Source: Oceanospirillum maris DSM 6286 (GTDB lineage: Bacteria > Pseudomonadota > Gammaproteobacteria > Pseudomonadales > Halomonadaceae). From it: 64,000 nucleotides of DNA. Shown here one piece after another: positions 1-64,000 of this stretch. The notes beneath the pieces are model-generated. The model ran no database searches. It was not told the origin of the DNA and worked only from the letters and a program-made list of their open reading frames with translations. Position 1 is the first letter of the stretch. Each line of letters opens with the position of its first letter. The stretch lies in the NCBI RefSeq assembly GCF_000422865.1, contig NZ_AUGW01000003.1:1-64000 (forward strand), written 5' to 3'. Both the position numbers and the translations under genes were made by a program.

Positions 1-58
1 CCGCATGCAGGGTGTTGTGGGGGCTGGAGGCTAGATACCTCCGGCTACCCGATTAGGC
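1..58 (-). other. attC site of the NTPase cassette, cut by the window edge
   Basis: On the - strand the NTPase stop codon lies inside GCCTAAT (52-58), a near match to the attC R'' core RYYYAAC. It is followed by an imperfect inverted repeat, AGCCGGAGG paired with CCTCCAGCC (about 24-48), as expected for an attC stem. The matching R' core GTTRRRY is not found before position 1, so the site runs out of the window. A cassette gene whose stop overlaps the first attC core is common in integrons. Confidence 0.6.
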
Positions 59-1735
59 ATTTTCAAGACTAACACCAAACTTTTTTACTCTCCTTTTATT
101 TATCTCACTTTCGGAAGCTATTTTCTGAAGAGCTTTCGTTGCTCGTTCAGCGATTTCCTTTTGTTGATCATTCGGGTTAGAAAATTGACCAAACTTCAGG
201 CACTTTGTAACAAAAGAAGATAAATGCCTTCCTTCTTCGTTTTTAAATAATTCGTAGTACTCATTAACAGTTGTATTTGCTAATACCGTTTCATCACTAG
301 GATTCCAACCATTACTACTAGCTATACGATCTAAAACCTGTTTTGCGGATTCTTGTGGGACTGATTGGTTATAAATGGCATTAAATTTTTGAACTACGTC
401 TGGATCTCGAATATCACCGAAGATATAAATTTCATCCATATCAAACAGCTCTACCTCATCCTTTCGGTTTTCAATATAGATATCAATTATTTCCAACGCC
501 TTTTGTTCTTCGCCAAGTTCTTTAAAAAGGGTTACGGTACCATTTAAGTTAGTTGGTGTTATGTATTTACAATTTGCTTTAAAGCTTTCATATAATTCGC
601 CAATAACAACATCGCCATTATTATCAAATGTATCGTGATATAGCCTCCACGCGTTAGAAAATGAATTTTCTGATTTTGAAGCAATGATTTGTTGATTTTT
701 TAATTTAGCTTTTTCATTCACTTCACTTTCAACAAAGAAACCTGTTTTTACGGCTTCCGCTAAAACTAAATCTAAATCATCAGTGAGTTGGTAGTTGTAC
801 GCTTGTAAGGTAGTTTGCCAACCTTTTTCTTTATCTGTAATTTCATCATCACCTATCCCAAGCAATGAATATCCCTTACTTGTAATAAAATCGAGTGGAG
901 GTATTCCATCATCAGTATTTGAAGTGAAATAGCTCCAAGAATAAAGTACAAGTGTGTGTATAACTTGATCTAATATTTCCGGTTCAAAATCTTTTACTAA
1001 AGGTAGAGATAAATCAATTAACCTCTCTATTTTCTTTAAAATTCTTATATTTCTTATATTAAGGCTGGTTGTTAATTCTTTAAGTCGATTGTGATAGCTA
1101 GCATTACCCGAGAAAGCAATAGCTGCACTTTCTTTTGGTTCTGGTGAAAAAGCCAACTCTATATCAATAACTTTTTCACGATATTTTTCATAATCTTGAA
1201 GCCCATCTTCACCATCATTTAAAAGGAGTACTACCTTGCACCCTTTTTGTTCTTTTAATAATGAGACTAAGCCTAGGACATCTTTAATATCAAGTCCTTT
1301 GTCTTTTCTCTCTAGATCATCAATACAAATAAGTGTTTTGTTCAATGATAAAAAGGAAATTGCTTCGATAGCTGGGCTAAATGATTTTACAATAGGAGCG
1401 CCCTTAAATAGATTTATAGATTGTCTTCCAACAGATTCTATAAGGCTAGTTGTATTATCCCTAAATGTATCAATGCTTGCAGCAGTACCAATTAGGTCAC
1501 GTTTTACAACATTTTCAAAAATAGTATATTTGAATGAGTCTAATGAACTTATGCCGAATAACGATACATATGAATAACGTTCAAGTTTCACCTTTTTATC
1601 CATACAAGCTTCAATCAGAAATTTTTTCCAACTAAAAGTTTTTCCTACACCCCACTCACCTTTTATTGCCATTACTTCTGGATGATCTGATGATAAGAAT
1701 TTAAAAATTTGAGCTTTGATTATTTCGACTGACAA
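53..1735 (-). CDS. KAP-like P-loop NTPase carried as an integron cassette gene
   Basis: This 560-residue protein has a Walker A motif GEWGVGKT at residues 26-33 and a Walker B stretch LICIDDLER at about 135-143, the pattern of KAP-family P-loop NTPases. No signal peptide or clear membrane helix is visible. The long C-terminal half (about 200-560) is helical and charged and I do not recognise it. The start is TTG at 1735, with GGAG about 10 bases upstream. It lies only 23 bases inside the cassette boundary, leaving no room for its own promoter, so expression probably comes from the integron promoter or a neighbouring cassette. The gene is visibly AT-richer than the flanking chromosome, consistent with acquisition. 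KAP-like NTPases occur in several anti-phage systems, so defence is plausible, but the substrate and partners are unknown. The family call is firm; the role is inferred. Confidence 0.8.
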   Translation of the reverse strand: MSVEIIKAQIFKFLSSDHPEVMAIKGEWGVGKTFSWKKFLIEACMDKKVKLERYSYVSLFGISSLDSFKYTIFENVVKRDLIGTAASIDTFRDNTTSLIESVGRQSINLFKGAPIVKSFSPAIEAISFLSLNKTLICIDDLERKDKGLDIKDVLGLVSLLKEQKGCKVVLLLNDGEDGLQDYEKYREKVIDIELAFSPEPKESAAIAFSGNASYHNRLKELTTSLNIRNIRILKKIERLIDLSLPLVKDFEPEILDQVIHTLVLYSWSYFTSNTDDGIPPLDFITSKGYSLLGIGDDEITDKEKGWQTTLQAYNYQLTDDLDLVLAEAVKTGFFVESEVNEKAKLKNQQIIASKSENSFSNAWRLYHDTFDNNGDVVIGELYESFKANCKYITPTNLNGTVTLFKELGEEQKALEIIDIYIENRKDEVELFDMDEIYIFGDIRDPDVVQKFNAIYNQSVPQESAKQVLDRIASSNGWNPSDETVLANTTVNEYYELFKNEEGRHLSSFVTKCLKFGQFSNPNDQQKEIAERATKALQKIASESEINKRRVKKFGVSLENA

Positions 1736-1752
1736 GGTGGTGACTCCAAGAT

Positions 1753-1829
1753 GCCTAACGTTCAGGTTAAGGGGCGGGCTTTAGCCCGTCCCAGCGAGCG
1801 AAGCGAGTGATTTGAACCGCTTGTTAGGC
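1753..1829 (-). other. Complete attC recombination site of cassette 1
   Basis: The - strand reads GCCTAAC (R'', 1823-1829), then an AAGCGGTTCAAA arm, a central hairpin with GGGCTAAAGCCC, a CCTTAACCTGAAC arm, and GTTAGGC (R', 1753-1759). This is the full attC layout: two inverted core sites, inner L arms and a palindromic centre, in 77 bp. The cassette crossover point is expected between the G and the first T of GTTAGGC, i.e. between 1759 and 1758. Confidence 0.92.
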
Positions 1830-1910
1830 TCGCGCTTGAGCCGAACGCTGTAAGCGGAAACAGCACGATAGCCGGCAATGCTTTTGCTTTTAAGTGCTGT
1901 GCCTGATCTT

Positions 1911-2105
1911 TCATGCTGTTTGTGCCGTTTCATGTGCTTTTTCTGCTTGGCGATTTTGGAGCGCCTCAGCGCCAGCGCGATGCCATGGCCGGTGTGCCGG
2001 ATATTGCTGAACCAGGATTGTTTGGCCCGCCCGCGATTTCAAATACCCAAAATTCTTTTCATGAGAAATACACGGTTTTGAACTATTGAATCCGCGATTT
2101 TCCAT
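1911..2105 (-). CDS. Uncertain small ORF of integron cassette 1
   Basis: This is the longest reading frame in cassette 1 that runs in the cassette direction: 64 residues, with AAGGAATG 9-16 bases before the ATG. It ends about 80 bases before the attC. I do not recognise the product. A second - strand frame over the same DNA is also plausible. It has one early TGA, then reads a very basic segment rich in K, R and H that runs open into the attC. The cassette may therefore hold a frameshifted gene, a small basic protein starting internally, or no protein at all. Low confidence. Confidence 0.3.
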   Translation of the reverse strand: MENRGFNSSKPCISHEKNFGYLKSRAGQTILVQQYPAHRPWHRAGAEALQNRQAEKAHETAQTA

Positions 2106-2130
2106 GCGAGCACATTCCTTTGCTTTGTAT

Positions 2131-2265
2131 GCCTAACATTTTAATCATAGGCATGCGCATTTATCCGATTTCAATATACCGGCAAAAACTGAGGAAAGAG
2201 TTTGATTAGAAAGGAAAAATCCATTTTCTAATTTGACTGCTTCCCTGCTAAACGCGCATGCGCAT
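2131..2265 (-). other. Candidate attI site
   Basis: GCCTAAC at 2131-2137 (GTTAGGC on the - strand) marks the junction between attI and cassette 1. The DNA between it and intI holds two direct copies of GCATGCGCAT (2151-2160 and 2256-2265). It also has an inverted repeat, ATTAGAAA at 2205-2212 paired with TTTCTAAT at 2225-2232. Repeats next to the attI core are known to bind the integrase in other integrons; here that role is inferred. The outer boundary of attI is not defined by sequence alone. Confidence 0.6.
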
Positions 2266-2407
2266 ATACGTCAATAACCGTGCGCCTGTTATTCCTGCGC
2301 CCGTTCCTATAATTCATTGAATTTACAGCTTATCCAATTTCGTAGCACCAGTAAACCGAGCATTAAGTCGGACAAACCGAGCACGTTTTTCTGCAAAACC
2401 AAAAATA

Positions 2408-2427
2408 TACTGTATATTTAACCATGC
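2408..2427 (+). promoter_or_regulatory. LexA-like box in front of intI
   Basis: TACTGTATAT matches the left half of the gammaproteobacterial LexA box exactly. Aligned to the 20-base consensus, I count 14 matches, with the right half degenerate. It lies 30-50 bases before the likely intI start, where LexA boxes sit in other SOS-controlled integrases. The weak right half makes this a candidate only. Confidence 0.4.
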
Positions 2428-2456
2428 AAGAGCAAATATCACATGGAGGGCGGTTT

Positions 2457-3416
2457 ATGGCTAAAAGTCCATTTTTGGAAAGCATCAGATCAGAGATTCG
2501 TTTGCGTGGCTACAGCATACGAACAGAGAAAACGTACATTCACTGGGTTAAACGCTTTATATTTTTTCATCAAAAACGTCATCCAGAATCGATGGGGGCA
2601 GAAGAGGTCAAAAGCTTTCTGACATCATTAGCGGTTCAGGGCAATGTTGCCATTAATACCCAAAAGACAGCGTTGAATGCATTGGCATTTCTGTATAACC
2701 AGGCTCTGAATCGGCCATTGGGAGACTTGGGTTTTCAATATGCTAGCAAGCCGAGAAATCTGCCCCATGTACTAAATAAGTACGAAGTAGGGAAAATACT
2801 AGCCGCATTAGAAGGCAAATACAGACTAATATTTTCAATCTTGTATGGCAGTGGTCTGAGGATTAGCGAATGCCTAAGATTAAGAGTTATGGATATTGAC
2901 CTTGAGCGCTGCTGTTTAACTGTAAGAAACGGAAAGGGCAATAAAGACAGGCAAACGATACTACCCAGATCGGTGGTCAATGAGTTATCTGTAGCAATAG
3001 ATGAAGCTATAAAAATCCAAAAAACTGATAACAAACAGGGTATAGGCCCATCGTTACCCTTTGCGCTGGATAGAAAATACCCAAATGCTTTCAGAGAACC
3101 GGCATGGATGTTCATCTTTCCATCATCAAGCCATTGTTCACACCCTATTAGCGGAAAAATTTGTCGCCATCATTTGCATGACTCGGTACCACGAAAGCAA
3201 CTAAAAACAGCTGTGGGAAAAGCCGGTATTTTTAAAAAACGGGTTAATTGTCATACCTTCAGGCACTCATTCGCAACTCAGCTATTGCTGGATGGGAGAG
3301 ACATACGAACCGTTCAGGAACTGCTTGGCCACAAAGATGTAAACACAACTCAAATCTATACTCATGTTGTTGGCCAATATTACGCAGGTACGAGTAGCCC
3401 GCTGGATCTACTTTAG
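2457..3416 (+). CDS. intI: Integron integrase (site-specific tyrosine recombinase)
   Basis: IntI catalyses attI x attC and attC x attC recombination to capture and excise cassettes. Starting at the ATG at 2457, it has 319 residues, the normal IntI length. GGAGGG lies 6 bases upstream; an in-frame ATG at 2424 overlaps the LexA-like box and has no ribosome site. The N-terminal SAM-like core-binding domain covers about 5-90 and the catalytic domain about 105-305. The full catalytic set is visible: R135, K160, H266, R269, H292 and the nucleophile Y301 (IYTHV). The extra patch that separates IntI from other tyrosine recombinases is present at about 202-245 (LDRKYPNAFREP ... CRHHLHD). No disabling mutation is seen, so the enzyme should be active. 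Confidence 0.95.
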   Translation: MAKSPFLESIRSEIRLRGYSIRTEKTYIHWVKRFIFFHQKRHPESMGAEEVKSFLTSLAVQGNVAINTQKTALNALAFLYNQALNRPLGDLGFQYASKPRNLPHVLNKYEVGKILAALEGKYRLIFSILYGSGLRISECLRLRVMDIDLERCCLTVRNGKGNKDRQTILPRSVVNELSVAIDEAIKIQKTDNKQGIGPSLPFALDRKYPNAFREPAWMFIFPSSSHCSHPISGKICRHHLHDSVPRKQLKTAVGKAGIFKKRVNCHTFRHSFATQLLLDGRDIRTVQELLGHKDVNTTQIYTHVVGQYYAGTSSPLDLL

Positions 3417-3525
3417 CTGGATATATTCGGTACAAATAACGAGCTACTTTAACTCTCTCCCCAACATCGGTTTACCCACTTCCCCCGTACAAAGCGGACA
3501 CTTCTTAACCGCAGGCATTATCCCT

Positions 3526-3705
3526 ATGTTTTCTCTCTTTAAGTCTGACCCGACCAAGAAACTGAAAAAGGAATACGCGGCTAAGCTGGAGCAGGCGATG
3601 CTGGCTCAGCGTAATGGCGATATTAAAAGTTATTCATTTCTGACGGAGGAGGCGGAGGCGATCTATCAGCAGATTACGGCGTTGGAGGCGGAGGAATCCA
3701 AGTAA
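3526..3705 (+). CDS. Small DUF6435-like protein
   Basis: This is a 59-residue, highly charged, mostly helical protein beginning MFSLFKSDPTKKLKKEY. It resembles a widespread small family (DUF6435) that also starts MFSLFK and carries an AxLEQAMxAQRNGDI-like stretch. Function is unknown. A longer in-frame extension back to 3364 would overlap the end of intI and looks unlike protein of this family, so I start at 3526. The ribosome site is weak. It lies between the integron and the beta-alanine operon, with no obvious link to either. Confidence 0.7.
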   Translation: MFSLFKSDPTKKLKKEYAAKLEQAMLAQRNGDIKSYSFLTEEAEAIYQQITALEAEESK

Positions 3706-3720
3706 GGGCGGTATGTATTA

Positions 3721-3760
3721 CCACGCGGAGCGTGGGAACGAGTCGAAACGTGGGAACGAG
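3721..3760. repeat. Dispersed CGTGGGAACGAG repeat, one full and one partial copy
   Basis: CCACGCGGAGCGTGGGAACGAG at 3721-3742 is a small hairpin (CCACGC paired with GCGTGG). It is followed by a partial copy, CGTGGGAACGAG, at 3749-3760. Related copies occur at 9720-9742, inverted at about 9983-9998, and partially at 10028-10039. It is a non-coding interspersed repeat. Confidence 0.7.
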
Positions 3761-3769
3761 TTGTAAACG

Positions 3770-3797
3770 AAAAAAGCCCCGATCGGTCAACCGGGGC
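3770..3797 (-). terminator. Rho-independent terminator of the bauA-mmsA operon
   Basis: On the - strand GCCCCG (3792-3797) pairs with CGGGGC (3776-3781) and is followed by TTTTTT (3770-3775). It lies 56 bases after the dehydrogenase stop. Confidence 0.85.
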
Positions 3798-3852
3798 AAC
3801 AAGCATCAAAAGGTGCACCTTTTACGGTGCGTAGAGAGGTAAGGACTGGCGA

Positions 3853-5358
3853 TCAGCTCGGGAAGGCGAAGCTAACGCCTTCACGTACACCGCTGGAGGG
3901 CCAGCGTTGGGTGATGGTTTTGCGTTTGGTGTAGAAGCGAACACCATCCGGGCCGTAGGCGTGCAGGTCGCCGAACAGGGAGCGTTTCCAGCCGCCGAAG
4001 CTGTGGTACGCAACCGGCACCGGCAGGGGTACGTTGATACCCACCATGCCCACTTCGATCATGTCGGAGAAGTAACGGGCGGCTTCACCATCACGGGTGA
4101 AGATGCAGGTGCCGTTGCCGTATTCGTGATCGTTGATCAGCTGCATCGCTTCTTCCATGGTGTTTACGCGCACCACTTGTAATACGGGGCCGAAGATCTC
4201 TTCTTTATAGCTGACCATCTCCGGTGTTACGCGGTCGATCAGGGTTGCGCCAACAAAGAAGCCGTTGTCGTAACCGGCTACCTGAGGTTCGCGGCCATCA
4301 ACGACGACGGTTGCGCCGTCTTTTTCGGAGCTTGAGATATAACCCACGACTTTATCCCGATGCTGGGCGGTAATCACTGGGCCAAAGTCGTTGCTTTGAT
4401 CAGAAAACGCGCCGACTTTTAGCGGTTTCATCGCTTCCTGTAGTTTACTGACCAGGGCATCCGCCGCCTGATCGCCCACGGCAACAGCCACAGACAAGGC
4501 CATGCAACGCTCACCGGAGGAGCCAAAAGCCGCCCCCAACAGCTGGTTTACGGCGTTATCCATATCCGCATCCGGCATAACGATGGCGTGGTTTTTCGCA
4601 CCGCCTAACGCCTGACAACGTTTACCGTTGGCACTGGCGGTGGCGTAGATATATTCCGCAATCGGGGTGGAGCCCACAAAGCTAACCGCCTTGATACGCT
4701 TATCCGTCAGTAGGGTATCCACCGCTTCTTTGTCGCCATTGACCACGTTCAGTACGCCTTCCGGCAGACCTGCTTCGTGCAGTAGCTGTGCAATATAAAG
4801 GGTTGAAGACGGATCACGCTCAGAGGGTTTCAGAACAAAGGTGTTACCGCAGGCGATGGCCAAGGGGAACATCCACATCGGTACCATGGCGGGGAAGTTA
4901 AACGGCGTAATACCGGCAACAACACCTAGTGGCTGGAATTCGCTCCAGGAGTCGATATTCGGGCCAACGTTTTTGCTGTATTCACCTTTTAATAATTCAG
5001 GAATACCGCAGGCAAATTCGACGTTTTCGATGCCCCGTTGCAGTTCACCCATAGCATCGTGGGCGATCTTGCCGTGCTCTTCGCCAACCAGGGCGCAGAT
5101 CGCTTCGGCATTTTCTTCTAACAACTGCTTAAAGCGGAACATCACACGGGCACGCTTTAGCGGTGGTGTTTGTCGCCATGCGGGATAGGCCGCCTGTGCA
5201 GTGGCTATCGCCTCTTCAACGGTGGCTTTGGAGGCCAGACCGACGTGCTTACTAATCTCGCCGGTTGAAGGGTTAAATACCGGCTGGCTGCGCTCGGCGT
5301 CCTGTACAATTTGGCCGTTAATGAGATGGCCGATGGTTGTACCTGATGTCGTTGTCAT
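3853..5358 (-). CDS. mmsA: CoA-acylating methylmalonate/malonate semialdehyde dehydrogenase
   Basis: This enzyme oxidises malonate semialdehyde (3-oxopropanoate) or methylmalonate semialdehyde with NAD and CoA to acetyl- or propionyl-CoA plus CO2. It has 501 residues, the normal length. The NAD-binding part contains TPFNFP (about 151-156). The active-site cysteine is C285 in SGERCMA. LGGAKNH (251-257) replaces the usual ELGGK, a feature of this CoA-acylating class, which lacks the general-base glutamate. The ATG at 5358 has AGGAG about 9 bases upstream. It follows the beta-alanine aminotransferase by 45 bases on the same strand, so its likely job is the second step of beta-alanine breakdown, like BauC of Pseudomonas; valine catabolism is the alternative. 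Confidence 0.9.
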   Translation of the reverse strand: MTTTSGTTIGHLINGQIVQDAERSQPVFNPSTGEISKHVGLASKATVEEAIATAQAAYPAWRQTPPLKRARVMFRFKQLLEENAEAICALVGEEHGKIAHDAMGELQRGIENVEFACGIPELLKGEYSKNVGPNIDSWSEFQPLGVVAGITPFNFPAMVPMWMFPLAIACGNTFVLKPSERDPSSTLYIAQLLHEAGLPEGVLNVVNGDKEAVDTLLTDKRIKAVSFVGSTPIAEYIYATASANGKRCQALGGAKNHAIVMPDADMDNAVNQLLGAAFGSSGERCMALSVAVAVGDQAADALVSKLQEAMKPLKVGAFSDQSNDFGPVITAQHRDKVVGYISSSEKDGATVVVDGREPQVAGYDNGFFVGATLIDRVTPEMVSYKEEIFGPVLQVVRVNTMEEAMQLINDHEYGNGTCIFTRDGEAARYFSDMIEVGMVGINVPLPVPVAYHSFGGWKRSLFGDLHAYGPDGVRFYTKRKTITQRWPSSGVREGVSFAFPS

Positions 5359-5403
5359 ATGGATTCGCTCCTGGTGCTTAAATTGGGTAAAGGTGCTGCG
5401 GTC

Positions 5404-6768
5404 TTAATCAACTTCGTTCAGAGATTCACCGATTGCGTTAATCACGCTATCAATCTCATCGGTCTCAACGGTAAAGGGCATACCCAACTGCAGGGTGTCG
5501 CCGCCGTAACGCACATAAAAACCTTTTTCCCAACACTTCATCGCCACCTGATAAGGGCGCAGAGCCGGTTCACCCGGTGCAGATTCCAGCGTGATACCGC
5601 CCGCTAAGCCATAGTTACGGATATCCGTTACATGGCGCGAACCTTTAAGACTGTGCAGCATCTCCTCAAACTTAGGCGACATCTGTTTAACACGGGGAAT
5701 CAGCTGATCTTTTTCCAGAATATCCAAAGAGGCCAAACCTGCGGCACAGGCCAACGGGTGTGCCGAGTAGGTATAACCGTGGGGCAGTTCGATCATATAG
5801 TCGTTGCCGCCGTTATCCATAAAGGTATCGTAGATCTCTTGCTTGGCGATCACGCCGCCCATAGGGACAACACCGTTGGTGATCTGCTTCGCTACAACCA
5901 TAAGATCAGGGGTTACACCAAACTCTTCCGCGCCGGAGTATGAGCCCATACGGCCAAAGCCGGTGATTACTTCATCAAAAATCAGCAGTAAGTTGTGCTT
6001 ATCGCATAGCTCGCGCAGGCGCTTCAGGTAGCCTTTTGGCGGTGGAATCACGCCAATAGAACCAGCCATTGGCTCCACAATAACACCGGCAACATTAGAG
6101 GCATCACTTACCGCAAGCAGCTCTTCCAGATAGTCTGCCAGGTGCGCGCCATCATCCGGCATACCCTGCACAAACTTATTGTCGGGCAGCATGGTATGGG
6201 GCAGATGCACCGCATCAATACCCTGACCATAAAGCACTCGGTTCGGGCCGATGCCGCCCACACTGATACCGCCAAAGTTCACCCCGTGATAGCCCTTGGC
6301 ACGGCCAATAAAGCGGGTTTTAGTGCCCTGGCCTTTCTTACGCCAATAAGCCCGGGCTATTTTTAACGCCGTTTCAACCCCTTCAGAACCTGAACCGGTA
6401 AAGAAAACACGGCTTAGCTCATCAGGCATAAGCGCTGTTATACGCTCAGCAAGCTGGAAAGATTTAGGGTGGCCGTACTGAAAAGCAGGGGCATAATCTA
6501 ACTGTTTCACCTGCTGGCTGACCGCTTCAACGATCTCTGGGCGGGCATGACCGGCACCACAGTTCCAAAGACCCGAAAGCCCGTCAAAAATCTTACGACC
6601 ATCTGCGTCGGTGTAATAATGGCCTTCAGCAGAAACCAATAAACGCGGATCTTTTTTAAACTCTCGGTTACTGGAGAAAGGCATCCAGTGAGCATCCAGT
6701 TGTGATTGGGTTAAATCACAGTTCGCCATGCGCTGTTCTTTTTGCTTCAAGCTATCGTTAGAAGGCAT
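5404..6768 (-). CDS. bauA: Beta-alanine (omega-amino acid):pyruvate aminotransferase
   Basis: This is a class III PLP-dependent aminotransferase of 454 residues. It moves the amino group of beta-alanine to pyruvate, giving malonate semialdehyde and alanine. Visible motifs are GSGSEG (125-130), the PLP-stacking YHG (160-162), D265 in FDEVITGFGR, and the PLP lysine K294 in VAKQITNG. The sequence HWMPFSSNREF near the N-terminus is typical of omega-amino acid:pyruvate transaminases. GAGGTG lies 6 bases before the ATG. It is the first gene of an operon with the downstream semialdehyde dehydrogenase and is divergent from a LysR regulator, as in Pseudomonas bau loci. The free 3-aminopropionate could come from spermidine degradation by the nearby polyamine genes. 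Confidence 0.9.
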   Translation of the reverse strand: MPSNDSLKQKEQRMANCDLTQSQLDAHWMPFSSNREFKKDPRLLVSAEGHYYTDADGRKIFDGLSGLWNCGAGHARPEIVEAVSQQVKQLDYAPAFQYGHPKSFQLAERITALMPDELSRVFFTGSGSEGVETALKIARAYWRKKGQGTKTRFIGRAKGYHGVNFGGISVGGIGPNRVLYGQGIDAVHLPHTMLPDNKFVQGMPDDGAHLADYLEELLAVSDASNVAGVIVEPMAGSIGVIPPPKGYLKRLRELCDKHNLLLIFDEVITGFGRMGSYSGAEEFGVTPDLMVVAKQITNGVVPMGGVIAKQEIYDTFMDNGGNDYMIELPHGYTYSAHPLACAAGLASLDILEKDQLIPRVKQMSPKFEEMLHSLKGSRHVTDIRNYGLAGGITLESAPGEPALRPYQVAMKCWEKGFYVRYGGDTLQLGMPFTVETDEIDSVINAIGESLNEVD

Positions 6769-6945
6769 ATCACACCTCGGTAAAAATGGTTGTTGGATTC
6801 CTCTGTCTGCATAGGGCCGGTTTATTCACTAACCGCCGGTTTGGCCAAACCCTGTAAACAGACAGGTGGTAACGCGTAACACCTTGATCGTTTGACCATT
6901 ATCAATAAGTTTTTAGTTTATTAAATCCAAACATATTTACTCTAG

Positions 6946-6963
6946 GTTAACTTTTTAGTTAAC
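6946..6963. promoter_or_regulatory. Candidate LysR operator between bauA and its regulator
   Basis: GTTAAC at 6946-6951 is repeated at 6958-6963, and because each copy is self-complementary the whole 18-base unit is a near-perfect inverted repeat. It lies in the 252-base divergent intergenic region, about 60 bases before the regulator start. Position and symmetry suggest the regulator's binding site; this is inference. Confidence 0.45.
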
Positions 6964-7020
6964 TAATGGCTCCGCGCCTGTTCTGATATCCAGAAGCGCT
7001 GCAATAGAGACGCGCCAGCT

Positions 7021-7971
7021 ATGAGCCAGAAAGATAACTTCCTACCTCGCCAGATTGGCGATGCCCATATCCGCCTATTGCGCATCTTTAAAGTGGTGGT
7101 AGAGTCTGGTGGCTTTGCCGCAGCGGAGGTGCAACTCAATATTAGTCGCCCGGCGATCAGCCAGGCCATTACCGAGCTTGAAGGTTTAATTAATACCCGC
7201 CTGTGTCATCGGGGGCGCTCTGGTTTCTCCGTGACAGAATCTGGGGAAGCGGTCTATCAGGCTACGCTGCAATTATTGGCAGGTCTTGAGGATTTTCGCA
7301 GCCAAATCAATGCGTTAAATCGAGATTTAAAAGGCGAACTGAACATCGGTATTACCGATAATATGGTGACAGTGCCCCAGATGCGGATCACCCGCGCCCT
7401 AGCTGCCTTAAAAGCCCGGGGGCCAGATGTGGTGATCAATATCCGTATGATTCCCCCCAATGATATTGAAAGTGCGGTACTGGATGGCAGCCTGCATATT
7501 GGCGTGGTGCCAGATCTACGCACCCTACCGGGCATTGAGTATCAATCCCTGTATGAAGAGCAATCCCTGCTGTACTGCAGCCACCAACACGCCCTATATC
7601 AAGATGATGATCGCACGCTAACCAACAGAAAATTAGCACAATACGATGCGGTGCTTCCCGCCTATGCTCAGGCCGCTCAGATCAAAAAACAGCAGTTGGT
7701 ATTAAAAGCCTCCGCCAGCTCAACGGACCGAGAAGGTATCGCTTTTTTAATTTTAAGCGGGCGTTATATCGGATTTTTACCCACCCATTATGCGCAACGC
7801 TGGGTAACAGAGGCGAGATTACGCCCCCTGCAACCCGAGAAGCGTTATTTTCATACCCATTACTCCGCCATTACCCGTAAAGGCGCACGGCCTAACTTGG
7901 TACTGGACGCTTATTTAGAAGAGCTGGCTAAAACCGGAGACGAGATAGCAAGCACTGAGGGAAAGTACTAA
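7021..7971 (+). CDS. bauR: LysR-type regulator, probably of beta-alanine catabolism
   Basis: This is a 316-residue LysR-family activator. It has a winged helix-turn-helix at about 17-76 (AAAEVQLNISRPAISQAITELE) and a substrate-binding effector domain from about 100 onward. It is divergent from bauA-mmsA, the usual LysR layout, so it most likely senses beta-alanine or a derivative and activates that operon while repressing itself. The ribosome site before the ATG is poor. Assignment as BauR rests on context plus family; it could also act on the PuuC-type dehydrogenase downstream. Confidence 0.75.
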   Translation: MSQKDNFLPRQIGDAHIRLLRIFKVVVESGGFAAAEVQLNISRPAISQAITELEGLINTRLCHRGRSGFSVTESGEAVYQATLQLLAGLEDFRSQINALNRDLKGELNIGITDNMVTVPQMRITRALAALKARGPDVVINIRMIPPNDIESAVLDGSLHIGVVPDLRTLPGIEYQSLYEEQSLLYCSHQHALYQDDDRTLTNRKLAQYDAVLPAYAQAAQIKKQQLVLKASASSTDREGIAFLILSGRYIGFLPTHYAQRWVTEARLRPLQPEKRYFHTHYSAITRKGARPNLVLDAYLEELAKTGDEIASTEGKY

Positions 7972-8160
7972 AAGGAAAACTAATTTAACGGGGTCTATCA
8001 CTACCTATCAGGTGATATTGTCGTGCCTTGATGCAAAGCGCACACTTAAATTTATTGCACGTGTCCGACAAGATTTTTTTATAAAAAAAGCTATAAAACT
8101 CGAACAATTATTCGTAAAGAGCCGCAAGCCTTATCGAATCAACAGACCAGGAATTGAGCT

Positions 8161-9693
8161 ATGACACAGATCCCTATTATGCCACATACACAGCCGCAGC
8201 CCCTTAACGTTGAAGAGATCGACTGGGCGGCACAGATAAGCACCATTGCCACACCGAATTACGCCATTATTAATGGTGAAAATGTAAGCGCCCGCTCCGG
8301 TAAAACCCAACCGGTAATCAACCCAGCAACCGGTCAAAAAGTTGCTGATGTTGCAGACTGTGGGCCGGAAGATGCCGATATCGCGGTAAACATTGCCCGT
8401 AAGACCTTCGAAGCCGGTACTTGGGCTAACTTGGCTCCCGCCGCTCGCAAAAAAATCCTGCTACGCTGGGCGGATCTGATTGAAGAACACAAAGCTGAAA
8501 TTGCCCTGCTAGAAAGCATCAGCGCCGGTAAACCGATTAGTGATTGTTTTGATATCGATGTACCCAGCTGTTTAAATACGATTCGCTGGACCGCAGAAGC
8601 GATCGACAAGGTTTATGAAGAGATCGCCCCAACCAGCCACGATACTTTGGCCCTGGTAACACGCTTACCTCTTGGGGTGATTACCGCCATTGTGCCGTGG
8701 AATTTTCCATTATCCACCACCGCGTGGAAGCTGGCCCCCGCTTTAGCGACCGGTAACTCGGTTATCTTAAAGCCAGATCCTAAAACTCCATTTACAGCGC
8801 TTAAAATCGCAGAACTTGCCCATAATGCTGGTCTACCCGCGGGTGTGCTACAGGTCTTGCCCGGCGATGGCATCAATCTAGGTAAGCACCTTTCTTTACA
8901 CCCCGATATCGACGGTCAGACATTTACCGGCTCCACCGGCGTAGGCAAGCTGCTGATGCAGTATGCGGGGCAGTCCAATCTGAAACGCACCTTCCTTGAG
9001 CTAGGTGGCAAAAGTGCCAATATCGTCTTTGCCGATGCCAACTTAGAAAAAGCAGCGGATGCCGCAGTGCTTGCGGGCTTTTATAACTCTGGCCAAACCT
9101 GTACCGCTGGCACGCGTTTGCTGGTGCAAGATGAGATCTACGATACCTTTCTAGCCATGGTACTAGAGCGAGCCAAAAACTGGTGCCCCGACAACCCTCT
9201 CAGCCCAAAAACCAATATGGGGCCGGTGGTGGATCAGCGCCAGCTGGATACCATTCAGGGTTATGTGCAGAAGGGGATCAAAGAAGGTGCCAAACTCGTT
9301 TATGGCGGCAAGGTGATGCAACATGAGCTGGGCGGTTTCTTCCATGAACCCACCATTTTTGCAAACGTAGATAACGCCATGGCGATTGCACAGGAAGAGA
9401 TCTTCGGCCCTGTCATGTCTGTGATCCGCTTTAAGGATGCGACAGATGCGGTACACATCGCCAATGACTCACCTTACGGCCTGGCGGGTGCCGTATGGAG
9501 TCTGAATATCAATACCGCGCACAAAGTTGCCGCCGCCGTACGTACCGGCACCATGGGCGTCAATAACTACTTTGGCGGTGATATCACCGTACCCTTTGGC
9601 GGCTTTAAAGAATCCGGCAATGGCCGCGATAAATCCCTACACGCCATGAATGACTACACTGAGCTAAAAACGACTTGGATTGAGTTTGAGTAA
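8161..9693 (+). CDS. puuC: Gamma-glutamyl-gamma-aminobutyraldehyde / omega-aminoaldehyde dehydrogenase
   Basis: This NAD(P)-dependent aldehyde dehydrogenase has 510 residues. The NAD-site asparagine is N181 (PWNFPLS), the general base is E280 (LELGGKS), and the nucleophile is C314 (NSGQTCTAG). It is closest to the PuuC/KauB group, which oxidises 4-aminobutanal, 3-aminopropanal or their gamma-glutamyl forms to the acids. AGGAATT lies about 7 bases before the ATG. It sits alone downstream of the LysR gene with a 189-base gap, so it probably has its own promoter. It would serve both the SpuC route and the gamma-glutamyl route encoded further right. Confidence 0.88.
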   Translation: MTQIPIMPHTQPQPLNVEEIDWAAQISTIATPNYAIINGENVSARSGKTQPVINPATGQKVADVADCGPEDADIAVNIARKTFEAGTWANLAPAARKKILLRWADLIEEHKAEIALLESISAGKPISDCFDIDVPSCLNTIRWTAEAIDKVYEEIAPTSHDTLALVTRLPLGVITAIVPWNFPLSTTAWKLAPALATGNSVILKPDPKTPFTALKIAELAHNAGLPAGVLQVLPGDGINLGKHLSLHPDIDGQTFTGSTGVGKLLMQYAGQSNLKRTFLELGGKSANIVFADANLEKAADAAVLAGFYNSGQTCTAGTRLLVQDEIYDTFLAMVLERAKNWCPDNPLSPKTNMGPVVDQRQLDTIQGYVQKGIKEGAKLVYGGKVMQHELGGFFHEPTIFANVDNAMAIAQEEIFGPVMSVIRFKDATDAVHIANDSPYGLAGAVWSLNINTAHKVAAAVRTGTMGVNNYFGGDITVPFGGFKESGNGRDKSLHAMNDYTELKTTWIEFE

Positions 9694-9719
9694 TCGTCAT
9701 ATCCGGTAAGCCCTGCATT

Positions 9720-10042
9720 CCCACGCGGAGCATGGGAACGAGCCAACATTGACGCCCTAAAGGGCGACCTACAATAAGGCTGGCGGGCTTTAGCCGGTGG
9801 GCGTTGGAACGAAGTGAGCATTGACGCCCTAAAGGACGACCTACAATAAGGCTGGTAACCTGTGGGTCGGGCTTTAGCCGGTGGGCTTTGGAACGAAGTG
9901 AATATTGACACCCTAAAGGGCGACCTACAATAAGACTGGCAACCTGTGGGTCGGGCTTTAGCCCGTCAGACTGCCCCATATTCCCATGCTCTGCGGCTTG
10001 TGAAGTGTATTGTCACAGCCTCGAATCATGGGAACGAGCCAG
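9720..10042. repeat. Intergenic block of hairpin repeats (three tandem units plus GGGAACGAG elements)
   Basis: Three tandem units start at about 9749, 9821 and 9905, with periods of 72 and 84 bases. The 12-base difference is a missing TAACCTGTGGGT in the first unit. Each unit carries a GCCCTAAAGGGC-type hairpin, the sequence GACCTACAATAAG, a GGGCTTTAGCC-type hairpin and TTGGAACGAAGTGA. Copies of the CCACGCGGAGC(G/A)TGGGAACGAG element flank the array at 9720-9742, inverted at about 9983-9998, and partially at 10028-10039. The frames open across the array are products of the repeats, not genes. Confidence 0.85.
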
Positions 10043-10072
10043 AAAAGCCCGGTCAGCTATGTGGCTGACCGG
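10043..10072 (-). terminator. Rho-independent terminator of the cupin gene
   Basis: On the - strand the perfect 9-base stem CCGGTCAGC / GCTGACCGG (10064-10072 and 10049-10057) has a 6-base loop and is followed by GCTTTTC. It lies about 50 bases past the cupin stop. Confidence 0.75.
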
Positions 10073-10124
10073 ACTTTCAGGTATCTCAATTCAACGGGCC
10101 GATCAAAGAAACATGCGCCGTAAG

Positions 10125-10502
10125 TCAGCCTTCACTCTCTTCATAAATCGCATAGAACTTTTTCGCATGACCTATCGTATGCCAGGTTCCTTTGTAGCCC
10201 GCAGGTATTACAAAGGCGTCCCCAGCACTTAGAATCTCTTCACTACCTTCTGCATCCGTTAGTACAACACGGCCTGAAATCAAGTAACAAAATTCATCCT
10301 CTGTATAATTCAGCTCCCACTTACCCTCGGTTGAAGACCAAACACCACAAAAGAAATTTTCTTTACTATTAGTAAATAGATTTTCAACACATTCTTTAGG
10401 TGATCCCGCTAGAACCCGCTCGGGGTTAACAGGATTAACCGCGCCGTCTGCCGCGCTATATCCGCTTTTAATGCGTTGTAATTTTTGTACTGGCTGTGTC
10501 AT
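10125..10502 (-). CDS. Cupin-domain protein (DUF861 type), BauB-like
   Basis: This small single-domain cupin has 125 residues from the ATG at 10502; GAGAG lies about 7 bases upstream, and an upstream in-frame ATG at 10532 has no ribosome site. The beta-barrel core is visible as WELNYTEDEFCYLISGRVVLTD followed by GDAFVIPAGYKGTWHT. No enzyme activity can be read from the sequence. Similar small cupins occur in beta-alanine and polyamine catabolic loci, including (from memory, not checked) BauB of Pseudomonas. Here it follows the TetR gene on the same strand after about 150 bases. A role in the pathway is inferred from location only. Confidence 0.7.
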   Translation of the reverse strand: MTQPVQKLQRIKSGYSAADGAVNPVNPERVLAGSPKECVENLFTNSKENFFCGVWSSTEGKWELNYTEDEFCYLISGRVVLTDAEGSEEILSAGDAFVIPAGYKGTWHTIGHAKKFYAIYEESEG

Positions 10503-10651
10503 GTCGTGCTCTCGCTTCTTGAGTGATGGCAACTGATACGCGTCATGTTGCGGCTCATCCCATAAACACAGATAAATTATCGGCGTAGATGTTGATGGCT
10601 CTTAGAAATTAAATTTAGATATTGATCGGTATTAAATGTGATCAATGGTGC

Positions 10652-11347
10652 TTATTTTTCTGGCAAATAAGTCCGTAACAACGATGCCAGCATAAATTCA
10701 AGATCAGCAAAGGTGCGCTTGGCTCTATCGCCTTTCTGGTTAACCACCACCAGAAAAACACTGTGCGTGGTTTCCAGATACAAACGCCCAAGCCGCTCCC
10801 TTTCTCGGATATGGCGATTAATGCCCATCCGCTGAAACACCTCCGCCATGCGGGTGATTTCCAACTCATCATGCTGCTCATCAAGTTCTCGTAACTCCGG
10901 CACCGAGAACATCGCCTGTACCAACGCCAATATCGCTTTTTGACGACGATAAACACCAAGCTTAAGCTTCAGCATTTTAGGAAGTAGGGTATCAAGGCCC
11001 ATCGTTTCAATTGGCCAGCGGGCTATTTCATCCAAGGCCGCTTCTACTTGCTCCAACCAACAGGTGCCCATGGCATGTAAAATGGCATGCTTGTTGGGAA
11101 AATAGTGATACAAAGATCCCACCGAGATACCCACCGCCTTCGCGATCAAAATAGTGTTCAGATCATCTAGGCCGATCTGATCCAGTAGCTCCGCTGTGGC
11201 ATCAATAATCTGTTGAGAGCGCTGCTTAGAGCGATCTTGCACCGGCGCATGACGAGGCTTCAGACTCTGGGATTGTTTCTTTTGACGCACAGCGTTTGAT
11301 ACGGCCTGCGTTTTAGAGCCTGTTTTCGTATCCGTCATGGTGATCAT
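10652..11347 (-). CDS. TetR-family regulator in the polyamine cluster
   Basis: This 231-residue protein has an N-terminal basic tail (about 1-45). A TetR helix-turn-helix follows at about 45-92 (IIDATAELLDQIGL ... AKAVGISVGSLYHYFPNKHAIL). The helical ligand domain is unrecognised. It follows the PuuB-like oxidase by 11 bases and is probably cotranscribed. The start is uncertain: AAGGAAAG lies 2-3 bases before the first ATG (11347) and about 11-12 before a second ATG at 11338. The effector may be a polyamine or gamma-glutamyl intermediate, and targets probably include the 12670-13085 divergent promoter region. This is inference from position. Confidence 0.82.
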   Translation of the reverse strand: MITMTDTKTGSKTQAVSNAVRQKKQSQSLKPRHAPVQDRSKQRSQQIIDATAELLDQIGLDDLNTILIAKAVGISVGSLYHYFPNKHAILHAMGTCWLEQVEAALDEIARWPIETMGLDTLLPKMLKLKLGVYRRQKAILALVQAMFSVPELRELDEQHDELEITRMAEVFQRMGINRHIRERERLGRLYLETTHSVFLVVVNQKGDRAKRTFADLEFMLASLLRTYLPEK

Positions 11348-11358
11348 CTTTCCTTATA

Positions 11359-12669
11359 TTAAAAGAATCGGTCTCGGAGGGAATAAAACAACATACCCGC
11401 TACCAAACCCGGCCAACGCAGCAAGGTGCCACCGGGAAAACTTGGTGTTGGTACTTTTGCAAATAGATCAAAGCGCTCGGCACTGCCGCTAATCGCTTCC
11501 GCCATCAACTTACCGCCCAGTGTTGCCAGTGCAACACCATGACCGGAGTAACCTTGAGCAACGAAAATAGCGTCATCAACCCGATCAAAATGCGGCATAC
11601 GGTTTAAGGTAATCGCCAAAGTGCCTCCCCAGCCATAATCAATGCGGGCATCTTTTAGCTCAGGGTAATATTCCAGCATATAGGGTCGAACAAAGTTACC
11701 GATATCCTTCGGGAATTTAGACGAGTAGTTTTCACCGCCGCCCCACAATAAGCGGTTATCGCCGGAAAGCTTAAAGTAGTTAATCACAAAGCGAGAATCA
11801 GCCACGGCAATATCATCACGATTGATACGCCGACAGGTCGCGTCATCTAAAGGTTCTGTTGCCAAAATAAAGTTATTAATTGGCATAATTTTACTGGCAA
11901 TACGCGGTTCTAAATTGCCTAAATAACCGTTACAAGCCAGTAAGAGATATTTGGCTTTCACCTGACCTTGCTCGCACTCAACGGTTACCTGTGAACCCTC
12001 TACCGTTTTATGGCTGGCATAATGGCTAACGCGGCTATTCTCATAAAAACGAACACCTGCTTTCTCTGCGGCTTGAGCTAGGCCAAGGGCATAGTTTAAA
12101 GGATGCAGATGGGCACCTTCTGTCCAGTATTCACCTGCACCGAAACGTTCGCAGCCCAGCATGGCAGACACCTCGTCGGGTTCCACATATTTTAGAGCAT
12201 CGTAATTCAGGACACGATTTTTGTACTCAACGGTTTCTTTAATATGGGCGTTGTGAGCTGGTTTTGCGGCAACATGCATAACGCCCTGCTTTAAATCACA
12301 TTGAATATCATGTTTGGCGATCAACGCTCTAACAAGGTCGACCGACTCAAGGGACATCTGCCAAAGCAAATCAGCGCTGGCTTTACCCAGTTTTTTCTCA
12401 AGCTCTTCATGGCCCATATTATGACCTTGACACACTTGACCGCCATTACGGCCTGAAGCCCCCCAGCCGATGCGTTCCGCTTCAAGTACCGCAACCTGGT
12501 AACCTTGTTCCGCGAGATGCAACGCCGCCGAAAGCCCCGTAAAGCCTGCACCCACAATGCAAATATCCGCCTGAACCTCGCCTTTTAGGCAAGGGTAGTC
12601 TGGCTTAGCTTGAGCCGTATCGGTGTAATAAGACGGTTCATAGCCTAAAAGTCCGCAGCCCTTCGTCAT
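11359..12669 (-). CDS. puuB: FAD-dependent gamma-glutamylputrescine oxidase-like protein (first copy)
   Basis: This is a DAO-family flavoprotein of 436 residues from the ATG at 12669; GGAGATC lies about 6 bases upstream and a longer frame to 12708 lacks a ribosome site. The Rossmann motif is GAGFTG at residues 40-45, followed by the glycine-rich GWGASGRNGGQ. The FAD-binding C-terminal YSGHGVALATLGGKLMAEAI is also present. PuuB oxidises gamma-glutamylputrescine to gamma-glutamyl-4-aminobutanal, releasing ammonia and peroxide. It is divergent from a PuuA-like ligase, the enzyme of the preceding step, which supports the call. A paralogue lies at 37523-38806; which polyamine each prefers cannot be told. 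Confidence 0.85.
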   Translation of the reverse strand: MTKGCGLLGYEPSYYTDTAQAKPDYPCLKGEVQADICIVGAGFTGLSAALHLAEQGYQVAVLEAERIGWGASGRNGGQVCQGHNMGHEELEKKLGKASADLLWQMSLESVDLVRALIAKHDIQCDLKQGVMHVAAKPAHNAHIKETVEYKNRVLNYDALKYVEPDEVSAMLGCERFGAGEYWTEGAHLHPLNYALGLAQAAEKAGVRFYENSRVSHYASHKTVEGSQVTVECEQGQVKAKYLLLACNGYLGNLEPRIASKIMPINNFILATEPLDDATCRRINRDDIAVADSRFVINYFKLSGDNRLLWGGGENYSSKFPKDIGNFVRPYMLEYYPELKDARIDYGWGGTLAITLNRMPHFDRVDDAIFVAQGYSGHGVALATLGGKLMAEAISGSAERFDLFAKVPTPSFPGGTLLRWPGLVAGMLFYSLRDRFF

Positions 12670-13085
12670 AACGTGATCTCCAAAGAAAATCGCTGCAACG
12701 CTTGGCAAAAGTGCAGCAGTCCTTTAATCGTTAACCGAAAGTCATTGATAATTAACGGTTCAGATAAAGGCAAGTGTAAAAATAAAAGCGAATGTGAAAA
12801 AAACAAAACCTCGATAAACCGAATAATACTTCTAATAACTTAACGAAACAACGGGCTGTATACAGATAAAAAATAAACTTTTAACTTTTCCTGTGAAATT
12901 TTTATTGCGAAAGTATTTTTTTTAACCTAGCCTAGAAACCGAAACATAATTCGGTTTAATGTCTTGCGCTTACTGGACATCAACTAAGCGCCTGAACGCT
13001 TGACTAATAAAAACAGCAGACAGCACGGCACCGCTTCGCTTTAAGCGCCCCTGCTTTATGCCATGCCAAATAATGAAGGTGAGTT
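12670..13085. promoter_or_regulatory. Divergent control region between puuB and the PuuA-like gene
   Basis: This 416-base region has no gene. It holds an 8-base inverted repeat, AAACCGAA (12936-12943) and TTCGGTTT (12950-12957), with a 6-base spacer. Related ACCGAA fragments occur near 12730 and 12815. The best explanation is an operator, perhaps for the TetR protein encoded in the puuB operon. No clear sigma-54 site was found. Confidence 0.5.
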
Positions 13086-14432
13086 ATGGAAGCCGTAGCT
13101 AGGTTTCTCAAAGAGAACGCAATCTCAGAAGTTGAATCTACTCTGCCAGATATGACCGGCAATGCCCGTGGGAAATTTTATCCACCTAAGAAGTTTCTCG
13201 ATGAAAAGGGTGGGCGTATACCGGAAACCTTACTGGTTCAAACAGTAACGGGAGACTGGGCCGCCAATCATTTTGATATTGTCGATGCCGCCGACAAAGA
13301 TATGATTCTGCAGCCCGATCCAGATACGTTGCGTATCGTACCTTGGGCCAACGAACCGACTGCGCAGGTAATCAACGATTGCTACACCACCGATGGCCAG
13401 CTTCATCCTCTTTCCAGCCGCTCTATCTTACGCAACGTACTTAAGTTGTTTGAAAAAGAGGGACTAAAACCGGTGATCGCTCCAGAAGTTGAATTCTATC
13501 TGGTGCAGAAAAATATCGACCCCGATTACGACCTAAAGCCTGCTATTGGACGCTCTGGTCGTCGCGAAACCGCTCGTCAATCCTATAGCATTGATGCGGT
13601 TAATGAATTTGATCCCCTCGTGGATACCCTATATAACTATTGTGAAGCTCAAGGGTTAGATGTCGATACCTTGATTCATGAAACTGGGGCGGCTCAAATG
13701 GAGATTAACTTTCTCCACGGAGACCCTCTTAAGCTTGCCGATCAGGTGTTTATTTTTAAACGCACCCTGCGGGAAGCCGCCATGAAACACGGCGCTTATG
13801 CCACCTTTATGGCTAAGCCGATGGAAGAAGAGCCGGGCAGCTCGATGCATATTCACCAAAGCCTGATCGATATTAAAACCGGTGAGAATATCTTTGCCGG
13901 TAAAAACGGTGAGAAATTTAGCCAAGAGTTTTATCACTACGTTGGCGGATTGCAGAAATATACCCCTAGTGCGATCAGTTTTTACGCGCCTAATGTAAAC
14001 TCCTATCGCCGCTTTACACCGGATATCTCCGCGCCAGTAAACACAAAATGGGGCGTTGATAACCGCACCACCGGCCTACGGGCACCGGAAGCGCCACCGG
14101 CGGCAACTCGAATTGAGAACCGCTTCCCTGGAGCAGATTGCAACCCTTACTTAGCCATTGCCGCAAGCCTAGCCTGTGGTTACTTAGGGCTTAAGAACAA
14201 GCTGCAACCGAGTAAACCCACCACCGATGCCGCTGCAGAAGAGGGCGATCAAGTGGAAGTTGCCCGAACCTTAGAAGAAGGTCTGCGCTTACTGGATAAC
14301 TGTCCAGAGCTGCGTGAAATTTTTGGCAATACCTTTGTCGAGGCCTATATTGGTGTTAAGCGCGCTGAATTTGAAACCTTTAACAAAGTCATCAGCTCGT
14401 GGGAGCGAGAATATCTCTTGCTAACGGTATAA
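13086..14432 (+). CDS. puuA: Glutamine synthetase-family gamma-glutamylpolyamine ligase (first copy)
   Basis: This 448-residue protein of the glutamine synthetase fold uses ATP to join glutamate to putrescine or a related amine. The ATP/metal-binding stretches are visible: APEVEFYLV, GAAQMEINFLHGDP, FMAKPMEEEPGSSMHIHQSL and the late NRTTGLRAPEAPPAATRIENRFPGAD. It lacks the adenylylation-site context of true GlnA and is the usual length for PuuA/PauA proteins. GAAGGTGAG precedes the ATG. It is divergent from the PuuB-like oxidase and followed by a periplasmic putrescine-type binding protein. A second ligase lies at 25156-26529; the two may act on different polyamines. Confidence 0.85.
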   Translation: MEAVARFLKENAISEVESTLPDMTGNARGKFYPPKKFLDEKGGRIPETLLVQTVTGDWAANHFDIVDAADKDMILQPDPDTLRIVPWANEPTAQVINDCYTTDGQLHPLSSRSILRNVLKLFEKEGLKPVIAPEVEFYLVQKNIDPDYDLKPAIGRSGRRETARQSYSIDAVNEFDPLVDTLYNYCEAQGLDVDTLIHETGAAQMEINFLHGDPLKLADQVFIFKRTLREAAMKHGAYATFMAKPMEEEPGSSMHIHQSLIDIKTGENIFAGKNGEKFSQEFYHYVGGLQKYTPSAISFYAPNVNSYRRFTPDISAPVNTKWGVDNRTTGLRAPEAPPAATRIENRFPGADCNPYLAIAASLACGYLGLKNKLQPSKPTTDAAAEEGDQVEVARTLEEGLRLLDNCPELREIFGNTFVEAYIGVKRAEFETFNKVISSWEREYLLLTV

Positions 14433-14529
14433 TCCGAGCCGACTGTATCATCTGAGCTAGCCCTATATAGCCTATGCTGGCCGTACAACCCGTCACATAG
14501 ATTACTCATAATAATAAATCTGGCGATAC

Positions 14530-14555
14530 AGCCCTGCTTTATGGCGGGGCTTTAC
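14530..14555 (+). terminator. Hairpin terminator candidate after the PuuA-like gene
   Basis: AGCCCTGC (14530-14537) pairs with GCGGGGCT (14544-14551), with one G-U pair, followed by TTTACC. The short U-run makes it a moderate candidate. Confidence 0.5.
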
Positions 14556-14662
14556 CTCAGAATATTTCCTTTATAGGAAAGTGCGAGCTAAGTATTTGTT
14601 TAGTAAACTATTTAACAAATACCCCAAACGCTAAAATACAGAAAGACAGGAAAGGAAAGCTG

Positions 14663-15778
14663 ATGAAAAAAAGTATAATGCCCCGCCTCAAGCTAACCCT
14701 CTCAGCCCTAGCTTTAGCCTTTACCGCAACGACGGTTCAAGCTGAAGAAGTGCTGAATTTCTATAACTGGTCGGACTATATCGCCGAAGACACCATTGCC
14801 AAGTTTGAAAAAGAAACGGGCATCAAGGTGAACTACGACGTTTACGACAGCAACGAGATTTTAGAAGCCAAGCTTCTAGCCGGTAATTCCGGTTATGATC
14901 TTGTGGTGCCTAGCTCACACTTTATGGAGCTACAGATTAAAGCGGGCATCTTTATGAAACTCAATAAAGGTGAACTGCCCAACCTTAAACACCTTGACCC
15001 AAGCCTGATGAAAACCCTGAACAAAAAAGATCCAGGGAATGAATACGGCGTACCTTATCTGTGGGGCACAACCGGTATCGGTTACAACCCAGCAATGGTA
15101 GCTAAAGCCCTAGGCGAAGATGCTCCCGTTGATAGCTGGGATCTTGTGTTTAAACCCGAAAATATGGAAAAGCTTAAAGATTGCGGTGTGACTTTCCTAG
15201 ATTCTGCCGATGAGATGATTCCATTTGCATTGAACTATATTGGCGAAAACCCTGCGAGCAACAGCCGCTCTGTTTATAAAATGACAGGCCCTGCTGCCCA
15301 AGTGCTGCTTCCTGTACGCCCTTATGTTAAGCAATTTACCTCGTCTCAGTTCGTGAATGATCTGGCCAATGGTGATAGCTGTGTTGCCGTCGGTTACTCT
15401 GGCGATATCTTCCAAGCGGCAGCCCGCGCAGAAGAAGCAGGCAATGGCGTAGAAGTGATGTATAGCATCCCGAAAGAAGGCACCGAGATCTGGTTTGATA
15501 TGCTGCTTATCCCTGCGGATTCTAAAAATGCAGATAACGCCCACAAATTTATTAACTTCTTGCTACGCCCTGAGATTATCGCTGAAATCACAGATTACGT
15601 GTGGTACGCCAACCCCAACAAAGATGCGACCGCCTTGGTTGACCCTGAAATTGTAGGCGATGGTGCCATCTATCCTAGCGATGAGACCAAAGCTAAGCTT
15701 TATATGACCGACAAACCATCAATGGCGATGTTGAAAGTTCGTAACCGTTTATGGACCGATATTAAAACCGGCCGCTAA
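14663..15778 (+). CDS. potF: Periplasmic polyamine-binding protein of an ABC transporter (first copy)
   Basis: This is a 371-residue PotF/SpuD-type solute-binding protein. A signal peptide ends near A27 (TTVQA|EEVL). The mature start EEVLNFYNWSDYIAEDTIAKFEKETGI and the region VNYDVYDSNEILEAKLLAG are hallmarks of putrescine/spermidine-binding proteins. The ATG follows AGGAAAGCTG. It has no permease or ATPase next to it and probably shares PotGHI at 20855-23792 with the second binding protein at 23859-24950, to which it is clearly similar over its length. Putrescine versus spermidine preference cannot be decided here. Confidence 0.88.
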   Translation: MKKSIMPRLKLTLSALALAFTATTVQAEEVLNFYNWSDYIAEDTIAKFEKETGIKVNYDVYDSNEILEAKLLAGNSGYDLVVPSSHFMELQIKAGIFMKLNKGELPNLKHLDPSLMKTLNKKDPGNEYGVPYLWGTTGIGYNPAMVAKALGEDAPVDSWDLVFKPENMEKLKDCGVTFLDSADEMIPFALNYIGENPASNSRSVYKMTGPAAQVLLPVRPYVKQFTSSQFVNDLANGDSCVAVGYSGDIFQAAARAEEAGNGVEVMYSIPKEGTEIWFDMLLIPADSKNADNAHKFINFLLRPEIIAEITDYVWYANPNKDATALVDPEIVGDGAIYPSDETKAKLYMTDKPSMAMLKVRNRLWTDIKTGR

Positions 15779-16182
15779 GAACTCAGTTGCTAAACTAAAT
15801 AGCGTCAGCAATGGGCTCATCTTGCTGGGCGGTGCCATACACGCCGTATGATCGCCGCTCAGTCTTTCAATCATCTTAGTCATCTAGCCTTTCATCACTC
15901 AGTCCTTCATCATCCGCTTTTCAATCATGCGCCATCGTTTATCGTGTGCCATTATTTATCGTGCAACAAAGAAGCTTTATAACCTCATGTTTTAACGGCA
16001 ACGCACTGTTGCAGATCCTCTACGTTTAACAACAAAACACTAACATTTCCCGCTGCGGCCTGTGCTTAAATTGGTCTATCATTTTATTCGCCACAGAATC
16101 ACCTAGCCATTACACAAACGATGCTAAGGGTAGGATACCTATGTACGTGGTTCTGCAAAGAAGGACTTTAGAGGAATAGACC
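15779..16182. other. Intergenic stretch without a recognised gene
   Basis: In these 404 bases I see no gene of either strand. The middle part (15860-15960) is pyrimidine-rich with scattered TTCATCA/TCAATCAT repeats and two GTTTATCGTG/ATTTATCGTG copies. No convincing terminator follows the binding-protein gene. A promoter for the gene at 16183 probably lies near its right end. Confidence 0.4.
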
Positions 16183-16926
16183 ATGACGACTTTTTTATCA
16201 GTGTTACGCTCCACCTTGCTGATTATTTTAATGACGACAGCGATGGTTATGCTGGTGAATAATGCACAAGCAGGCGTAATGAGCACCGCACAGTTTTACG
16301 CTAATAACGCAGACCGTTTAAAGGAAGAGGCTGCCCGCTTAGAGGCTCAAACTAAGAAAGCGCTCAAGCTGCATCAGCAATTATTACAAAGTGAAATCGG
16401 CACCCGTGAAGCGTTTCATAATTATTTATATCAGCTGACAACAGCAGAAAAGCATACCGATGATATTCTAAATCCTGCTCGTTTCCGTATCGGCATCCCT
16501 TCAAAGCGTGGCATTAAAGCAGAACAGTACCCTGCCATTAAGCTCTCTCTCGACAAAGACCTTCCTTATCGTACCCGTACCGTTGAGATACGTGATCTGG
16601 TAAAAAAAGAAAGCCGTCGTTATAAAGAGGTGCTTAAAGATAACGAACAAGCTTTTGTCAACGTTGAAGAGGTCTTAGCAAGCTTAGAAGAACTACGGGA
16701 AGATGTTGATAGAAGCCGTACTGATCAGCAAGCCAAACGCACATATGAACATTACCTACGTCGTCTCTCTAGCGCCAAACAGCTTTATTACAAAGCTCTG
16801 GATGAGTTTTGCATCGCTGCAGCTCAAGCCGAGTTTCGAGGTTTAACAGGTCGTCGTTTAGCCCCAAGTGACTCACCCTTTCAGCTTTACCCAAGCCAAG
16901 ACGAGCTTAGCCAAAATGACTCTTGA
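16183..16926 (+). CDS. Exported coiled-coil protein of unknown function
   Basis: This 247-residue protein has a strong N-terminal signal (LLIILMTTAMVMLVNNAQA, cleavage near A30). The rest is almost wholly helical and charged, with coiled-coil-like stretches at about 38-70 and 145-205. GAGGA lies about 9 bases before the ATG. I do not recognise a family. Its place between polyamine uptake and amidotransferase genes may be chance; it could be a periplasmic accessory protein. One cysteine (in DEFCIAAAQ) is present in the mature part. Confidence 0.75.
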   Translation: MTTFLSVLRSTLLIILMTTAMVMLVNNAQAGVMSTAQFYANNADRLKEEAARLEAQTKKALKLHQQLLQSEIGTREAFHNYLYQLTTAEKHTDDILNPARFRIGIPSKRGIKAEQYPAIKLSLDKDLPYRTRTVEIRDLVKKESRRYKEVLKDNEQAFVNVEEVLASLEELREDVDRSRTDQQAKRTYEHYLRRLSSAKQLYYKALDEFCIAAAQAEFRGLTGRRLAPSDSPFQLYPSQDELSQNDS

Positions 16927-16954
16927 GGCTGACGTATACATTCAATGGCTAGCT

Positions 16955-17689
16955 CTATAATCCACTTTCCCGATAGCTTGCCTGCTCAATAAATCGTGCG
17001 ATCCACTGCCCTACTTTTAAATCATCTAGGGGTTCTCTTTTCAGCCCATCAAGCGCAAGGCTTAACGTAGGCTCAGGAAAGAGAACGCCTAAATCTGCGC
17101 TTAGCAGATCCTGCTCATAATCTCGATAAAACTCAGGATGGCCTTGGAGCGTCAAAATATGATGACCGATGACTAAACCCGCATGTTTACAGGATGGGGC
17201 GCTTGCAAAGGTATGGCTTTCTTTAGGAGCCTCCAGCACCTGATCTTGATGAATCGCATTGATTGCAAACTGAACAACGGGTTGATCAAAGCAGTCTAGC
17301 TGCTGCTCAATATGATAGTGTTGAATGCCTAAATTCCAGCCGCCGGAGAACTTCTCAACGCGACCGCCCAGAGCCTCAGCAATAATTTGATGACCAAAGC
17401 AGATCCCTATTAATGGTCGCTTTTGCTGATGTAGGCTACGAATCAGCTCACGCAGGGGGGCCATCCAGGGTAAATTGTCGTAGACACCCTGTGCGGAGCC
17501 TGTAATAAGCCAAGCATCGCACACGTCAATACTTGTGGGAAACACGCCGTCAATCAACGAGTAGTAACGATAATCAAAGGTGATATCGGTGCTATTGAGT
17601 AAACGTTCAAACAAATTAGCAAAATTGCCGTGATGCTGGAGCGCAGCTGGGCCAGTATCGGTAATTAAAATGCCTAGTGTTATGCTCAC
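16955..17689 (-). CDS. Class I glutamine amidotransferase, GuaA-like (first copy)
   Basis: This is a 244-residue single-domain amidotransferase. The catalytic triad is visible: C97 in GICFGHQ, H184 and E186 in LQGHPEF. GTG at 17689 is the best start, as GGAG lies 6 bases upstream; the ATG at 17716 directly abuts the preceding stop and has no ribosome site. It follows the chemoreceptor gene, probably as one transcript. It resembles the GuaA amidotransferase domain more than classical PuuD, but no synthetase partner is next to it. In this cluster it may hydrolyse gamma-glutamyl-GABA or another gamma-glutamyl compound; this is inference. A related copy lies at 19968-20696. Confidence 0.82.
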   Translation of the reverse strand: MSITLGILITDTGPAALQHHGNFANLFERLLNSTDITFDYRYYSLIDGVFPTSIDVCDAWLITGSAQGVYDNLPWMAPLRELIRSLHQQKRPLIGICFGHQIIAEALGGRVEKFSGGWNLGIQHYHIEQQLDCFDQPVVQFAINAIHQDQVLEAPKESHTFASAPSCKHAGLVIGHHILTLQGHPEFYRDYEQDLLSADLGVLFPEPTLSLALDGLKREPLDDLKVGQWIARFIEQASYRESGL

Positions 17690-17716
17690 TGAACACTCCT
17701 TTTTTGAGTTAACCAT

Positions 17717-19828
17717 CTAGACTTTAAATCTTGCCGTTAAGTTTGCAAGGTTATCGGATAGTGTTAATAGCCGTTCACTTTGGTGCGAGGATCGCCCTGC
17801 ACCTTCTGTCGTTTGCGCAGTAACCCCATGAATCTCCGTTAGACTTTCACTAATATCAGCAACGGTACAGCTCTGTTGATCTGTTGCGGTGGCGACTTGA
17901 GCGTTCATCTGACTCATACCTTGAACCGTATCGCTGACCTGATGTAGCGCTTCTAAACTGAGATTTAATTGCGCGCTGTAACGTATGGCATCATCGCTAC
18001 AGCCCGATAAAGTACTCGCGGCTTGCTGCGCGCCATCTTGCAACCGTTGCACAATTGTTTCAATTTCACCTACAGATTCCTGTGTTCGAGAGGCCAAAGA
18101 GCGAACCTCATCCGCCACAACCGCAAAGCCTCGCCCCGCTTCTCCAGCACGGGCTGCCTCAATAGCCGCGTTTAATGCAAGCAAATTGGTTTGCTCCGAT
18201 ACGGCGCGAATCACATCAATCACATCACTTATGCCGTCGCTACGGTCTTTAAGCTCCGCGACCTGCGTCATCGAGAGTAAGACTTGATCCGCTAAATGGG
18301 CAATAGCCTGTCGACTTTGTTCTAAATCTTGATGGCTGGAGGTCAATACGCGTTCTGCATCCTGTGCGCTAATACGGGTTTGTTCCGCATGTTGCGCGAC
18401 CTCGATGGCGCTAGCTTCCATTTCACTGGCTGTAGCCGCCAAGCGATTGGTTTGTGTCGCTTGGGTCTCCGCTCCAGATAAGGTTTGCTCGCCAATCGTT
18501 CGGCTAATTTGAGCGGCTTCATGAACCGACTGCACGGTATGTGTCATCTGATTCACAAGATCATGTAAATGCTGAGCCAAGGTATTGGTACTAATCGCCA
18601 CTTGAGCGATTTCATCATTGCCTTCCACGGGAACCCGAGTGGTTAAATCCCCTTGGGCAATCTGGCCAATAGCCCGAACCAAACGGGCAAGAGCCGTTTG
18701 CAAATAGCGGATCAAGCGAACGCCCAAAAGAAGCGATAACAGGGTTGCCGATATAGCACCCAGCAAGATGATATCTTTGCCCAGAGTTAAGGTTTCCTCT
18801 GTATGAGCGGTGGCGTTGCGGGCTTGTTCTTTAGCGGAGGTGATAAATAGGGCGATCTGCTGTTCGTTTTTATCAACCAACTGCTCAATTTTTAGCATGG
18901 CATCTTCTGATTCTCGGGTGGCCTGTAACGAGGACAAATGCTGCTGCAGGGTTAAATCAGCATCAACCAACTGCGCTTTGTAAGGCTGCCAAGTCTCATT
19001 TAAAGTGGTAAAAACCTCTTTATTCAAAGATGGAACGCGGGTGATCGCCTGATCAATACTGGCCAGCTTCCTAGCAATTTCCTGTGCATCACTATTGGCT
19101 TGGGCGTAATCCGTTGTATTCAATAACTGTTTTATGCCGCTATTCATAAAGGCGATATCATCGCGAATGGGCTTTAAAACCGACAGATACTCATAGCGGA
19201 ATTCTTCATAAAGCAGGTCTTCTAAGGTGTAGCCCATTTCTGCGGTAAGGTATTTGAAATCTCGGGCTTGGGCGTCAACAACCGCCTGACTGGCACGGTG
19301 TGCCTGTTGTGCTTGAATCATCTGTTCAGCAGTACGAAAAATCTCATCAGTGACCTGCTCTAATTGCGTAATCCCTTGCACACCGATCTGTTTTAGCTGA
19401 CTAAAATTCTGAGAAAACTCAGTCTGTAACGCATTCAATGACGCATCAATTGAATCCTCTTCAATCTGTTGTCCAGAAAGAAACTGCAATAGCAGGTACT
19501 TAGTTTCTGCCAAGCTACTGCGAAGATTACTACTGAGATACACCCTAGGCGATGCTTTATCGACAACAATACCAACATCGCGCTCCACCGAGTTAAAACT
19601 GTAGTATGCGCTAGCGGATGTCATCATAAACAGTAGTAAAATAACACCTAAATTAAGCGTGATCCTCTGTCCGACCGAGAGTGACATGAGTGTCGATAAC
19701 AGGCCTTTCTTCGATGATTTCTTCGATAGCCTTTCTGACCTTGAAGCCTGTGATGATGCCTCGATAGATGACGCCGCAGATGATAACGTCTCAGCATTGG
19801 AGCATTCAGAGGATGCAGTAACAGCCAT
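17717..19828 (-). CDS. Methyl-accepting chemotaxis protein
   Basis: This is a 703-residue chemoreceptor. A Ser-rich cytoplasmic N-terminus of about 55 residues is unusual. The first membrane helix lies at about 57-77 and a helical periplasmic sensor domain at about 78-345. The second membrane helix is at about 350-370, followed by HAMP (to about 425) and the signalling hairpin. The hairpin tip is conserved ([23 protein letters not shown]). The sensor segment looks like a helical-bundle type, ligand unknown. AAGGTAG precedes the ATG. It sits between two related amidotransferases inside the polyamine region, suggesting a response to a polyamine or its product, which is not shown by sequence. 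Confidence 0.9.
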
Positions 19829-19967
19829 TTTCTTCTACCTTATTGCAGCAAAATTGCGATGCCGTCAGCGTATAAAAAACATAAAACGCCAAGCAGCCCT
19901 AACTACGACGCTGCTCGGCGCTCGTTTAAGCCGCTTGGCGTTCATTCCAAACGGCTTGAGGTTCGTT

Positions 19968-20696
19968 TTAAGCTTTAGGCCCACGCTGATTAAGAAAATC
20001 AGCCATCCAATGAGCCACCATAATAGAGTCGGTCGCCGCATCTTTTTCTTGGATAGTCGCTAACCCCAGCTCGGCGGTTTCATCAGGGATAACCTCACCA
20101 CGACGCAGGGAGATTAAGCTGTTCTCATAGCTGATATTAAATTCAGGGTGTGCTTGAAAGGTCAAAATACGATCGTCGTACACAAGCCCTGCATAAGTAC
20201 AGAAATCAGACGATGCAAAAACTTCAGCATTATCCGGCTTGGTTAAGACTTGATCTTGGTGCATGGCACTAATACAAAAAGAAGACGGTGCCGCTTTTAA
20301 GAAATCAAACGCCGGTTTTACACCATAGCTTTGCAAACCAACGCCCCAGCCACCTTGGTACTTATCAACTCGCCCACCAAAGGCATCAGCCACAATTTGA
20401 TGACCAAAGCAGATACCGATTAAAGGACGATTTTCCCCGTGGATCTGCAAGATAAGCTCTTTTAGCTGCTGCATCCAAGGCAAGTTCTCATACACGTTGA
20501 ACTTAGAACCCGTAATAATCCAGCCATCACAGTCTGTAGCGCTACTGGGAAAGTGTCCTTCACGTACATCAAACACTTGATAGTCAAACTGGTGGCCCGC
20601 CTGTTGAAAGAGCTGCACAAACATATCCGCATAAGAGCCATGCTCATCAATCAATTCATCAGGCGTAATACCCGTCGCCAAAATACCAATCTTCAT
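19968..20696 (-). CDS. Class I glutamine amidotransferase, GuaA-like (second copy)
   Basis: This 242-residue amidotransferase has C96 in GICFGHQ, H183 and E185 in FQAHPEF. It is clearly related over its length to the protein at 16955-17689 (shared WLITGS/WIITGS, NLPWM, RPLIGICFGHQI, GGRV.K..GGW, HQDQVL). The ribosome site before the ATG is weak. It lies between the PotI permease and the chemoreceptor on the same strand. Hydrolysis of a gamma-glutamyl intermediate of polyamine breakdown is the likely role, given that no standard PuuD is seen; a stand-alone glutamine hydrolase of another pathway is possible. Confidence 0.82.
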   Translation of the reverse strand: MKIGILATGITPDELIDEHGSYADMFVQLFQQAGHQFDYQVFDVREGHFPSSATDCDGWIITGSKFNVYENLPWMQQLKELILQIHGENRPLIGICFGHQIVADAFGGRVDKYQGGWGVGLQSYGVKPAFDFLKAAPSSFCISAMHQDQVLTKPDNAEVFASSDFCTYAGLVYDDRILTFQAHPEFNISYENSLISLRRGEVIPDETAELGLATIQEKDAATDSIMVAHWMADFLNQRGPKA

Positions 20697-20854
20697 TTCG
20701 ATTACCCGTTGTTTCCGTTATTGCAGTGAAATAACTGTTGCAGTGAACAATGACCATTGCACCCGCCTCTAATGATGATGCTTAAGCGAATGGTTGGCTG
20801 CTGGTTTTAGCTCCAGCAGCCTATTTTAGAAATATTTTAATATGACTTTAGTTT

Positions 20855-21673
20855 TTAATTTTCAGGCTGGGCTAGCAAACGCGCCTGCCGACGCATCTGA
20901 TACATAGCGCCTATCACGCCAATCGCAACCACTAGAATCATTAACGTGGCTAGCGCATTAACCTCAGGCGTAACCCCTAGGCGTACTTTAGAGAAAATCA
21001 CCATTGGCAAAGTGCTGTTACCCGGGCCAGATACAAAGCTTGCAATCACTAAGTCATCCAGTGATAAGGTAAACGACAGTAGCCAACCAGAGATAATAGC
21101 GGGAGAAATCAGGGGTAGCGTGATCAAGAAAAATAACGATGACGGTTTAGCACCTAAATCCATCGCCGCTTCCTCTAAAGACTCATCCATAGACGACAGT
21201 CGAGCCTGAACAATCACCGCCACATAGGCCATACAAAAGGTGGTGTGGGCAATAATAATAGTGCCTGTACCGCGCCCCGCTGGCCAACCGAACATCCCCT
21301 CCATCGCCACAAACAGCAGCAATAAAGACAACCCTGTGATCACTTCTGGCATTACCAAGGGCGCAGAAATCCAGCCAGACAGAACCATCTTGCCTTTAAA
21401 TGGCCCAAAGCGACTTAGGACAAACCCCGCCATAGTCCCCAGAACAACCGCCAACGTAGCCGTGATAAAAGCGATCTTAAAACTGAGCAGTGCCGCATCA
21501 ATAATCTGATCATTTTTAAACAGCTCGGCGTACCACTTAAGCGACCAACCACCCCAAACCGTTACCAGCTTAGACGCGTTAAAACTATAGATGATCAGCG
21601 CAATAATAGGGGCGTATAGAAACAGGAACCCAAAACCAGCACTCATATTTAAAAATAGTGAACGGCGTTTCAT
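20855..21673 (-). CDS. potI: Polyamine ABC transporter permease PotI
   Basis: This is a 272-residue inner-membrane permease with about six hydrophobic helices, starting near residue 9 (AGFGFLFLYAPIIALIIYSF). The ABC-permease EAA loop reads SLEEAAMDLGAKPSSLFFLITLP. It matches the PotI/SpuH half of putrescine importers. The start ATG overlaps the end of potH by one base, so the two are translationally coupled. It is the last gene of the potF-potG-potH-potI run on this strand. Confidence 0.92.
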   Translation of the reverse strand: MKRRSLFLNMSAGFGFLFLYAPIIALIIYSFNASKLVTVWGGWSLKWYAELFKNDQIIDAALLSFKIAFITATLAVVLGTMAGFVLSRFGPFKGKMVLSGWISAPLVMPEVITGLSLLLLFVAMEGMFGWPAGRGTGTIIIAHTTFCMAYVAVIVQARLSSMDESLEEAAMDLGAKPSSLFFLITLPLISPAIISGWLLSFTLSLDDLVIASFVSGPGNSTLPMVIFSKVRLGVTPEVNALATLMILVVAIGVIGAMYQMRRQARLLAQPEN

Positions 21674-22629
21674 TATGCAGCTCCCTCTTTACCCTGACCG
21701 TTACGAATCAGCATGATCGGCAACACAAGAATAATCAGCATGACAACGGCGACAGCAGAGGCCATCGGCCAATCACGGTTCAGGAAGAATTCATCCCACA
21801 AAACTCGACCGATCATTAGCGTGTCAGAACCGCCCAACAGAGCGGGAATCACAAACTCACCCACCGCTGGAATAAAGACCAATAAACAACCGGCAATCAC
21901 ACCGGGCATTGCCATTGGCAAAGTTACCAAAAAGAAACTTTGGTACGGACGTGCCCCTAAGTCTTCAGCGGCTTCCAATAAGGTCATATCCATTTTTTCC
22001 AGGGCGCTATACAACGGCAACACCATGAAAGGTAGGTAGGTATAGACGATACCGATATAGACTGCGAAATCGGTTTGCATCATCACCAAGGGTTGATCAA
22101 TAAGCCCCATACTCATTAGGGTTTCGTTAATCAAACCATTCTTTTTCAACAGCCCCATCCATGCGTAAACACGCAGTAGGAAAGAGGTCCAGAACGGCAG
22201 AATAACCAGGGCTAACAGTAACGCACGGGTTGAACCTTCAGTGCGAGCCATCAGATAAGCAATCGGAAAGGCTACTAATAAGGTGAAGAATGTTGAGATC
22301 GCAGCAACTTTAATCGAGCTTAAATAAGCGCTCACATAAAAATCATCTTCCAACAGAAAGAGATAGTTACTAAGGCTTATTTTTACAGTGATGTAGGCTT
22401 CTTCAAGGTTCCAGTCTAGAACCGATGAGTAGGGAGGTACCGCAATCGCCGCCTCTGATAAAGAAATCTTGAACACAACGACAAAAGGAATAAAGAAGAA
22501 GATCGCCAGCCAGAGATAAGGCACCGCCACAACGGAGAAACGGCCCCAGTTAACACGACTGAAGAAGTTGTATTTGGTCATTTTAGTGTAGGAATCATTG
22601 ATCCAAGCCACTCTGGATGCAGTACTCAT
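21673..22629 (-). CDS. potH: Polyamine ABC transporter permease PotH
   Basis: This permease has 318 residues from the ATG at 22629, which overlaps the potG stop as ATGA; a longer frame to 22662 would run inside potG and is less likely. The first helix is VVAVPYLWLAIFFFIPFVVVF, and the EAA loop reads LLEAAEDLGARPYQSFFLVTLPMAMPG. It pairs with PotI to form the channel through the inner membrane. Its long cytoplasmic start and the first periplasmic region are typical for PotH/SpuG. Confidence 0.92.
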   Translation of the reverse strand: MSTASRVAWINDSYTKMTKYNFFSRVNWGRFSVVAVPYLWLAIFFFIPFVVVFKISLSEAAIAVPPYSSVLDWNLEEAYITVKISLSNYLFLLEDDFYVSAYLSSIKVAAISTFFTLLVAFPIAYLMARTEGSTRALLLALVILPFWTSFLLRVYAWMGLLKKNGLINETLMSMGLIDQPLVMMQTDFAVYIGIVYTYLPFMVLPLYSALEKMDMTLLEAAEDLGARPYQSFFLVTLPMAMPGVIAGCLLVFIPAVGEFVIPALLGGSDTLMIGRVLWDEFFLNRDWPMASAVAVVMLIILVLPIMLIRNGQGKEGAA

Positions 22630-23792
22630 GAGGTCAATACCACGCAGCTGTCCATATCCCATGACAGGAAGACTTTGTCATCCCACGTAAAGCGGCCACC
22701 GCTCTCACGGTTAATATTGGGCTGCGTCACGCGAACCTCTTTGCCACTAGGTAGCTTCACTTTAAAGACCGATAAGCTACCCATATAGGCGATATCCAGA
22801 ATATTGCCTTCAATACAATTGAACGGCTGATCAGGACGTTGTTCACTAATGCGAACTTTTTCAGGGCGCACCGCCACATGGACTTCTTGATTCGGGGCGC
22901 AGCTAATACCGTGATTCACACATAGCACACCACCAGCTTCTGTGGATGTCACACAAACGGTATCAGGCTCATCGGTTGTCACTTCACCTTGGAACAGGTT
23001 CACCGAGCCCACAAACTCCGCAACAAAGCGACTGTTCGGGTACTCATAAACTTCATGGGGTTCGTCTGTTTGTACGATAACACCGTGGTTCATAACGCCA
23101 ATTCGAGTGGCTAGGGTCATCGCTTCTTCCTGGTCGTGGGTTACAACCACAAAGGTAACACCTAATTCATCTTGAATATTGATCAGCTCGAACTGAGTTT
23201 CTTCACGCAGTTTTTTGTCCAGCGCGCCTAAGGGTTCGTCAAGTAACAGCAATTTAGGACGCTTGATTAGAGAGCGAGCCAAGGCTACCCGTTGACGTTG
23301 ACCGCCAGATAATTGATTCGGTTTACGCTTGCCCAAATGACCAAGCTGAACCAGATCCAGCATTTCAGCAACGCGTTTTTTTACTTCAGTACCACGAATA
23401 CCTTCACGCTTTAAGCCAAAGGCAATGTTTTCATTAACCGTTAAATGGGGAAAGAGTGCATAGGATTGGAACATCATATTAACGGGGCGATTCCAAGGCT
23501 GGATACCGGCCATATCTATGCCATCAATTAAGATTCTGCCGCTAGACGGTGCTTCAAAACCTGCCAGCATACGCAGCAAGGTGCTCTTACCTGAACCAGA
23601 GCCGCCGAGTAAGCAGAAGAGCTCATTCTCATAGATATCCAGCGAGATGTTGTCTACCGCGGTAAAGTCGTCGAATTTTTTTGTAATATTTTCGATCTGA
23701 ACAAACGGTTTAGCATCGGTCTTCCAGGAAGGAAGTTTGATCTGCGCTTGTTCGCCAATGTTACTAGGATCAATCTTTTGCGGAGAAGTCAT
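22626..23792 (-). CDS. potG: Polyamine ABC transporter ATPase PotG
   Basis: This is a 388-residue ABC ATPase. Walker A GGSGSGKST lies at 63-71, the signature LSGGQ at 161-165, and Walker B LLLLDEP at 181-187; the switch histidine is in VVVTHDQEE. A TOBE regulatory domain follows at about 290-385. The N-terminal extension of about 28 residues before the ABC domain is usual for PotG. It drives uptake through PotH and PotI. It follows the binding-protein gene by 66 bases, which contain a stable hairpin that may limit read-through so that binding protein is made in excess. Confidence 0.93.
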   Translation of the reverse strand: MTSPQKIDPSNIGEQAQIKLPSWKTDAKPFVQIENITKKFDDFTAVDNISLDIYENELFCLLGGSGSGKSTLLRMLAGFEAPSSGRILIDGIDMAGIQPWNRPVNMMFQSYALFPHLTVNENIAFGLKREGIRGTEVKKRVAEMLDLVQLGHLGKRKPNQLSGGQRQRVALARSLIKRPKLLLLDEPLGALDKKLREETQFELINIQDELGVTFVVVTHDQEEAMTLATRIGVMNHGVIVQTDEPHEVYEYPNSRFVAEFVGSVNLFQGEVTTDEPDTVCVTSTEAGGVLCVNHGISCAPNQEVHVAVRPEKVRISEQRPDQPFNCIEGNILDIAYMGSLSVFKVKLPSGKEVRVTQPNINRESGGRFTWDDKVFLSWDMDSCVVLTS

Positions 23793-23826
23793 AAAACACT
23801 CGACTCTTTTGGTTTTGTTATTGTTA

Positions 23827-23850
23827 AGGCCTCCCCCAAAAGGGAGGCCT
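23827..23850 (-). terminator. Hairpin between the second potF and potG
   Basis: AGGCCTCCC (23827-23835) and GGGAGGCCT (23842-23850) form a perfect 9-base stem. No U-run follows on the - strand, so it is more likely a processing or attenuation hairpin that stabilises the potF message than a full terminator. Confidence 0.6.
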
Positions 23851-23858
23851 CTGAGCTT

Positions 23859-24950
23859 TTACCGGCCTGTTTTAATATTCACCCAAGTACGGGTTAACAG
23901 TCGGTCGAATTTTGCAGCGTGTGCTTTCTGAGCAAACAGCTTGGCTTTAACAGCATCCGATGGATAGATTCCTGGGTTTGAAATCACATCATCATTCAGC
24001 AATGGCTCAGCTGCTTTGTTAGGAACGGCGTAATACACGTAATTGGAGATACCCGCAGCGGTTTCACCTTCAAGAACATAGTTGATAAACTGGTAAGCCA
24101 GTTCTGGATGTGGGGCATCCGCTGGAATTGCCATCAAGTCGAACCAGATCAGCGTACCTTCTTTAGGAATGGCATAGCTGATGCTAACGCCTTGACCGGC
24201 TTCTTCTGCACGGCTTTGAGCTTGAAGGATGTCGCCGTTGTAGCCCAGTGCGACACAGATATCGCCATTGGCTAGATCAGAAATATACTTACCTGAGTGG
24301 AAATATTTATAATCACCACGAACCGCCTCTAAAACTTCAGCGCCTTTTTTCAAATCCGCTTTGCTTTCAGAGTTAGGATCAACCCCCGCATAATTCTGAG
24401 CGATCGACATCACTTCTGCTGGAGAATCCAGAACACCAATGCCGCAATCTTTTAGTTTAGCGGTTATTTCAGGGTTAAAAATCAGATCCAGAGTATCAAA
24501 CTCCATATCACCTAAACGAGCTTTCACCGCATCGATGTTATAACCCAGACCAATGGTTCCCCATGCATAAGGAACATTGTGCAGATTACCTTTGTCGTGG
24601 GCAGAAACTTTTTCAATAAGAGCGGTATCTAGATTTGAATAGTTGCTCAGCTTAGATTTATCAATTTCCTGATAAATACCGGCCTGTAACTGACGTTCCA
24701 AAAAAGCACCGGTTGGTATAACTAAATCGTAACCAGAGCCACCGGCCATCAACTTGGCTTCTAATACCTCATTGCTGTCGTAAACATCGTAGTTCACTTT
24801 AATGCCGGTTTCTTTTTCAAAGCGGGCTATCGCTTCTGGTTCGATATAGTCAGACCAGTTATAGATGTTAAGCACTTTATCACTAGCAAAGGCATTGCCA
24901 GCAAGCAGTGCAGAACATACCGATAGGGTTAGGGCTTTTTTTATTGTCAT
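23859..24950 (-). CDS. potF: Periplasmic polyamine-binding protein of an ABC transporter (second copy)
   Basis: This binding protein has 363 residues from the ATG at 24950, 7 bases after AGAGGA; a GTG at 24956 is too close to that site. The signal peptide is about residues 1-23 (LLAGNAFA|SDKV). The mature start is KVLNIYNWSDYIEPEAIARFEKETG, and VNYDVYDSNEVLEAKLMAG follows, both nearly identical in pattern to the protein at 14663. It is the first gene of the potFGHI run. It probably delivers putrescine or spermidine to PotGHI. The two copies may differ in specificity, as SpuD and SpuE do in Pseudomonas. Confidence 0.9.
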   Translation of the reverse strand: MTIKKALTLSVCSALLAGNAFASDKVLNIYNWSDYIEPEAIARFEKETGIKVNYDVYDSNEVLEAKLMAGGSGYDLVIPTGAFLERQLQAGIYQEIDKSKLSNYSNLDTALIEKVSAHDKGNLHNVPYAWGTIGLGYNIDAVKARLGDMEFDTLDLIFNPEITAKLKDCGIGVLDSPAEVMSIAQNYAGVDPNSESKADLKKGAEVLEAVRGDYKYFHSGKYISDLANGDICVALGYNGDILQAQSRAEEAGQGVSISYAIPKEGTLIWFDLMAIPADAPHPELAYQFINYVLEGETAAGISNYVYYAVPNKAAEPLLNDDVISNPGIYPSDAVKAKLFAQKAHAAKFDRLLTRTWVNIKTGR

Positions 24951-25047
24951 GCTCACTTCCTCTTAAAGCAGATCCGATCAAGGTATCGCGCTTTGGGTTT
25001 TATTGTGGATAGGGGTTACTTCATTTATTGTCCTAAAATGTCCAGCG

Positions 25048-25067
25048 GTGGGGTGCAAGCACCCCAC
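25048..25067. terminator. Strong hairpin between the second PuuA-like gene and potF
   Basis: GTGGGGTGC and GCACCCCAC form a perfect 9-base stem with a 2-base loop. There is no U-run on either strand, so its role may be read-through control between the ligase gene (ending at 25156) and potF. Confidence 0.5.
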
Positions 25068-25155
25068 ATCTGAATGATATTTACAGCTGCCGATCAACCG
25101 ACATAAAGCGCTACGGATTCAAACACTATTAACACATCGCCTGTTTAGGGGCTGT

Positions 25156-26529
25156 TTATAGATAGGCTTCGTATTCAACATCCGAGATACGGCTCTGGAT
25201 CTTGCGCTGTTCCTGCTCTTTTGCAGCAGAGTAAACACGCACAAAAGATTCACCCATATACTCTTTTAAGACTTCGCTCTCTTTTAATGCCAGAGTGGCA
25301 TCATCCCAACGGGTTGGCAGTCGTGGAAGATCACGCTCTTCCGCTTCAGCGTAAGCATCGCCTTCAATGGCCGATGGTGGCTGTAGTTTGTTTTCGATAC
25401 CGTATAACGCCCCAGCCAAAACAGACGCCAGTACTAAATAAGGATTGGCATCTGCACCGGAAACACGGTGTTCAATACGACGGGCTACCGGCTCACTTTC
25501 TGGCACACGCAGCGCTACAGTACGGTTCTCATAACCCCAGCTAGCAAATGTCGGAGCATGGGCTCCGGCTGCAAAGCGGCGGTAAGAGTTCAAATGCGGA
25601 GCAAAGATCAACATGCTGTCGGCCATCGTTTCCATCAAACCGGCAATCGCATGGCGCAGCAGCTCGGAACCGGCATCCGTACCATCGTCAAACACGTTAT
25701 TGCCATTACTGTCGATCAAGCTGAAATGAACGTGGAAGCCGTTACCGCTTTTATCGGCATAAGGTTTAGCCATAAAAGTGGCACCGTAACCGTGTTTGCG
25801 TGCGACACCTTTAACCAAACGTTTAAACAGTGTGGCGTGATCTCCCGCAAGGGCTGGATCGGCAACGTGCATCAAATTGATCTCAAACTGACCGGGGCCT
25901 AATTCTGAAATAATGGTATCAGCAGGAATACCCTGCTCTTCGCAGGCGCTACGCACTTCTGCGAAGAAAGACGATAAGCCGTCCATCTCTTCAATGGAGT
26001 AGCAATCCGTATCATAGAGGCGACGACCGTGCCCTTCAGAGAGAATCGGTGGCTCAGGAATACGGTTCTCTTCTGATGCGCCATCAAGCAGATAGAACTC
26101 CAGCTCGGTTGCCATCACAGGCGTTAGCCCCATATCAGCAAACCGCTTTACAATACTCAGTAGGATTTGGCGTGGATCTGCATCAAAGGGTTTACCATCG
26201 GGATCAAACATCATTGCCAAAATCTGGCTGCGGGCTTCTTCTGACCAAGGAACATTGATCGGGGTACTATGAACCGGCATACAAACGCCATCACTATCAC
26301 CGGTTTCAAACACTAAACCATTTTCTAAAACGTCATCACCCCAGTTATCAAAGCCGATCACCGAGCGCGGTAGCTTAACGCCCTCTTTGAAAACTTTTTT
26401 CAAGCTATTGCCTGGCATACGTTTGCCGCGCAGATTACCGTTCAAATCGGTAATAAACAGATCAAACTCGTTATTGTCGGAGTTAAAGCTGTCAAAACTT
26501 TTGTTGTCACCATTAAAATCTACAGACAT
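25156..26529 (-). CDS. puuA: Glutamine synthetase-family gamma-glutamylpolyamine ligase (second copy)
   Basis: This is a 457-residue protein of the glutamine synthetase fold. Visible stretches are ATELEFYLLD, GPGQFEINLMHV, FMAKPYADKSGNGFHVHFSL and NRTVALRVPESEPVARRIEHRVSGAD. It is only distantly similar to the ligase at 13086-14432 and looks closer to SpuI/PuuA proteins. It should ligate glutamate to a polyamine using ATP. It is divergent from a GntR regulator, with an operator-like palindrome in the gap, and precedes potFGHI on the same strand. The N-terminal 20 residues are Asn/Ser/Asp-rich and probably disordered. Confidence 0.85.
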   Translation of the reverse strand: MSVDFNGDNKSFDSFNSDNNEFDLFITDLNGNLRGKRMPGNSLKKVFKEGVKLPRSVIGFDNWGDDVLENGLVFETGDSDGVCMPVHSTPINVPWSEEARSQILAMMFDPDGKPFDADPRQILLSIVKRFADMGLTPVMATELEFYLLDGASEENRIPEPPILSEGHGRRLYDTDCYSIEEMDGLSSFFAEVRSACEEQGIPADTIISELGPGQFEINLMHVADPALAGDHATLFKRLVKGVARKHGYGATFMAKPYADKSGNGFHVHFSLIDSNGNNVFDDGTDAGSELLRHAIAGLMETMADSMLIFAPHLNSYRRFAAGAHAPTFASWGYENRTVALRVPESEPVARRIEHRVSGADANPYLVLASVLAGALYGIENKLQPPSAIEGDAYAEAEERDLPRLPTRWDDATLALKESEVLKEYMGESFVRVYSAAKEQEQRKIQSRISDVEYEAYL

Positions 26530-26906
26530 TTTTTATCTCTCTTATAAAACTTTTCGGAACGCTTTCGGTGCTCTTGCAATACCGCGTTAGTATGCAGAGC
26601 CTAAATAAACAGAGCCTTGCTACCGCTCTCAACCTTTTTTGCTTTTAGTGTTAAGCATAAATTAGCATTGGGTGTCATTAATGCTAAATGTAATTGCTAT
26701 TCAGCGGATCTTATTTATTTGTGATCACATTTCCTGATAATGATATGATCATAAATAAATAAATCGGTCAATAAATCAGAGCAACATTTTTACCGCACCA
26801 TTTTAGTGATCACAAAAACAGTTCTGCACCATTATAGTGACTTATTCCATATCACTATTAATCACAACAATAATGATCGAACCAAACCAGTATTAGGCGA
26901 CCCGTA
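26530..26906. promoter_or_regulatory. Divergent control region with GntR operator-like palindromes
   Basis: TGTGATCACA at 26720-26729 and AGTGATCACA at 26805-26814 match the palindromes found downstream of the GntR gene. A weaker ATGATCAT lies at 26745-26752, and TAGTGA and ATATCACTA half-like motifs lie at about 26835 and 26850. The rest is AT-rich. The two main palindromes lie between a PuuA-like ligase and gntR, so the regulator probably controls both genes. Confidence 0.65.
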
Positions 26907-27623
26907 ATGGACAAGAAATCACCGATACAAGTTACATTAACCAAGCGCGATGATGCTGTAACTATCACCCAGTGGGTATATAGCACTTTGCGGAACGCCG
27001 TCATGAACGGTCAGATTCTACCGGGACGAGCCTTAACCATACGAGAGCTTGCGGCAATACTGGATGTTAGTCCTATGCCAGTAAGGGAAGCGTTGCGCCA
27101 GCTCGCTGCGGAAAATGCCTTAGAAATACAAGGCAATCGTCGGGTGATAGTACCCAAAATGACCGCCATGAAGTTCAGCGAGCTATGCGAGGCGCGTATT
27201 ACCCTAGAATCCCATGCGGCAGCACGGGCCCTGCCTTATATTGATCATGATACGTTAGCAGAGCTTATCGCGCTGGATAAAGAGATCGACGAAGCTCAAG
27301 CAAATGGCGACCTTGAGCAAATCACAATACGCAACCAACGCTTTCACCGCAGACTCTACACCGCTAACCCTCATCAAATATCCTTGCCGTTAATTGAAAG
27401 CCTATGGCTCCAGCTAGGGCCTTTTATGCGCCTAGCAAACTCCCGCCTTAAAGAGCACTACACCATTGACCGTCATAACGAAGCGATCGAAGCCATTAAA
27501 CAGAAAGACGGCCTAGCACTACAGATGGCGATTACATCAGATATAAGAGAAGGCTTTGCCTTTGCAGGAACCCCAGAGCTGCTATACAACTTTATTGAAC
27601 AATCTGGCGCAAATACGTTTTAG
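26907..27623 (+). CDS. GntR-family (FadR/FCD subclass) regulator of polyamine genes
   Basis: This 238-residue repressor-type regulator has a winged helix at about 19-85, including LTIRELAAILDVSPMPVREALRQLAAENALE. An all-helical FCD ligand domain follows at about 90-220, whose metal-site acidic and histidine residues are partly visible (EARITLE, HRRLY, DRHNEAIEAI). Upstream and downstream DNA both carry TGTGATCACA palindromes of the FadR/FCD operator type. It therefore probably regulates itself, the divergent ligase-potFGHI genes and the spuC gene that follows. The effector is unknown. Confidence 0.85.
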   Translation: MDKKSPIQVTLTKRDDAVTITQWVYSTLRNAVMNGQILPGRALTIRELAAILDVSPMPVREALRQLAAENALEIQGNRRVIVPKMTAMKFSELCEARITLESHAAARALPYIDHDTLAELIALDKEIDEAQANGDLEQITIRNQRFHRRLYTANPHQISLPLIESLWLQLGPFMRLANSRLKEHYTIDRHNEAIEAIKQKDGLALQMAITSDIREGFAFAGTPELLYNFIEQSGANTF

Positions 27624-27661
27624 ACGGCCGCCGTCCTCAGGTTTAAGTCTTATAAAACTAG

Positions 27662-27806
27662 TTTTGTGATCACAATATAAGCATTGAACGTTTGACTTTT
27701 TCATTTTGTGATCACAAAATAGCCTCAAGAAAAGAAAACAGGAAAGACATTAGGGTAGGCCTGTTTATCCTAATTTGATCACAAATGTTGAAAACATGAT
27801 CACAAA
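27662..27806. promoter_or_regulatory. Cluster of four GntR operator-like palindromes before spuC
   Basis: TTGTGATCACAA at 27664-27675, TTTTGTGATCACAAAA at 27704-27719, TTTGATCACAAA at 27774-27785 and CATGATCACAAAA at about 27795-27807 all share the TGATCA core. The second is a perfect 16-base palindrome. They lie in the 283-base gap between the GntR gene and spuC, and match sites upstream of the regulator. Strong candidate operators; binding is inferred. Confidence 0.75.
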
Positions 27807-27906
27807 AAAGATGACGCTTCGCTAACAATAGCGGATTCGGTGACTCGCCTTTTACCGGTCAGAGAAAGCGCAACAACCCGATAGATAGACAATAGAGGAC
27901 GAACAA

Positions 27907-29283
27907 ATGGCTGCTGAAAATAACAACACCCGCGAGTGGCAAGCACTGGATGCAAAACACCACCTACATCCTTTTACAGATACCGGTGCCTTAAACAAAA
28001 AAGGTGCCCGCGTTATCACTAAAGCGGAAGGTGTTTACCTGTGGGATAGCGAAGGTAAAAAAATGCTAGACGGCATGGCCGGTCTTTGGTGTGTCAATAT
28101 GGGCTATGGTCGCCAAGAGTTGATTGATGCCGCAAGCGAGCAGATGGCTACCTTGCCGTTCTACAACACCTTTTTCCAGACAACCCATTTACCTGTAGCA
28201 AAATTGGCTCAAGCCATTGCTGAAGTAACGCCGGGTGATCTGAACCGTATCTTCTTTGCCAATTCAGGTTCAGAGGCTATCGACACCATTATCCGCATGG
28301 TGCGCACCTACTGGGTGACACAAGGTAAACCGTATAAAAACATCATTATCAGCCGCGAAAATGCCTATCACGGTAGTACCGTAGCAGGCGCAAGCCTTGG
28401 CGGTATGAGCGGTATGCACAAGCAGGGCATTCCTATGGTGGGCGGTATTGAGCATATTCGTCAGCCGTACTGGTATGGTGAAGGCGGCGATATGACCGAA
28501 GAAGCCTTCGGTATTGCCTGCGCTAAAGCCTTAGAAGAGAAAATCTTGGCTGTAGGGCCAGATAATGTTGCCGCTTTTGTTGGGGAGCCGATTCAAGGCG
28601 CGGGCGGTGTCATTATTCCACCGGCGAACTACTGGTCTGAAATTCAAAAAATCTGTAAGAAGTATGATGTTTTGCTCGCCGCCGATGAGGTTATCTGTGG
28701 CTTTGGCCGTACCGGCAGTTGGTTTGGTTGCCAAACACTGGATATCGCACCCGATATTATGTCTATGGCGAAGGGCTTATCTTCTGGCTACTTGCCAATC
28801 TCTGCTGTTGCTGTGGGTGACCGTATTGCTAAGGCATTGGATGAGATGGGCGAAGACTTTAACCATGGCTTTACTTACTCCGGTCATCCGGTGGCCGCTG
28901 CGGTGGCTCTGGCTAATATCGAGCTGATGAAAAAAGAGAATATCGTCGATTATGTCGCAAACGATATTGGCCCTTACCTGCAAGAGAAGCTGCGTGAAAC
29001 CTTAAAAGATCACCCTCTTGTGGGCCATATTAATGGCGTTGGCTTAATCGCTGGTTTTGCACTGGTTAAAGATAAGGCGACCAAAGAGCTGTTCCCATCG
29101 GATATTGATATAGGCTATATCTGCCGTGAACACTGCTTTAATAATGGCCTTATTATTCGCGCGGTGGGTAGCCGTATGGTGATGTCTCCGCCACTGGTCA
29201 TTACCCGTGACGAAGTTGATGAACTGTGCGAAAAAGCAAAACTGTGCTTAGATCTAACCGTCGAATCCATTAATAAGCTGTAA
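27907..29283 (+). CDS. spuC: Putrescine/polyamine:pyruvate aminotransferase
   Basis: This class III PLP aminotransferase of 458 residues converts putrescine (and possibly cadaverine or spermidine) plus pyruvate to 4-aminobutanal plus alanine. Motifs are NSGSEAID (119-126), YHGSTVAGASLGG (154-166), D260 in AADEVICGFGRTG, and the PLP lysine K289 in SMAKGLSSGY. The start MAAENNNTREWQALDAKHHLHPFTD is typical of SpuC. GAGGAC precedes the ATG. Four GntR-type palindromes lie upstream. The aldehyde product fits the PuuC-type dehydrogenase at 8161. Confidence 0.9.
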   Translation: MAAENNNTREWQALDAKHHLHPFTDTGALNKKGARVITKAEGVYLWDSEGKKMLDGMAGLWCVNMGYGRQELIDAASEQMATLPFYNTFFQTTHLPVAKLAQAIAEVTPGDLNRIFFANSGSEAIDTIIRMVRTYWVTQGKPYKNIIISRENAYHGSTVAGASLGGMSGMHKQGIPMVGGIEHIRQPYWYGEGGDMTEEAFGIACAKALEEKILAVGPDNVAAFVGEPIQGAGGVIIPPANYWSEIQKICKKYDVLLAADEVICGFGRTGSWFGCQTLDIAPDIMSMAKGLSSGYLPISAVAVGDRIAKALDEMGEDFNHGFTYSGHPVAAAVALANIELMKKENIVDYVANDIGPYLQEKLRETLKDHPLVGHINGVGLIAGFALVKDKATKELFPSDIDIGYICREHCFNNGLIIRAVGSRMVMSPPLVITRDEVDELCEKAKLCLDLTVESINKL

Positions 29284-29314
29284 TCATTTTATTATTTATC
29301 TCCGCTAGAGACAG

Positions 29315-29345
29315 CGCCCAAGGGTAAATCCTTGGGCGTATTCAT
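29315..29345 (+). terminator. Terminator after spuC
   Basis: CGCCCAAGG (29315-29323) pairs perfectly with CCTTGGGCG (29330-29338), followed by TATTCATCTT. The U-run is interrupted, but stem, loop and position fit. Confidence 0.65.
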
Positions 29346-29493
29346 CTTACTGCCACAATCCTATACCGCAGCCTTATATAACAAGAAAAATATGCAATTA
29401 TTCCAATCAGGCAGGATAATAAGCAATAAGCTCTATACTGCTTTAAACACGATTCCTATTAATATTACTGCAGCAACCGGAGCCTCAGCCAAC

Positions 29494-30300
29494 ATGCATC
29501 CAAAAACGAATCCGGAGCTAATTACTGCCCCCTGCGCCCGCGATATCGCCGCGCTAATCAACCACATTAAAGTACCGAGTTTTATGCCGGTACTGGAAGA
29601 AGTGTTAAGCCATCATTGTAACTTCGATACGATTCTTGTGGTGACGTACAAAAAGTCCTTCAAACCGATCATATTACATCCAAAGAGTCCCGCAGAGCAC
29701 AGTCCAACACTAAAAAACTATATCGAAAAAGCCTATATTCTTGATCCTCTGTTTAACAGTATTCAAGATGGTCTAGGCTCTAACGTGTCTCGCTTGGTTG
29801 ATATTGCACCGGACTCCTTCGATCAAACCGAATATTACCAATCCTGTTATCGCAAATTTGACCTAGTTGATGAGGTCAATATGACCATCACATTGAGCCA
29901 GCATACAACCTGCGCCATCGCCTTAGGTCGAAAGAGCGCCCTGGGCACAATCACCCGCGCAGAGCTGAACCGACTAAAGAGTATTTTTCCCGTCATTGAA
30001 GCCTTAGTGCAACAGTTCTGGCATGTGCAGTCAGGGGAGTTTGTGAAGTATGAACGTTCGGAAGGGCCGATCAAACAAGCACTAAAAACCTTCGCCAGCG
30101 GCGTACTAACCCAGCGGGAGCAAGAGATTTTGGGGCTTATTCTGCAAGGACATTCTTCCAAAGCGATTGCCGACATTCTTAGCATCAGCGTTGGCACCGT
30201 TAAAGTGCACCGAAAAAATATTCACAGCCGCTTAAACACATCCACTCAATCTGAGATATTCACACTGTTTTTAAGCCACCTTAACCAACTAGAAGCTTAA
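29494..30300 (+). CDS. LuxR-family transcriptional regulator
   Basis: This regulator has 268 residues from the ATG at 29494, which has GGAG 11 bases upstream. The frame opens earlier, at 29332, but that part overlaps the spuC terminator and looks non-coding. The C-terminal LuxR helix-turn-helix is clear (LTQREQEILGLILQGHSSKAIADILSISVGTVKVHRKNIHSRL). The N-terminal part (about 1-195) is an unrecognised sensor domain, not an obvious autoinducer-binding or receiver domain. Similar LuxR proteins sit beside polyamine/GABA aminotransferase genes in related bacteria, so control of neighbours is possible. Confidence 0.8.
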   Translation: MHPKTNPELITAPCARDIAALINHIKVPSFMPVLEEVLSHHCNFDTILVVTYKKSFKPIILHPKSPAEHSPTLKNYIEKAYILDPLFNSIQDGLGSNVSRLVDIAPDSFDQTEYYQSCYRKFDLVDEVNMTITLSQHTTCAIALGRKSALGTITRAELNRLKSIFPVIEALVQQFWHVQSGEFVKYERSEGPIKQALKTFASGVLTQREQEILGLILQGHSSKAIADILSISVGTVKVHRKNIHSRLNTSTQSEIFTLFLSHLNQLEA

Positions 30301-30421
30301 CCGGCTTATTTCTGCTGTTTCTTACTACGTCTATTACTGCGGCGAATGCAGTTAATGCGGTTAAGGATTCGTGCTTTTTTGCACACAATTAGGGCGTAAT
30401 TTTTTTATCTTTTTTTGTAAA

Positions 30422-30476
30422 CGACATCATATTTGAAGCCATTGAGCCCACCTCATAAAATTTGATGTCGCTTTTT
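30422..30476 (+). terminator. Terminator candidate after the LuxR gene
   Basis: CGACATCA (30422-30429) pairs with TGATGTCG (30463-30470) across a 33-base loop and is followed by CTTTTTAT. The long loop lowers confidence. Confidence 0.5.
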
Positions 30477-30559
30477 ATCCCTGCCTATTACTATCCCAAT
30501 CTATTACTATCCCAACCTATGTCAGACTTAATAGACCTCCATACCAACGGGTATTTTAC

Positions 30560-31582
30560 TTAACCTTCGCTAAATCGCTGTCGAAATTCACTTGGGGTTA
30601 ACCCCATAATATGAACAAAGCGTTTTCGACAAGCGCCAGCATCCTCATAACCAGCTTCTCGAGCGATCGTTTCAAAGGGTGCACGGCTCTCTTCCAGCCG
30701 CTCGCATGCTTTTTGAATACGTAAACGCTGCATATATTCTTTTGGTTTATATTGGGTCACTTTTTCAAACCGTCGTAGAAATGTTCGCTCTCCCATCGCC
30801 ACTTGTTCAGCTAAGTCTTTTACGGAAGGCAGGTTAGGAAAAACCGTTTCTAGGTGCTCTTGGGCGGTGCGAATCAGTGCGTCACCGTGATGAAGATCGG
30901 GCTTAAAACGTCGATAAAAACGTTGGGATCGCCGTCCAGTATCCACCACTAAATATTTACCCATCAGGGGTACGATGCCGCTTGGCGCATATTGGGCGAC
31001 CACTTCAAAACCGAGATCCAGCCAAGACATCATCCCCCCTGCGGTAATAACGGAGCCTTCATTAATCAAGATCTGATCCAGATCGAGCAACACGTTAGGG
31101 TAATGCGCTTTAAATAGAGATTCGAACGCCCAGTGAGTTGTGACTCGCTTGCCGCTCAACAAAGGCGTGGCGGCTAAAATAAAACTCCCCGCGCAAGCAG
31201 AGCAAATAATGGCGGATTGTGCCTGTTGCTGTAACCAATGGATTAACGTATCCGGTGGCTGTAAGTAGAAATCACTGCGTTGCCCAGGCGGTAAAATCAC
31301 CACATCAAAGACCTCAGCACAGGACAGTTGATCCAGCGTGAGCACTTGAGGCAAAAAAAGTGAGGCGGTTTTTTGCTCTCTATTCTTCTCTCCATTCAGT
31401 CCTTCTTTCTGTTCACCATTCCGCCCACCACTCGATTCATTATACGGTTCACGACATAGCCGACTGGCTAAATGAAACAGCTCTTCTAAACCATAAACCG
31501 CTGATTTAAGGCTATTGGGATAAGCGAGAATAGCAATTCGCACGCCGTTCTCTATGGCTTTGTTATCTAGGTTTCGCCCCAT
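30560..31582 (-). CDS. GlxA-type AraC-family regulator with DJ-1/PfpI-like domain
   Basis: This regulator has 340 residues from the ATG at 31582, with AGGAG 10 bases upstream; the frame extends to 31642 without a ribosome site. The N-terminal DJ-1/PfpI-like domain covers about 15-200, with a cysteine in the nucleophile-elbow position (ICSACAGSFILA). The AraC DNA-binding domain, with two helix-turn-helix units, lies at about 230-335 (LAEQVAMGERTFLRRFEKVT and FETIAREAGYEDAGACRKRF). A charged insert of about 25 residues (NESSGGRNGEQKEGL) interrupts the first domain and is unusual. It is divergent from a cysteine hydrolase gene, its likely target. Confidence 0.88.
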   Translation of the reverse strand: MGRNLDNKAIENGVRIAILAYPNSLKSAVYGLEELFHLASRLCREPYNESSGGRNGEQKEGLNGEKNREQKTASLFLPQVLTLDQLSCAEVFDVVILPPGQRSDFYLQPPDTLIHWLQQQAQSAIICSACAGSFILAATPLLSGKRVTTHWAFESLFKAHYPNVLLDLDQILINEGSVITAGGMMSWLDLGFEVVAQYAPSGIVPLMGKYLVVDTGRRSQRFYRRFKPDLHHGDALIRTAQEHLETVFPNLPSVKDLAEQVAMGERTFLRRFEKVTQYKPKEYMQRLRIQKACERLEESRAPFETIAREAGYEDAGACRKRFVHIMGLTPSEFRQRFSEG

Positions 31583-31643
31583 GCTGACATGGCTCCTGTT
31601 GCTCTCTATTTTTAAATTTATAAGCGACCAAATATCAGACAAA

Positions 31644-31685
31644 TGTCGTTTATGACCTTAAATATGTCATTTTTGACTCTAAAGA
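31644..31685. promoter_or_regulatory. Two tandem 21-base repeats, candidate AraC/GlxA operator
   Basis: Copy 1 is at 31644-31664 and copy 2 at 31665-31685; 16 of 21 positions agree. Each contains the inverted motif GTC(G/A)TTT(A/T)TGAC. A further GTCATTTA lies at 31697. They lie in the divergent gap between the GlxA-type regulator and the hydrolase. Two-turn spacing in tandem is the typical form of AraC-family sites. Confidence 0.6.
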
Positions 31686-31792
31686 TTAAGTCTATCGTCA
31701 TTTAAAATACGATCATTCATAAAGCAATCCACAGAAAAGCTTAATCAAGCGCGGTCTTAATAAGACCTTATTTAAAACTGGAGCACTTCGCT

Positions 31793-32362
31793 ATGTCTCA
31801 ATCAACATCTCAAAAAACGACCCAAAAAGCCCTGATCGTTATCGATCCTCAAAATGATTATTTTCCTGAAGGTAAGTACCCGCTTTGGAATACCGAAACC
31901 GTACTGGCGAATATGCTAACGGCTATCCACACAGCCCAAGCGAGTCAGATGCCGATTGTTTTAGTGCAGCATGTTGGTAAACCGCAAAGTCCTTTCTTTC
32001 AGCCTGAAACAGAGGGTGTTGCCATCCATCGCGCCATCAAAGCAGCGGCTCCAGAGGCGAAGATTGTCGTTAAAAATTTTGCGGATAGCTTTGAACAAAC
32101 CAAGCTGCACGAACTATTATCCGAGGCGGGTATCAATGAAATTATCTTATGCGGCATGATGACTCAGAACTGCATCACCCACACCGCATTATCGAAAACA
32201 GCAGAGCACTATCACGTTAAAGTGATTCAAGATGCCTGCACCACCGTTGATGGGATGATTCATGGTATTGCGATAAATGCGCTGTCGGTTAGAACAGAGC
32301 TGATTGATACCGGAGAACTGTTAGCTAACCGGAATCTACGCTCTCAGAAAAAGAGTAATTAA
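31793..32362 (+). CDS. Cysteine hydrolase of the isochorismatase family
   Basis: This 189-residue amidohydrolase-like enzyme has the triad D18 (VIDPQNDYF), K94 (VVKNFADSF) and C127 (GMMTQNCITHTA). The cis-peptide motif GMMTQ precedes the cysteine. The family covers nicotinamidase-like and other small amide hydrolases; the substrate cannot be read from sequence. It is divergent from a GlxA-type regulator across 210 bases holding tandem operator-like repeats, so it is probably activated by that protein. Confidence 0.85.
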   Translation: MSQSTSQKTTQKALIVIDPQNDYFPEGKYPLWNTETVLANMLTAIHTAQASQMPIVLVQHVGKPQSPFFQPETEGVAIHRAIKAAAPEAKIVVKNFADSFEQTKLHELLSEAGINEIILCGMMTQNCITHTALSKTAEHYHVKVIQDACTTVDGMIHGIAINALSVRTELIDTGELLANRNLRSQKKSN

Positions 32363-32563
32363 TAAACACTAATACATAATACGACAGGCTATCAATCAAC
32401 CTCCACCTACCATAAAATATGCGTGAATAAATACTCACCATTGGTACATTGATATCATCGATTAGTATGGCTCAAAGGCTTTTCAAGGGCTTGCTGTATA
32501 TTTTTCTAATACGTGTATGACCATCAATATATCCAGCAAATCACCTATTTTATGGGGGTCCGC

Positions 32564-34564
32564 ATGTTCTGGAAAAAAAGAGTCTTGCCCGAAACGCAGC
32601 CACAGGAATCACCGGTAAAAGTCATCCATCTACACCAAAACCAAATCAACCAGCAGCAACTTCAATCTCTGGCCTTTCATGATGGACAAGCTGCTTTAGT
32701 AATGGCTTTTATCTCTCCTTGGCTGCCCTTTGAGCAGACCGCCCGAGCTCTGAAGCAATCTCTGCCCTTTGCTCAGCAATTTATCGCGGTAATGACCGCC
32801 GGTGAGCTCAGCTCTTGTGGCCGCAGCTTATATCATAAGGCTGATGGCAAATGGGACAATATAGTATTACAGAGTTTCAGCCATCAGCTGTTCAATGCTC
32901 TGGAATTACGCACAGTTAATCTGCATTGCGATGATATAAAGCGCGGCCAGCCAAAAATGAGCGAACAGCAGCGCACGCAAAAAATTGAGCAGGAAATCAA
33001 ACGCATCAATTTACCGTTTGATGTACAAGCGCAAGATACGCTAGCGTTAACCTTTTTTGATGGCTTAACCGCCAGCGAAAACTTCTTTATGCAGGCACTT
33101 TATGCCAGTAATAAGCTGCCTTGCTACTTTGTTGGCGGATCTGCTGGAGGTAAGCTCGATTTTCAGCAAGCGGCTGTGTTCGACGGCCAGCAGGTTGTCG
33201 ATGGCAACGCTTTGATTCTATTTTGTAAACTCAGCCCAGAAACTCGCTATGGCATATTTAAAAGCCATAACTTCCAAAAAACCGGCACTCATTTCACCAT
33301 TATCGAAGCCGATGCTCACACTCGAACTGTGCAATCTGTTATGCGTGATGGTGAGCACAGAGCCGTGTCCCTGGTTCAAGTATTATGTGATCATTTCCAT
33401 TGTACGTCTGACACACTAGATCACCATTTAACTGGGTACTCTTTTGGCGTTGATATTGGCGATGAGCTGTTTATACGTTCGGTCGCAGATATTAATCAAG
33501 CAACGGAAACTGTCACCTTCTTTTGTGATCTTCATTTTGGCGATAGACTGCATTTGGTCAAGGCTGGTAGTTTTACCGATCAAACCGATCAGGCCTACAG
33601 GAAGTACTCTGCGGATAAACCTCAGCCAGTGGCGATGCTGGCTAACGATTGTATTTTACGCCGCATCAATAACGGGCCGAACCTAGACCGACTGAGCACC
33701 TTTAACCAGATTCCAACGGCGGGGTTTTCCACCTTCGGTGAGCTACTGGGGGTGCATATGAATCAGACCCTGACCGCTGTTTTCTTCTACCAACCGCTGA
33801 AAGGAGTACCTTTCCGTGACGAATACGCCGATAACTTCCCTCAATACTACAGTCACTTCCGTATGTATTTTATGGAATCACGGCTAAACAGTTTGCGTCA
33901 GATCAACCAGCTACAGGCACTGTTGATTGACCGTATGGCAGAGTACAAACCTTTGGTGAAATCTATTATAGGAGGCTTTGATTCACTGCAGAGTTACACC
34001 GCAAGTTCCCAGGATGTACTGAGCAATATTCAACAGCGTTTTGACTATTTCAACAACCTAATCCTTGAGCAAGAATCTGACCGGATACAGCTACGTTCCG
34101 ATGTAAATGTGCTACAAAACAATGCAGAAGAGGTGACAGCCGTCTTAGGTGTGATCTCCAATATTGCCGACCAAACCAGTCTGCTGGCGCTGAATGCCGC
34201 CATTGAAGCCGCAAGAGCTGGGGATGCTGGCCGAGGCTTTGCCGTCGTCGCCGACGAGGTACGCAACCTATCACAAAATACGCAAAAGAGTGTCGACGAA
34301 ACCGGAAAAACCATCAGTAATGTTTCCAACTCTATCATCAGTATTAAGGGCACCATTGACCGCACCAGTCAGTTTGTTGAGGAGATCGCCTCTGGTTCTT
34401 CAGAACTAAGCGATGATATTAACAATATGGTCACATCTTCAGTCCAAACCGGAGAGGAGGTTAGTGCAAATATTGAACATATGAATAATTTGGCGCAGCG
34501 ACTAGAAGAGATCGACGAGGAAGTGGATGCGATCCATCACCTAAAATCTCTAAGCGAGTATTAA
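32564..34564 (+). CDS. Soluble FIST-domain chemoreceptor
   Basis: This protein has 666 residues from the ATG at 32564, 6 bases after GGGGG; an upstream start at 32513 lacks a ribosome site. There is no membrane segment, so it is cytoplasmic. FIST N and C sensor domains cover about 30-400 (motifs [11 protein letters not shown] and [10 protein letters not shown]). A short helical link leads to the chemotaxis signalling hairpin at about 490-640, with the conserved tip [25 protein letters not shown] domains are thought to sense small ligands such as amino acids. The receptor is not next to other chemotaxis genes. No C-terminal methyltransferase-docking pentapeptide is seen. Confidence 0.88.
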
Positions 34565-34604
34565 CACAAGCTCAGGTCTATCTACCCCAACATGATCGTC
34601 GACC

Positions 34605-35564
34605 CTAATGCGGTGCGGCGGTCTGATCCAGCGCCTGAATCTCAGGCTTATGCGCGTTATCACCCAGTTCTGAGATCACCATCGCCACCACAATACAGAT
34701 TGCGCCAATAACCCCCATAACGCCAAGATGCTCATTCAATACAACCCAAGCCGTGATATGGGCAAAAATAGGCTCTAAAGCAAACACAAGGGCCACTTTA
34801 TGGGAAGGAAGTAACTTTTGACACGCGGATTGCGCCCAAACCGCATAGGCCGTACCCAGTGTTGACGCCACCACAATGGAAAAAATAACCACGGGCTTAC
34901 TGAACAACGCCCAACCGGTAATAGGCGGTGTTCCCGCGTAATAAAAGATCGGATGGTCGCCTATGGCAGCACCAATAACACTATAAATGGACACGGCTAA
35001 TAGCTGTAAAATACTTAAGGTAATAACGGGCATATCGCCAACCCATCGACCGGTCAGCACAATATGAGCGGCAAAGCCAAAGGCGCAGATCAGCACTAAA
35101 ATATCGCCCTTATTAAACTCATAGGCTGCGCCCCCCATTGTGAGCAAGTACAAACCCAGGGTCGCTAGCGAAACACCCAACCACACCATGGTACGTACTT
35201 GCTGGCGAAAAATAAGAAAACCTAACACCGGCACCAAGGGCACACTTAACGCCGTAATAAATCCCGCATTAGAGACACTGGTAAAGCGTAGGCCTTCTGT
35301 TTGCGCGTAAAACCCAATAAACAGCATTAAGGCCAAAACAGGTGCCATAAAAAGCATTTTTTTCCAGTGCTTAGGCCTTACTTTCTCACCGCTAAAATAC
35401 AACAAAGGCAGTAGCGATAAAGCGGCCAAGAAAAAACGAATCGCATTGAAGGTATGGGTTGGCACTTCGGCCACCGCTAAATCGATCAGAACAAACTCTG
35501 TGCCCCAAATAAGGCTGATCAAAAAGACCAAAAAGAAGGCCAATCTTGGCGAGCGTATTGTCAT
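34605..35564 (-). CDS. EamA-family (DMT) transporter
   Basis: This inner-membrane protein has 319 residues and about ten membrane helices in two EamA repeats (about 10-145 and 155-300), typical of drug/metabolite exporters such as RhaT/YdcZ relatives. LIWGTEFVLIDLAVAEVPTHTFNAIRFFLAAL is a standard first-repeat pattern. The substrate is unknown. It converges with the FIST receptor gene and follows the NhaC-type gene on the same strand after 80 bases. A second EamA protein is encoded at 39806-40723. Confidence 0.85.
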   Translation of the reverse strand: MTIRSPRLAFFLVFLISLIWGTEFVLIDLAVAEVPTHTFNAIRFFLAALSLLPLLYFSGEKVRPKHWKKMLFMAPVLALMLFIGFYAQTEGLRFTSVSNAGFITALSVPLVPVLGFLIFRQQVRTMVWLGVSLATLGLYLLTMGGAAYEFNKGDILVLICAFGFAAHIVLTGRWVGDMPVITLSILQLLAVSIYSVIGAAIGDHPIFYYAGTPPITGWALFSKPVVIFSIVVASTLGTAYAVWAQSACQKLLPSHKVALVFALEPIFAHITAWVVLNEHLGVMGVIGAICIVVAMVISELGDNAHKPEIQALDQTAAPH

Positions 35565-35644
35565 TATTATCGTCCTTTCTTAAAAACCTAAAAGCCCCTG
35601 AACCGTTACCGGCACAGAGGCTCGTGTAAGGTATCCCTACAGCG

Positions 35645-37150
35645 TTATGCCATCCAGTAACCCAGCACAATAAAGCTGACAAACGCAAACGCCGCACCCA
35701 GTAGGGCGTATGGGATCTGTGTTAAACCATGTTGCATCGGTGTACAACCAGAACCCTGTGACGACAGCACGGTGGAATCACTAAAGAAGCAAGCGTGGCT
35801 ACCAAAGGCAGAAGCAGACAGCAAAGCACCAACCGTTAGCGGCATCGACATATCCATCACCAGCGCCATTGGAATCACAATCGGCAGAGATACCACAAAC
35901 ACACCCCAGCTAGAGCCTGTTGCAAACACCACGGCAGCCATCGCCGCAAAGACCAAAGCAGGAAGCATCTCTTTAGACATATAAGGGGTCATCGTATCGA
36001 TGATATAAGGCGTCATACCCAGTTGGTCGTTGATGTCTTTTAGCATAAAGCCCGCACACACGACGGCGATGGGGTGTAGCATCACTTTAAAACCATCTAG
36101 CATGGAATCGACCAGATCGCCAAAGTTCAGAAGGCGCTGCCAAAAATACAACACCATGGTGAATAAAGACGCCACTAACGCACCAAGCAATAAGTCAATA
36201 TCGTAGTAAACACTAGCGGCGATCAACACTGCCATCGGCAAGATAAAGTTAATTAAGCCAACAATCGGAGAGGTCTTGCGAATACTGCTGGTATCAAAGC
36301 CCAGTTGACGACAACCGTCCGGTATACATTGACCTTTTTGCGCGCGCTCTTCTGCAGCCTTCATCGGGCCAAAATCACTCAACCAACCTGCCGCGACCAA
36401 AAAAACCACAATTAACGCGATCCAGCCATAGGCCATAAAAGGAATGGATTCAATATACAGCGACATCCCTTTCCCTTCTGCGACAGCGCCGTTTTCTTCT
36501 AACAGTGCCGCAAAGTAAACCGCCCAGGTGGATACCGGAACCAAAATACAAACCGGCGCTGCGGTCGAGTCAACCAGAAACGCCAGCTTCTCCCGAGAGA
36601 TTTTGTAGCGATCGGTTAGATTCTTCATCGAAGCCGATACCGCCAACGAGTTCAGGTAATCATCAATAAAGACCATCAGACCTAAACAGCAGGTGGTTAG
36701 CATGGTGCCGCGCCGAGTTCTTATCCGTTTAGCCAATAGCTCACCGAAGGATAAAACACTGCCGCCGCGCTCTAGCATATTGATCAAACCACCCATCATG
36801 CCGCACACCAGTACGATCCACGCGATGGTTTCATCCATAACAACAGCAAGGGAAATATCACCCAATCCGGTGATAACACCGGCAGGGTTTAGCAGCAAAA
36901 GACCGGCGATAATGCCAGCAAAGATCGATTCAAGAGGTTTTTTGGTTAAAACAGCGACCACAAGAATCAGTAATGCGGGTAATAGACTTAGAAATCCGTA
37001 GCTTTCGCCTTCAGCGGGTACTGTCGACAGATAAGCAAAGCCTGCCATAACCGCCCCGTAAAAAAGAACCCAACGGGTTGGATTAGCAACAGTGGTCAGA
37101 GCTATCGACTCACCGGCAGTGGCAGAAGATGTAGAGTTTGAGCTGCTCAT
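35645..37150 (-). CDS. NhaC-type Na+/H+ antiporter family protein
   Basis: This is a 501-residue membrane protein with about eleven helices. The sequence FIDDYLNSLAVSASMKNLTDRYKISREKLAFLVDSTAAPVCILVPVSTWAVYF is characteristic of the NhaC/YuiF-like ion transporter superfamily, and the repeat-related segment SWGVFVVSLPIVIPMA appears late. Some members exchange Na+ and H+ and others carry organic ions. Its place downstream of a polyamine oxidase gene (37523) allows a role in amine or product transport, but this is speculative. Confidence 0.82.
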   Translation of the reverse strand: MSSSNSTSSATAGESIALTTVANPTRWVLFYGAVMAGFAYLSTVPAEGESYGFLSLLPALLILVVAVLTKKPLESIFAGIIAGLLLLNPAGVITGLGDISLAVVMDETIAWIVLVCGMMGGLINMLERGGSVLSFGELLAKRIRTRRGTMLTTCCLGLMVFIDDYLNSLAVSASMKNLTDRYKISREKLAFLVDSTAAPVCILVPVSTWAVYFAALLEENGAVAEGKGMSLYIESIPFMAYGWIALIVVFLVAAGWLSDFGPMKAAEERAQKGQCIPDGCRQLGFDTSSIRKTSPIVGLINFILPMAVLIAASVYYDIDLLLGALVASLFTMVLYFWQRLLNFGDLVDSMLDGFKVMLHPIAVVCAGFMLKDINDQLGMTPYIIDTMTPYMSKEMLPALVFAAMAAVVFATGSSWGVFVVSLPIVIPMALVMDMSMPLTVGALLSASAFGSHACFFSDSTVLSSQGSGCTPMQHGLTQIPYALLGAAFAFVSFIVLGYWMA

Positions 37151-37522
37151 AAATATACCTATTTATATTTCTTATACCCTGTAAGACAAGCATCCTGCTG
37201 ACTTCAGGTGGCATTGTGTGGCTTATTCAACCTCGAAAAATCAACCTATTAATCGATAGTTTGAATAAGCAGTTATCAACCGCAGTCAGCCTCCGTGTCT
37301 GCGACAATCTTGATTAGATAAAATCAGATAAAGGGTGTAGCTCAAGTCCGCCCTATCGTTTTAAGTTATAACTTATCGTTTTACGCTATAAATAGGGCCA
37401 TAAATAGGATCATAAATAGAGCGGCAAGCTAAAATAAAACGATGCACGTAATGGCTGCTCTGCAGTCGATATATCACTTTATATACGCACTGCAGAGCGT
37501 CCCTTTTACCGGCCCTCAGAGA
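37151..37522. other. Intergenic stretch with hairpin and short tandem repeats
   Basis: In 372 bases no gene is seen. GCTCTGCAGT (37457-37466) and ACTGCAGAGC (37489-37498) form a 10-base stem with a 22-base loop, just after the puuB stop on the - strand, so it may act in termination. ATAAATAG occurs three times at 12-base spacing (37388, 37400, 37412). An antiporter promoter is expected near 37160-37260. Confidence 0.5.
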
Positions 37523-38806
37523 CTAGATACCCATTTTGTCACGCAAGGTATAATAAGCGGCACCCATTGCGGTATAAGGCACACGGAACATACGACCACC
37601 GGGGAAAGGGTACTGCGGTAGGTTAGCAATAATATCAAAACGCTCCGCCTGGCCTTGAATCGCATCGGCTAAGACACGGCCTGCAAGATGAGAGCTGGTG
37701 ACACCGTGGCCACTATAGCCTTGTGCGTAATAGATGTTACTGCCAATACGACCAAACTGAGGCAGTCGCATCAAGGTTAGTAAGAAGTTACCGGTCCATG
37801 CGAAATCCACCTTTACGTTTTTCAGCTCGGGGAAGGTCTTCAGCATCTTAGGCACAATTAAAGATTCGATCTTATCTGGCTCTCGGGCACCATAGGTAAC
37901 ACCGCCACCGTAGATGAGGCGACCATCACCGGATAGACGGTAATAGTCCAGCAGGTAGTTACAGTCTTCCACACAGTTATCTTTTGGCAGCAGGGCTTTC
38001 TGTTGCGCCTCTGACAAAGGTTCGGTGGTAATTACCTGAGTACCACACGGCATCGCTTTCTGTTCTAACTTAGGAATCAAGCCGCCCAGATACGCATTAC
38101 CCGCCACAATCACATAATCAGCAACAACGCAGCCCTTTGCCGTACACACTTTAGCTTTAGAGCCTTCTTCAACACGAATAACCGGAGACGCTTCATAAAT
38201 GGTGCCGCCTAAGGATTCAAAAGCAGCCGCCTCGCCTAGAACCAAGTTCAAGGGGTGGAAGTGGCCGCCACTTTTATCCAGCAAACCACCGGGATAACGA
38301 GTTGTACCAACATGACCTTGAATACTGTTAGCATCCAACAGTTCTAGCTGAGTATGTCCGTGCTGCTCCCAGAGTGCTTTCTTTCCTTCCAGCTCTTTCA
38401 TCTGTTTGCTATTACAGGCCGCAAAGATGCCGCCATTTTTCAGATCACAGTCAATATTGTACTTTTTCACAAAGCCACGAATAATTTCGCCACCTTCAAA
38501 AGCCATCTTACCCATCTCATCGCCGGTCTTTTTACCGTAATGACGAGAGATAAAATCCATATCACGACTGTAGCTGTGTACGATTTGGCCACCGTTGCGA
38601 CCCGATGCACCAAAGCCTATGCGGCTGGCTTCTACTACAGCGACTTTAAAGCCGCGCTCTGCCAAATGCAGCGCACTAGACAGGCCAGTAAATCCAGCTC
38701 CGATGACACAGATATCAGCGGTTACTTCACCCTGTAATTCAGGCCGCAGGACTTTGTCATTTGCCGAAGCGGCATAATAAGAGGTTGTATGTGAAGGTGC
38801 GGTCAT
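37523..38806 (-). CDS. puuB: FAD-dependent gamma-glutamylpolyamine oxidase-like protein (second copy)
   Basis: This is a 427-residue DAO-family flavoprotein. The Rossmann GAGFTG lies at residues 36-41 (ICVIGAGFTGLSSALHLAERG), followed by GFGASGRNGGQ and the C-terminal YAQGYSGHGVTSSHLAGRVLADAI. It resembles the oxidase at 11359-12669 in the whole layout. It probably oxidises a gamma-glutamylated amine. It lies 8 kb past the main polyamine cluster, beside the NhaC-type transporter, and may serve a different amine. No AGGAG is seen close to the ATG; the ribosome site is weak. Confidence 0.85.
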   Translation of the reverse strand: MTAPSHTTSYYAASANDKVLRPELQGEVTADICVIGAGFTGLSSALHLAERGFKVAVVEASRIGFGASGRNGGQIVHSYSRDMDFISRHYGKKTGDEMGKMAFEGGEIIRGFVKKYNIDCDLKNGGIFAACNSKQMKELEGKKALWEQHGHTQLELLDANSIQGHVGTTRYPGGLLDKSGGHFHPLNLVLGEAAAFESLGGTIYEASPVIRVEEGSKAKVCTAKGCVVADYVIVAGNAYLGGLIPKLEQKAMPCGTQVITTEPLSEAQQKALLPKDNCVEDCNYLLDYYRLSGDGRLIYGGGVTYGAREPDKIESLIVPKMLKTFPELKNVKVDFAWTGNFLLTLMRLPQFGRIGSNIYYAQGYSGHGVTSSHLAGRVLADAIQGQAERFDIIANLPQYPFPGGRMFRVPYTAMGAAYYTLRDKMGI

Positions 38807-39069
38807 AAATCAACTCCGGCGTTTACTCTGCACGGGGACAGAGCAGTGGTCTCAACAAAAAGGTATCTCGTACACGAGAGAGCCTGTGGGAAAGTGGCCA
38901 TAAAAAAAGCGCACCCTCGTAATAATTTCAATAATGACGTAAAGATACGATAGAGACAGAAACGCAGATATACCTACCAGGGGGTAATTTTTTGGCGGCT
39001 TTTTACAGATTTTGTAGTAATCTGACCGACTTTATCCGTGAACACCTTCTTTCTAAAAGGATTAATAGT

Positions 39070-39636
39070 ATGCCTAAGGCAAGTGAAATAAAGAAAAATG
39101 CAGCGGTTGAGCTGGATGGCAGTGTTTGGTTTGTTCGTGATATCGAACGCTCAGTGCCCCAAGGCCGCTCCGGTGGCAGTATCTATCGTATGCGGATGTA
39201 TGATGTGGTGACCGGTGCTAAACGTGATGAATCATTCAAAGATTCCGATATGCTGAATCTAGCGGATCTATTCCGTCGTCCTGCGATGATGTCTTACATT
39301 GATGGTGACGAGTACGTCTTTATGGACAACGAAGACTACAGCGCTTACAACCTGCGCAAAGAATCTATTGCTGATGAAGCGGGCTTTATCACCGAAGAAA
39401 CCCAAGGTATTCACGTACTTTTGGTCAACGACAGTCCAGTAGCAATTGAACTGCCAACCACCGTAGAGTTGGATGTTGTTGAAACAGACCCATCAATTAA
39501 AGGCCAATCGGCGACGTCTCGCACCAAGCCTGCAACCATGAACACCGGCCTAGTCATTCAAGTACCAGAGCATATCTCTACCGGTGATCGTATTAAGGTA
39601 AACGTGGAAGAGCGTAAATTTAGCGGCAGAGCTTAA
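39070..39636 (+). CDS. yeiP: Elongation factor P-like protein (EfpL)
   Basis: This EF-P paralogue has 188 residues from the ATG at 39070, with AAGGATT about 8 bases upstream. The frame extends to 38992 but that part is not conserved in type. The N-terminal KOW-like domain has the loop [12 protein letters not shown], where YeiP/EfpL proteins carry an arginine instead of the modified lysine of EF-P. The central and C-terminal OB domains follow, ending [13 protein letters not shown]. EfpL helps ribosomes through difficult proline-containing stretches. It is a single-gene unit. Confidence 0.93.
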
Positions 39637-39681
39637 TGCCTAATATCTGTCACTTGTCACCTATCACCTGTCGTTAAAAGC

Positions 39682-39741
39682 GCCGATGAGTATCAAGAAA
39701 TCATAGGGAAAATCAGCTGATAGCTTGATTGACTCATCGGC
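39682..39741. repeat. Long inverted repeat after yeiP
   Basis: GCCGATGAGT (39682-39691) pairs with ACTCATCGGC (39732-39741). ATCAAG and CTTGAT extend the stem past a 2-base bulge, and ATCAGCTGAT is a further palindrome inside. No U-run follows. It lies between convergent genes and may block read-through or stabilise the 3' end. Confidence 0.6.
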
Positions 39742-39805
39742 ATAGTCGCTTAAACACACCGCTGCCTACCTTTTGTTATTTCAGCGGTCACTTCAGAAAA
39801 AACAA

Positions 39806-40723
39806 TTAATTCGACGCGAAACGCTTCATCAGCCAGCCATGGCTACTCACCAGCAGAATCCCCGCAACAATAAATCCAGCACCAATGATAAAGTTAGGCT
39901 CAACCTGCTCATTAAGCCACCAACTGCCCAGCAAGACACCTAGCACCGGCGTCATAAAAGATAAGATGCCCAACTGGGAAGCCTTATAGTGCGTCAACAG
40001 CCAAAACCAAAGCAGAAAGGCGAGAAAAGCAACACCAATACCATGAAATGCGAGACTCATCATAACGGCAGATGTTAGATGTAAATCTGTCTGCCCTGTC
40101 CATACAGACCAAAACGTTAACGCCACAAACCCAATTAATAGCTGATATAACAGGACTTGCTTCGCAGGTAACGCCGTTAACCCTGTTGTTCGTACGACAA
40201 CCGTGGTCGCGCCCCAAGCGACACCTGCTAGAAGTGCCAGAAAATCCCCCCAAAAGATCGAGGAATTAAGCTTTAAATCATCGCCCCCACCCAAAAATGC
40301 TAAGGCGGTACCACCAAAAGCAAGCACGATACCAAACCACTGTAGGCCGTTCATACGCTCATCAGGAAGTTTGATATGTAGACCAATCGCCGCAAATATC
40401 GGAGAAGTATAGAGCAACACTATCGTATGGGAAGCACTGGTGTACCTTAACGCTTCGCCCAAAAACAGAAACTCTAAACTGAACAAGACCCCAATCCATA
40501 AAGCCGGTAACCGATTCTCAGGCTTTAAGCCAATCGGTGCTCGCTTGGAGCGAATCAGTACTATAAGCAACATCGCTGCAATACCATAACGCAGCGCTAT
40601 CTGAAATACCGGCGCAATATCCTCTGCAACCGCCTTTAATACCACTTGCTGCGAGGCCATCACGACGCAAAATAACAACATACAGCTAAAAGCAAAAAGA
40701 TCGAGTGGTTTGCGGGTTCCCAT
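39806..40723 (-). CDS. EamA-family (DMT) transporter
   Basis: This 305-residue protein has about ten membrane helices in two EamA repeats. The first repeat contains SCMLLFCVVMASQQVVLKAVAEDIAPVFQIALRYGIAAM and the second VLLYQLLIGFVALTFWSVWTG. It is only distantly similar to the one at 34605-35564. It belongs to the drug/metabolite exporter superfamily, substrate unknown. It forms a single-gene unit facing yeiP. Confidence 0.85.
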   Translation of the reverse strand: MGTRKPLDLFAFSCMLLFCVVMASQQVVLKAVAEDIAPVFQIALRYGIAAMLLIVLIRSKRAPIGLKPENRLPALWIGVLFSLEFLFLGEALRYTSASHTIVLLYTSPIFAAIGLHIKLPDERMNGLQWFGIVLAFGGTALAFLGGGDDLKLNSSIFWGDFLALLAGVAWGATTVVVRTTGLTALPAKQVLLYQLLIGFVALTFWSVWTGQTDLHLTSAVMMSLAFHGIGVAFLAFLLWFWLLTHYKASQLGILSFMTPVLGVLLGSWWLNEQVEPNFIIGAGFIVAGILLVSSHGWLMKRFASN

Positions 40724-41178
40724 AACGGCTCCTCAAAATGAATGAGGCTGCATTATGATTTGTCTAGTTTCATTGGTATAGCCAGAATCAGACAAAGCAT
40801 CATCAAAATCAGAAAGTGCAGATTCCAAGCTAATGTCGTTATATTCTCCACGTCGAATAGTATTCCTGCGTGCAATGCTCGTTCATTATCTTGATGAAAG
40901 ATTTTGGCCAGATCTGAATTAGTAACAATACACCGGCTATGCTTGTCATGTATACGAATGTAGGCATCACTACCACTGACCACCACTGGAAGGTATCTTA
41001 TCTTTTATCATCTCCCTCCTCCCGAATCGCCAGGAAACCATTGATTGTTTATAAAGCCAGGATCAGCGAAAATAGCCTTCAATTACGATTAACCTAACAA
41101 ATCTGGCGGGGAAACGACCTGAAATAGGGTATTTCCGAAAATGCGCTCAGATCTGTGTACAAATTAAAAGATTGCTTA
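40724..41178. other. Intergenic stretch before prfC
   Basis: In about 450 bases I see no convincing gene. A 77-codon frame on the - strand (40753-40986, GTG start) lacks a ribosome site and I do not support it strongly. The promoter of prfC should lie in 41050-41170. Just before prfC the DNA reads GATTGCTTA with only a weak ribosome site. Confidence 0.4.
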
Positions 41179-42765
41179 ATGTCGAATCCAAAAGTTTTCA
41201 ATGAAACCAATAAACGCCGCACGTTTGCTATTATCAGTCACCCTGATGCGGGTAAAACCACGATCACCGAAAAACTCTTACTGTTGGGCAATCTTATTCA
41301 GACTGCGGGGACGGTAAAAGGTAAGAAAAGTGATCGCCATGCCACTTCAGACTGGATGAGTATGGAGCAGGAGCGTGGTATCTCGATCACGTCTTCGGTG
41401 ATGCAGTTTCCGTATAATGATCGTATGGTCAACCTGCTGGATACTCCGGGGCATGAAGACTTCTCGGAAGATACCTACCGTACGTTGACGGCGGTAGACT
41501 CCGCACTAATGGTTGTTGATGGTGCGAAGGGTGTTGAAGCACGTACTATTAAACTAATGGATGTGTGTCGTTTGCGCGATACGCCGATTTTCTCCTTCGT
41601 GAATAAAATGGATCGTGATATTCGTGATCCTATTGATTTGCTGGATGAGATTGAAGCGGTACTTAAAATTCAAGCAGCCCCCATCAATTGGCCAATCGGT
41701 ATGGGTAAAGAGTTTAAAGGTGTTTACAACCTTTATACCGATACCTTGCACGTTTTCACACCAGGAAAAGGTCATACGTTACATGATGATATTCGCATTC
41801 AAGGCTTAGATAACGATGAAGCTCGTGCGCTAATTGGCGATGAGTATGAGGATTTTGTTGAAGAGATGGAGCTGGTACGTGGTGCTACGTACAAGTTTGA
41901 CTCTGAGGCATTTTTGGCGGGCCAATTAACGCCAGTATTCTTTGGTACGGCATTGGCTAACTTTGGCGTGCGCGAGATGTTAAACGACTTTGTTGAGTGG
42001 GCACCACCGCCGATTGCCCGTAAAACGGAAACCCGCGAAGTTGCGCCAACAGAAGAAGCTTTTTCTGGCTTTATCTTTAAGATTCAGGCCAATATGGACC
42101 CGAAACACCGTGACCGTATCGCTTTTATGCGGGTATGTTCGGGTAGCTATCGTCGTGGTATGAAGATGAAGCATGTACGCACCGGTAAGGATGTCAAAAT
42201 TGCCGATGCAGTAACCTTCCTAGCCGGTGATCGTGAAAACGTCGAAGAAGCTTGGTCTGGTGATATTATCGGCCTGCACAACCACGGTACGATTCAGATT
42301 GGTGATGCCTTTACTGAGGGTGAATCCCTGAAATTTACCGGCATTCCGCACTTTGCCCCAGAAATGTTCCGCCGTGTGCGAGCGACTGATCCGCTGAAAA
42401 CGAAGCAGCTACAAAAAGGGCTTAAACAGCTATCAGAGGAGGGCGCGGTGCAGCTATTTATGCCGATGAACAACAACGATCTGATTTTGGGTGCGGTGGG
42501 CCAGCTACAGTTTGAAGTGGTTGTTTTCCGACTGAAAGACGAATACAAAGTCGATTGCATGTATGAGCCTGTAAACGTACAAACCGCCCGCTGGGTTGAA
42601 TGCGACGATCAAAAAATAATGGATGAATTCCGTCGTAAGAGCAGTGATAACCTTGGCGTTGATGGCGCGGGCTTACTAACCTACTTGGCTCCAAGTCGTG
42701 TGAATTTATCACTGGCACAGGAACGCTTCCCAGAGGTACTGTTCAGAGCGACCCGCGAACATTAA
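41179..42765 (+). CDS. prfC: Peptide chain release factor 3
   Basis: This translational GTPase (528 residues) removes RF1/RF2 from the ribosome after termination. It has G1 HPDAGKTT, G3 [18 protein letters not shown] and G4 FVNKMDRD. The domains typical of RF3 follow, including [25 protein letters not shown] and the ending [14 protein letters not shown]. The start at 41179 ([28 protein letters not shown]) gives the normal RF3 N-terminus; an ATG-like start at 41155 would add eight residues. The ribosome site is weak at either start. It is a single gene followed by a terminator. Confidence 0.97.
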
Positions 42766-42816
42766 TGCTCTTGGGCAATCCTCTTAAATTTTTTATATTG
42801 TTACAAAAAAGACGAC

Positions 42817-42845
42817 CGGCTGCCCATCATAGGCGGCCGTTTTTG
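42817..42845 (+). terminator. Rho-independent terminator of prfC
   Basis: CGGCTGCC (42817-42824) pairs with GGCGGCCG (42832-42839) with one G-U pair, followed by TTTTTG. Confidence 0.85.
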
Positions 42846-42958
42846 TATCGACGCGTTATAGGCCTTTTTGCTCACAGCCAAGCGCAGACAAAATCGCCAT
42901 AATATCCACTACCGATTATAAAAAAATAACGATAATAAAAGTGAACCAGAGGTTTTTC

Positions 42959-43750
42959 ATGCTGATTGACAGCCACTGCCATCTTGATTTTAGTGATTTC
43001 CACCACGACCGTGCCACCCTGCTCCATCAAGCGTTTGACGCGGGTATCCGGCGGATTGTGATTCCGAGTATCGCCCGTAAACATTGGCATCGGACATTAC
43101 AGCTTATCGGCGAGAACTGCGGTGTTCGTCTTTACCCCGCTCTTGGAATGCATCCCTTTTTTATGGCGTTACATCAGGAATCTGACCTAGCCGTACTGGA
43201 TCGACTGTTAAGCCTGAAGGCAGGCCAAATAGTTGCCGTTGGTGAGGTCGGTTTAGACTTTGCCAAGGCCAAAAATAATAAAGAAGCGCAGTTGGCTCTG
43301 TTTGAAGCCCAGCTACAACTGGCTAAAAAGCATCAACTGCCGGTTATTTTGCATGTGGTAAAAGCCCATGACCAAACGCTCAAACTGCTGAAGCAATACC
43401 CAGAGATTACCGGCATTGTTCATGCTTACTCGGGCAGCCTGAACCAAGCAGAGCAATATATTAAACAGGGGTTTTTAATCGGTATTGGTGGTGCGATTAC
43501 GTGGCCCACCGCGAATAAAAAACGCGTGTTATTTTCTCAGTTACCGCTAGAAAGTTTGGCGCTGGAAACCGATGCGCCGGATATGGCTCCTGACGGTTTA
43601 AAAGGCCAGCGTAATACGCCCAGCCAAGTGGCGGTTGTCGCCCAGGCACTGGCTACATGTCGAGGTGAGCCGCTGGAAAAAATCATTCAGGTAACGACCA
43701 ATAACGTGATGAATACATTGCGCTTAGCGGATATTTGCCTTTTGTCCTAA
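42959..43750 (+). CDS. TatD-family metal-dependent deoxyribonuclease (YjjV-like)
   Basis: This TIM-barrel hydrolase has 263 residues. Metal ligands are visible in DSHCHLDF at the start, in the VGEVGLDF segment, in HVVKAHDQT and in the late ETDAPDMAP. The proteins of this group are 3'-5' exonucleases or DNases with two metal ions. The ATG at 42959 lies 6 bases after AGAGG and is preferred over a GTG at 42941. It is independent of its neighbours. The YjjV branch is the closest by length and motif pattern. Confidence 0.88.
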   Translation: MLIDSHCHLDFSDFHHDRATLLHQAFDAGIRRIVIPSIARKHWHRTLQLIGENCGVRLYPALGMHPFFMALHQESDLAVLDRLLSLKAGQIVAVGEVGLDFAKAKNNKEAQLALFEAQLQLAKKHQLPVILHVVKAHDQTLKLLKQYPEITGIVHAYSGSLNQAEQYIKQGFLIGIGGAITWPTANKKRVLFSQLPLESLALETDAPDMAPDGLKGQRNTPSQVAVVAQALATCRGEPLEKIIQVTTNNVMNTLRLADICLLS

Positions 43751-43875
43751 GGGTTAAGGGTTAAGGGTTAAAAGACTAGGTGCAAGGGGATTCTTAAGAT
43801 GGTTTTTTCAGCTAAGTTGTCAAACGGTTCCGCTGGGGGTAATGTTGGTCGCTCCACAGAAGGGGATAGGACCGC

Positions 43876-44211
43876 ATGGCCCAGGAAAAAGTACAGTTTC
43901 AGTCGTCAGCATCGGCATTAAGAGCCTTAAAAGTTGGTAAACGTAATCCAAACTGGGTAGATGCTGCAGAGTTTTTGATTAACAAAGCGTCACCAGAGGT
44001 AAAACTTCTTTTAGAAGCCGCCCAAGAAATTGAACGACAAAAAATCCGTGGCGAACTGCCCTCAGAAGAACATAACGGAAAAGAAAATAGCAAAAAAGTT
44101 GTCACCAGCCTTTTTAGCACAGCCCAATGGGCAATAATGGGTTTAGTCGGCGCTATATTTACAGGTCTGATGGTCTGGATCGCCAGCCAGATTGGTATTG
44201 TTGCCTGCTAG
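43876..44211 (+). CDS. Small membrane-anchored protein of unknown function
   Basis: This 111-residue protein has one hydrophobic segment near the end (AQWAIMGLVGAIFTGLMVWIASQIGIV, about 83-109) and a charged helical front part. The pattern suggests a tail-anchored or single-span membrane protein, probably with the N-terminus in the cytoplasm. AGGA lies about 6 bases before the ATG. No family is recognised. It lies just after a short run of GGGTTAA repeats (43751-43772) and converges with the DUF342 gene. Confidence 0.65.
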   Translation: MAQEKVQFQSSASALRALKVGKRNPNWVDAAEFLINKASPEVKLLLEAAQEIERQKIRGELPSEEHNGKENSKKVVTSLFSTAQWAIMGLVGAIFTGLMVWIASQIGIVAC

Positions 44212-44224
44212 AACGATTAACACT

Positions 44225-44304
44225 AAAAAAACGGTTACGCCCCAGACATGACCATAAAACCCTATAAAAGGTTTATGGCCTATGGTATTTCTAAGGTGTA
44301 ACCG
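44225..44304 (-). terminator. Nested hairpin terminator of the DUF342 gene
   Basis: An outer stem joins 44232-44241 (CGGTTACGCC) to 44295-44304 (GGTGTAACCG). An inner stem joins 44252-44261 to 44270-44278 with one bulged base. On the - strand the outer arm is followed directly by TTTTTTT (44225-44231), so it can terminate the gene ending at 44348. The inner hairpin and the convergent small gene make it possibly two-sided. Confidence 0.65.
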
Positions 44305-44347
44305 GCGTTTAATCGGTCATCATTTTTAGAGTATGTTTTTTAGAGCG

Positions 44348-46096
44348 CTACCGCAAAAGAATCTCCCCAGACTCTAGATAGAAGGTCGCTTTACCGAAGT
44401 CCTCTTTTAGTACACGACCAATATCGGCGATAACAATGTTGCAGCCAGAGTAGGCCTTTTTAAGCGCTTTAACACGGGCCTTACGACGCGACTGCATCTC
44501 GTCCTCTAGCTCTTGGCGGCGCTGTTCTAACCCTGCCATTGCTTTGCTAATGGTTTCTCGGGCTTTCAGAATCTGCTCTTTTTTCTCGGGAGAGATTCGG
44601 CGTCTCTCTTCTCGAATTCGATGAATAAGGTCTTTTAACTGCTGGGCTTGTGCCATGCCCTCACGTAATTTCTGCTGAACTTGACTCATTTCATCACGGA
44701 CAGCATCCAGTGGGCCAACCTCTAGAATGGTTGGCACGGATGCTAGCGTTCCAAGTTGTCCCGCTTCAATATATTCCGTGGCACGTACGTGGCCACCAAC
44801 AAGCTGACCGGCACCAGAGAGCTTGATAGAATCTGAAGCCCAAAGTCGGCTATGCATGATAAGTGTCTGAGCAAAAATGCTCGCATTACTTTCAACCCAT
44901 GCATCTTGAATAAAGCGAGCTTTAATCATGCCTTTCGCTCGAACAACGGCATTTTCTCTAGTGGGTTGTTCCGCGTTTAAATGGGGAGATTTTTGACCAA
45001 TAACACCACCGGCAATCTCGACATTACCGCCGGATATAACCGTAGCGTTGTCAACCAGCCCACCAATTTTAACGTCCCCAGTGGCTTCTAATAACATACC
45101 AGGGCTTACACCTTGCTTAACCTGTACGCTGCCATCAAAGCGGATATTACCCGAGCCTAGGCTGACTTCTTCCAGCTTCAAAATATTCTCAACATGCACG
45201 CCTTTATCCGTAAATACGGGCATACCTTTTATCGTTGAAACATAAGTACGTCGGTCGGCATAGTCGGGGCGGACACTGGAGTCCATTTTTATCTTTTTCT
45301 CTTTGCCGTTGTAAGCTTTGATGGTTTTTCCGTTAACAGAAAAACCATCTTCACCGCTGACAGGCTCCGTTAATTTAAATAACGGTGTTTCTGCAGGAAG
45401 TACCGAAAAGTCGCCAAGTTCTCTGAAATCAACCTTTTCATGGGTGCCTTTTAACACTTTAGGCCGTCGTTCAGAAACCTCATCAACAAGAGGAATGATA
45501 TCGCCATCCTCGCCATCTTTTGGCTTTTGCCCGAAGGCAATTAAATAGCAGCAAGGTTCCGTTATCTTTGCAAGTTGGTCGTCAGAAAACGTCTGATCAA
45601 TAAACGCGGTGTCTAAGCCGCGAAAGATCCTATTTTTCTGTAATAACTGATCAAACACTTCCCTCGTAAGGGGCGCGCCGCTGCCCATGGCTGGCGTAAT
45701 TTCAACACCGGCAATAGTTTGATCTGGAGAAGTGTAAACTCGCATTTCAGAATCAACGGGGCCGCCAATCTCAATTTCAAAGCTTCGTCGTTGTTCTATC
45801 CCTTTGGCAAGATCAGCTAAACGATCAGGATAAAGGGGAATATCAGCCTCAAGATAGCCTTCGTCGGCAACCATCTGGCGAATGGCCTCCACTGAAATAG
45901 GCTGCATCTGAGGGGTTGGTTTGAATGTCGCAATCAATTTACCGTTGTTGTTGACGGCAAAATCCAAACCCGTCACATTCTCCTTAGCTTTAGAGGAGGA
46001 TTGTTCTGCATTTGGCGTCATTCCAGACGGATTCTCGGTTGTAGGTATAGCTGCAATATCCATATTTTTACTATCATTATTATTGGTTGGGTTCAT
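44348..46096 (-). CDS. DUF342 (FapA-type) polymer-forming protein
   Basis: This is a 582-residue cytoplasmic-type protein. A central right-handed beta-helix region lies at about 290-420 (repeated GNIRFDGSVQVKQG, EATGDVKIGGLVDNATVISGGNVEIAGGVIG). A long coiled coil follows at about 450-540, and a short beta end. DUF342/FapA proteins are linked to flagellar assembly or surface polymers in some bacteria, but no flagellar gene is nearby. The ATG at 46096 is chosen; a GTG at 46123 is an alternative, and neither has a strong ribosome site. Confidence 0.8.
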   Translation of the reverse strand: MNPTNNNDSKNMDIAAIPTTENPSGMTPNAEQSSSKAKENVTGLDFAVNNNGKLIATFKPTPQMQPISVEAIRQMVADEGYLEADIPLYPDRLADLAKGIEQRRSFEIEIGGPVDSEMRVYTSPDQTIAGVEITPAMGSGAPLTREVFDQLLQKNRIFRGLDTAFIDQTFSDDQLAKITEPCCYLIAFGQKPKDGEDGDIIPLVDEVSERRPKVLKGTHEKVDFRELGDFSVLPAETPLFKLTEPVSGEDGFSVNGKTIKAYNGKEKKIKMDSSVRPDYADRRTYVSTIKGMPVFTDKGVHVENILKLEEVSLGSGNIRFDGSVQVKQGVSPGMLLEATGDVKIGGLVDNATVISGGNVEIAGGVIGQKSPHLNAEQPTRENAVVRAKGMIKARFIQDAWVESNASIFAQTLIMHSRLWASDSIKLSGAGQLVGGHVRATEYIEAGQLGTLASVPTILEVGPLDAVRDEMSQVQQKLREGMAQAQQLKDLIHRIREERRRISPEKKEQILKARETISKAMAGLEQRRQELEDEMQSRRKARVKALKKAYSGCNIVIADIGRVLKEDFGKATFYLESGEILLR

Positions 46097-46438
46097 AGCA
46101 TTGGATCGCCCTGAGCTAAGCACACATGAAGTTAAGCGACTTCACCATAAAGTCGTTTTGGATTCCACTTTTATAAGTTTACCGCTACTTTTCTTTACCA
46201 TTGTGTGACTTAGGTTAACGAATGAAAAAGTGTATTTTATTAGCTGGATTCAATATAAATACTCAAAATAAGACTTTTTAACAATCCTTTTTTATTTGAA
46301 AGAATTGCTTTGTATTAATATTTAATAAATTGAAGGCCTTGGCGTAGGCAAGTCCTTTAAATCAGGTTATTATCATTCGCGCAAATAATTGTCTGTCGTA
46401 ACACTAGCAGAGTAAAAAACGGGGCTAAAGGGTATTTA
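46097..46438. other. AT-rich intergenic stretch, divergent promoters
   Basis: These 342 bases separate the DUF342 gene from the small gene on the + strand. The middle (46220-46330) is very AT-rich, as expected for promoters. No repeats or structured elements stand out. Confidence 0.4.
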
Positions 46439-46771
46439 ATGACTGATTCATCTAAAATTAGCGAATTGCGCCTGAAGAGGCTGCTCGGCATTGTGCTGCT
46501 ATCTGAGCTTATGTCTGGTAAACGCAATTTGTTGAATGTGATGCTCGACAAAGGCACCACGATGGAGAAGGACCGTAAAGAACTTGAGTTGCCGCCTATG
46601 CCACATAATGCTTGGCAAGGTCTACCCCTTAAGGAACAGCTTCGTAAGGCCCGTCTTGAGTCCGCTATTTTGACGCTATCAGCAGATCGCACCGTTAATC
46701 CTAAAAAGAATTTGGTCTATCAAGATCATGTTTATCAGCCGTCTTCTGGCACGGCTAAAAATAAATCGTAA
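46439..46771 (+). CDS. Small protein of unknown function
   Basis: This 110-residue, basic, mostly helical protein has no signal or membrane segment. A pair of helices (ISELRLKRLLGIVLLSELMSGKRNLLNVMLDKG) is followed by a Pro-rich link and a second helical part ending in a charged tail. AAGGGT lies about 6 bases before the ATG. No family is recognised. The frame and codon use look like those of the neighbours, so it is probably real. It is divergent from the DUF342 gene and may share its regulation. Confidence 0.6.
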   Translation: MTDSSKISELRLKRLLGIVLLSELMSGKRNLLNVMLDKGTTMEKDRKELELPPMPHNAWQGLPLKEQLRKARLESAILTLSADRTVNPKKNLVYQDHVYQPSSGTAKNKS

Positions 46772-46839
46772 GTGTTTGTTACCACTTTTTTTTGCTAAAG
46801 CTATACCTTCGTTTTAAAGACTATCGCATAATTACCCTC

Positions 46840-46882
46840 TAGCACTCGTTTATGCTGCCTGATGTTCGCCGGCGGAGTGCTA
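46840..46882 (+). promoter_or_regulatory. Leader hairpin before upp
   Basis: TAGCACTC (46840-46847) pairs with GAGTGCTA (46875-46882) over a 27-base loop, ending 37 bases before the upp start. Followed by an AT-rich stretch without a clean U-run. It may be the end of an upstream terminator or part of a leader control of upp-uraA; the role is not clear. Confidence 0.4.
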
Positions 46883-46919
46883 CGATTTAAATTTTATGCG
46901 TGTCGATTTGAGGGTTCCC

Positions 46920-47549
46920 ATGTCCGTTAATGTAATCAAACATCCGCTCGTCCAGCACAAGCTAGGCTTAATGCGCCAGTATGGTATTAGCACCAAAAGT
47001 TTCCGCGAGCTAGCCGCCGAGGTCGGAACACTCCTTACGTACGAAGCAACCCAAAGCCTTGAAATGGAATATGTCACCATCAAAGGGTGGGACGGTTCTA
47101 ATATTCAAGTAGAACACATCAAGGGTAAGAAAATCACGGTTGTACCCATTCTTCGTGCGGGTTTAGGCATGATGGACGGCGTTATCAACTTGATTCCTAG
47201 CGCTAAAGTCAGTGTTGTTGGCTTACAGCGTAATGAAGAAACTTTGGAGCCTGTCCCTTACTTTGAAAAGCTCGTGGGTAAAATTGATGAGCGTATTAGC
47301 TTAGTGATTGATCCTATGCTGGCAACCGGCGGCTCAATGATTGCCACGATTGATATGCTGAAAAAAGCAGGTTGTAAAGATATCAAAGTGATTGTGCTGG
47401 TTGCTGCACCTGAAGGTATTGAACGGACTTTAAATGCCCATCCTGATATCGAAATTTTCACCGCATCGGTTGATGACCATTTAAATGATAAAGGTTATAT
47501 CATTCCTGGTTTAGGCGATGCAGGTGATAAAATCTTCGGTACGCTGTAG
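46920..47549 (+). CDS. upp: Uracil phosphoribosyltransferase
   Basis: This 209-residue enzyme makes UMP from uracil and PRPP. The PRPP-binding loop reads [11 protein letters not shown], and the uracil-site ending [18 protein letters not shown] is typical. The ATG at 46920 follows GAGGG by 5 bases and gives the normal length; an upstream ATG at 46896 would add eight residues. It is followed 72 bases later by the uracil permease gene, so the pair forms a pyrimidine-salvage operon. Confidence 0.97.
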
Positions 47550-47621
47550 ATCGTTTTGCTTTCCGAATTATAAAAAAACGCTTTTCTAATTCTTAAAATA
47601 ATGAAAATGTCAGGATGTAGC

Positions 47622-48869
47622 ATGACAACGGAAAATCAATTCGCTTCCGCGACCTCTCCGAAAACAATTCTTACCGGAGCTCAAATGCTGTTTGTTGCAT
47701 TTGGAGCCTTGGTTCTAGTGCCCCTGCTGACAGGGCTTGATCCTAATGTGGCACTGTTTACTGCAGGTTTTGGTACCTTAATATTTCAGATCGTTACTCG
47801 GGGGAAAGTACCGGTTTTCTTAGCATCTTCTTTTGCTTTTATCGCACCGATTATCGCTAGCGTTCAAAGCTGGGGGATTCCCGCTACGATGGGTGGCCTT
47901 TTTGCTGCAGGCTTAGCGTATATGCTGCTTAGTGGCATTGTTCGGGTAAAAGGCGCGGGAATTCTTCACCGTATTTTGCCTTCCGTTGTGGTTGGGCCAG
48001 TGATTATGGTGATTGGTTTAGCTTTGGCTCCGGTTGCAGTAAATATGGCGATGGGCAAAGCAGGTGATGGTTCCATTGTACTGGTTGAGTATGACAAGGC
48101 TATTCTTGTCTCAATGTTCTCTTTGCTTATAACCCTGTTAGTTGCGGTTTTTTCAAAGGGTGTCTTTCGCTTAATTCCTATTTTAGCCGGTGTTGTTTCA
48201 GGCTATGCCCTGTCACTAATGATGGGAATTGTGAGTTTTGCGCCAGTGGAAGAAGCCGCTTGGTTCGCAATGCCAGCGTTCACATTACCAGAGTTCCATT
48301 GGCAGGCGATTCTCTTTATGGTGCCTGTCGCCATTGCGCCTGCCATTGAGCATGTGGGTGATATGGTCGCTATTAGCCAAGTAACCGGTAAAGATTATCT
48401 GAAAAAACCGGGGCTTCATCGCACGTTATTAGGCGATGGTTTAGCCACATCAACCGCCGCACTATTTGGTGGGCCACCTAATACAACCTATTCCGAAGTA
48501 ACTGGTGCGGTTATGCTGACACGCAACTTCAATCCAATCGTAATGACTTGGGCTGCCATTATTGCCGTCGTCTTAGCTTTTGTCGGTAAGATGGGCGCAG
48601 TACTACAGACAATTCCTGTTCCTGTTATGGGCGGGATTATGACCTTACTCTTTGGCTCTATCGCTGTTGTTGGTATGAATACTTTGGTTAAATCAGGCCA
48701 AGACTTAACAGCCCCACGTAACCTTAGTATTGTTGCTCTGATTCTAGTTTTTGGTATAGGCGGCATGTATATCGGTGGTGGTGAATTCAGCTTGCAAGGC
48801 GTTAGTCTGTGCGCGATTGTTGGTATTATGCTCAACTTAATTTTGCCTAAACATTTAGGTGAAGATTAA
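47622..48869 (+). CDS. uraA: Uracil permease
   Basis: This NCS2-family H+ symporter has 415 residues from the ATG at 47622 (AGGA 6 bases upstream); an ATG at 47601 is less well placed. About 12-14 membrane helices are seen. The substrate region includes VPVAIAPAIEHVGDMVAISQVTGKD and the GGPPNTTYSEVTGAVMLTRNFNP loop, both hallmarks of UraA. It imports uracil for the preceding upp enzyme. A strong terminator follows. Confidence 0.95.
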   Translation: MTTENQFASATSPKTILTGAQMLFVAFGALVLVPLLTGLDPNVALFTAGFGTLIFQIVTRGKVPVFLASSFAFIAPIIASVQSWGIPATMGGLFAAGLAYMLLSGIVRVKGAGILHRILPSVVVGPVIMVIGLALAPVAVNMAMGKAGDGSIVLVEYDKAILVSMFSLLITLLVAVFSKGVFRLIPILAGVVSGYALSLMMGIVSFAPVEEAAWFAMPAFTLPEFHWQAILFMVPVAIAPAIEHVGDMVAISQVTGKDYLKKPGLHRTLLGDGLATSTAALFGGPPNTTYSEVTGAVMLTRNFNPIVMTWAAIIAVVLAFVGKMGAVLQTIPVPVMGGIMTLLFGSIAVVGMNTLVKSGQDLTAPRNLSIVALILVFGIGGMYIGGGEFSLQGVSLCAIVGIMLNLILPKHLGED

Positions 48870-48898
48870 TATTTTACGATACGGGTTTTAAATTTTAG

Positions 48899-48934
48899 AG
48901 AGGTTTTCGGTTATACTTGAAAACCTCTTTTTTT
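48899..48934 (+). terminator. Rho-independent terminator of upp-uraA
   Basis: AGAGGTTTTC (48899-48908) pairs perfectly with GAAAACCTCT (48919-48928), followed by a run of T to 48934. Confidence 0.92.
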
Positions 48935-49102
48935 ATGCCTTTCTTTTTTATGTTTTTAGTTGAATCTGAATCTTAATGATTCAATTATAATATATAATTT
49001 AAATATTCCACCTATAATGCCACCCTGTTTATTATTGGTATTTACTTCTGCGCAATACCTGCGCAATAAGCGCTTAGTGCCTTCGATTGAGGATCGTTTT
49101 CT

Positions 49103-50368
49103 ATGCATGCTAACCAAACTGGTTCGAACGATGGTATTCTAAAACGAAGCGGTATTCAGGAAGAGTACTGTATTGCTCGTCAGCCTATTTGCGATAAGAA
49201 CTTGAATCTAGTCGCCTATGAGCTGCTATATCGCAATACAACTTCATCTATCAGCGCCTCCGTTAGCAGCCCTCATGAAGCAACAGCTCGGGTCTGTACC
49301 GTTGCCTTTATGGATATTGGTATTGACCGTCTTGCGGATAAACACCCCGTTTTTATTAATATGACCGATGAATGGTTGCTAAAAGGCGATATGTTGCCGG
49401 AACCCGCATCACGCATTGTGTTAGAAGTTCTTGAAGATATTAAGCCCACGCCAGAGGTATTAGCCGCCCTTAAGAAACTTCGGGCGCAAGGCTATACCAT
49501 TGCCCTTGATGATTTCGTTTTAACACAAGAAACCAAAGCCTTTTTACCCTTCGCCGATATCGTCAAGCTGGACGTTATGGCCTGTTCAACGGCGGTCTTA
49601 GAAAAACGCGTCTCTATTCTTAAGCGGTTGAATATTCCCCTATTAGCGGAAAAAATTGAAACATGGGAAGAGTTTGAAGCCTGTAAGCAGATGGGGTTTA
49701 GCTTATTTCAGGGTTATTTTATATCCAAGCCTGAAACTATGCAGAATCGCCCCAAGTCTGATAGCGGTATCGTTTTAACTCAGCTGATGGCGATGCTCCA
49801 TCAAGAAGAACCTGATATCAGCGAAATAGAGCAGCAGATCTCCCGGGACCCTCAGCTTTATTATCGAATTTTACGCTATATCAACTCAGCCCAGTATTCA
49901 CTGCCAAGAAAGATCGAAAGCCTACGCCAAGCCATTGTCTTGCTCGGCTTCGATAATCTTAAATCCTTGGTCAGTATGATGGTTTTAGCGGGATCGAGTC
50001 GTCGGGGTGATACCCTAATGCCTATCGCACTCTTAAGGGCCAAAATGTGCGAATGCTTGGCAACGAGAAGTAAACTGTCTCCCCCGGAGAACTACTTTAC
50101 CGTAGGCCTATTATCAATGCTGGATGCTTTTTTTGATCGTCCGTTAGCCTCTATTTTAGAAGATTTATCCCTTCACCCTAGCGTAGAAGCTGCGTTAATC
50201 CATTTTGAAGGCCCTTTAGGGCATGCTCTAGAAGTGATCGAAGCTTATGAGCGCGGTGACTGGGCTTTTGTTGAGCAAAGCAGCTTTGATCATAAATTGT
50301 TGACGGAGTGCTATGTGGAAGCCATGGCTTGGGCCGACGATGTCGTTGGCGCAACCATTGCTGGCTAA
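49103..50368 (+). CDS. EAL-like plus HDOD domain signalling protein
   Basis: This 421-residue protein has an N-terminal EAL-like domain (about 20-225) and an HDOD domain (about 215-410). The EAL motif is replaced by YELLYR, and the usual DDFGTG by LDDFVLTQ, so cyclic-di-GMP hydrolysis is unlikely; binding or protein interaction is more probable. The HDOD part includes RILRYINSAQYSLPRKIESLRQAIVLLGF. The architecture is that of YuxH/CdgJ-type proteins linked to motility and stress signalling. It is followed by dinB after 26 bases. Confidence 0.88.
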   Translation: MHANQTGSNDGILKRSGIQEEYCIARQPICDKNLNLVAYELLYRNTTSSISASVSSPHEATARVCTVAFMDIGIDRLADKHPVFINMTDEWLLKGDMLPEPASRIVLEVLEDIKPTPEVLAALKKLRAQGYTIALDDFVLTQETKAFLPFADIVKLDVMACSTAVLEKRVSILKRLNIPLLAEKIETWEEFEACKQMGFSLFQGYFISKPETMQNRPKSDSGIVLTQLMAMLHQEEPDISEIEQQISRDPQLYYRILRYINSAQYSLPRKIESLRQAIVLLGFDNLKSLVSMMVLAGSSRRGDTLMPIALLRAKMCECLATRSKLSPPENYFTVGLLSMLDAFFDRPLASILEDLSLHPSVEAALIHFEGPLGHALEVIEAYERGDWAFVEQSSFDHKLLTECYVEAMAWADDVVGATIAG

Positions 50369-50394
50369 TCTGATACGAGATGGATTAAAGGGTA

Positions 50395-51522
50395 ATGGGC
50401 GGCGACAGGATAATGGACGGCGATAGAAAGAATAAGCCACGGAAAATCATTCATGCGGATTGTGATTGCTTTTTTGCCGCGGTAGAAATGCGAGACAACC
50501 CAGCCTTAAGAGATAAGCCCATTGCGGTGGGTGGCTCGGCGGATAAGCGTGGGGTTATCGCAACGTGCAACTATGCCGCCCGCGCTTTCGGTGTGCATTC
50601 CGCCATGCCAACCGCTCAGGCATTAAAACTGTGCCCCAAGCTAGTTCTTTGTAGCGGGCGAATGGACGAATACAAAGCAACTGCCGCTAGAATACGCGCT
50701 ATATTTTACCAGCTCACCGATAGAGTCGAGGTGGTTTCTATTGATGAAGCCTACCTTGATGTTTCTAATGTGTCCGACTTTCAAGGTAGCGCCACCCGAA
50801 TGGCGCAATGGCTGAAAGCGGAGGTTCAGCAACAGGTTGGCGTAACCATCTCGATCGGCATCGCCTCTAATAAATTCTTAGCGAAAGTCGCCTCTGACTG
50901 GCAAAAGCCCGACGGCTTATTCGTTATCCACCCTGATTACGTTGCAGATTTTATACCTAGCTTAGCCGTAGGACGAATTCATGGTGTAGGTAAGGTCACG
51001 GAAGAAAAACTTAAAAAGCGAGGCATTCTAACCTGTGCAGACCTTCAAACATTACCGATGACCGAGCTGAGCGACGTTTTCGGTAAGTTTGGTATAACCC
51101 TTTATCAAAGAGCCAGAGGGGATGATTACCGTGAGGTTGTTACCGAGCGCATACGCAAATCAGTCAGCGTTGAACGCACCTTCTCACAAAACATCAGCGA
51201 TAGTCATCAGTTACAACTGGCCCTAGACAAACTGCTGCCGATTCTTACTCAGCGCTATCAAGGTTATGAATCTCGCCAAGTGCGAAGTGTCTTCGCTAAG
51301 GTGCGCTTCGCTGACTTTACGGCAACAACGGTAGAAAGTACGCTGAATACCGCACATCTAACAGGTATACGTTCAACCACAACAGACTGGATTAATGCGA
51401 AATGCTTCCAACCCTTGGTACAGGAAGCGGTCGGCCGAGGCGATCTTAATATTCGGTTACTAGGAATTGGTGTTCGTCTACGTGACCCCGAAGGCCCTTG
51501 CGAACAGCTTAGCCTTTTTTAA
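50395..51522 (+). CDS. dinB: DNA polymerase IV
   Basis: This Y-family translesion polymerase has 375 residues. Catalytic acidic residues are in HADCDCFFAAVE and SIDEAYLDV. A finger/palm/thumb layout and a C-terminal little-finger domain follow. The protein ends EQLSLF, a perfect beta-clamp binding motif. The start is uncertain: ATG at 50395 and an in-frame ATG at 50413 both have a purine-rich site (AAGGG, CAGGA) only 2-3 bases away. No LexA box is obvious upstream, and the short gap suggests cotranscription with the EAL-HDOD gene. Confidence 0.96.
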   Translation: MGGDRIMDGDRKNKPRKIIHADCDCFFAAVEMRDNPALRDKPIAVGGSADKRGVIATCNYAARAFGVHSAMPTAQALKLCPKLVLCSGRMDEYKATAARIRAIFYQLTDRVEVVSIDEAYLDVSNVSDFQGSATRMAQWLKAEVQQQVGVTISIGIASNKFLAKVASDWQKPDGLFVIHPDYVADFIPSLAVGRIHGVGKVTEEKLKKRGILTCADLQTLPMTELSDVFGKFGITLYQRARGDDYREVVTERIRKSVSVERTFSQNISDSHQLQLALDKLLPILTQRYQGYESRQVRSVFAKVRFADFTATTVESTLNTAHLTGIRSTTTDWINAKCFQPLVQEAVGRGDLNIRLLGIGVRLRDPEGPCEQLSLF

Positions 51523-51662
51523 GTCGATGATTTTTCACGACTTAGCTCATTTTTTTACGGATCAATGCTTTTCACTAGTGATCTTTTGCTGCAAATTGCA
51601 TAGGATTGCAGAATAATTAAAAATCTTCTTGTTTACATCTTACCTTCCGGAAGTATTGCTCT

Positions 51663-52460
51663 ATGGAAAGCTTGGCCGTACAGGACTTATCAATTGTTTT
51701 GGTAGAACCTTCCAATACTCAGCGTAAAATCATTATTAATGAACTAGAAGGAGAAGGCGTCGCTACCGTGGAAGGGGTGGGAAGTGCCCGTGAAGCCTAT
51801 GCGCGACTTAAAACGTTTCAGCCGGATCTTCTTATTACATCAATGTACTTACCCGATGCTACCGCTGCGGAACTTGTTGAACTGCTACAAAGAGACCCTG
51901 TAACGGCAGATATTCCTGTTATGGTCGTTTCTAGCGAACAAAACTACGATAACTTAGAAGCGGTACGCCAATCCAAAGTTATCGCTTTACTGCCTAAGCC
52001 TTTCTCACGCCAAGATTTACACCGAGCACTTTTAGCCACCATCGACTATATCAGCCCAGATGAGCTGGATCTTGAGCTTTATGATATATCCAGTGTGCGC
52101 CTGTTAATTGTTGATGACAGCCGAATGGCGCGCAAACATTTAGCTCGTGTTATGAGTCAAATTGGCATTGTTGATATCACCGAAGCCGTTGATGGATTAG
52201 ATGCCCGCAATATTATCCAAAATAATTCTTTTGATCTGATCCTGACCGATTACAATATGCCGAATATGGACGGGCAGGAGCTCATTAGCTATATCCGCAA
52301 TGAGACAGAGTTGTCTCACGTCCCTATCCTCATGGTCACGTCTGAGGAAAATGAAGCTCGCCTTAGTTCCGTTAAACAGGCAGGGGTTTCAGCGCTGTGT
52401 GATAAACCTTTTGAAGTAACACAAGTAAAAGGGTTGCTGGCCTCGTTGCTAGAAGGATAG
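51663..52460 (+). CDS. Double-receiver response regulator
   Basis: This 265-residue protein is two receiver domains in tandem (about 8-130 and 143-262) with no output domain. The second is complete: D150/D151 and the acceptor D195 in LTDYNMPN. The first is degenerate: serine replaces the acceptor aspartate (S60 in LITSMYLP), and the first acidic pair is E and P (VLVEPS). So only the second domain should accept phosphate. It lies 50 bases before the CBS-PAS-GGDEF-EAL gene and probably regulates it. Confidence 0.9.
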   Translation: MESLAVQDLSIVLVEPSNTQRKIIINELEGEGVATVEGVGSAREAYARLKTFQPDLLITSMYLPDATAAELVELLQRDPVTADIPVMVVSSEQNYDNLEAVRQSKVIALLPKPFSRQDLHRALLATIDYISPDELDLELYDISSVRLLIVDDSRMARKHLARVMSQIGIVDITEAVDGLDARNIIQNNSFDLILTDYNMPNMDGQELISYIRNETELSHVPILMVTSEENEARLSSVKQAGVSALCDKPFEVTQVKGLLASLLEG

Positions 52461-52510
52461 AAACATACTTTAACGGGCGCTTAACACGGACGTATCAGCC
52501 GGAGAATGGA

Positions 52511-55114
52511 TTGGTGTTTGAATTGAAGCATAAGCCAGCACAAGAAAAAAAAATAGATCGTCGAATGACCTTTACAACCGATGTACCTGTTAGTGACGTT
52601 ATTCATAACAGCTTATTAAGCTGTAGCCTAGAGGCCAGTTTGCATGATGCGGCCCTGGAAATGAATAAGCATCATGTCAGTTCGATCCTTGTTATGGATG
52701 CAGGTAAACCTGTCGGTATTTGGACCGAGGCTGATGCCCGTAAACTGGATTTTACCGATCGCCATATCGGCGAGAGAAAAATCAGCGATTACATGAGCAC
52801 ACCGGTCGATACCGTATTTTCTGATGAAAGTTTAAGTGAAATAGCGCTTAAATTTCAAAGACTTCGCCGTCGACATTTCCTTGTCGTCGACCACGACGAA
52901 ACCCCAATGGGAGTGGTGTCCCAGTCCGATGTTATTCGGTCTCAAGGTTTAGAGCATTACCTTTGTATGCGTAATGTTCGCACAGCACTTAAGCAAGCCC
53001 CCCTTGTTCTTGATGAAAACCTTTCGCTATCTGATGCCGTCGTTCGCCTGCAAGAAAGCCAACGTGATGCGGCGGCGGTTCGCAGAAATGAAGAGCAGTC
53101 TTACAGTATTATCACAGAACGAGACATTGTTAACTGGCTGGCAACGGATGTTACCGATCGCACCTTAAAAGAGGTATGCCATAACGAGCTTTATGCCGTT
53201 GATGAAGATACAGGACTACTGCAAGCCAGCAATCTACTGAAGACAAAAGGCTTTCGCCATTTAGGTATTACTAATCATCGAGGCAGTTTAATAGGGATTT
53301 TATCTTACAGTGATATTCTAGACAGCGTTGAGTACGAATACGTTAATCGACTGCAAGAAGCCTTACATTCCCGAGACGAAGCCTTAAAGGCATCAACCAC
53401 CCATTTACGCTTAGCCCAGCGCGTGATTGAAGCCAGCCTTGACGGTATTATCATCACCGACAAGCGGGGCATCATTGAGTCGGTAAACCCCAAGTTCACG
53501 CAAGTAACGGGCTATAGCGAAGTCGAAGCGATAGGCCAAAGCACTAAATTGCTCAGTTCTGGTCGCCATTCTGCCGATTTTTACAACCATCTTTGGAATG
53601 AACTGCAGCATAACGGTTATTGGCAAGGTGAAATTTGGAACCGTCGTAAGAATGGTCAAGTTTACCCTGAGTGGCTGACCATTACCGGTATCTACGATGA
53701 TGATGGAGAGATAGCCCAATTTGCCGCTATTTTTAGCGACATCACCGACCGTAAAAAAGATGAAGAACGCATTCGGCGCTTAGCTTTTTTTGATGATTTA
53801 ACCGGGGTCGCTAACCGTCGCTTGTTTCAAGATCGACTGGAGCAGGCAATCTCTAATGCCCAGCGCCACCAACACCGTTTAGCGGTTTTGTTCCTTGATC
53901 TGGATATGTTTAAGCGTATCAACGACTCTCTAGGACACCTGATCGGCGATGAAGTCCTTAAAGTTGTCGCGGGACGTTTAGCACATACGGTTAGGGAAGG
54001 GGACTCTGTCGCCCGTTTAGGCGGTGATGAGTTTACCGTTATGGTGCCAGAGGTCGACTCGATGGAAGGACTGATGGTTTTAGCTCAGCGGGTTAATGAA
54101 TCCGTTAGCGAGCCGATCTCGGTCGGTAACCATGAGCTTTATATCTCAACCAGCATAGGTATCAGCATCTATCCTGATGATGGTTTAAACCCAGAAGATC
54201 TTATTAAGAATGCCGATGCAGCGATGTATCGCGTTAAAGCCGATGGCCGAGGCAGTTATCACCGTTATACCGATGCCCTACATTACGACTCAGTTCGAGA
54301 GTTGACGATAGAAACACGCTTAAGAAAAGCGATCAAAGAATGCAAATTTGAAGTTAAATATCAGCCTAAAATTGAATTGGATACAGGCCGGTTAGTGGGC
54401 TTTGAAGCACTACTGCGTTGGCATGATAAAAAAAGCCGCTTAATCGTATCCCCTGCGGAATTTATCCCAGTGGCGGAGCGACTAGGCTTAATTGGCACCT
54501 TGGGTGAGTGGGTTTTAGAAGATGTTTGCCGTAAATTGGTTGAGTGGGATAGCGCCGGTTACAACGTTGTCCCGGTTGCGGTAAATATATCCGTTCAGCA
54601 GTTAATGAAAGGTGACTTATCTGCCACTATTGCTCGTATTGTGAAAAATACGGGGGCTAAGGCAAGCTGGCTAGAATTAGAAGTGACAGAAAGTTGCTTT
54701 ATCCCTGAACAGGCCGACCGTATTGCCGATATTTTGCATGCCCTGAGGATGCAAGGTATTAGTATCTCGATTGATGACTTTGGAACCGGGTATTCCTCTT
54801 TAAGCTATCTTCGACGACTGCCCTTAGACGCCCTTAAAATCGATCGTGCTTTTGTGATGGATGTTGCAGATAACGCCGATGATGCTCGTTTAGCCTCCAC
54901 CATTATCGCCATGGCAAAAGGTCTAGGCTTAAGAGTTGTGGCAGAAGGCATTGAAAACGAAGCTCAGCTAAACTTCCTGCGAAGCCATCACTGCAATCAA
55001 GGGCAAGGCTTTATGTTTGCCAAGGCAGAATCTGCAGATCAGGTCGCGCTATGGCTATCCGGTGAATGGAATCCTTTGGTAGAGCTGGGGGTTCTGGATG
55101 CTGAATGCCTATAA
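52511..55114 (+). CDS. CBS-PAS-GGDEF-EAL cyclic-di-GMP turnover protein
   Basis: This 867-residue cytoplasmic protein has four CBS motifs (about 28-280), a PAS domain (about 300-415), GGDEF (about 425-585) and EAL (about 600-850). GGDEF is intact at 504-508 with an RxxD inhibitory site at 495-498 (REGD). EAL is intact (E632 in GFEALLR), with DDFGTGYSS also present. Both making and breaking cyclic-di-GMP are therefore possible. CBS pairs may bind adenine nucleotides. The start is TTG at 52511 with GGAG 6-9 bases before it; GTG at 52514 is an alternative. It follows a double-receiver gene, its likely partner. Confidence 0.93.
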   Translation: MVFELKHKPAQEKKIDRRMTFTTDVPVSDVIHNSLLSCSLEASLHDAALEMNKHHVSSILVMDAGKPVGIWTEADARKLDFTDRHIGERKISDYMSTPVDTVFSDESLSEIALKFQRLRRRHFLVVDHDETPMGVVSQSDVIRSQGLEHYLCMRNVRTALKQAPLVLDENLSLSDAVVRLQESQRDAAAVRRNEEQSYSIITERDIVNWLATDVTDRTLKEVCHNELYAVDEDTGLLQASNLLKTKGFRHLGITNHRGSLIGILSYSDILDSVEYEYVNRLQEALHSRDEALKASTTHLRLAQRVIEASLDGIIITDKRGIIESVNPKFTQVTGYSEVEAIGQSTKLLSSGRHSADFYNHLWNELQHNGYWQGEIWNRRKNGQVYPEWLTITGIYDDDGEIAQFAAIFSDITDRKKDEERIRRLAFFDDLTGVANRRLFQDRLEQAISNAQRHQHRLAVLFLDLDMFKRINDSLGHLIGDEVLKVVAGRLAHTVREGDSVARLGGDEFTVMVPEVDSMEGLMVLAQRVNESVSEPISVGNHELYISTSIGISIYPDDGLNPEDLIKNADAAMYRVKADGRGSYHRYTDALHYDSVRELTIETRLRKAIKECKFEVKYQPKIELDTGRLVGFEALLRWHDKKSRLIVSPAEFIPVAERLGLIGTLGEWVLEDVCRKLVEWDSAGYNVVPVAVNISVQQLMKGDLSATIARIVKNTGAKASWLELEVTESCFIPEQADRIADILHALRMQGISISIDDFGTGYSSLSYLRRLPLDALKIDRAFVMDVADNADDARLASTIIAMAKGLGLRVVAEGIENEAQLNFLRSHHCNQGQGFMFAKAESADQVALWLSGEWNPLVELGVLDAECL

Positions 55115-55262
55115 GATGACTGCAAGCTAAATGCCGTTAAACGGGAATCTATTAACCGCTAACGTTGTTATTGTCATCAAAACGTCGTCAAAACAGAATA
55201 GAAAATAAGCGCGGGGATGGTCGAGGCGGTAATAAAAAGCCAAGACTAAACCCGCATATTTT

Positions 55263-56522
55263 TCACCGATCAAACCAAGCTTTCATTACCTGCGTGATTT
55301 TTCTGAGCTGCTCTGGCGTTATAATATAAGGCGGCATCGTATACAGATAACAACCAAAAGAGCGCAGCCAAACGCCTCGTTGAGCGGCAAAATCTTGTAT
55401 ACCCGCTAGACTACTGGCATTTTTCACTTCGATAACAGCCGTTGCGCCCAACACCCGTGTCGTTAAAACCTCATCATGCTGAAAGCTAAGTAACTCATCT
55501 TTTAATAGTTGATTCAGTACGGCAATTTTCTCAAGGTAATTATCTCGCTCAAACACCTCAATGCTTTTTAGGGCAACAGCACAGGCCAAGGGGTTCCCCA
55601 TAAAGGTTGGGCCATGCATAAAAGCTTTGCTCGGATCATCATCCCAAAAGGCATCAAACACACGATCGGTAGCGATCGTCGCGGCGTGCCCAATATAGCC
55701 ACCGGTTAATCCTTTGCTTAACACCATAATATCGGGGGTAACCGCAGCGTATTCTGCGGCAAAAAGCTTACCGGTACGCCCAAACCCCGTGGCAACTTCA
55801 TCAAAGATAAAGAGAATATTGAACTCATCACAGAGCTTACGGGCTTCTTGAAGATAGATAGGGCTATACATATTTAGCCCACCAGCCGCCTGAAGCAAAG
55901 GCTCCACTAAAAAGCCGGCAATCTCTTCATGGTGTTGCTCAAAAACCTGACGTAGGGCGGCAATATCAGGGGCAACCTCCTCTGCGGTTGCATCAAATAC
56001 CGCTGTCGGAGCGGGCGCAAAATGATGCTTAGGTAACAAACCACTAAAAAGGCTGTGCATACCCTCTTCGGGATCACAAACCGACATACAACCGGTTGTA
56101 TCCCCATGATAAGCCCGCATAAGAGAGGCCATTTTGAATTTTCTATGCAAGCCTTGGTTTTGCCAAAACTGGACAGCCATCTTCATGGCGACTTCCATGC
56201 CTACAGAGCCGCTGTCACTGTAAAAAACATGGTTTAACCCATTTGGTGTAATCTCAACCAATTTCTTCGCCAGCGCCACAGCAGGGCCATTTTTTAGCCC
56301 ACCCAGCATCACGTGGGAAAGCTTGTCCGCTTGATCGTGAATGGCCTCGGTAATATCTGGATGCTTATAACCATGAATCATACACCACCAAGAACAGGTG
56401 GCATCAAGCAGGCGCATACCGTTAGTCAGCTGAATGTAAGGGCCTTCGCCCGTTTCCACTTCATAGTTGACTTCCAGATGCTTCATTTGAGCATAGGGAA
56501 ACCAGAGACTCGTATCCTGCAT
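55263..56522 (-). CDS. bioA: Adenosylmethionine-8-amino-7-oxononanoate aminotransferase (DAPA synthase)
   Basis: This class III PLP aminotransferase has 419 residues from the ATG at 56522, which has AAGGGTGG 3-4 bases upstream; the frame extends to 56543. It uses SAM to aminate KAPA in biotin synthesis. Motifs are DATCSWWCMIHGYKHP and YSDSGSVGMEVAMKMA (typical of BioA), D241 in FDEVATGFGRTG, and the PLP lysine K270 in LSKGLTGG. A BirA-like operator lies right upstream. No other bio gene is in the window, so bioA is apart from bioBFCD. Confidence 0.95.
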   Translation of the reverse strand: MQDTSLWFPYAQMKHLEVNYEVETGEGPYIQLTNGMRLLDATCSWWCMIHGYKHPDITEAIHDQADKLSHVMLGGLKNGPAVALAKKLVEITPNGLNHVFYSDSGSVGMEVAMKMAVQFWQNQGLHRKFKMASLMRAYHGDTTGCMSVCDPEEGMHSLFSGLLPKHHFAPAPTAVFDATAEEVAPDIAALRQVFEQHHEEIAGFLVEPLLQAAGGLNMYSPIYLQEARKLCDEFNILFIFDEVATGFGRTGKLFAAEYAAVTPDIMVLSKGLTGGYIGHAATIATDRVFDAFWDDDPSKAFMHGPTFMGNPLACAVALKSIEVFERDNYLEKIAVLNQLLKDELLSFQHDEVLTTRVLGATAVIEVKNASSLAGIQDFAAQRGVWLRSFGCYLYTMPPYIITPEQLRKITQVMKAWFDR

Positions 56523-56532
56523 AAACCACCCT

Positions 56533-56565
56533 TGGTAAACCAAAAAACATTAAATTAGTTTACCA
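56533..56565. promoter_or_regulatory. BirA-like operator upstream of bioA
   Basis: TGGTAAACC (56533-56541), 15 spacer bases, then AGTTTACCA (56557-56565). This is an inverted repeat with the half-sites and N15 spacing of gammaproteobacterial biotin operators, with one and two mismatches to TTGTAAACC/GGTTTACAA. It lies just before the bioA start, where BirA bound to biotinyl-AMP would block transcription. Confidence 0.75.
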
Positions 56566-56660
56566 TAAGGTGATAAATAGAGCACCATCGGAGAAACAGC
56601 ATTGATTATTGGGCAACCGGTCAGCCAGAGAATTTCGCACTATTTCGTTAAAAAGCCCGA

Positions 56661-57437
56661 TTAATGACCATTCAGTCGATTCAAAAAGCTAATAATGGCA
56701 CCGTTTACCGCCTCAGGCTGCTCCATAGGGCTTAAATGCGCAGCGCCTTCAATTAAGGCAAAGTGGCTTTGCTTGAGTTGTTCCGCTAGAAACTCACCGT
56801 ATTTGGGCGGAGTCATTTTATCTTGGTCTGAACTAATCACGAGGGCAGGACAGGCAATTTCACCAATATCATCAAGACGATCAAAGCTATTACAGCTGGA
56901 GAAATCGTTAAAAACGGCACTGCGTTCACTTTGCATCAGCAGCTCTATAAATTGGTCGCTAATATCTTGATCAACGGTGTCATTTAACGCGTATTGAGCA
57001 AGCGTGCGAACAAATAGAGGATAATCATCATGGATTTGCTCTAAAAAAGTGCTCTGAACTTTTAAGCGCGCCCCAGTATTAACCAGCACCAAGCCCGCAA
57101 GTTGATCGGGGTACTGCATAGCAAATTCAAGGCAAACCGCACCGCCCATGCTGTGACCCGCTAAGATGAGTTGCTCGCTACCAAGCTCTTGAGCCAACTC
57201 TGAAAGAGTATGAGCGTAGTGAGCAATACTTTGATCACCGCCATGATGGGCGCTCATCGCATGACCGGGTAGATCAACGGCGATCATGTTAGCGTGATCA
57301 CGTAATCCTGTAAGTTGCTCATTCCATTGGGCATGGTTAAGTCCCGCGCCGTGTACCATCAGTATCGTCGGCAGATCGTGGTTAAGCGCTCTGTGGCTAG
57401 AAAGGTAACCAAGTTCATTAAAATCCTGAGCAAACAT
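56661..57437 (-). CDS. Alpha/beta-fold hydrolase
   Basis: This 258-residue hydrolase has nucleophile S96 in AGHSMGGAV, the oxyanion HG in MVHGAGLNHAQW, an acid in SSDQDKMTPP and the histidine in EGAAHLSPME. The ATG at 57437 has AAGG about 9 bases upstream; earlier in-frame starts at 57446 and 57473 are poorly placed. It is followed by bioA after about 140 bases on the same strand. A BioH-like role (carboxyl esterase of pimeloyl-ACP methyl ester) would fit the neighbour, but the sequence is not diagnostic; peroxidase-like or other esterase roles are equally possible. Confidence 0.8.
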   Translation of the reverse strand: MFAQDFNELGYLSSHRALNHDLPTILMVHGAGLNHAQWNEQLTGLRDHANMIAVDLPGHAMSAHHGGDQSIAHYAHTLSELAQELGSEQLILAGHSMGGAVCLEFAMQYPDQLAGLVLVNTGARLKVQSTFLEQIHDDYPLFVRTLAQYALNDTVDQDISDQFIELLMQSERSAVFNDFSSCNSFDRLDDIGEIACPALVISSDQDKMTPPKYGEFLAEQLKQSHFALIEGAAHLSPMEQPEAVNGAIISFLNRLNGH

Positions 57438-57643
57438 AGGGATCATCCTTGTGCTGTTATAGAGTTGTGTCAAAGCGGAGTCGTGTAAAACCGTTATATT
57501 GTAAAACCAACTATTTTTATCGTTAGCTTTTTCAAATAAGTGTTCAGACTAAACATAGATCATAAATAATACAAATGAACCGCCTTGATAGGCATCAAAA
57601 AGTGTATAAATTTTTTATAAGAATCACTATAATTCCGACTAAA

Positions 57644-57702
57644 ATAGTTGGTTAACTGGGTAAGATAGCTGGTTAATAGGACAAAACAGTTGGTTAACAG
57701 GA
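57644..57702 (+). promoter_or_regulatory. Three 21-base tandem repeats before the flavodoxin gene
   Basis: The units (A/G)TAG(C/T)TGGTTAA and close relatives start at 57644, 57665 and 57686, giving exactly 21-base spacing, and the last lies 7 bases before the ATG at 57709 and contains its ribosome site (ACAGGAG). Spacing of two helical turns suggests cooperative binding of a regulator. The binding protein is unknown. Confidence 0.6.
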
Positions 57703-57708
57703 GCGTTT

Positions 57709-58176
57709 ATGGCCACAATTAAAATTTTGGTAGGAACCGTCTACGGTGGGTCCCGTGACGTTGCAGAGCATGTTAAACCAGAGCTTGAAGCAAAAGGTTG
57801 CCGCGTTGATATTTCAGAAGACCCGAGTATCGCTGATTTAGAGAATAAAACACTAGAAGGGATATTGATCGTTTGCTCAACCACTGGGTCAGGTGATTTT
57901 CCGCCAAATTTTGATAAGTTTTATCATCAGCTGCAAGAGAATGGTGCAGCATTATCTCAGCTTAAATACGGCATTATCTCATTAGGTGATAGTTCTTATG
58001 ATGAGACATTCTGCGATGCTGGTAAAAAAATGGATGCCGTCTTGGCAGAATATGGAGGCCAGCGTATCGGCCGACCACTAGAGATTGATTCTGCAGAACA
58101 TTTTGATGCCACAGAACCTGCCGGTGACTGGATTGGCCGTTGGATTGATCAGCTGCAGCAGACTGAAATAGCTTAA
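57709..58176 (+). CDS. mioC: MioC-type flavodoxin
   Basis: This 155-residue single-domain flavodoxin has an FMN phosphate loop near the start (VGTVYGGSRDVAEHV, replacing the classical TxTGxT), then CSTTGSGDFPPNF and GIISLGDSSYDETFCDAG, both typical of MioC and its relatives. In E. coli, MioC can donate electrons to biotin synthase, and here the gene is close to bioA, which may be meaningful. It is a single gene with an unusual upstream repeat array. Confidence 0.88.
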   Translation: MATIKILVGTVYGGSRDVAEHVKPELEAKGCRVDISEDPSIADLENKTLEGILIVCSTTGSGDFPPNFDKFYHQLQENGAALSQLKYGIISLGDSSYDETFCDAGKKMDAVLAEYGGQRIGRPLEIDSAEHFDATEPAGDWIGRWIDQLQQTEIA

Positions 58177-58181
58177 AGATA

Positions 58182-58215
58182 GAAAAAAACAAACAGCCTC
58201 ACCAGTGGGCTGTTT
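58182..58215 (-). terminator. Two-sided terminator between mioC and the cytochrome b561 gene
   Basis: AAACAGCC (58191-58198) pairs with GGCTGTTT (58208-58215). On the - strand it is followed by GTTTTTTTC; on the + strand by GCTTATC. It serves the - strand gene best but lies between convergent genes. Confidence 0.75.
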
Positions 58216-58260
58216 GCTTATCACCATTTGTTTTATGGCATCATTCTTATTAATACACTA

Positions 58261-58953
58261 CTAGCCAAAGTTACTGATCAGCCACCAACCAAGAGCCGAA
58301 AGCAGGGCGACCACAATCAAGAACCGGATAGCGGGCAGCTCTGACTGTCGTACCGATTGAGCCATTGATAACGGCACTTTTTTAACGCCGGTGACCATCG
58401 CTTTAATCAAACGCTCCCGCTTGAACGCATCATGAAACAATACAGCGGCCACGTGCAGTACAACTAATCCAATAAGAAAATCAGGCAACAGCAGGTGTAT
58501 CTCACTAAGGCGCGAGATCCATTGGTCACTCAAGTATGGAACTAAAGGGCCGTCAATAAAAATGTCGTCCGTAGTGCCAAGGCCACTAAAACCCTGCGCA
58601 AGTAAGATAAGAATTAACGCAACCACCATCCATCCGCCAACCGGATTATGACCAACGTAGTGAGAATCGCTATGCACAGACATCACATCAGGTATCGATT
58701 TAATTGTTTTAATCGGAGAACGAATAAAATTAATAAAGCGCGCGTGATAACTGCCTAAAAACCCCCAAACAATGCGATAAATAATAAGGCCTAGCACGGT
58801 ATACCCAGCCAGAACATGGTTATCCATCTCGACCCCTTCCGTGCCGCTCCACCATAAAAAACCAATAAGAACGACCAGAGACCAGTGAAAAAGTCGGATA
58901 CTAATATCCCAAACTTTTACCGCCTGTTGTGCTTTATCTGGTGTCGATTCCAT
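58261..58953 (-). CDS. Cytochrome b561-family membrane protein
   Basis: This 230-residue membrane protein has about four core helices plus a C-terminal one. Heme-ligand histidines are plausible in IRLFHWSLVV, in DNHVLAGYTVLG, in SEIHLLLPDF and in VLHVAAVLFHDAF. It belongs to the cytochrome b561 / Ni,Fe-hydrogenase b-type family, which moves electrons between quinone and periplasmic partners. The ATG at 58953 has AGGAG about 8 bases upstream. It follows the DsbD-like gene on the same strand, and a periplasmic cytochrome b562 is nearby, suggesting a shared redox role. Confidence 0.85.
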   Translation of the reverse strand: MESTPDKAQQAVKVWDISIRLFHWSLVVLIGFLWWSGTEGVEMDNHVLAGYTVLGLIIYRIVWGFLGSYHARFINFIRSPIKTIKSIPDVMSVHSDSHYVGHNPVGGWMVVALILILLAQGFSGLGTTDDIFIDGPLVPYLSDQWISRLSEIHLLLPDFLIGLVVLHVAAVLFHDAFKRERLIKAMVTGVKKVPLSMAQSVRQSELPAIRFLIVVALLSALGWWLISNFG

Positions 58954-59035
58954 GCTCACTTCTCCTACTTGTATTCACTTATATTAAATAGCTGTTCACA
59001 TTGAATAGCTTTTACTTGATGGGCCTATCTCGCGA

Positions 59036-61255
59036 TCAGTTTAACCCTTTGGCCCGCTCAATAGCCGACAGTAGCGCGGCTTTACTGAGTATTTCACCCA
59101 GAAGGATTCCGTTTGGTGCCCCTGGGCCATAAACAGCATTAAAAGGGATGCCAAAGCGTTGATGGTCACTGAGATACTGGCTAATCACAGAGTCAGGGCG
59201 CGTCCAATCACCTCGCATAGGAACAACCCCTTCAGCGCTTAAGGCTTGTTGGATAGGATCGGTATTGATCACCGCAATCTTGTTCGCCATGCAGGTAACA
59301 CACCAACGCGCGGTTATATCGATAAAAACAACATGGCCATCAGCCACGTAGGCATCGATGCGGGAAGGTTCAAAGGCTACCCACGACAAGGTGTCCTCTG
59401 CATCTTCAACAGCAAGAGTGTTTGTCGTTGATGGTGGCAACCAAGGGATTAAAGCTAAGGCGATAATCGGCAAAGCCCAAAGAAGACGATGACGTTTTAT
59501 CAGTAACCACCAAAGCAACGCCAGGCTTATTATTGCAACGACACCGGTCAGCACGATTAAGTCAGACAACACCCAAAACAACCATCCCGCAGTAATTAAC
59601 AGCCCCGTACCAAGCACTCGCTTTAAGGTCAGCATCCAACGACCTGGCTTAGGCAGTTTATAAACCCACGTCGGTTTTAAGGTCATCAAAAGATAGGGCA
59701 AGGCCAAGCCAACGCCAAGAGCAAGGAAGATCAGTAACAAGCTTTGATTGTCTTGGGAGAAAGCAAAGCCAATAGCGGTGCCTAAAAAGGGTGCAGAACA
59801 GGGGGTTGCCAGCAACGTTGCCAGCACACCTTGGGCAAACGAGCTTGTGAGTGAGTGCTCGTTATGCGCCGCGGTCGAATGGCTTTTATTGCCGATTTGA
59901 GCGACCCATAAAGGCAAACGAAACTCAAACAACCCCCAAAGATTACCGGCAAAAGCCACGACGATAAGCGCCAAGGCACCAATAAACAACGGTTGCTGAA
60001 ACTGAATCCCCCAGCCAATGGCTTGTCCACTTGCTTTTAAAGCGATCAAAACGGCAGCTAGCAGCATAAAAGAGCTGACAATACCGGCTGCGGTGGCGAT
60101 AAAACTGCGGCGAATTTGACCTTGAGAAAGCTCACTATGCTTAATTAAATGCAGCACCTTAATCGACAGTACCGGCAACACACAGGGCATGAAGTTAAGA
60201 ATAAAACCGCCCACTAGCGCCATTAGCAGCATCAACCAAAGATCTGTATTCGGCTCACTGACAGCAGAGCCATGACTGGCGGTAACAGGGTTACCCTTAA
60301 TAAGGGTTAGAGCTTTCTGCAAGGGCTGCCAGTCCACATTAAGAGAAAAATCACCCTGCTGCGTGCGTATCACTAAATGAGCGGGTTCTGTTTCACTGGG
60401 TAGGCGCTTGCGCTGAATAGGGAATTGGGCACGCCATAATTGATCGGTACTGTCTTCAATGGCTTGAGGCGCTGCGATAATCGGTGCATCTAGCTCTGGC
60501 TCCGGTGTCAGCTCGGGAAATAAATCTAAAAGCTGCATCGTTTTAGGCAACTGTAGCTGAATCTCTACACGTTTTTGCGCGGCATCCAATTGAATCTGAG
60601 ACGTGTGAACCCCTGCGGTCGAGGCCTTGCGAGGTATTTGACTGATAAACTGACTGATTTCAAACGCCGCATCAACATCAAGCATACCGTTTTGGCTTAA
60701 ATCACTTGGCAGTGCGTCCCTAGGAATCACGGGCTTAAAACTGACAGGGATACATAGCTCACGGCAGATTAAAATTCTAACATCCAGGGCAATATCGCCA
60801 CTTCTTTCTTGGGTAGCAGGATCAAGAGAAAGAGATTCTAGGGAAAGTAACTCAAGTGTTAAATCAAGAGGAAAGATAACCCGTTTCTCATAACCGTAGA
60901 GCTGAAATCCTTGAAAATCGAGCCTTAATGGCGCGGGATAATACAAGGCTATATTTTGAACAACACTATTGTCTATCGCGATAATTTTTGGCGGAATACC
61001 AGCGGCTCCCGGCGTACGCCAGTACGTTTTCCAGCCATCATCCATGGTGATTTCAAGACCCGCTTTTAATGTCTTTGTCGAGGCCGTAGGCCCATCTTCA
61101 ACAGCGGCAATAAGCAGGCGAGCTTTAGCTTGCGGTGTTTCTATCCAGTCACTTTTCGCCCCGTAGGCAAGGCTACTCTGGATAATAATAACTAGAAACA
61201 ACACCCAAAAAAGGATGACCGAAGGATAGGCGGAAAAGCCAGAAGAGTGTCTCAA
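59036..61255 (-). CDS. DsbD/ScsB-like transmembrane thiol-disulfide reductase
   Basis: This is a 739-residue protein with a signal-like start (VILFWVLFLVIIIQSSLAYG). A periplasmic N-terminal domain (about 40-320) follows with the Cys pair in LICRELCIPV. The DsbD membrane domain (about 335-600) has cysteines in NFMPCVLPVLSIK and ATPCSAPFLG. The C-terminal thioredoxin-like domain contains CVTC at 652-655. It passes electrons from cytoplasmic thioredoxin to periplasmic proteins. The N-terminal domain type and length fit ScsB-like DsbD proteins better than E. coli DsbD. The neighbours are cytochromes, so cytochrome maturation or copper-stress repair are both possible. Confidence 0.88.
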   Translation of the reverse strand: MRHSSGFSAYPSVILFWVLFLVIIIQSSLAYGAKSDWIETPQAKARLLIAAVEDGPTASTKTLKAGLEITMDDGWKTYWRTPGAAGIPPKIIAIDNSVVQNIALYYPAPLRLDFQGFQLYGYEKRVIFPLDLTLELLSLESLSLDPATQERSGDIALDVRILICRELCIPVSFKPVIPRDALPSDLSQNGMLDVDAAFEISQFISQIPRKASTAGVHTSQIQLDAAQKRVEIQLQLPKTMQLLDLFPELTPEPELDAPIIAAPQAIEDSTDQLWRAQFPIQRKRLPSETEPAHLVIRTQQGDFSLNVDWQPLQKALTLIKGNPVTASHGSAVSEPNTDLWLMLLMALVGGFILNFMPCVLPVLSIKVLHLIKHSELSQGQIRRSFIATAAGIVSSFMLLAAVLIALKASGQAIGWGIQFQQPLFIGALALIVVAFAGNLWGLFEFRLPLWVAQIGNKSHSTAAHNEHSLTSSFAQGVLATLLATPCSAPFLGTAIGFAFSQDNQSLLLIFLALGVGLALPYLLMTLKPTWVYKLPKPGRWMLTLKRVLGTGLLITAGWLFWVLSDLIVLTGVVAIISLALLWWLLIKRHRLLWALPIIALALIPWLPPSTTNTLAVEDAEDTLSWVAFEPSRIDAYVADGHVVFIDITARWCVTCMANKIAVINTDPIQQALSAEGVVPMRGDWTRPDSVISQYLSDHQRFGIPFNAVYGPGAPNGILLGEILSKAALLSAIERAKGLN

Positions 61256-61442
61256 AGTCGATTCCTATTAAATAAAATATTATGTCAATAAAACAGCATG
61301 GCAAGCATAGCAAACTTGCAGCGGTGAGACAGTCGTCGGTTAAGCAAGTTCATGTTGAAGCTTTTTTATTAGATAGATGATCAACAGTTTGATGGATAGG
61401 CCAAGTACATGGAATAAAACAGGTTGAAGCGGACAAAAACAT

Positions 61443-61467
61443 AAAACCTGACGCGATGTCAGGTTTT
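61443..61467 (-). terminator. Terminator after the cytochrome b562 gene
   Basis: AAAACCTGAC (61443-61452) pairs perfectly with GTCAGGTTTT (61458-61467). On the - strand it ends in GGTTTTATGTTTTTG, on the + strand in GGTTTTATT. It lies 30 bases past the gene ending at 61497. Confidence 0.85.
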
Positions 61468-61496
61468 ATTCACACTTTTCTTAACGTAAACGAAGA

Positions 61497-61973
61497 CTAC
61501 TCGTCATCACACTTCTGTTTAAAGGCTTCATGACCTTTTTTCGTGTGTTTACCAATTTGCTGCATCAGATCCATAACTTTATCAGAATCTTTAGCTTTTT
61601 CAGCCTCACCCAGTTGAGCTAAAAGGTCTTCAAGCTTTTCCATACCTTTTTGGTAGTTACCTTTCATTTTGGCTTGCTCACTTTTAGACTTGCCCTGAGC
61701 CTTGAAAGGTGTCTCTTCTTTTGAGCTAGCAGACAGCTCTAAAAGAGCTTCACGGCTATCAGCCATAACAGCCCAATCATCCGATTTAGCTGCATTTTTA
61801 TAGGCTTTAAGGTGATCTTTCATTTCACCCATATGATCAGCCAATTTAGTTTCGCCACACTGACCCATTTGACCTTTACCGTGAGTATCGGCCATGACAT
61901 TGTTCGCTCCTAGAAAAAGAGCTGACGCCATAGATACCGCGATTAAAGATTTTTTTAGTCCCATTGCCATCAT
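61497..61973 (-). CDS. Periplasmic cytochrome b562-like protein
   Basis: This 158-residue exported protein has a signal cleaved near A28 (LGANNVMA|DTHG). The mature part is a four-helix bundle of the cytochrome b562 type. Likely heme ligands are a Met in DHMGEMKDHL (M48 or M51) and H148 in KKGHEAFKQKC. Two extra cysteines (C39 in MGQCGET and C155) could form a disulfide, unlike E. coli cytochrome b562, which fits the DsbD-like gene nearby. GGAGAT lies before the ATG. Heme binding is inferred from family. Confidence 0.75.
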   Translation of the reverse strand: MMAMGLKKSLIAVSMASALFLGANNVMADTHGKGQMGQCGETKLADHMGEMKDHLKAYKNAAKSDDWAVMADSREALLELSASSKEETPFKAQGKSKSEQAKMKGNYQKGMEKLEDLLAQLGEAEKAKDSDKVMDLMQQIGKHTKKGHEAFKQKCDDE

Positions 61974-62220
61974 TTTTTTATCTCCAGCTAATCATATTTA
62001 TAGGTTCCATTTTATAAACAGGACACCTTTGTTCCATTAAAATCTAACGAATTCCTGCCCTAATCATAAACGAGCCATCCATAAGAAAGGACTTATATAT
62101 CACAACAGAAAACCATTAGTCCAGTTAAGTAAGGTAAAGTTCCCTTCTTGTATTTTCTACTGATAAAAAAACTAATCAAATGTATTTTATTGATAGAAAA
62201 CAATGAGTAAGACTAGCGTT
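61974..62220. other. Intergenic stretch without a recognised gene
   Basis: This AT-rich region of about 250 bases holds the expected promoter of the cytochrome b562 gene and separates it from the downstream end of the ABC transporter operon. No hairpin with a U-run is seen after the ATPase gene. Confidence 0.4.
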
Positions 62221-63036
62221 CTAGCGTCGAACATTTTGCACAAAGGCCTCCACATACTCATCTGCAGGATTATGCAATATATGTTCCGGTGTTCCCTGCT
62301 GTACCAAAATACCATCTTTTAAGATGGCGATACGGTCGCCCAGCTTGACCGCTTCATCTAAATCATGGGTGATGAAAACGATTGTTTTGCGTAACCGGCT
62401 TTGCAATTGCTTTAGCTGATCCTGCATTTCGGCTCGAATCAACGGATCAAGAGCTGAGAACGCCTCGTCCATAAGCAAAATATCAGCATCGGTACACAAT
62501 GCACGGGCTAGACCAACGCGCTGCTGTTGCCCACCAGAGAGCTGATTAGGATATTGTGCATCATATCCCTCCAAGCCCACTTGCTTTAGCCAGTAACGGG
62601 CTTTTTCCCGACGCTTGGGTTTATCAACCTTCTGAATTTCCAGTCCATAGGCGATATTATCCAATACCGTTCGGTGCGGTAGCAAGGCAAAGCGCTGAAA
62701 CACCATAGACAGGTGTTGCTGGCGAAACTGTTCTAGAGCCTTGTTTTTTAGCTGGGTAATATCGGTGCCTTTAATCCATATCTCGCCCTCAGTTGGGTCG
62801 ATCAAGCGGTTAAAGTGTCGTATTAACGTGGATTTCCCAGAACCCGACAGGCCCATAATGACAAAGATCTCACCGGGTAGAATATCCAGATTGATATCCC
62901 TTAGCCCTAGCGCATGTTCGTGCTCAGCTAATAAAGTGTCTTTGTGAATGCCCTGACGAACTAAAGGCATCACTTTTTGCGGTTGTTTACCGAAAACCTT
63001 AGACAGATGCTTAATGCGGATAATAGGCTCAGTCAT
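62221..63036 (-). CDS. Glycine betaine/choline-type ABC transporter ATPase
   Basis: This 271-residue ATPase has Walker A GLSGSGKST, the signature NQLSGGQQQR, Walker B ILLMDEAFSALDP and the switch HDLDEA. The N-terminal part (MTEPIIRIKHLSKVFG ... KDTLLAEHEHALGLRDINLDI) is typical of ProV/ChoV quaternary-amine transporters. It lacks the CBS domains of full ProV, so it is a shorter version. The ATG at 63036 overlaps the permease stop by 8 bases (ATGACTGA) and follows AGAGGG; a longer frame to 63096 would run into the permease gene. Confidence 0.88.
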   Translation of the reverse strand: MTEPIIRIKHLSKVFGKQPQKVMPLVRQGIHKDTLLAEHEHALGLRDINLDILPGEIFVIMGLSGSGKSTLIRHFNRLIDPTEGEIWIKGTDITQLKNKALEQFRQQHLSMVFQRFALLPHRTVLDNIAYGLEIQKVDKPKRREKARYWLKQVGLEGYDAQYPNQLSGGQQQRVGLARALCTDADILLMDEAFSALDPLIRAEMQDQLKQLQSRLRKTIVFITHDLDEAVKLGDRIAILKDGILVQQGTPEHILHNPADEYVEAFVQNVRR

Positions 63037-63928
63037 GCTGCGCCCTCTGAAGATGACGCTGACTACGGTGGGCATAAGATTGGGAGATACGATCAAATAC
63101 TATCGCCAATACAACAATAGCCAAGCCATTGAGTAATCCCAAGGTAAAATACTGATTAGTGATCGACTTAAGCACCGGCTGCCCCAATCCCTTCACACCG
63201 ATCATAGAAGCCACAACCACCATCGAAAGCGCCATCATAATCGTCTGATTAATGCCAGCCATAATAGTTGGTAGCGCCAAAGGTAGCTGCACGCTGGTTA
63301 AACGTTTTAAATAACCGGCCCCAAAAGCAGTGGCGGCCTCTAACACATCTTTATCCACCAAACGTATGCCCAAATTAGTGAGGCGAATCACTGGAGGAAT
63401 CGCATAAATAATAACCGCAATAACCCCAGGAATACGACCGATCCCTAACAACATAACCACGGGAATAAGATAAACAAACGCGGGCATCGTCTGCATCACA
63501 TCCAGCGCAGGCGTTAACAAACTTTGCAGACGGTTTGAACGAGCCATCAAAATACCAACGGGAACACCAATAGCGATAGCCAGTAACGTACAGACCAGAA
63601 TAATACTCATCGTCTGCATGGTGTCTTCCCACATACCAAAGTAGCCAATAGCAAAGAAAGCAATTGCGACGCCTAAACAAAGTTTAATCGAGCGGCTAGC
63701 CAAATAACTAATCGCCGAAATCACCAAAATAACCAGCCACCAAGGCGTGGTTAACAAAAGATGCTCAAAGCCGATTAATAAAGAGAGTAGAGGATCAAAG
63801 AAACTTTCGATCTGGTCGCCATACGCACGGGAAAAATCTCGGTAGGCGCCGTCCAGTGCTTTACGGATAGCACGTAGATCTGCACGCTCCATTTCAGGGA
63901 ATTCAGAGAGCCAAAGGGCGTCAGCCAT
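63029..63928 (-). CDS. Glycine betaine/choline-type ABC transporter permease
   Basis: This 299-residue inner-membrane permease has an amphipathic N-terminal region and about six to seven helices. It belongs to the ProW/ChoW group: the segment MQTMPAFVYLIPVVMLLGIG and the EAA-like loop VLEAATAFGAGYLKRLTSVQLPLALPTIMAG are hallmarks. It pairs with the overlapping ATPase. The binding protein is not in the window and probably lies upstream, past the right edge. The start ATG has AGGATG upstream. Confidence 0.88.
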   Translation of the reverse strand: MADALWLSEFPEMERADLRAIRKALDGAYRDFSRAYGDQIESFFDPLLSLLIGFEHLLLTTPWWLVILVISAISYLASRSIKLCLGVAIAFFAIGYFGMWEDTMQTMSIILVCTLLAIAIGVPVGILMARSNRLQSLLTPALDVMQTMPAFVYLIPVVMLLGIGRIPGVIAVIIYAIPPVIRLTNLGIRLVDKDVLEAATAFGAGYLKRLTSVQLPLALPTIMAGINQTIMMALSMVVVASMIGVKGLGQPVLKSITNQYFTLGLLNGLAIVVLAIVFDRISQSYAHRSQRHLQRAQHD

Positions 63929-63971
63929 GGAGCATCCTGTAGGGTCTAGGAGTAAAAAATTAAGAGAATAA

Positions 63972-63987
63972 GGCCGCCCACGCGGCC
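63972..63987. terminator. Hairpin upstream of the permease gene
   Basis: GGCCGC (63972-63977) pairs with GCGGCC (63982-63987) with a 4-base loop, followed on the - strand by TTATTCT. It may be a read-through hairpin between an upstream transporter gene, outside the window, and the permease. Confidence 0.45.
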
Positions 63988-64000
63988 CTAATCATAGCGA

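Follow-up and report, generated by a model that had tools for sequence, protein, structure and literature searches.

A KAP-like NTPase carried as an integron cassette in Oceanospirillum maris: a candidate single-gene anti-phage protein with relatives in prophage hotspots and phage-plasmids

Introduction

At the left end of a contig of Oceanospirillum maris DSM 6286 (NZ_AUGW01000003.1, assembly GCF_000422865.1), a gene for a large P-loop NTPase lies alone next to an integron, which raises the question of what such a protein does as the cargo of a mobile cassette. We analyzed this locus within the window (i.e., the whole stretch of 64,000 nucleotides from the start of the contig) and followed its relatives in genomes, plasmids and viral contigs. 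An earlier note, made from the letters alone, had proposed the gene as a single-gene phage defence. Our analysis suggests that it probably encodes a horizontally mobile single-gene anti-phage protein, here in the form of an integron cassette.

The NTPase gene as an integron cassette

The following features were identified at the left end of the window:

1..53, plus strand: 3' end of a group II intron (tail of domain V and domain VI), of the IIC-attC type by position (Rfam, genome copies)
53..1735, minus strand: KAP-like P-loop NTPase gene (PADLOC PDC-S49, 4.7e-24; phrog_4740, 7.1e-84)
54..59, minus strand: surviving part of R'' (TAGGC- on the plus strand; sequence and Rfam end point)
1744..1747, minus strand: GGAG, Shine-Dalgarno-like, 8 nt 5' of the TTG and kept in the Pseudoalteromonas copy (L003)
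1753..1829, minus strand: attC of the preceding cassette, 77 nt, R'' and R' complementary at 7/7 bases, single copy in the genome
1760..2137, minus strand: preceding cassette, position 1 of the array, with a 64-aa ORF at 1911-2105
2131..2137, minus strand: GTTAGGC core site, probable junction of attI and first cassette (sequence)
2424..3416, plus strand: integron integrase gene intI (NCBIfam TIGR02249, 390.5 bits against a curated cut-off of 265)

The NTPase gene is an intact frame of 560 aa on the minus strand with a TTG start and zero internal stops, and the plus-strand frame over the same interval (53-1735) is full of stops when its translation is read. Its G+C content is 0.328, against 0.461 for the window. 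Several hallmarks of an integron cassette were present, i.e., an upstream core site of the form G^TTRRRY, a correctly oriented neighbouring attC, and an adjoining integron integrase. Specifically, the cassette begins at the recombination point G^TTAGGC (1759/1758) of the attC at 1753-1829, and the TTG start lies 23 bases (1758-1736) from the G^TT cut after position 1759. This distance is exactly the one given in the earlier note, whose description of the NTPase as a cassette is likewise borne out by the complementary R bases of the attC and the true intI beside it. At about 1.7 kb the cassette is large for an integron. If the core site at 2131-2137 is the attI junction, the NTPase cassette would be the second in the array, the 64-aa ORF of the first being without a match in NCBIfam. 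Of the NTPase cassette's own attC, R'' alone is left in the window, the site being interrupted by the group II intron and then by the contig end, and the intron junction falls within the stop codon TAA (53-55). At the gathering threshold, Rfam gave zero matches in window positions 1-12000.

Further traces of integrons were observed elsewhere in the genome of O. maris. A partial second integrase match of 150 bits, below the cut-off, lies at 68544-68954 of contig C14. A second cluster of attC sites is found at the end of contig C1 (L060, 11000-13337), with no integrase in the stretch read; an attC at 11130-11223 is accompanied there by a cassette that carries an ORF of 87 residues and by a gene for a Fic protein (NF007672, above cut-off), behind which the contig end truncates an attC-like stretch. 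On contig C11 (L062, 8668-9843), a lone attC-like site with one mismatch (9154-9231) lies between acetyltransferase-like and LysE-like genes, named by eye, and adjoins the end of a group II intron.

A near-identical copy in Pseudoalteromonas

A copy of the gene was detected in Pseudoalteromonas rhizosphaerae, with a protein 94% identical to that of the window and coding DNA identical at 1573 of 1683 positions. When window positions 1-4000 were compared with 17.7 kb of this locus, the sole significant block covered 1702 positions at 93.5% identity, and it spanned from position 1759 (the G of the recombination point) to position 58 (in R''). Ungapped agreement was 22/24 for the bases 5' of the start codon and then fell to 7/36 and 12/40. 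A simple attC scan of the Pseudoalteromonas locus found no attC; when closed on the core site, a tail of 65 bases there is able to adopt the fold of a weak attC, which is consistent with a cassette and is no proof of one. On the evidence of this alignment, the cassette has been transferred between genomes, and its boundary is conserved in the Pseudoalteromonas copy.

The dN/dS between the two copies is 0.105, and the frame is a real gene under purifying selection, not a chance ORF. These observations also bear on the reading of the cassette as a decayed or idle passenger. Its own attC is broken by the intron, so that it may be locked in place, and no promoter-like site was seen on the minus strand between 1600 and 2500; against this stand the intact 560-codon frame, the low dN/dS, the start signals kept in Pseudoalteromonas, and the place as second cassette, which would be close to the promoter of the integron itself. 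We therefore regard an idle passenger as very improbable.

A predicted AAA+-like core with a helical C-terminal part

The protein consists of an AAA+/KAP-like NTPase part (residues ~1-275) and a helical C-terminal part (~272-560). The former contains a Walker A motif (GEWGVGKT, G26-T33), the motif YSYVSLFG (54-61), and a Walker B motif (ICIDDLER, 136-143), and N173 and R231 would correspond to a sensor-1-like residue and to the lid arginine, respectively. We aligned the window protein with those of six genome loci and 26 of the 47 viral loci described below (alignment A2, 33 rows), leaving out nine long matches for redundancy (not checked singly), eleven partial ones, and one locus with a stop codon (L084). 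Among the positions invariant in all 33 are GxWGVGKT, Y56, S58, F60, G61, D139, D140, E142, and R143, followed by N173, E187, K188, N229, and R231; W363 is the sole invariant residue of the C-terminal part.

The assignment to the KAP type made in the earlier note stands in part. On the one hand, it is favoured by the Walker A motif, by the Walker B motif of the DDxxR type, and by Pfam PF07693 (KAP), which 32 of the 33 aligned relatives match with an E-value no higher than 0.01 (best 4.6e-9). On the other hand, the window protein itself scores 16.2 bits, under the gathering cut-off of 20. Many KAP proteins have transmembrane segments inserted in the NTPase domain. The window protein shows no clear transmembrane segment, its maximum Kyte-Doolittle mean over 19 residues being 1.19, so a membrane KAP protein is unsupported and we use the name KAP-like. 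Among the 33 aligned proteins this mean exceeds 1.6 in two (L095, 1.61; L100, 1.79) and reaches 2 in none; outside the alignment it is 1.86 in a relative from Nostoc and 2.78 in the distant protein of L107.

AlphaFold2 modelled the whole protein with a mean pLDDT of 84.8 and a pTM of 0.68, and the model of residues 1-281 superposes on ORC/Cdc6 AAA+ cores (7jgr_D, Z 13.6, 226 residues, 4.8 A). Folded alone, the C-terminal 289 residues gave a pLDDT of 86.1 and a pTM of 0.57 and were helical throughout, with a pI of 4.6. Foldseek returned zero matches for this model at E 0.001 or better, and the best fold match (VIA, Z 7.6) is too low to be meaningful for a helical model; such a blank is no proof of a new fold. 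A match to DNA ligase 4 in the PDB profile search (58 positions, E 0.001) found no support from the fold comparison. In the profile and fold searches, nothing in the C-terminal part pointed to an effector such as a nuclease or TIR domain. The effector-like character given to this region by the earlier note is not supported; it is an all-helical acidic domain in which no catalytic domain was recognised, and a sensor or scaffold would be likelier than an effector.

Relation to known defence systems

All of the 33 aligned proteins match PADLOC family PDC-S49 (PDLC05029-05031), a phage defence candidate which, like the gene of the window, consists of a single gene. Residues 23-404 of the window protein align to positions 28-412 of the 624-position profile (4.7e-24), while its last third lies outside the match and it is about 60 residues shorter. 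In contrast, the proteins of L109 and L115 match PDC-S49 from end to end (5.7e-88 and 3.3e-120, respectively), and they resemble the window family over part of its length, whereas members of that family resemble one another over their full length. Judged by these profile matches, the window protein is a relative of PDC-S49 rather than a member, and represents a separate family of KAP-like NTPases. As a candidate it is not entirely new, since PADLOC already lists relatives. Neither the name PDC-S49 nor a test of the family was found in the open-licence literature, from which a test in a subscription journal may be missing. Two other PDC candidates gave no defence when tested, according to the available part of PMC12409345.

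In PifA of plasmid F, which excludes T7, the P-loop NTPase is likewise KAP-like and aligns with that of the window protein over 184 columns (hhalign E 3.1e-5, probability 73%). PifA differs in that it is 741 aa long and has its own PADLOC family, and no alignment beyond the NTPase was found; its profile gave no match for the window protein at E 1. Tmn is described, in the accessible text of PMC11846954, as a KAP-family NTPase defence system with two transmembrane domains, and differs from the window protein, which has no such stretch (maximum 1.19), in a comparison by description. RdrA of RADAR superposes over its AAA+ core alone (8hr8_G, Z 12.0, 239 residues, 5.0 A); RADAR also has the deaminase RdrB (PMC9994260, in the part available), and no RdrB-like gene was seen beside the NTPase of the window. 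Regarding the platform, integron cassettes carrying phage defence genes have been described in Vibrio and in mobile integrons, and the available parts of the two papers (PMC12409362, PMC12444791) name no KAP-like NTPase. With the O. maris gene, a large KAP-like NTPase would join the cassettes that may serve integrons as a store of defences.

Sparse distribution and prophage hotspots

Carriers of the gene were few at every taxonomic depth, with 6/293 genomes in the draw from the order, 5/369 in that from the class, and 8/398 in that from the phylum, where each draw counts the genome of the window itself and one further genome is common to two draws. A role as core housekeeping gene, which the earlier note had named as an outcome that would speak against defence, is rejected on this sparse distribution. 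Several chromosomal copies stand alone among apparently ordinary genes, with ORFs judged by eye (e.g., L006, and L008 of Vibrio renipiscarius, the same stretch as G964). Among viral contigs, a scan with the single sequence found no close relatives, and an alignment-based scan identified 47 loci.

In 18 of the 47 viral loci, the first large ORF downstream of the NTPase is a P2-like portal gene, and replication gene A lies upstream on the same contig in 15 of these 18; in 7 of those 15, the NTPase is the sole gene of at least 130 aa between A and Q. In another 5/47, psu and int directly flank an NTPase cousin, as in P4-type satellites, and 24/47 show neither arrangement. Some of the 23 loci in hotspots look like near-duplicates, so that these counts are not numbers of independent events. 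For portal, Psu and integrase, one or two representatives each were identified with PHROGs and the names extended by blastp; gene A was assigned without a PHROGs run, the E. coli gene at that place being annotated as a replication endonuclease. Full-length relatives are found at the P2 A-Q locus, and the five proteins of the P4 locus are cousins that detectably share about the first 320 profile positions.

The same arrangement recurs in E. coli, where 130 of 5426 genomes have DNA resembling the P2-locus relative L071, always on the chromosome; three records are full length at ~91% identity and the other 128 are at 60-80% over less than 80% of the query. All three regions that were opened read A, NTPase, portal, with other cargo between. 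With such relatives available in E. coli, a direct test would be straightforward.

Both loci have been published as anti-phage hotspots. As far as its available text goes, PMC9122126 describes the P2 A-Q and P4 psu-int loci as such and reports that, besides old-tin, 3/8 further cloned systems of the P2 locus were active against phages; functional systems at the same P2 place are also described in the accessible part of PMC9519451. The word KAP is absent from the available parts of both texts. According to the same portion of PMC9122126, the P2 locus holds non-defence cargo too, e.g., partition genes. The defence reading is supported because relatives of the window protein occupy these published anti-phage hotspots.

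Three further cargo proteins beside the NTPase in the P2 hotspot had no PADLOC match, i.e., an HsdR_N-type protein (L119, 3999-6650), an LA2681-type HEPN protein (L117, 3989-5566), and a 773-residue protein (L081, 2825-5146). These are fresh defence candidates.

Accessory cargo of phage-plasmids and a possible conjugative element

Relatives with 25-28% identity were found in two SSU5-type plasmids (L038, L039), in both of which the NTPase gene lies between a ParA-like pair and replication genes (DnaB-like helicase genes). Five slots of this type were inspected in all (L038, L039, L120, L121, L122), and in phage SSU5 itself and two further plasmids the slot is filled by other genes. The neighbouring helicase is found in 930 plasmid records at E 1e-40, of which 755 have at least 60% identity. 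The NTPase has matches in 136 plasmid records, whatever their type, and in 108 of them a match covers at least 80% of the protein; with the E. coli relative as query the figures were 131 and 111, respectively. Seven phage records contain an NTPase match, and SSU5 is not among them. A core gene of SSU5-type phages is ruled out, since the helicase is common, the NTPase is sparse, and SSU5 has other genes in the slot. On this comparison of records, the NTPase is accessory cargo in SSU5-type phage-plasmids, and the variable slot, bounded by the ParA-like pair and the gene that precedes the DnaB-like helicase, is a possible additional hotspot of defence.

The position next to partition and replication genes also suggests a different function, in which the NTPase would serve the maintenance of its carrier by aiding replication, partition or packaging, and the integron copy would be a stray. 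Consistent with this, the fold is nearest to the ORC/Cdc6 AAA+ cores, and partition genes are among the P2 cargo. The accessory nature of the gene (136 plasmid records against 930 for the helicase next to it) argues against a maintenance factor, as do phage SSU5, which has the helicase and other slot genes without the NTPase, the lone chromosomal copies, and the cousins in satellites. Altogether we find this explanation improbable.

A relative in another locus (L032) lies behind traG-like and small ORFs, which we take to be a conjugation operon. Entry exclusion genes are known at such a position in the conjugation operons of ICEs. If this rule and the gene assignment hold, the target of the NTPase might be plasmids, conjugation or a superinfecting related element, and not lytic phage, and many of its carriers are indeed plasmids or prophages. 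The active systems of the P2 locus were scored against phages in the available part of PMC9122126, which counts against this target, and we consider it unlikely.

Defence genes among the neighbours

Defence genes also occur in several neighbourhoods. We compared 18 distinct neighbouring proteins (19 submissions) with PADLOC at 1e-5, and 12/18 matched a family while 6/18 did not; these proteins were chosen by eye, and for that reason the result is an illustration and not a measured enrichment. DruE of Druantia adjoins the copy in Nostoc, and an SpbK-like TIR protein the one in Agrobacterium. IetA and IetS (IetAS) are near the Rhizobium copy, HsdS and PtuA/PtuB (Septu) are two or more genes away from the copy in Vibrio metschnikovii, and a type II methyltransferase is found in one P2 locus. 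An Old-like protein lies ~4.7 kb from the NTPase in L029, and weaker PADLOC matches were a SIR2-like protein in L033, a pAgo-like protein in L031, and an ankyrin protein in the Pseudoalteromonas locus.

The earlier note had advised a search for homologues in defence islands. They were found at the P2 A-Q locus (18/47), at the P4 psu-int locus (5/47), in the SSU5 slot, and next to defence genes, and together with the relation to PDC-S49 these places support its proposal of a candidate single-gene phage defence.

A possible mechanism

The anti-phage protein proposed here could work as an ATP-switched sensor. The NTPase would be the ATP-controlled switch, and the helical C-terminal part would sense a phage product or bind a target. 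Upon activation, the protein might assemble and halt the infection, through abortive infection or through interference that jams a phage process; no separate catalytic effector was recognised. A bolder version, which we offer tentatively and think rather doubtful as a whole, is that of one immune NTPase family without an enzymatic effector, traded among five mobile platforms (i.e., the integron cassette, the cos locus of P2-like prophages, the SSU5-type slot, the conjugative element, and, for the cousins, the cos locus of P4 satellites), whose ATP-driven ORC/Cdc6-like core and helical sensor would jam phage replication or packaging. The doubt applies to the five platforms and the effector-free jamming jointly. 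In any case, what was a database candidate related to PDC-S49 becomes a well-anchored target, with a prophage hotspot, satellite cousins, a phage-plasmid slot, and a cassette twin in Pseudoalteromonas.

A group II intron in the attC of the cassette

The intron at 1-53 is inserted in R'' of the NTPase cassette's own attC, antisense to the cassette. Its match to Rfam Intron_gpII is weak and truncated (23.0 bits, E 0.76) because the window edge cuts the element. A matching element directly behind an NTPase relative of 59% identity (L024) reached 42.4 bits, against a gathering score of 40. A 66-base query from the intron end gave 18 matches in the genome of O. maris at E up to 10, and 11 of these (that of the window included) were 84-100% identical over at least 55 query bases. 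A search for the maturase domain in this genome found two places, one of them in a 444-residue ORF (reverse transcriptase). Probably, a multicopy intron repeat ended the contig at this point. Introns of the IIC-attC type insert at TTGT/T in R'' on the bottom strand of attC, in the direction opposite to the cassettes, according to the accessible part of PMC7923331. On the 3' side of the intron in the window, the exon begins with TAGGC of the R'' box, antisense, which fits the TTGT/T rule; the 5' side lies beyond the contig end.

The same kind of intron end was thus observed behind the NTPase stop codon in two genomes, at 1-53 of the window and at 1851-1920 (minus strand) of L024. With NTPase copies that are only 59% identical, the shared position may reflect either an insertion of common ancestry or repeated targeting of attC. 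An integron integrase (494 bits) is also encoded in the genome that contains L024 (G627), and just before its gene the printed sequence, read by eye, shows a frame for a reverse transcriptase and a 3' end like that of an intron.
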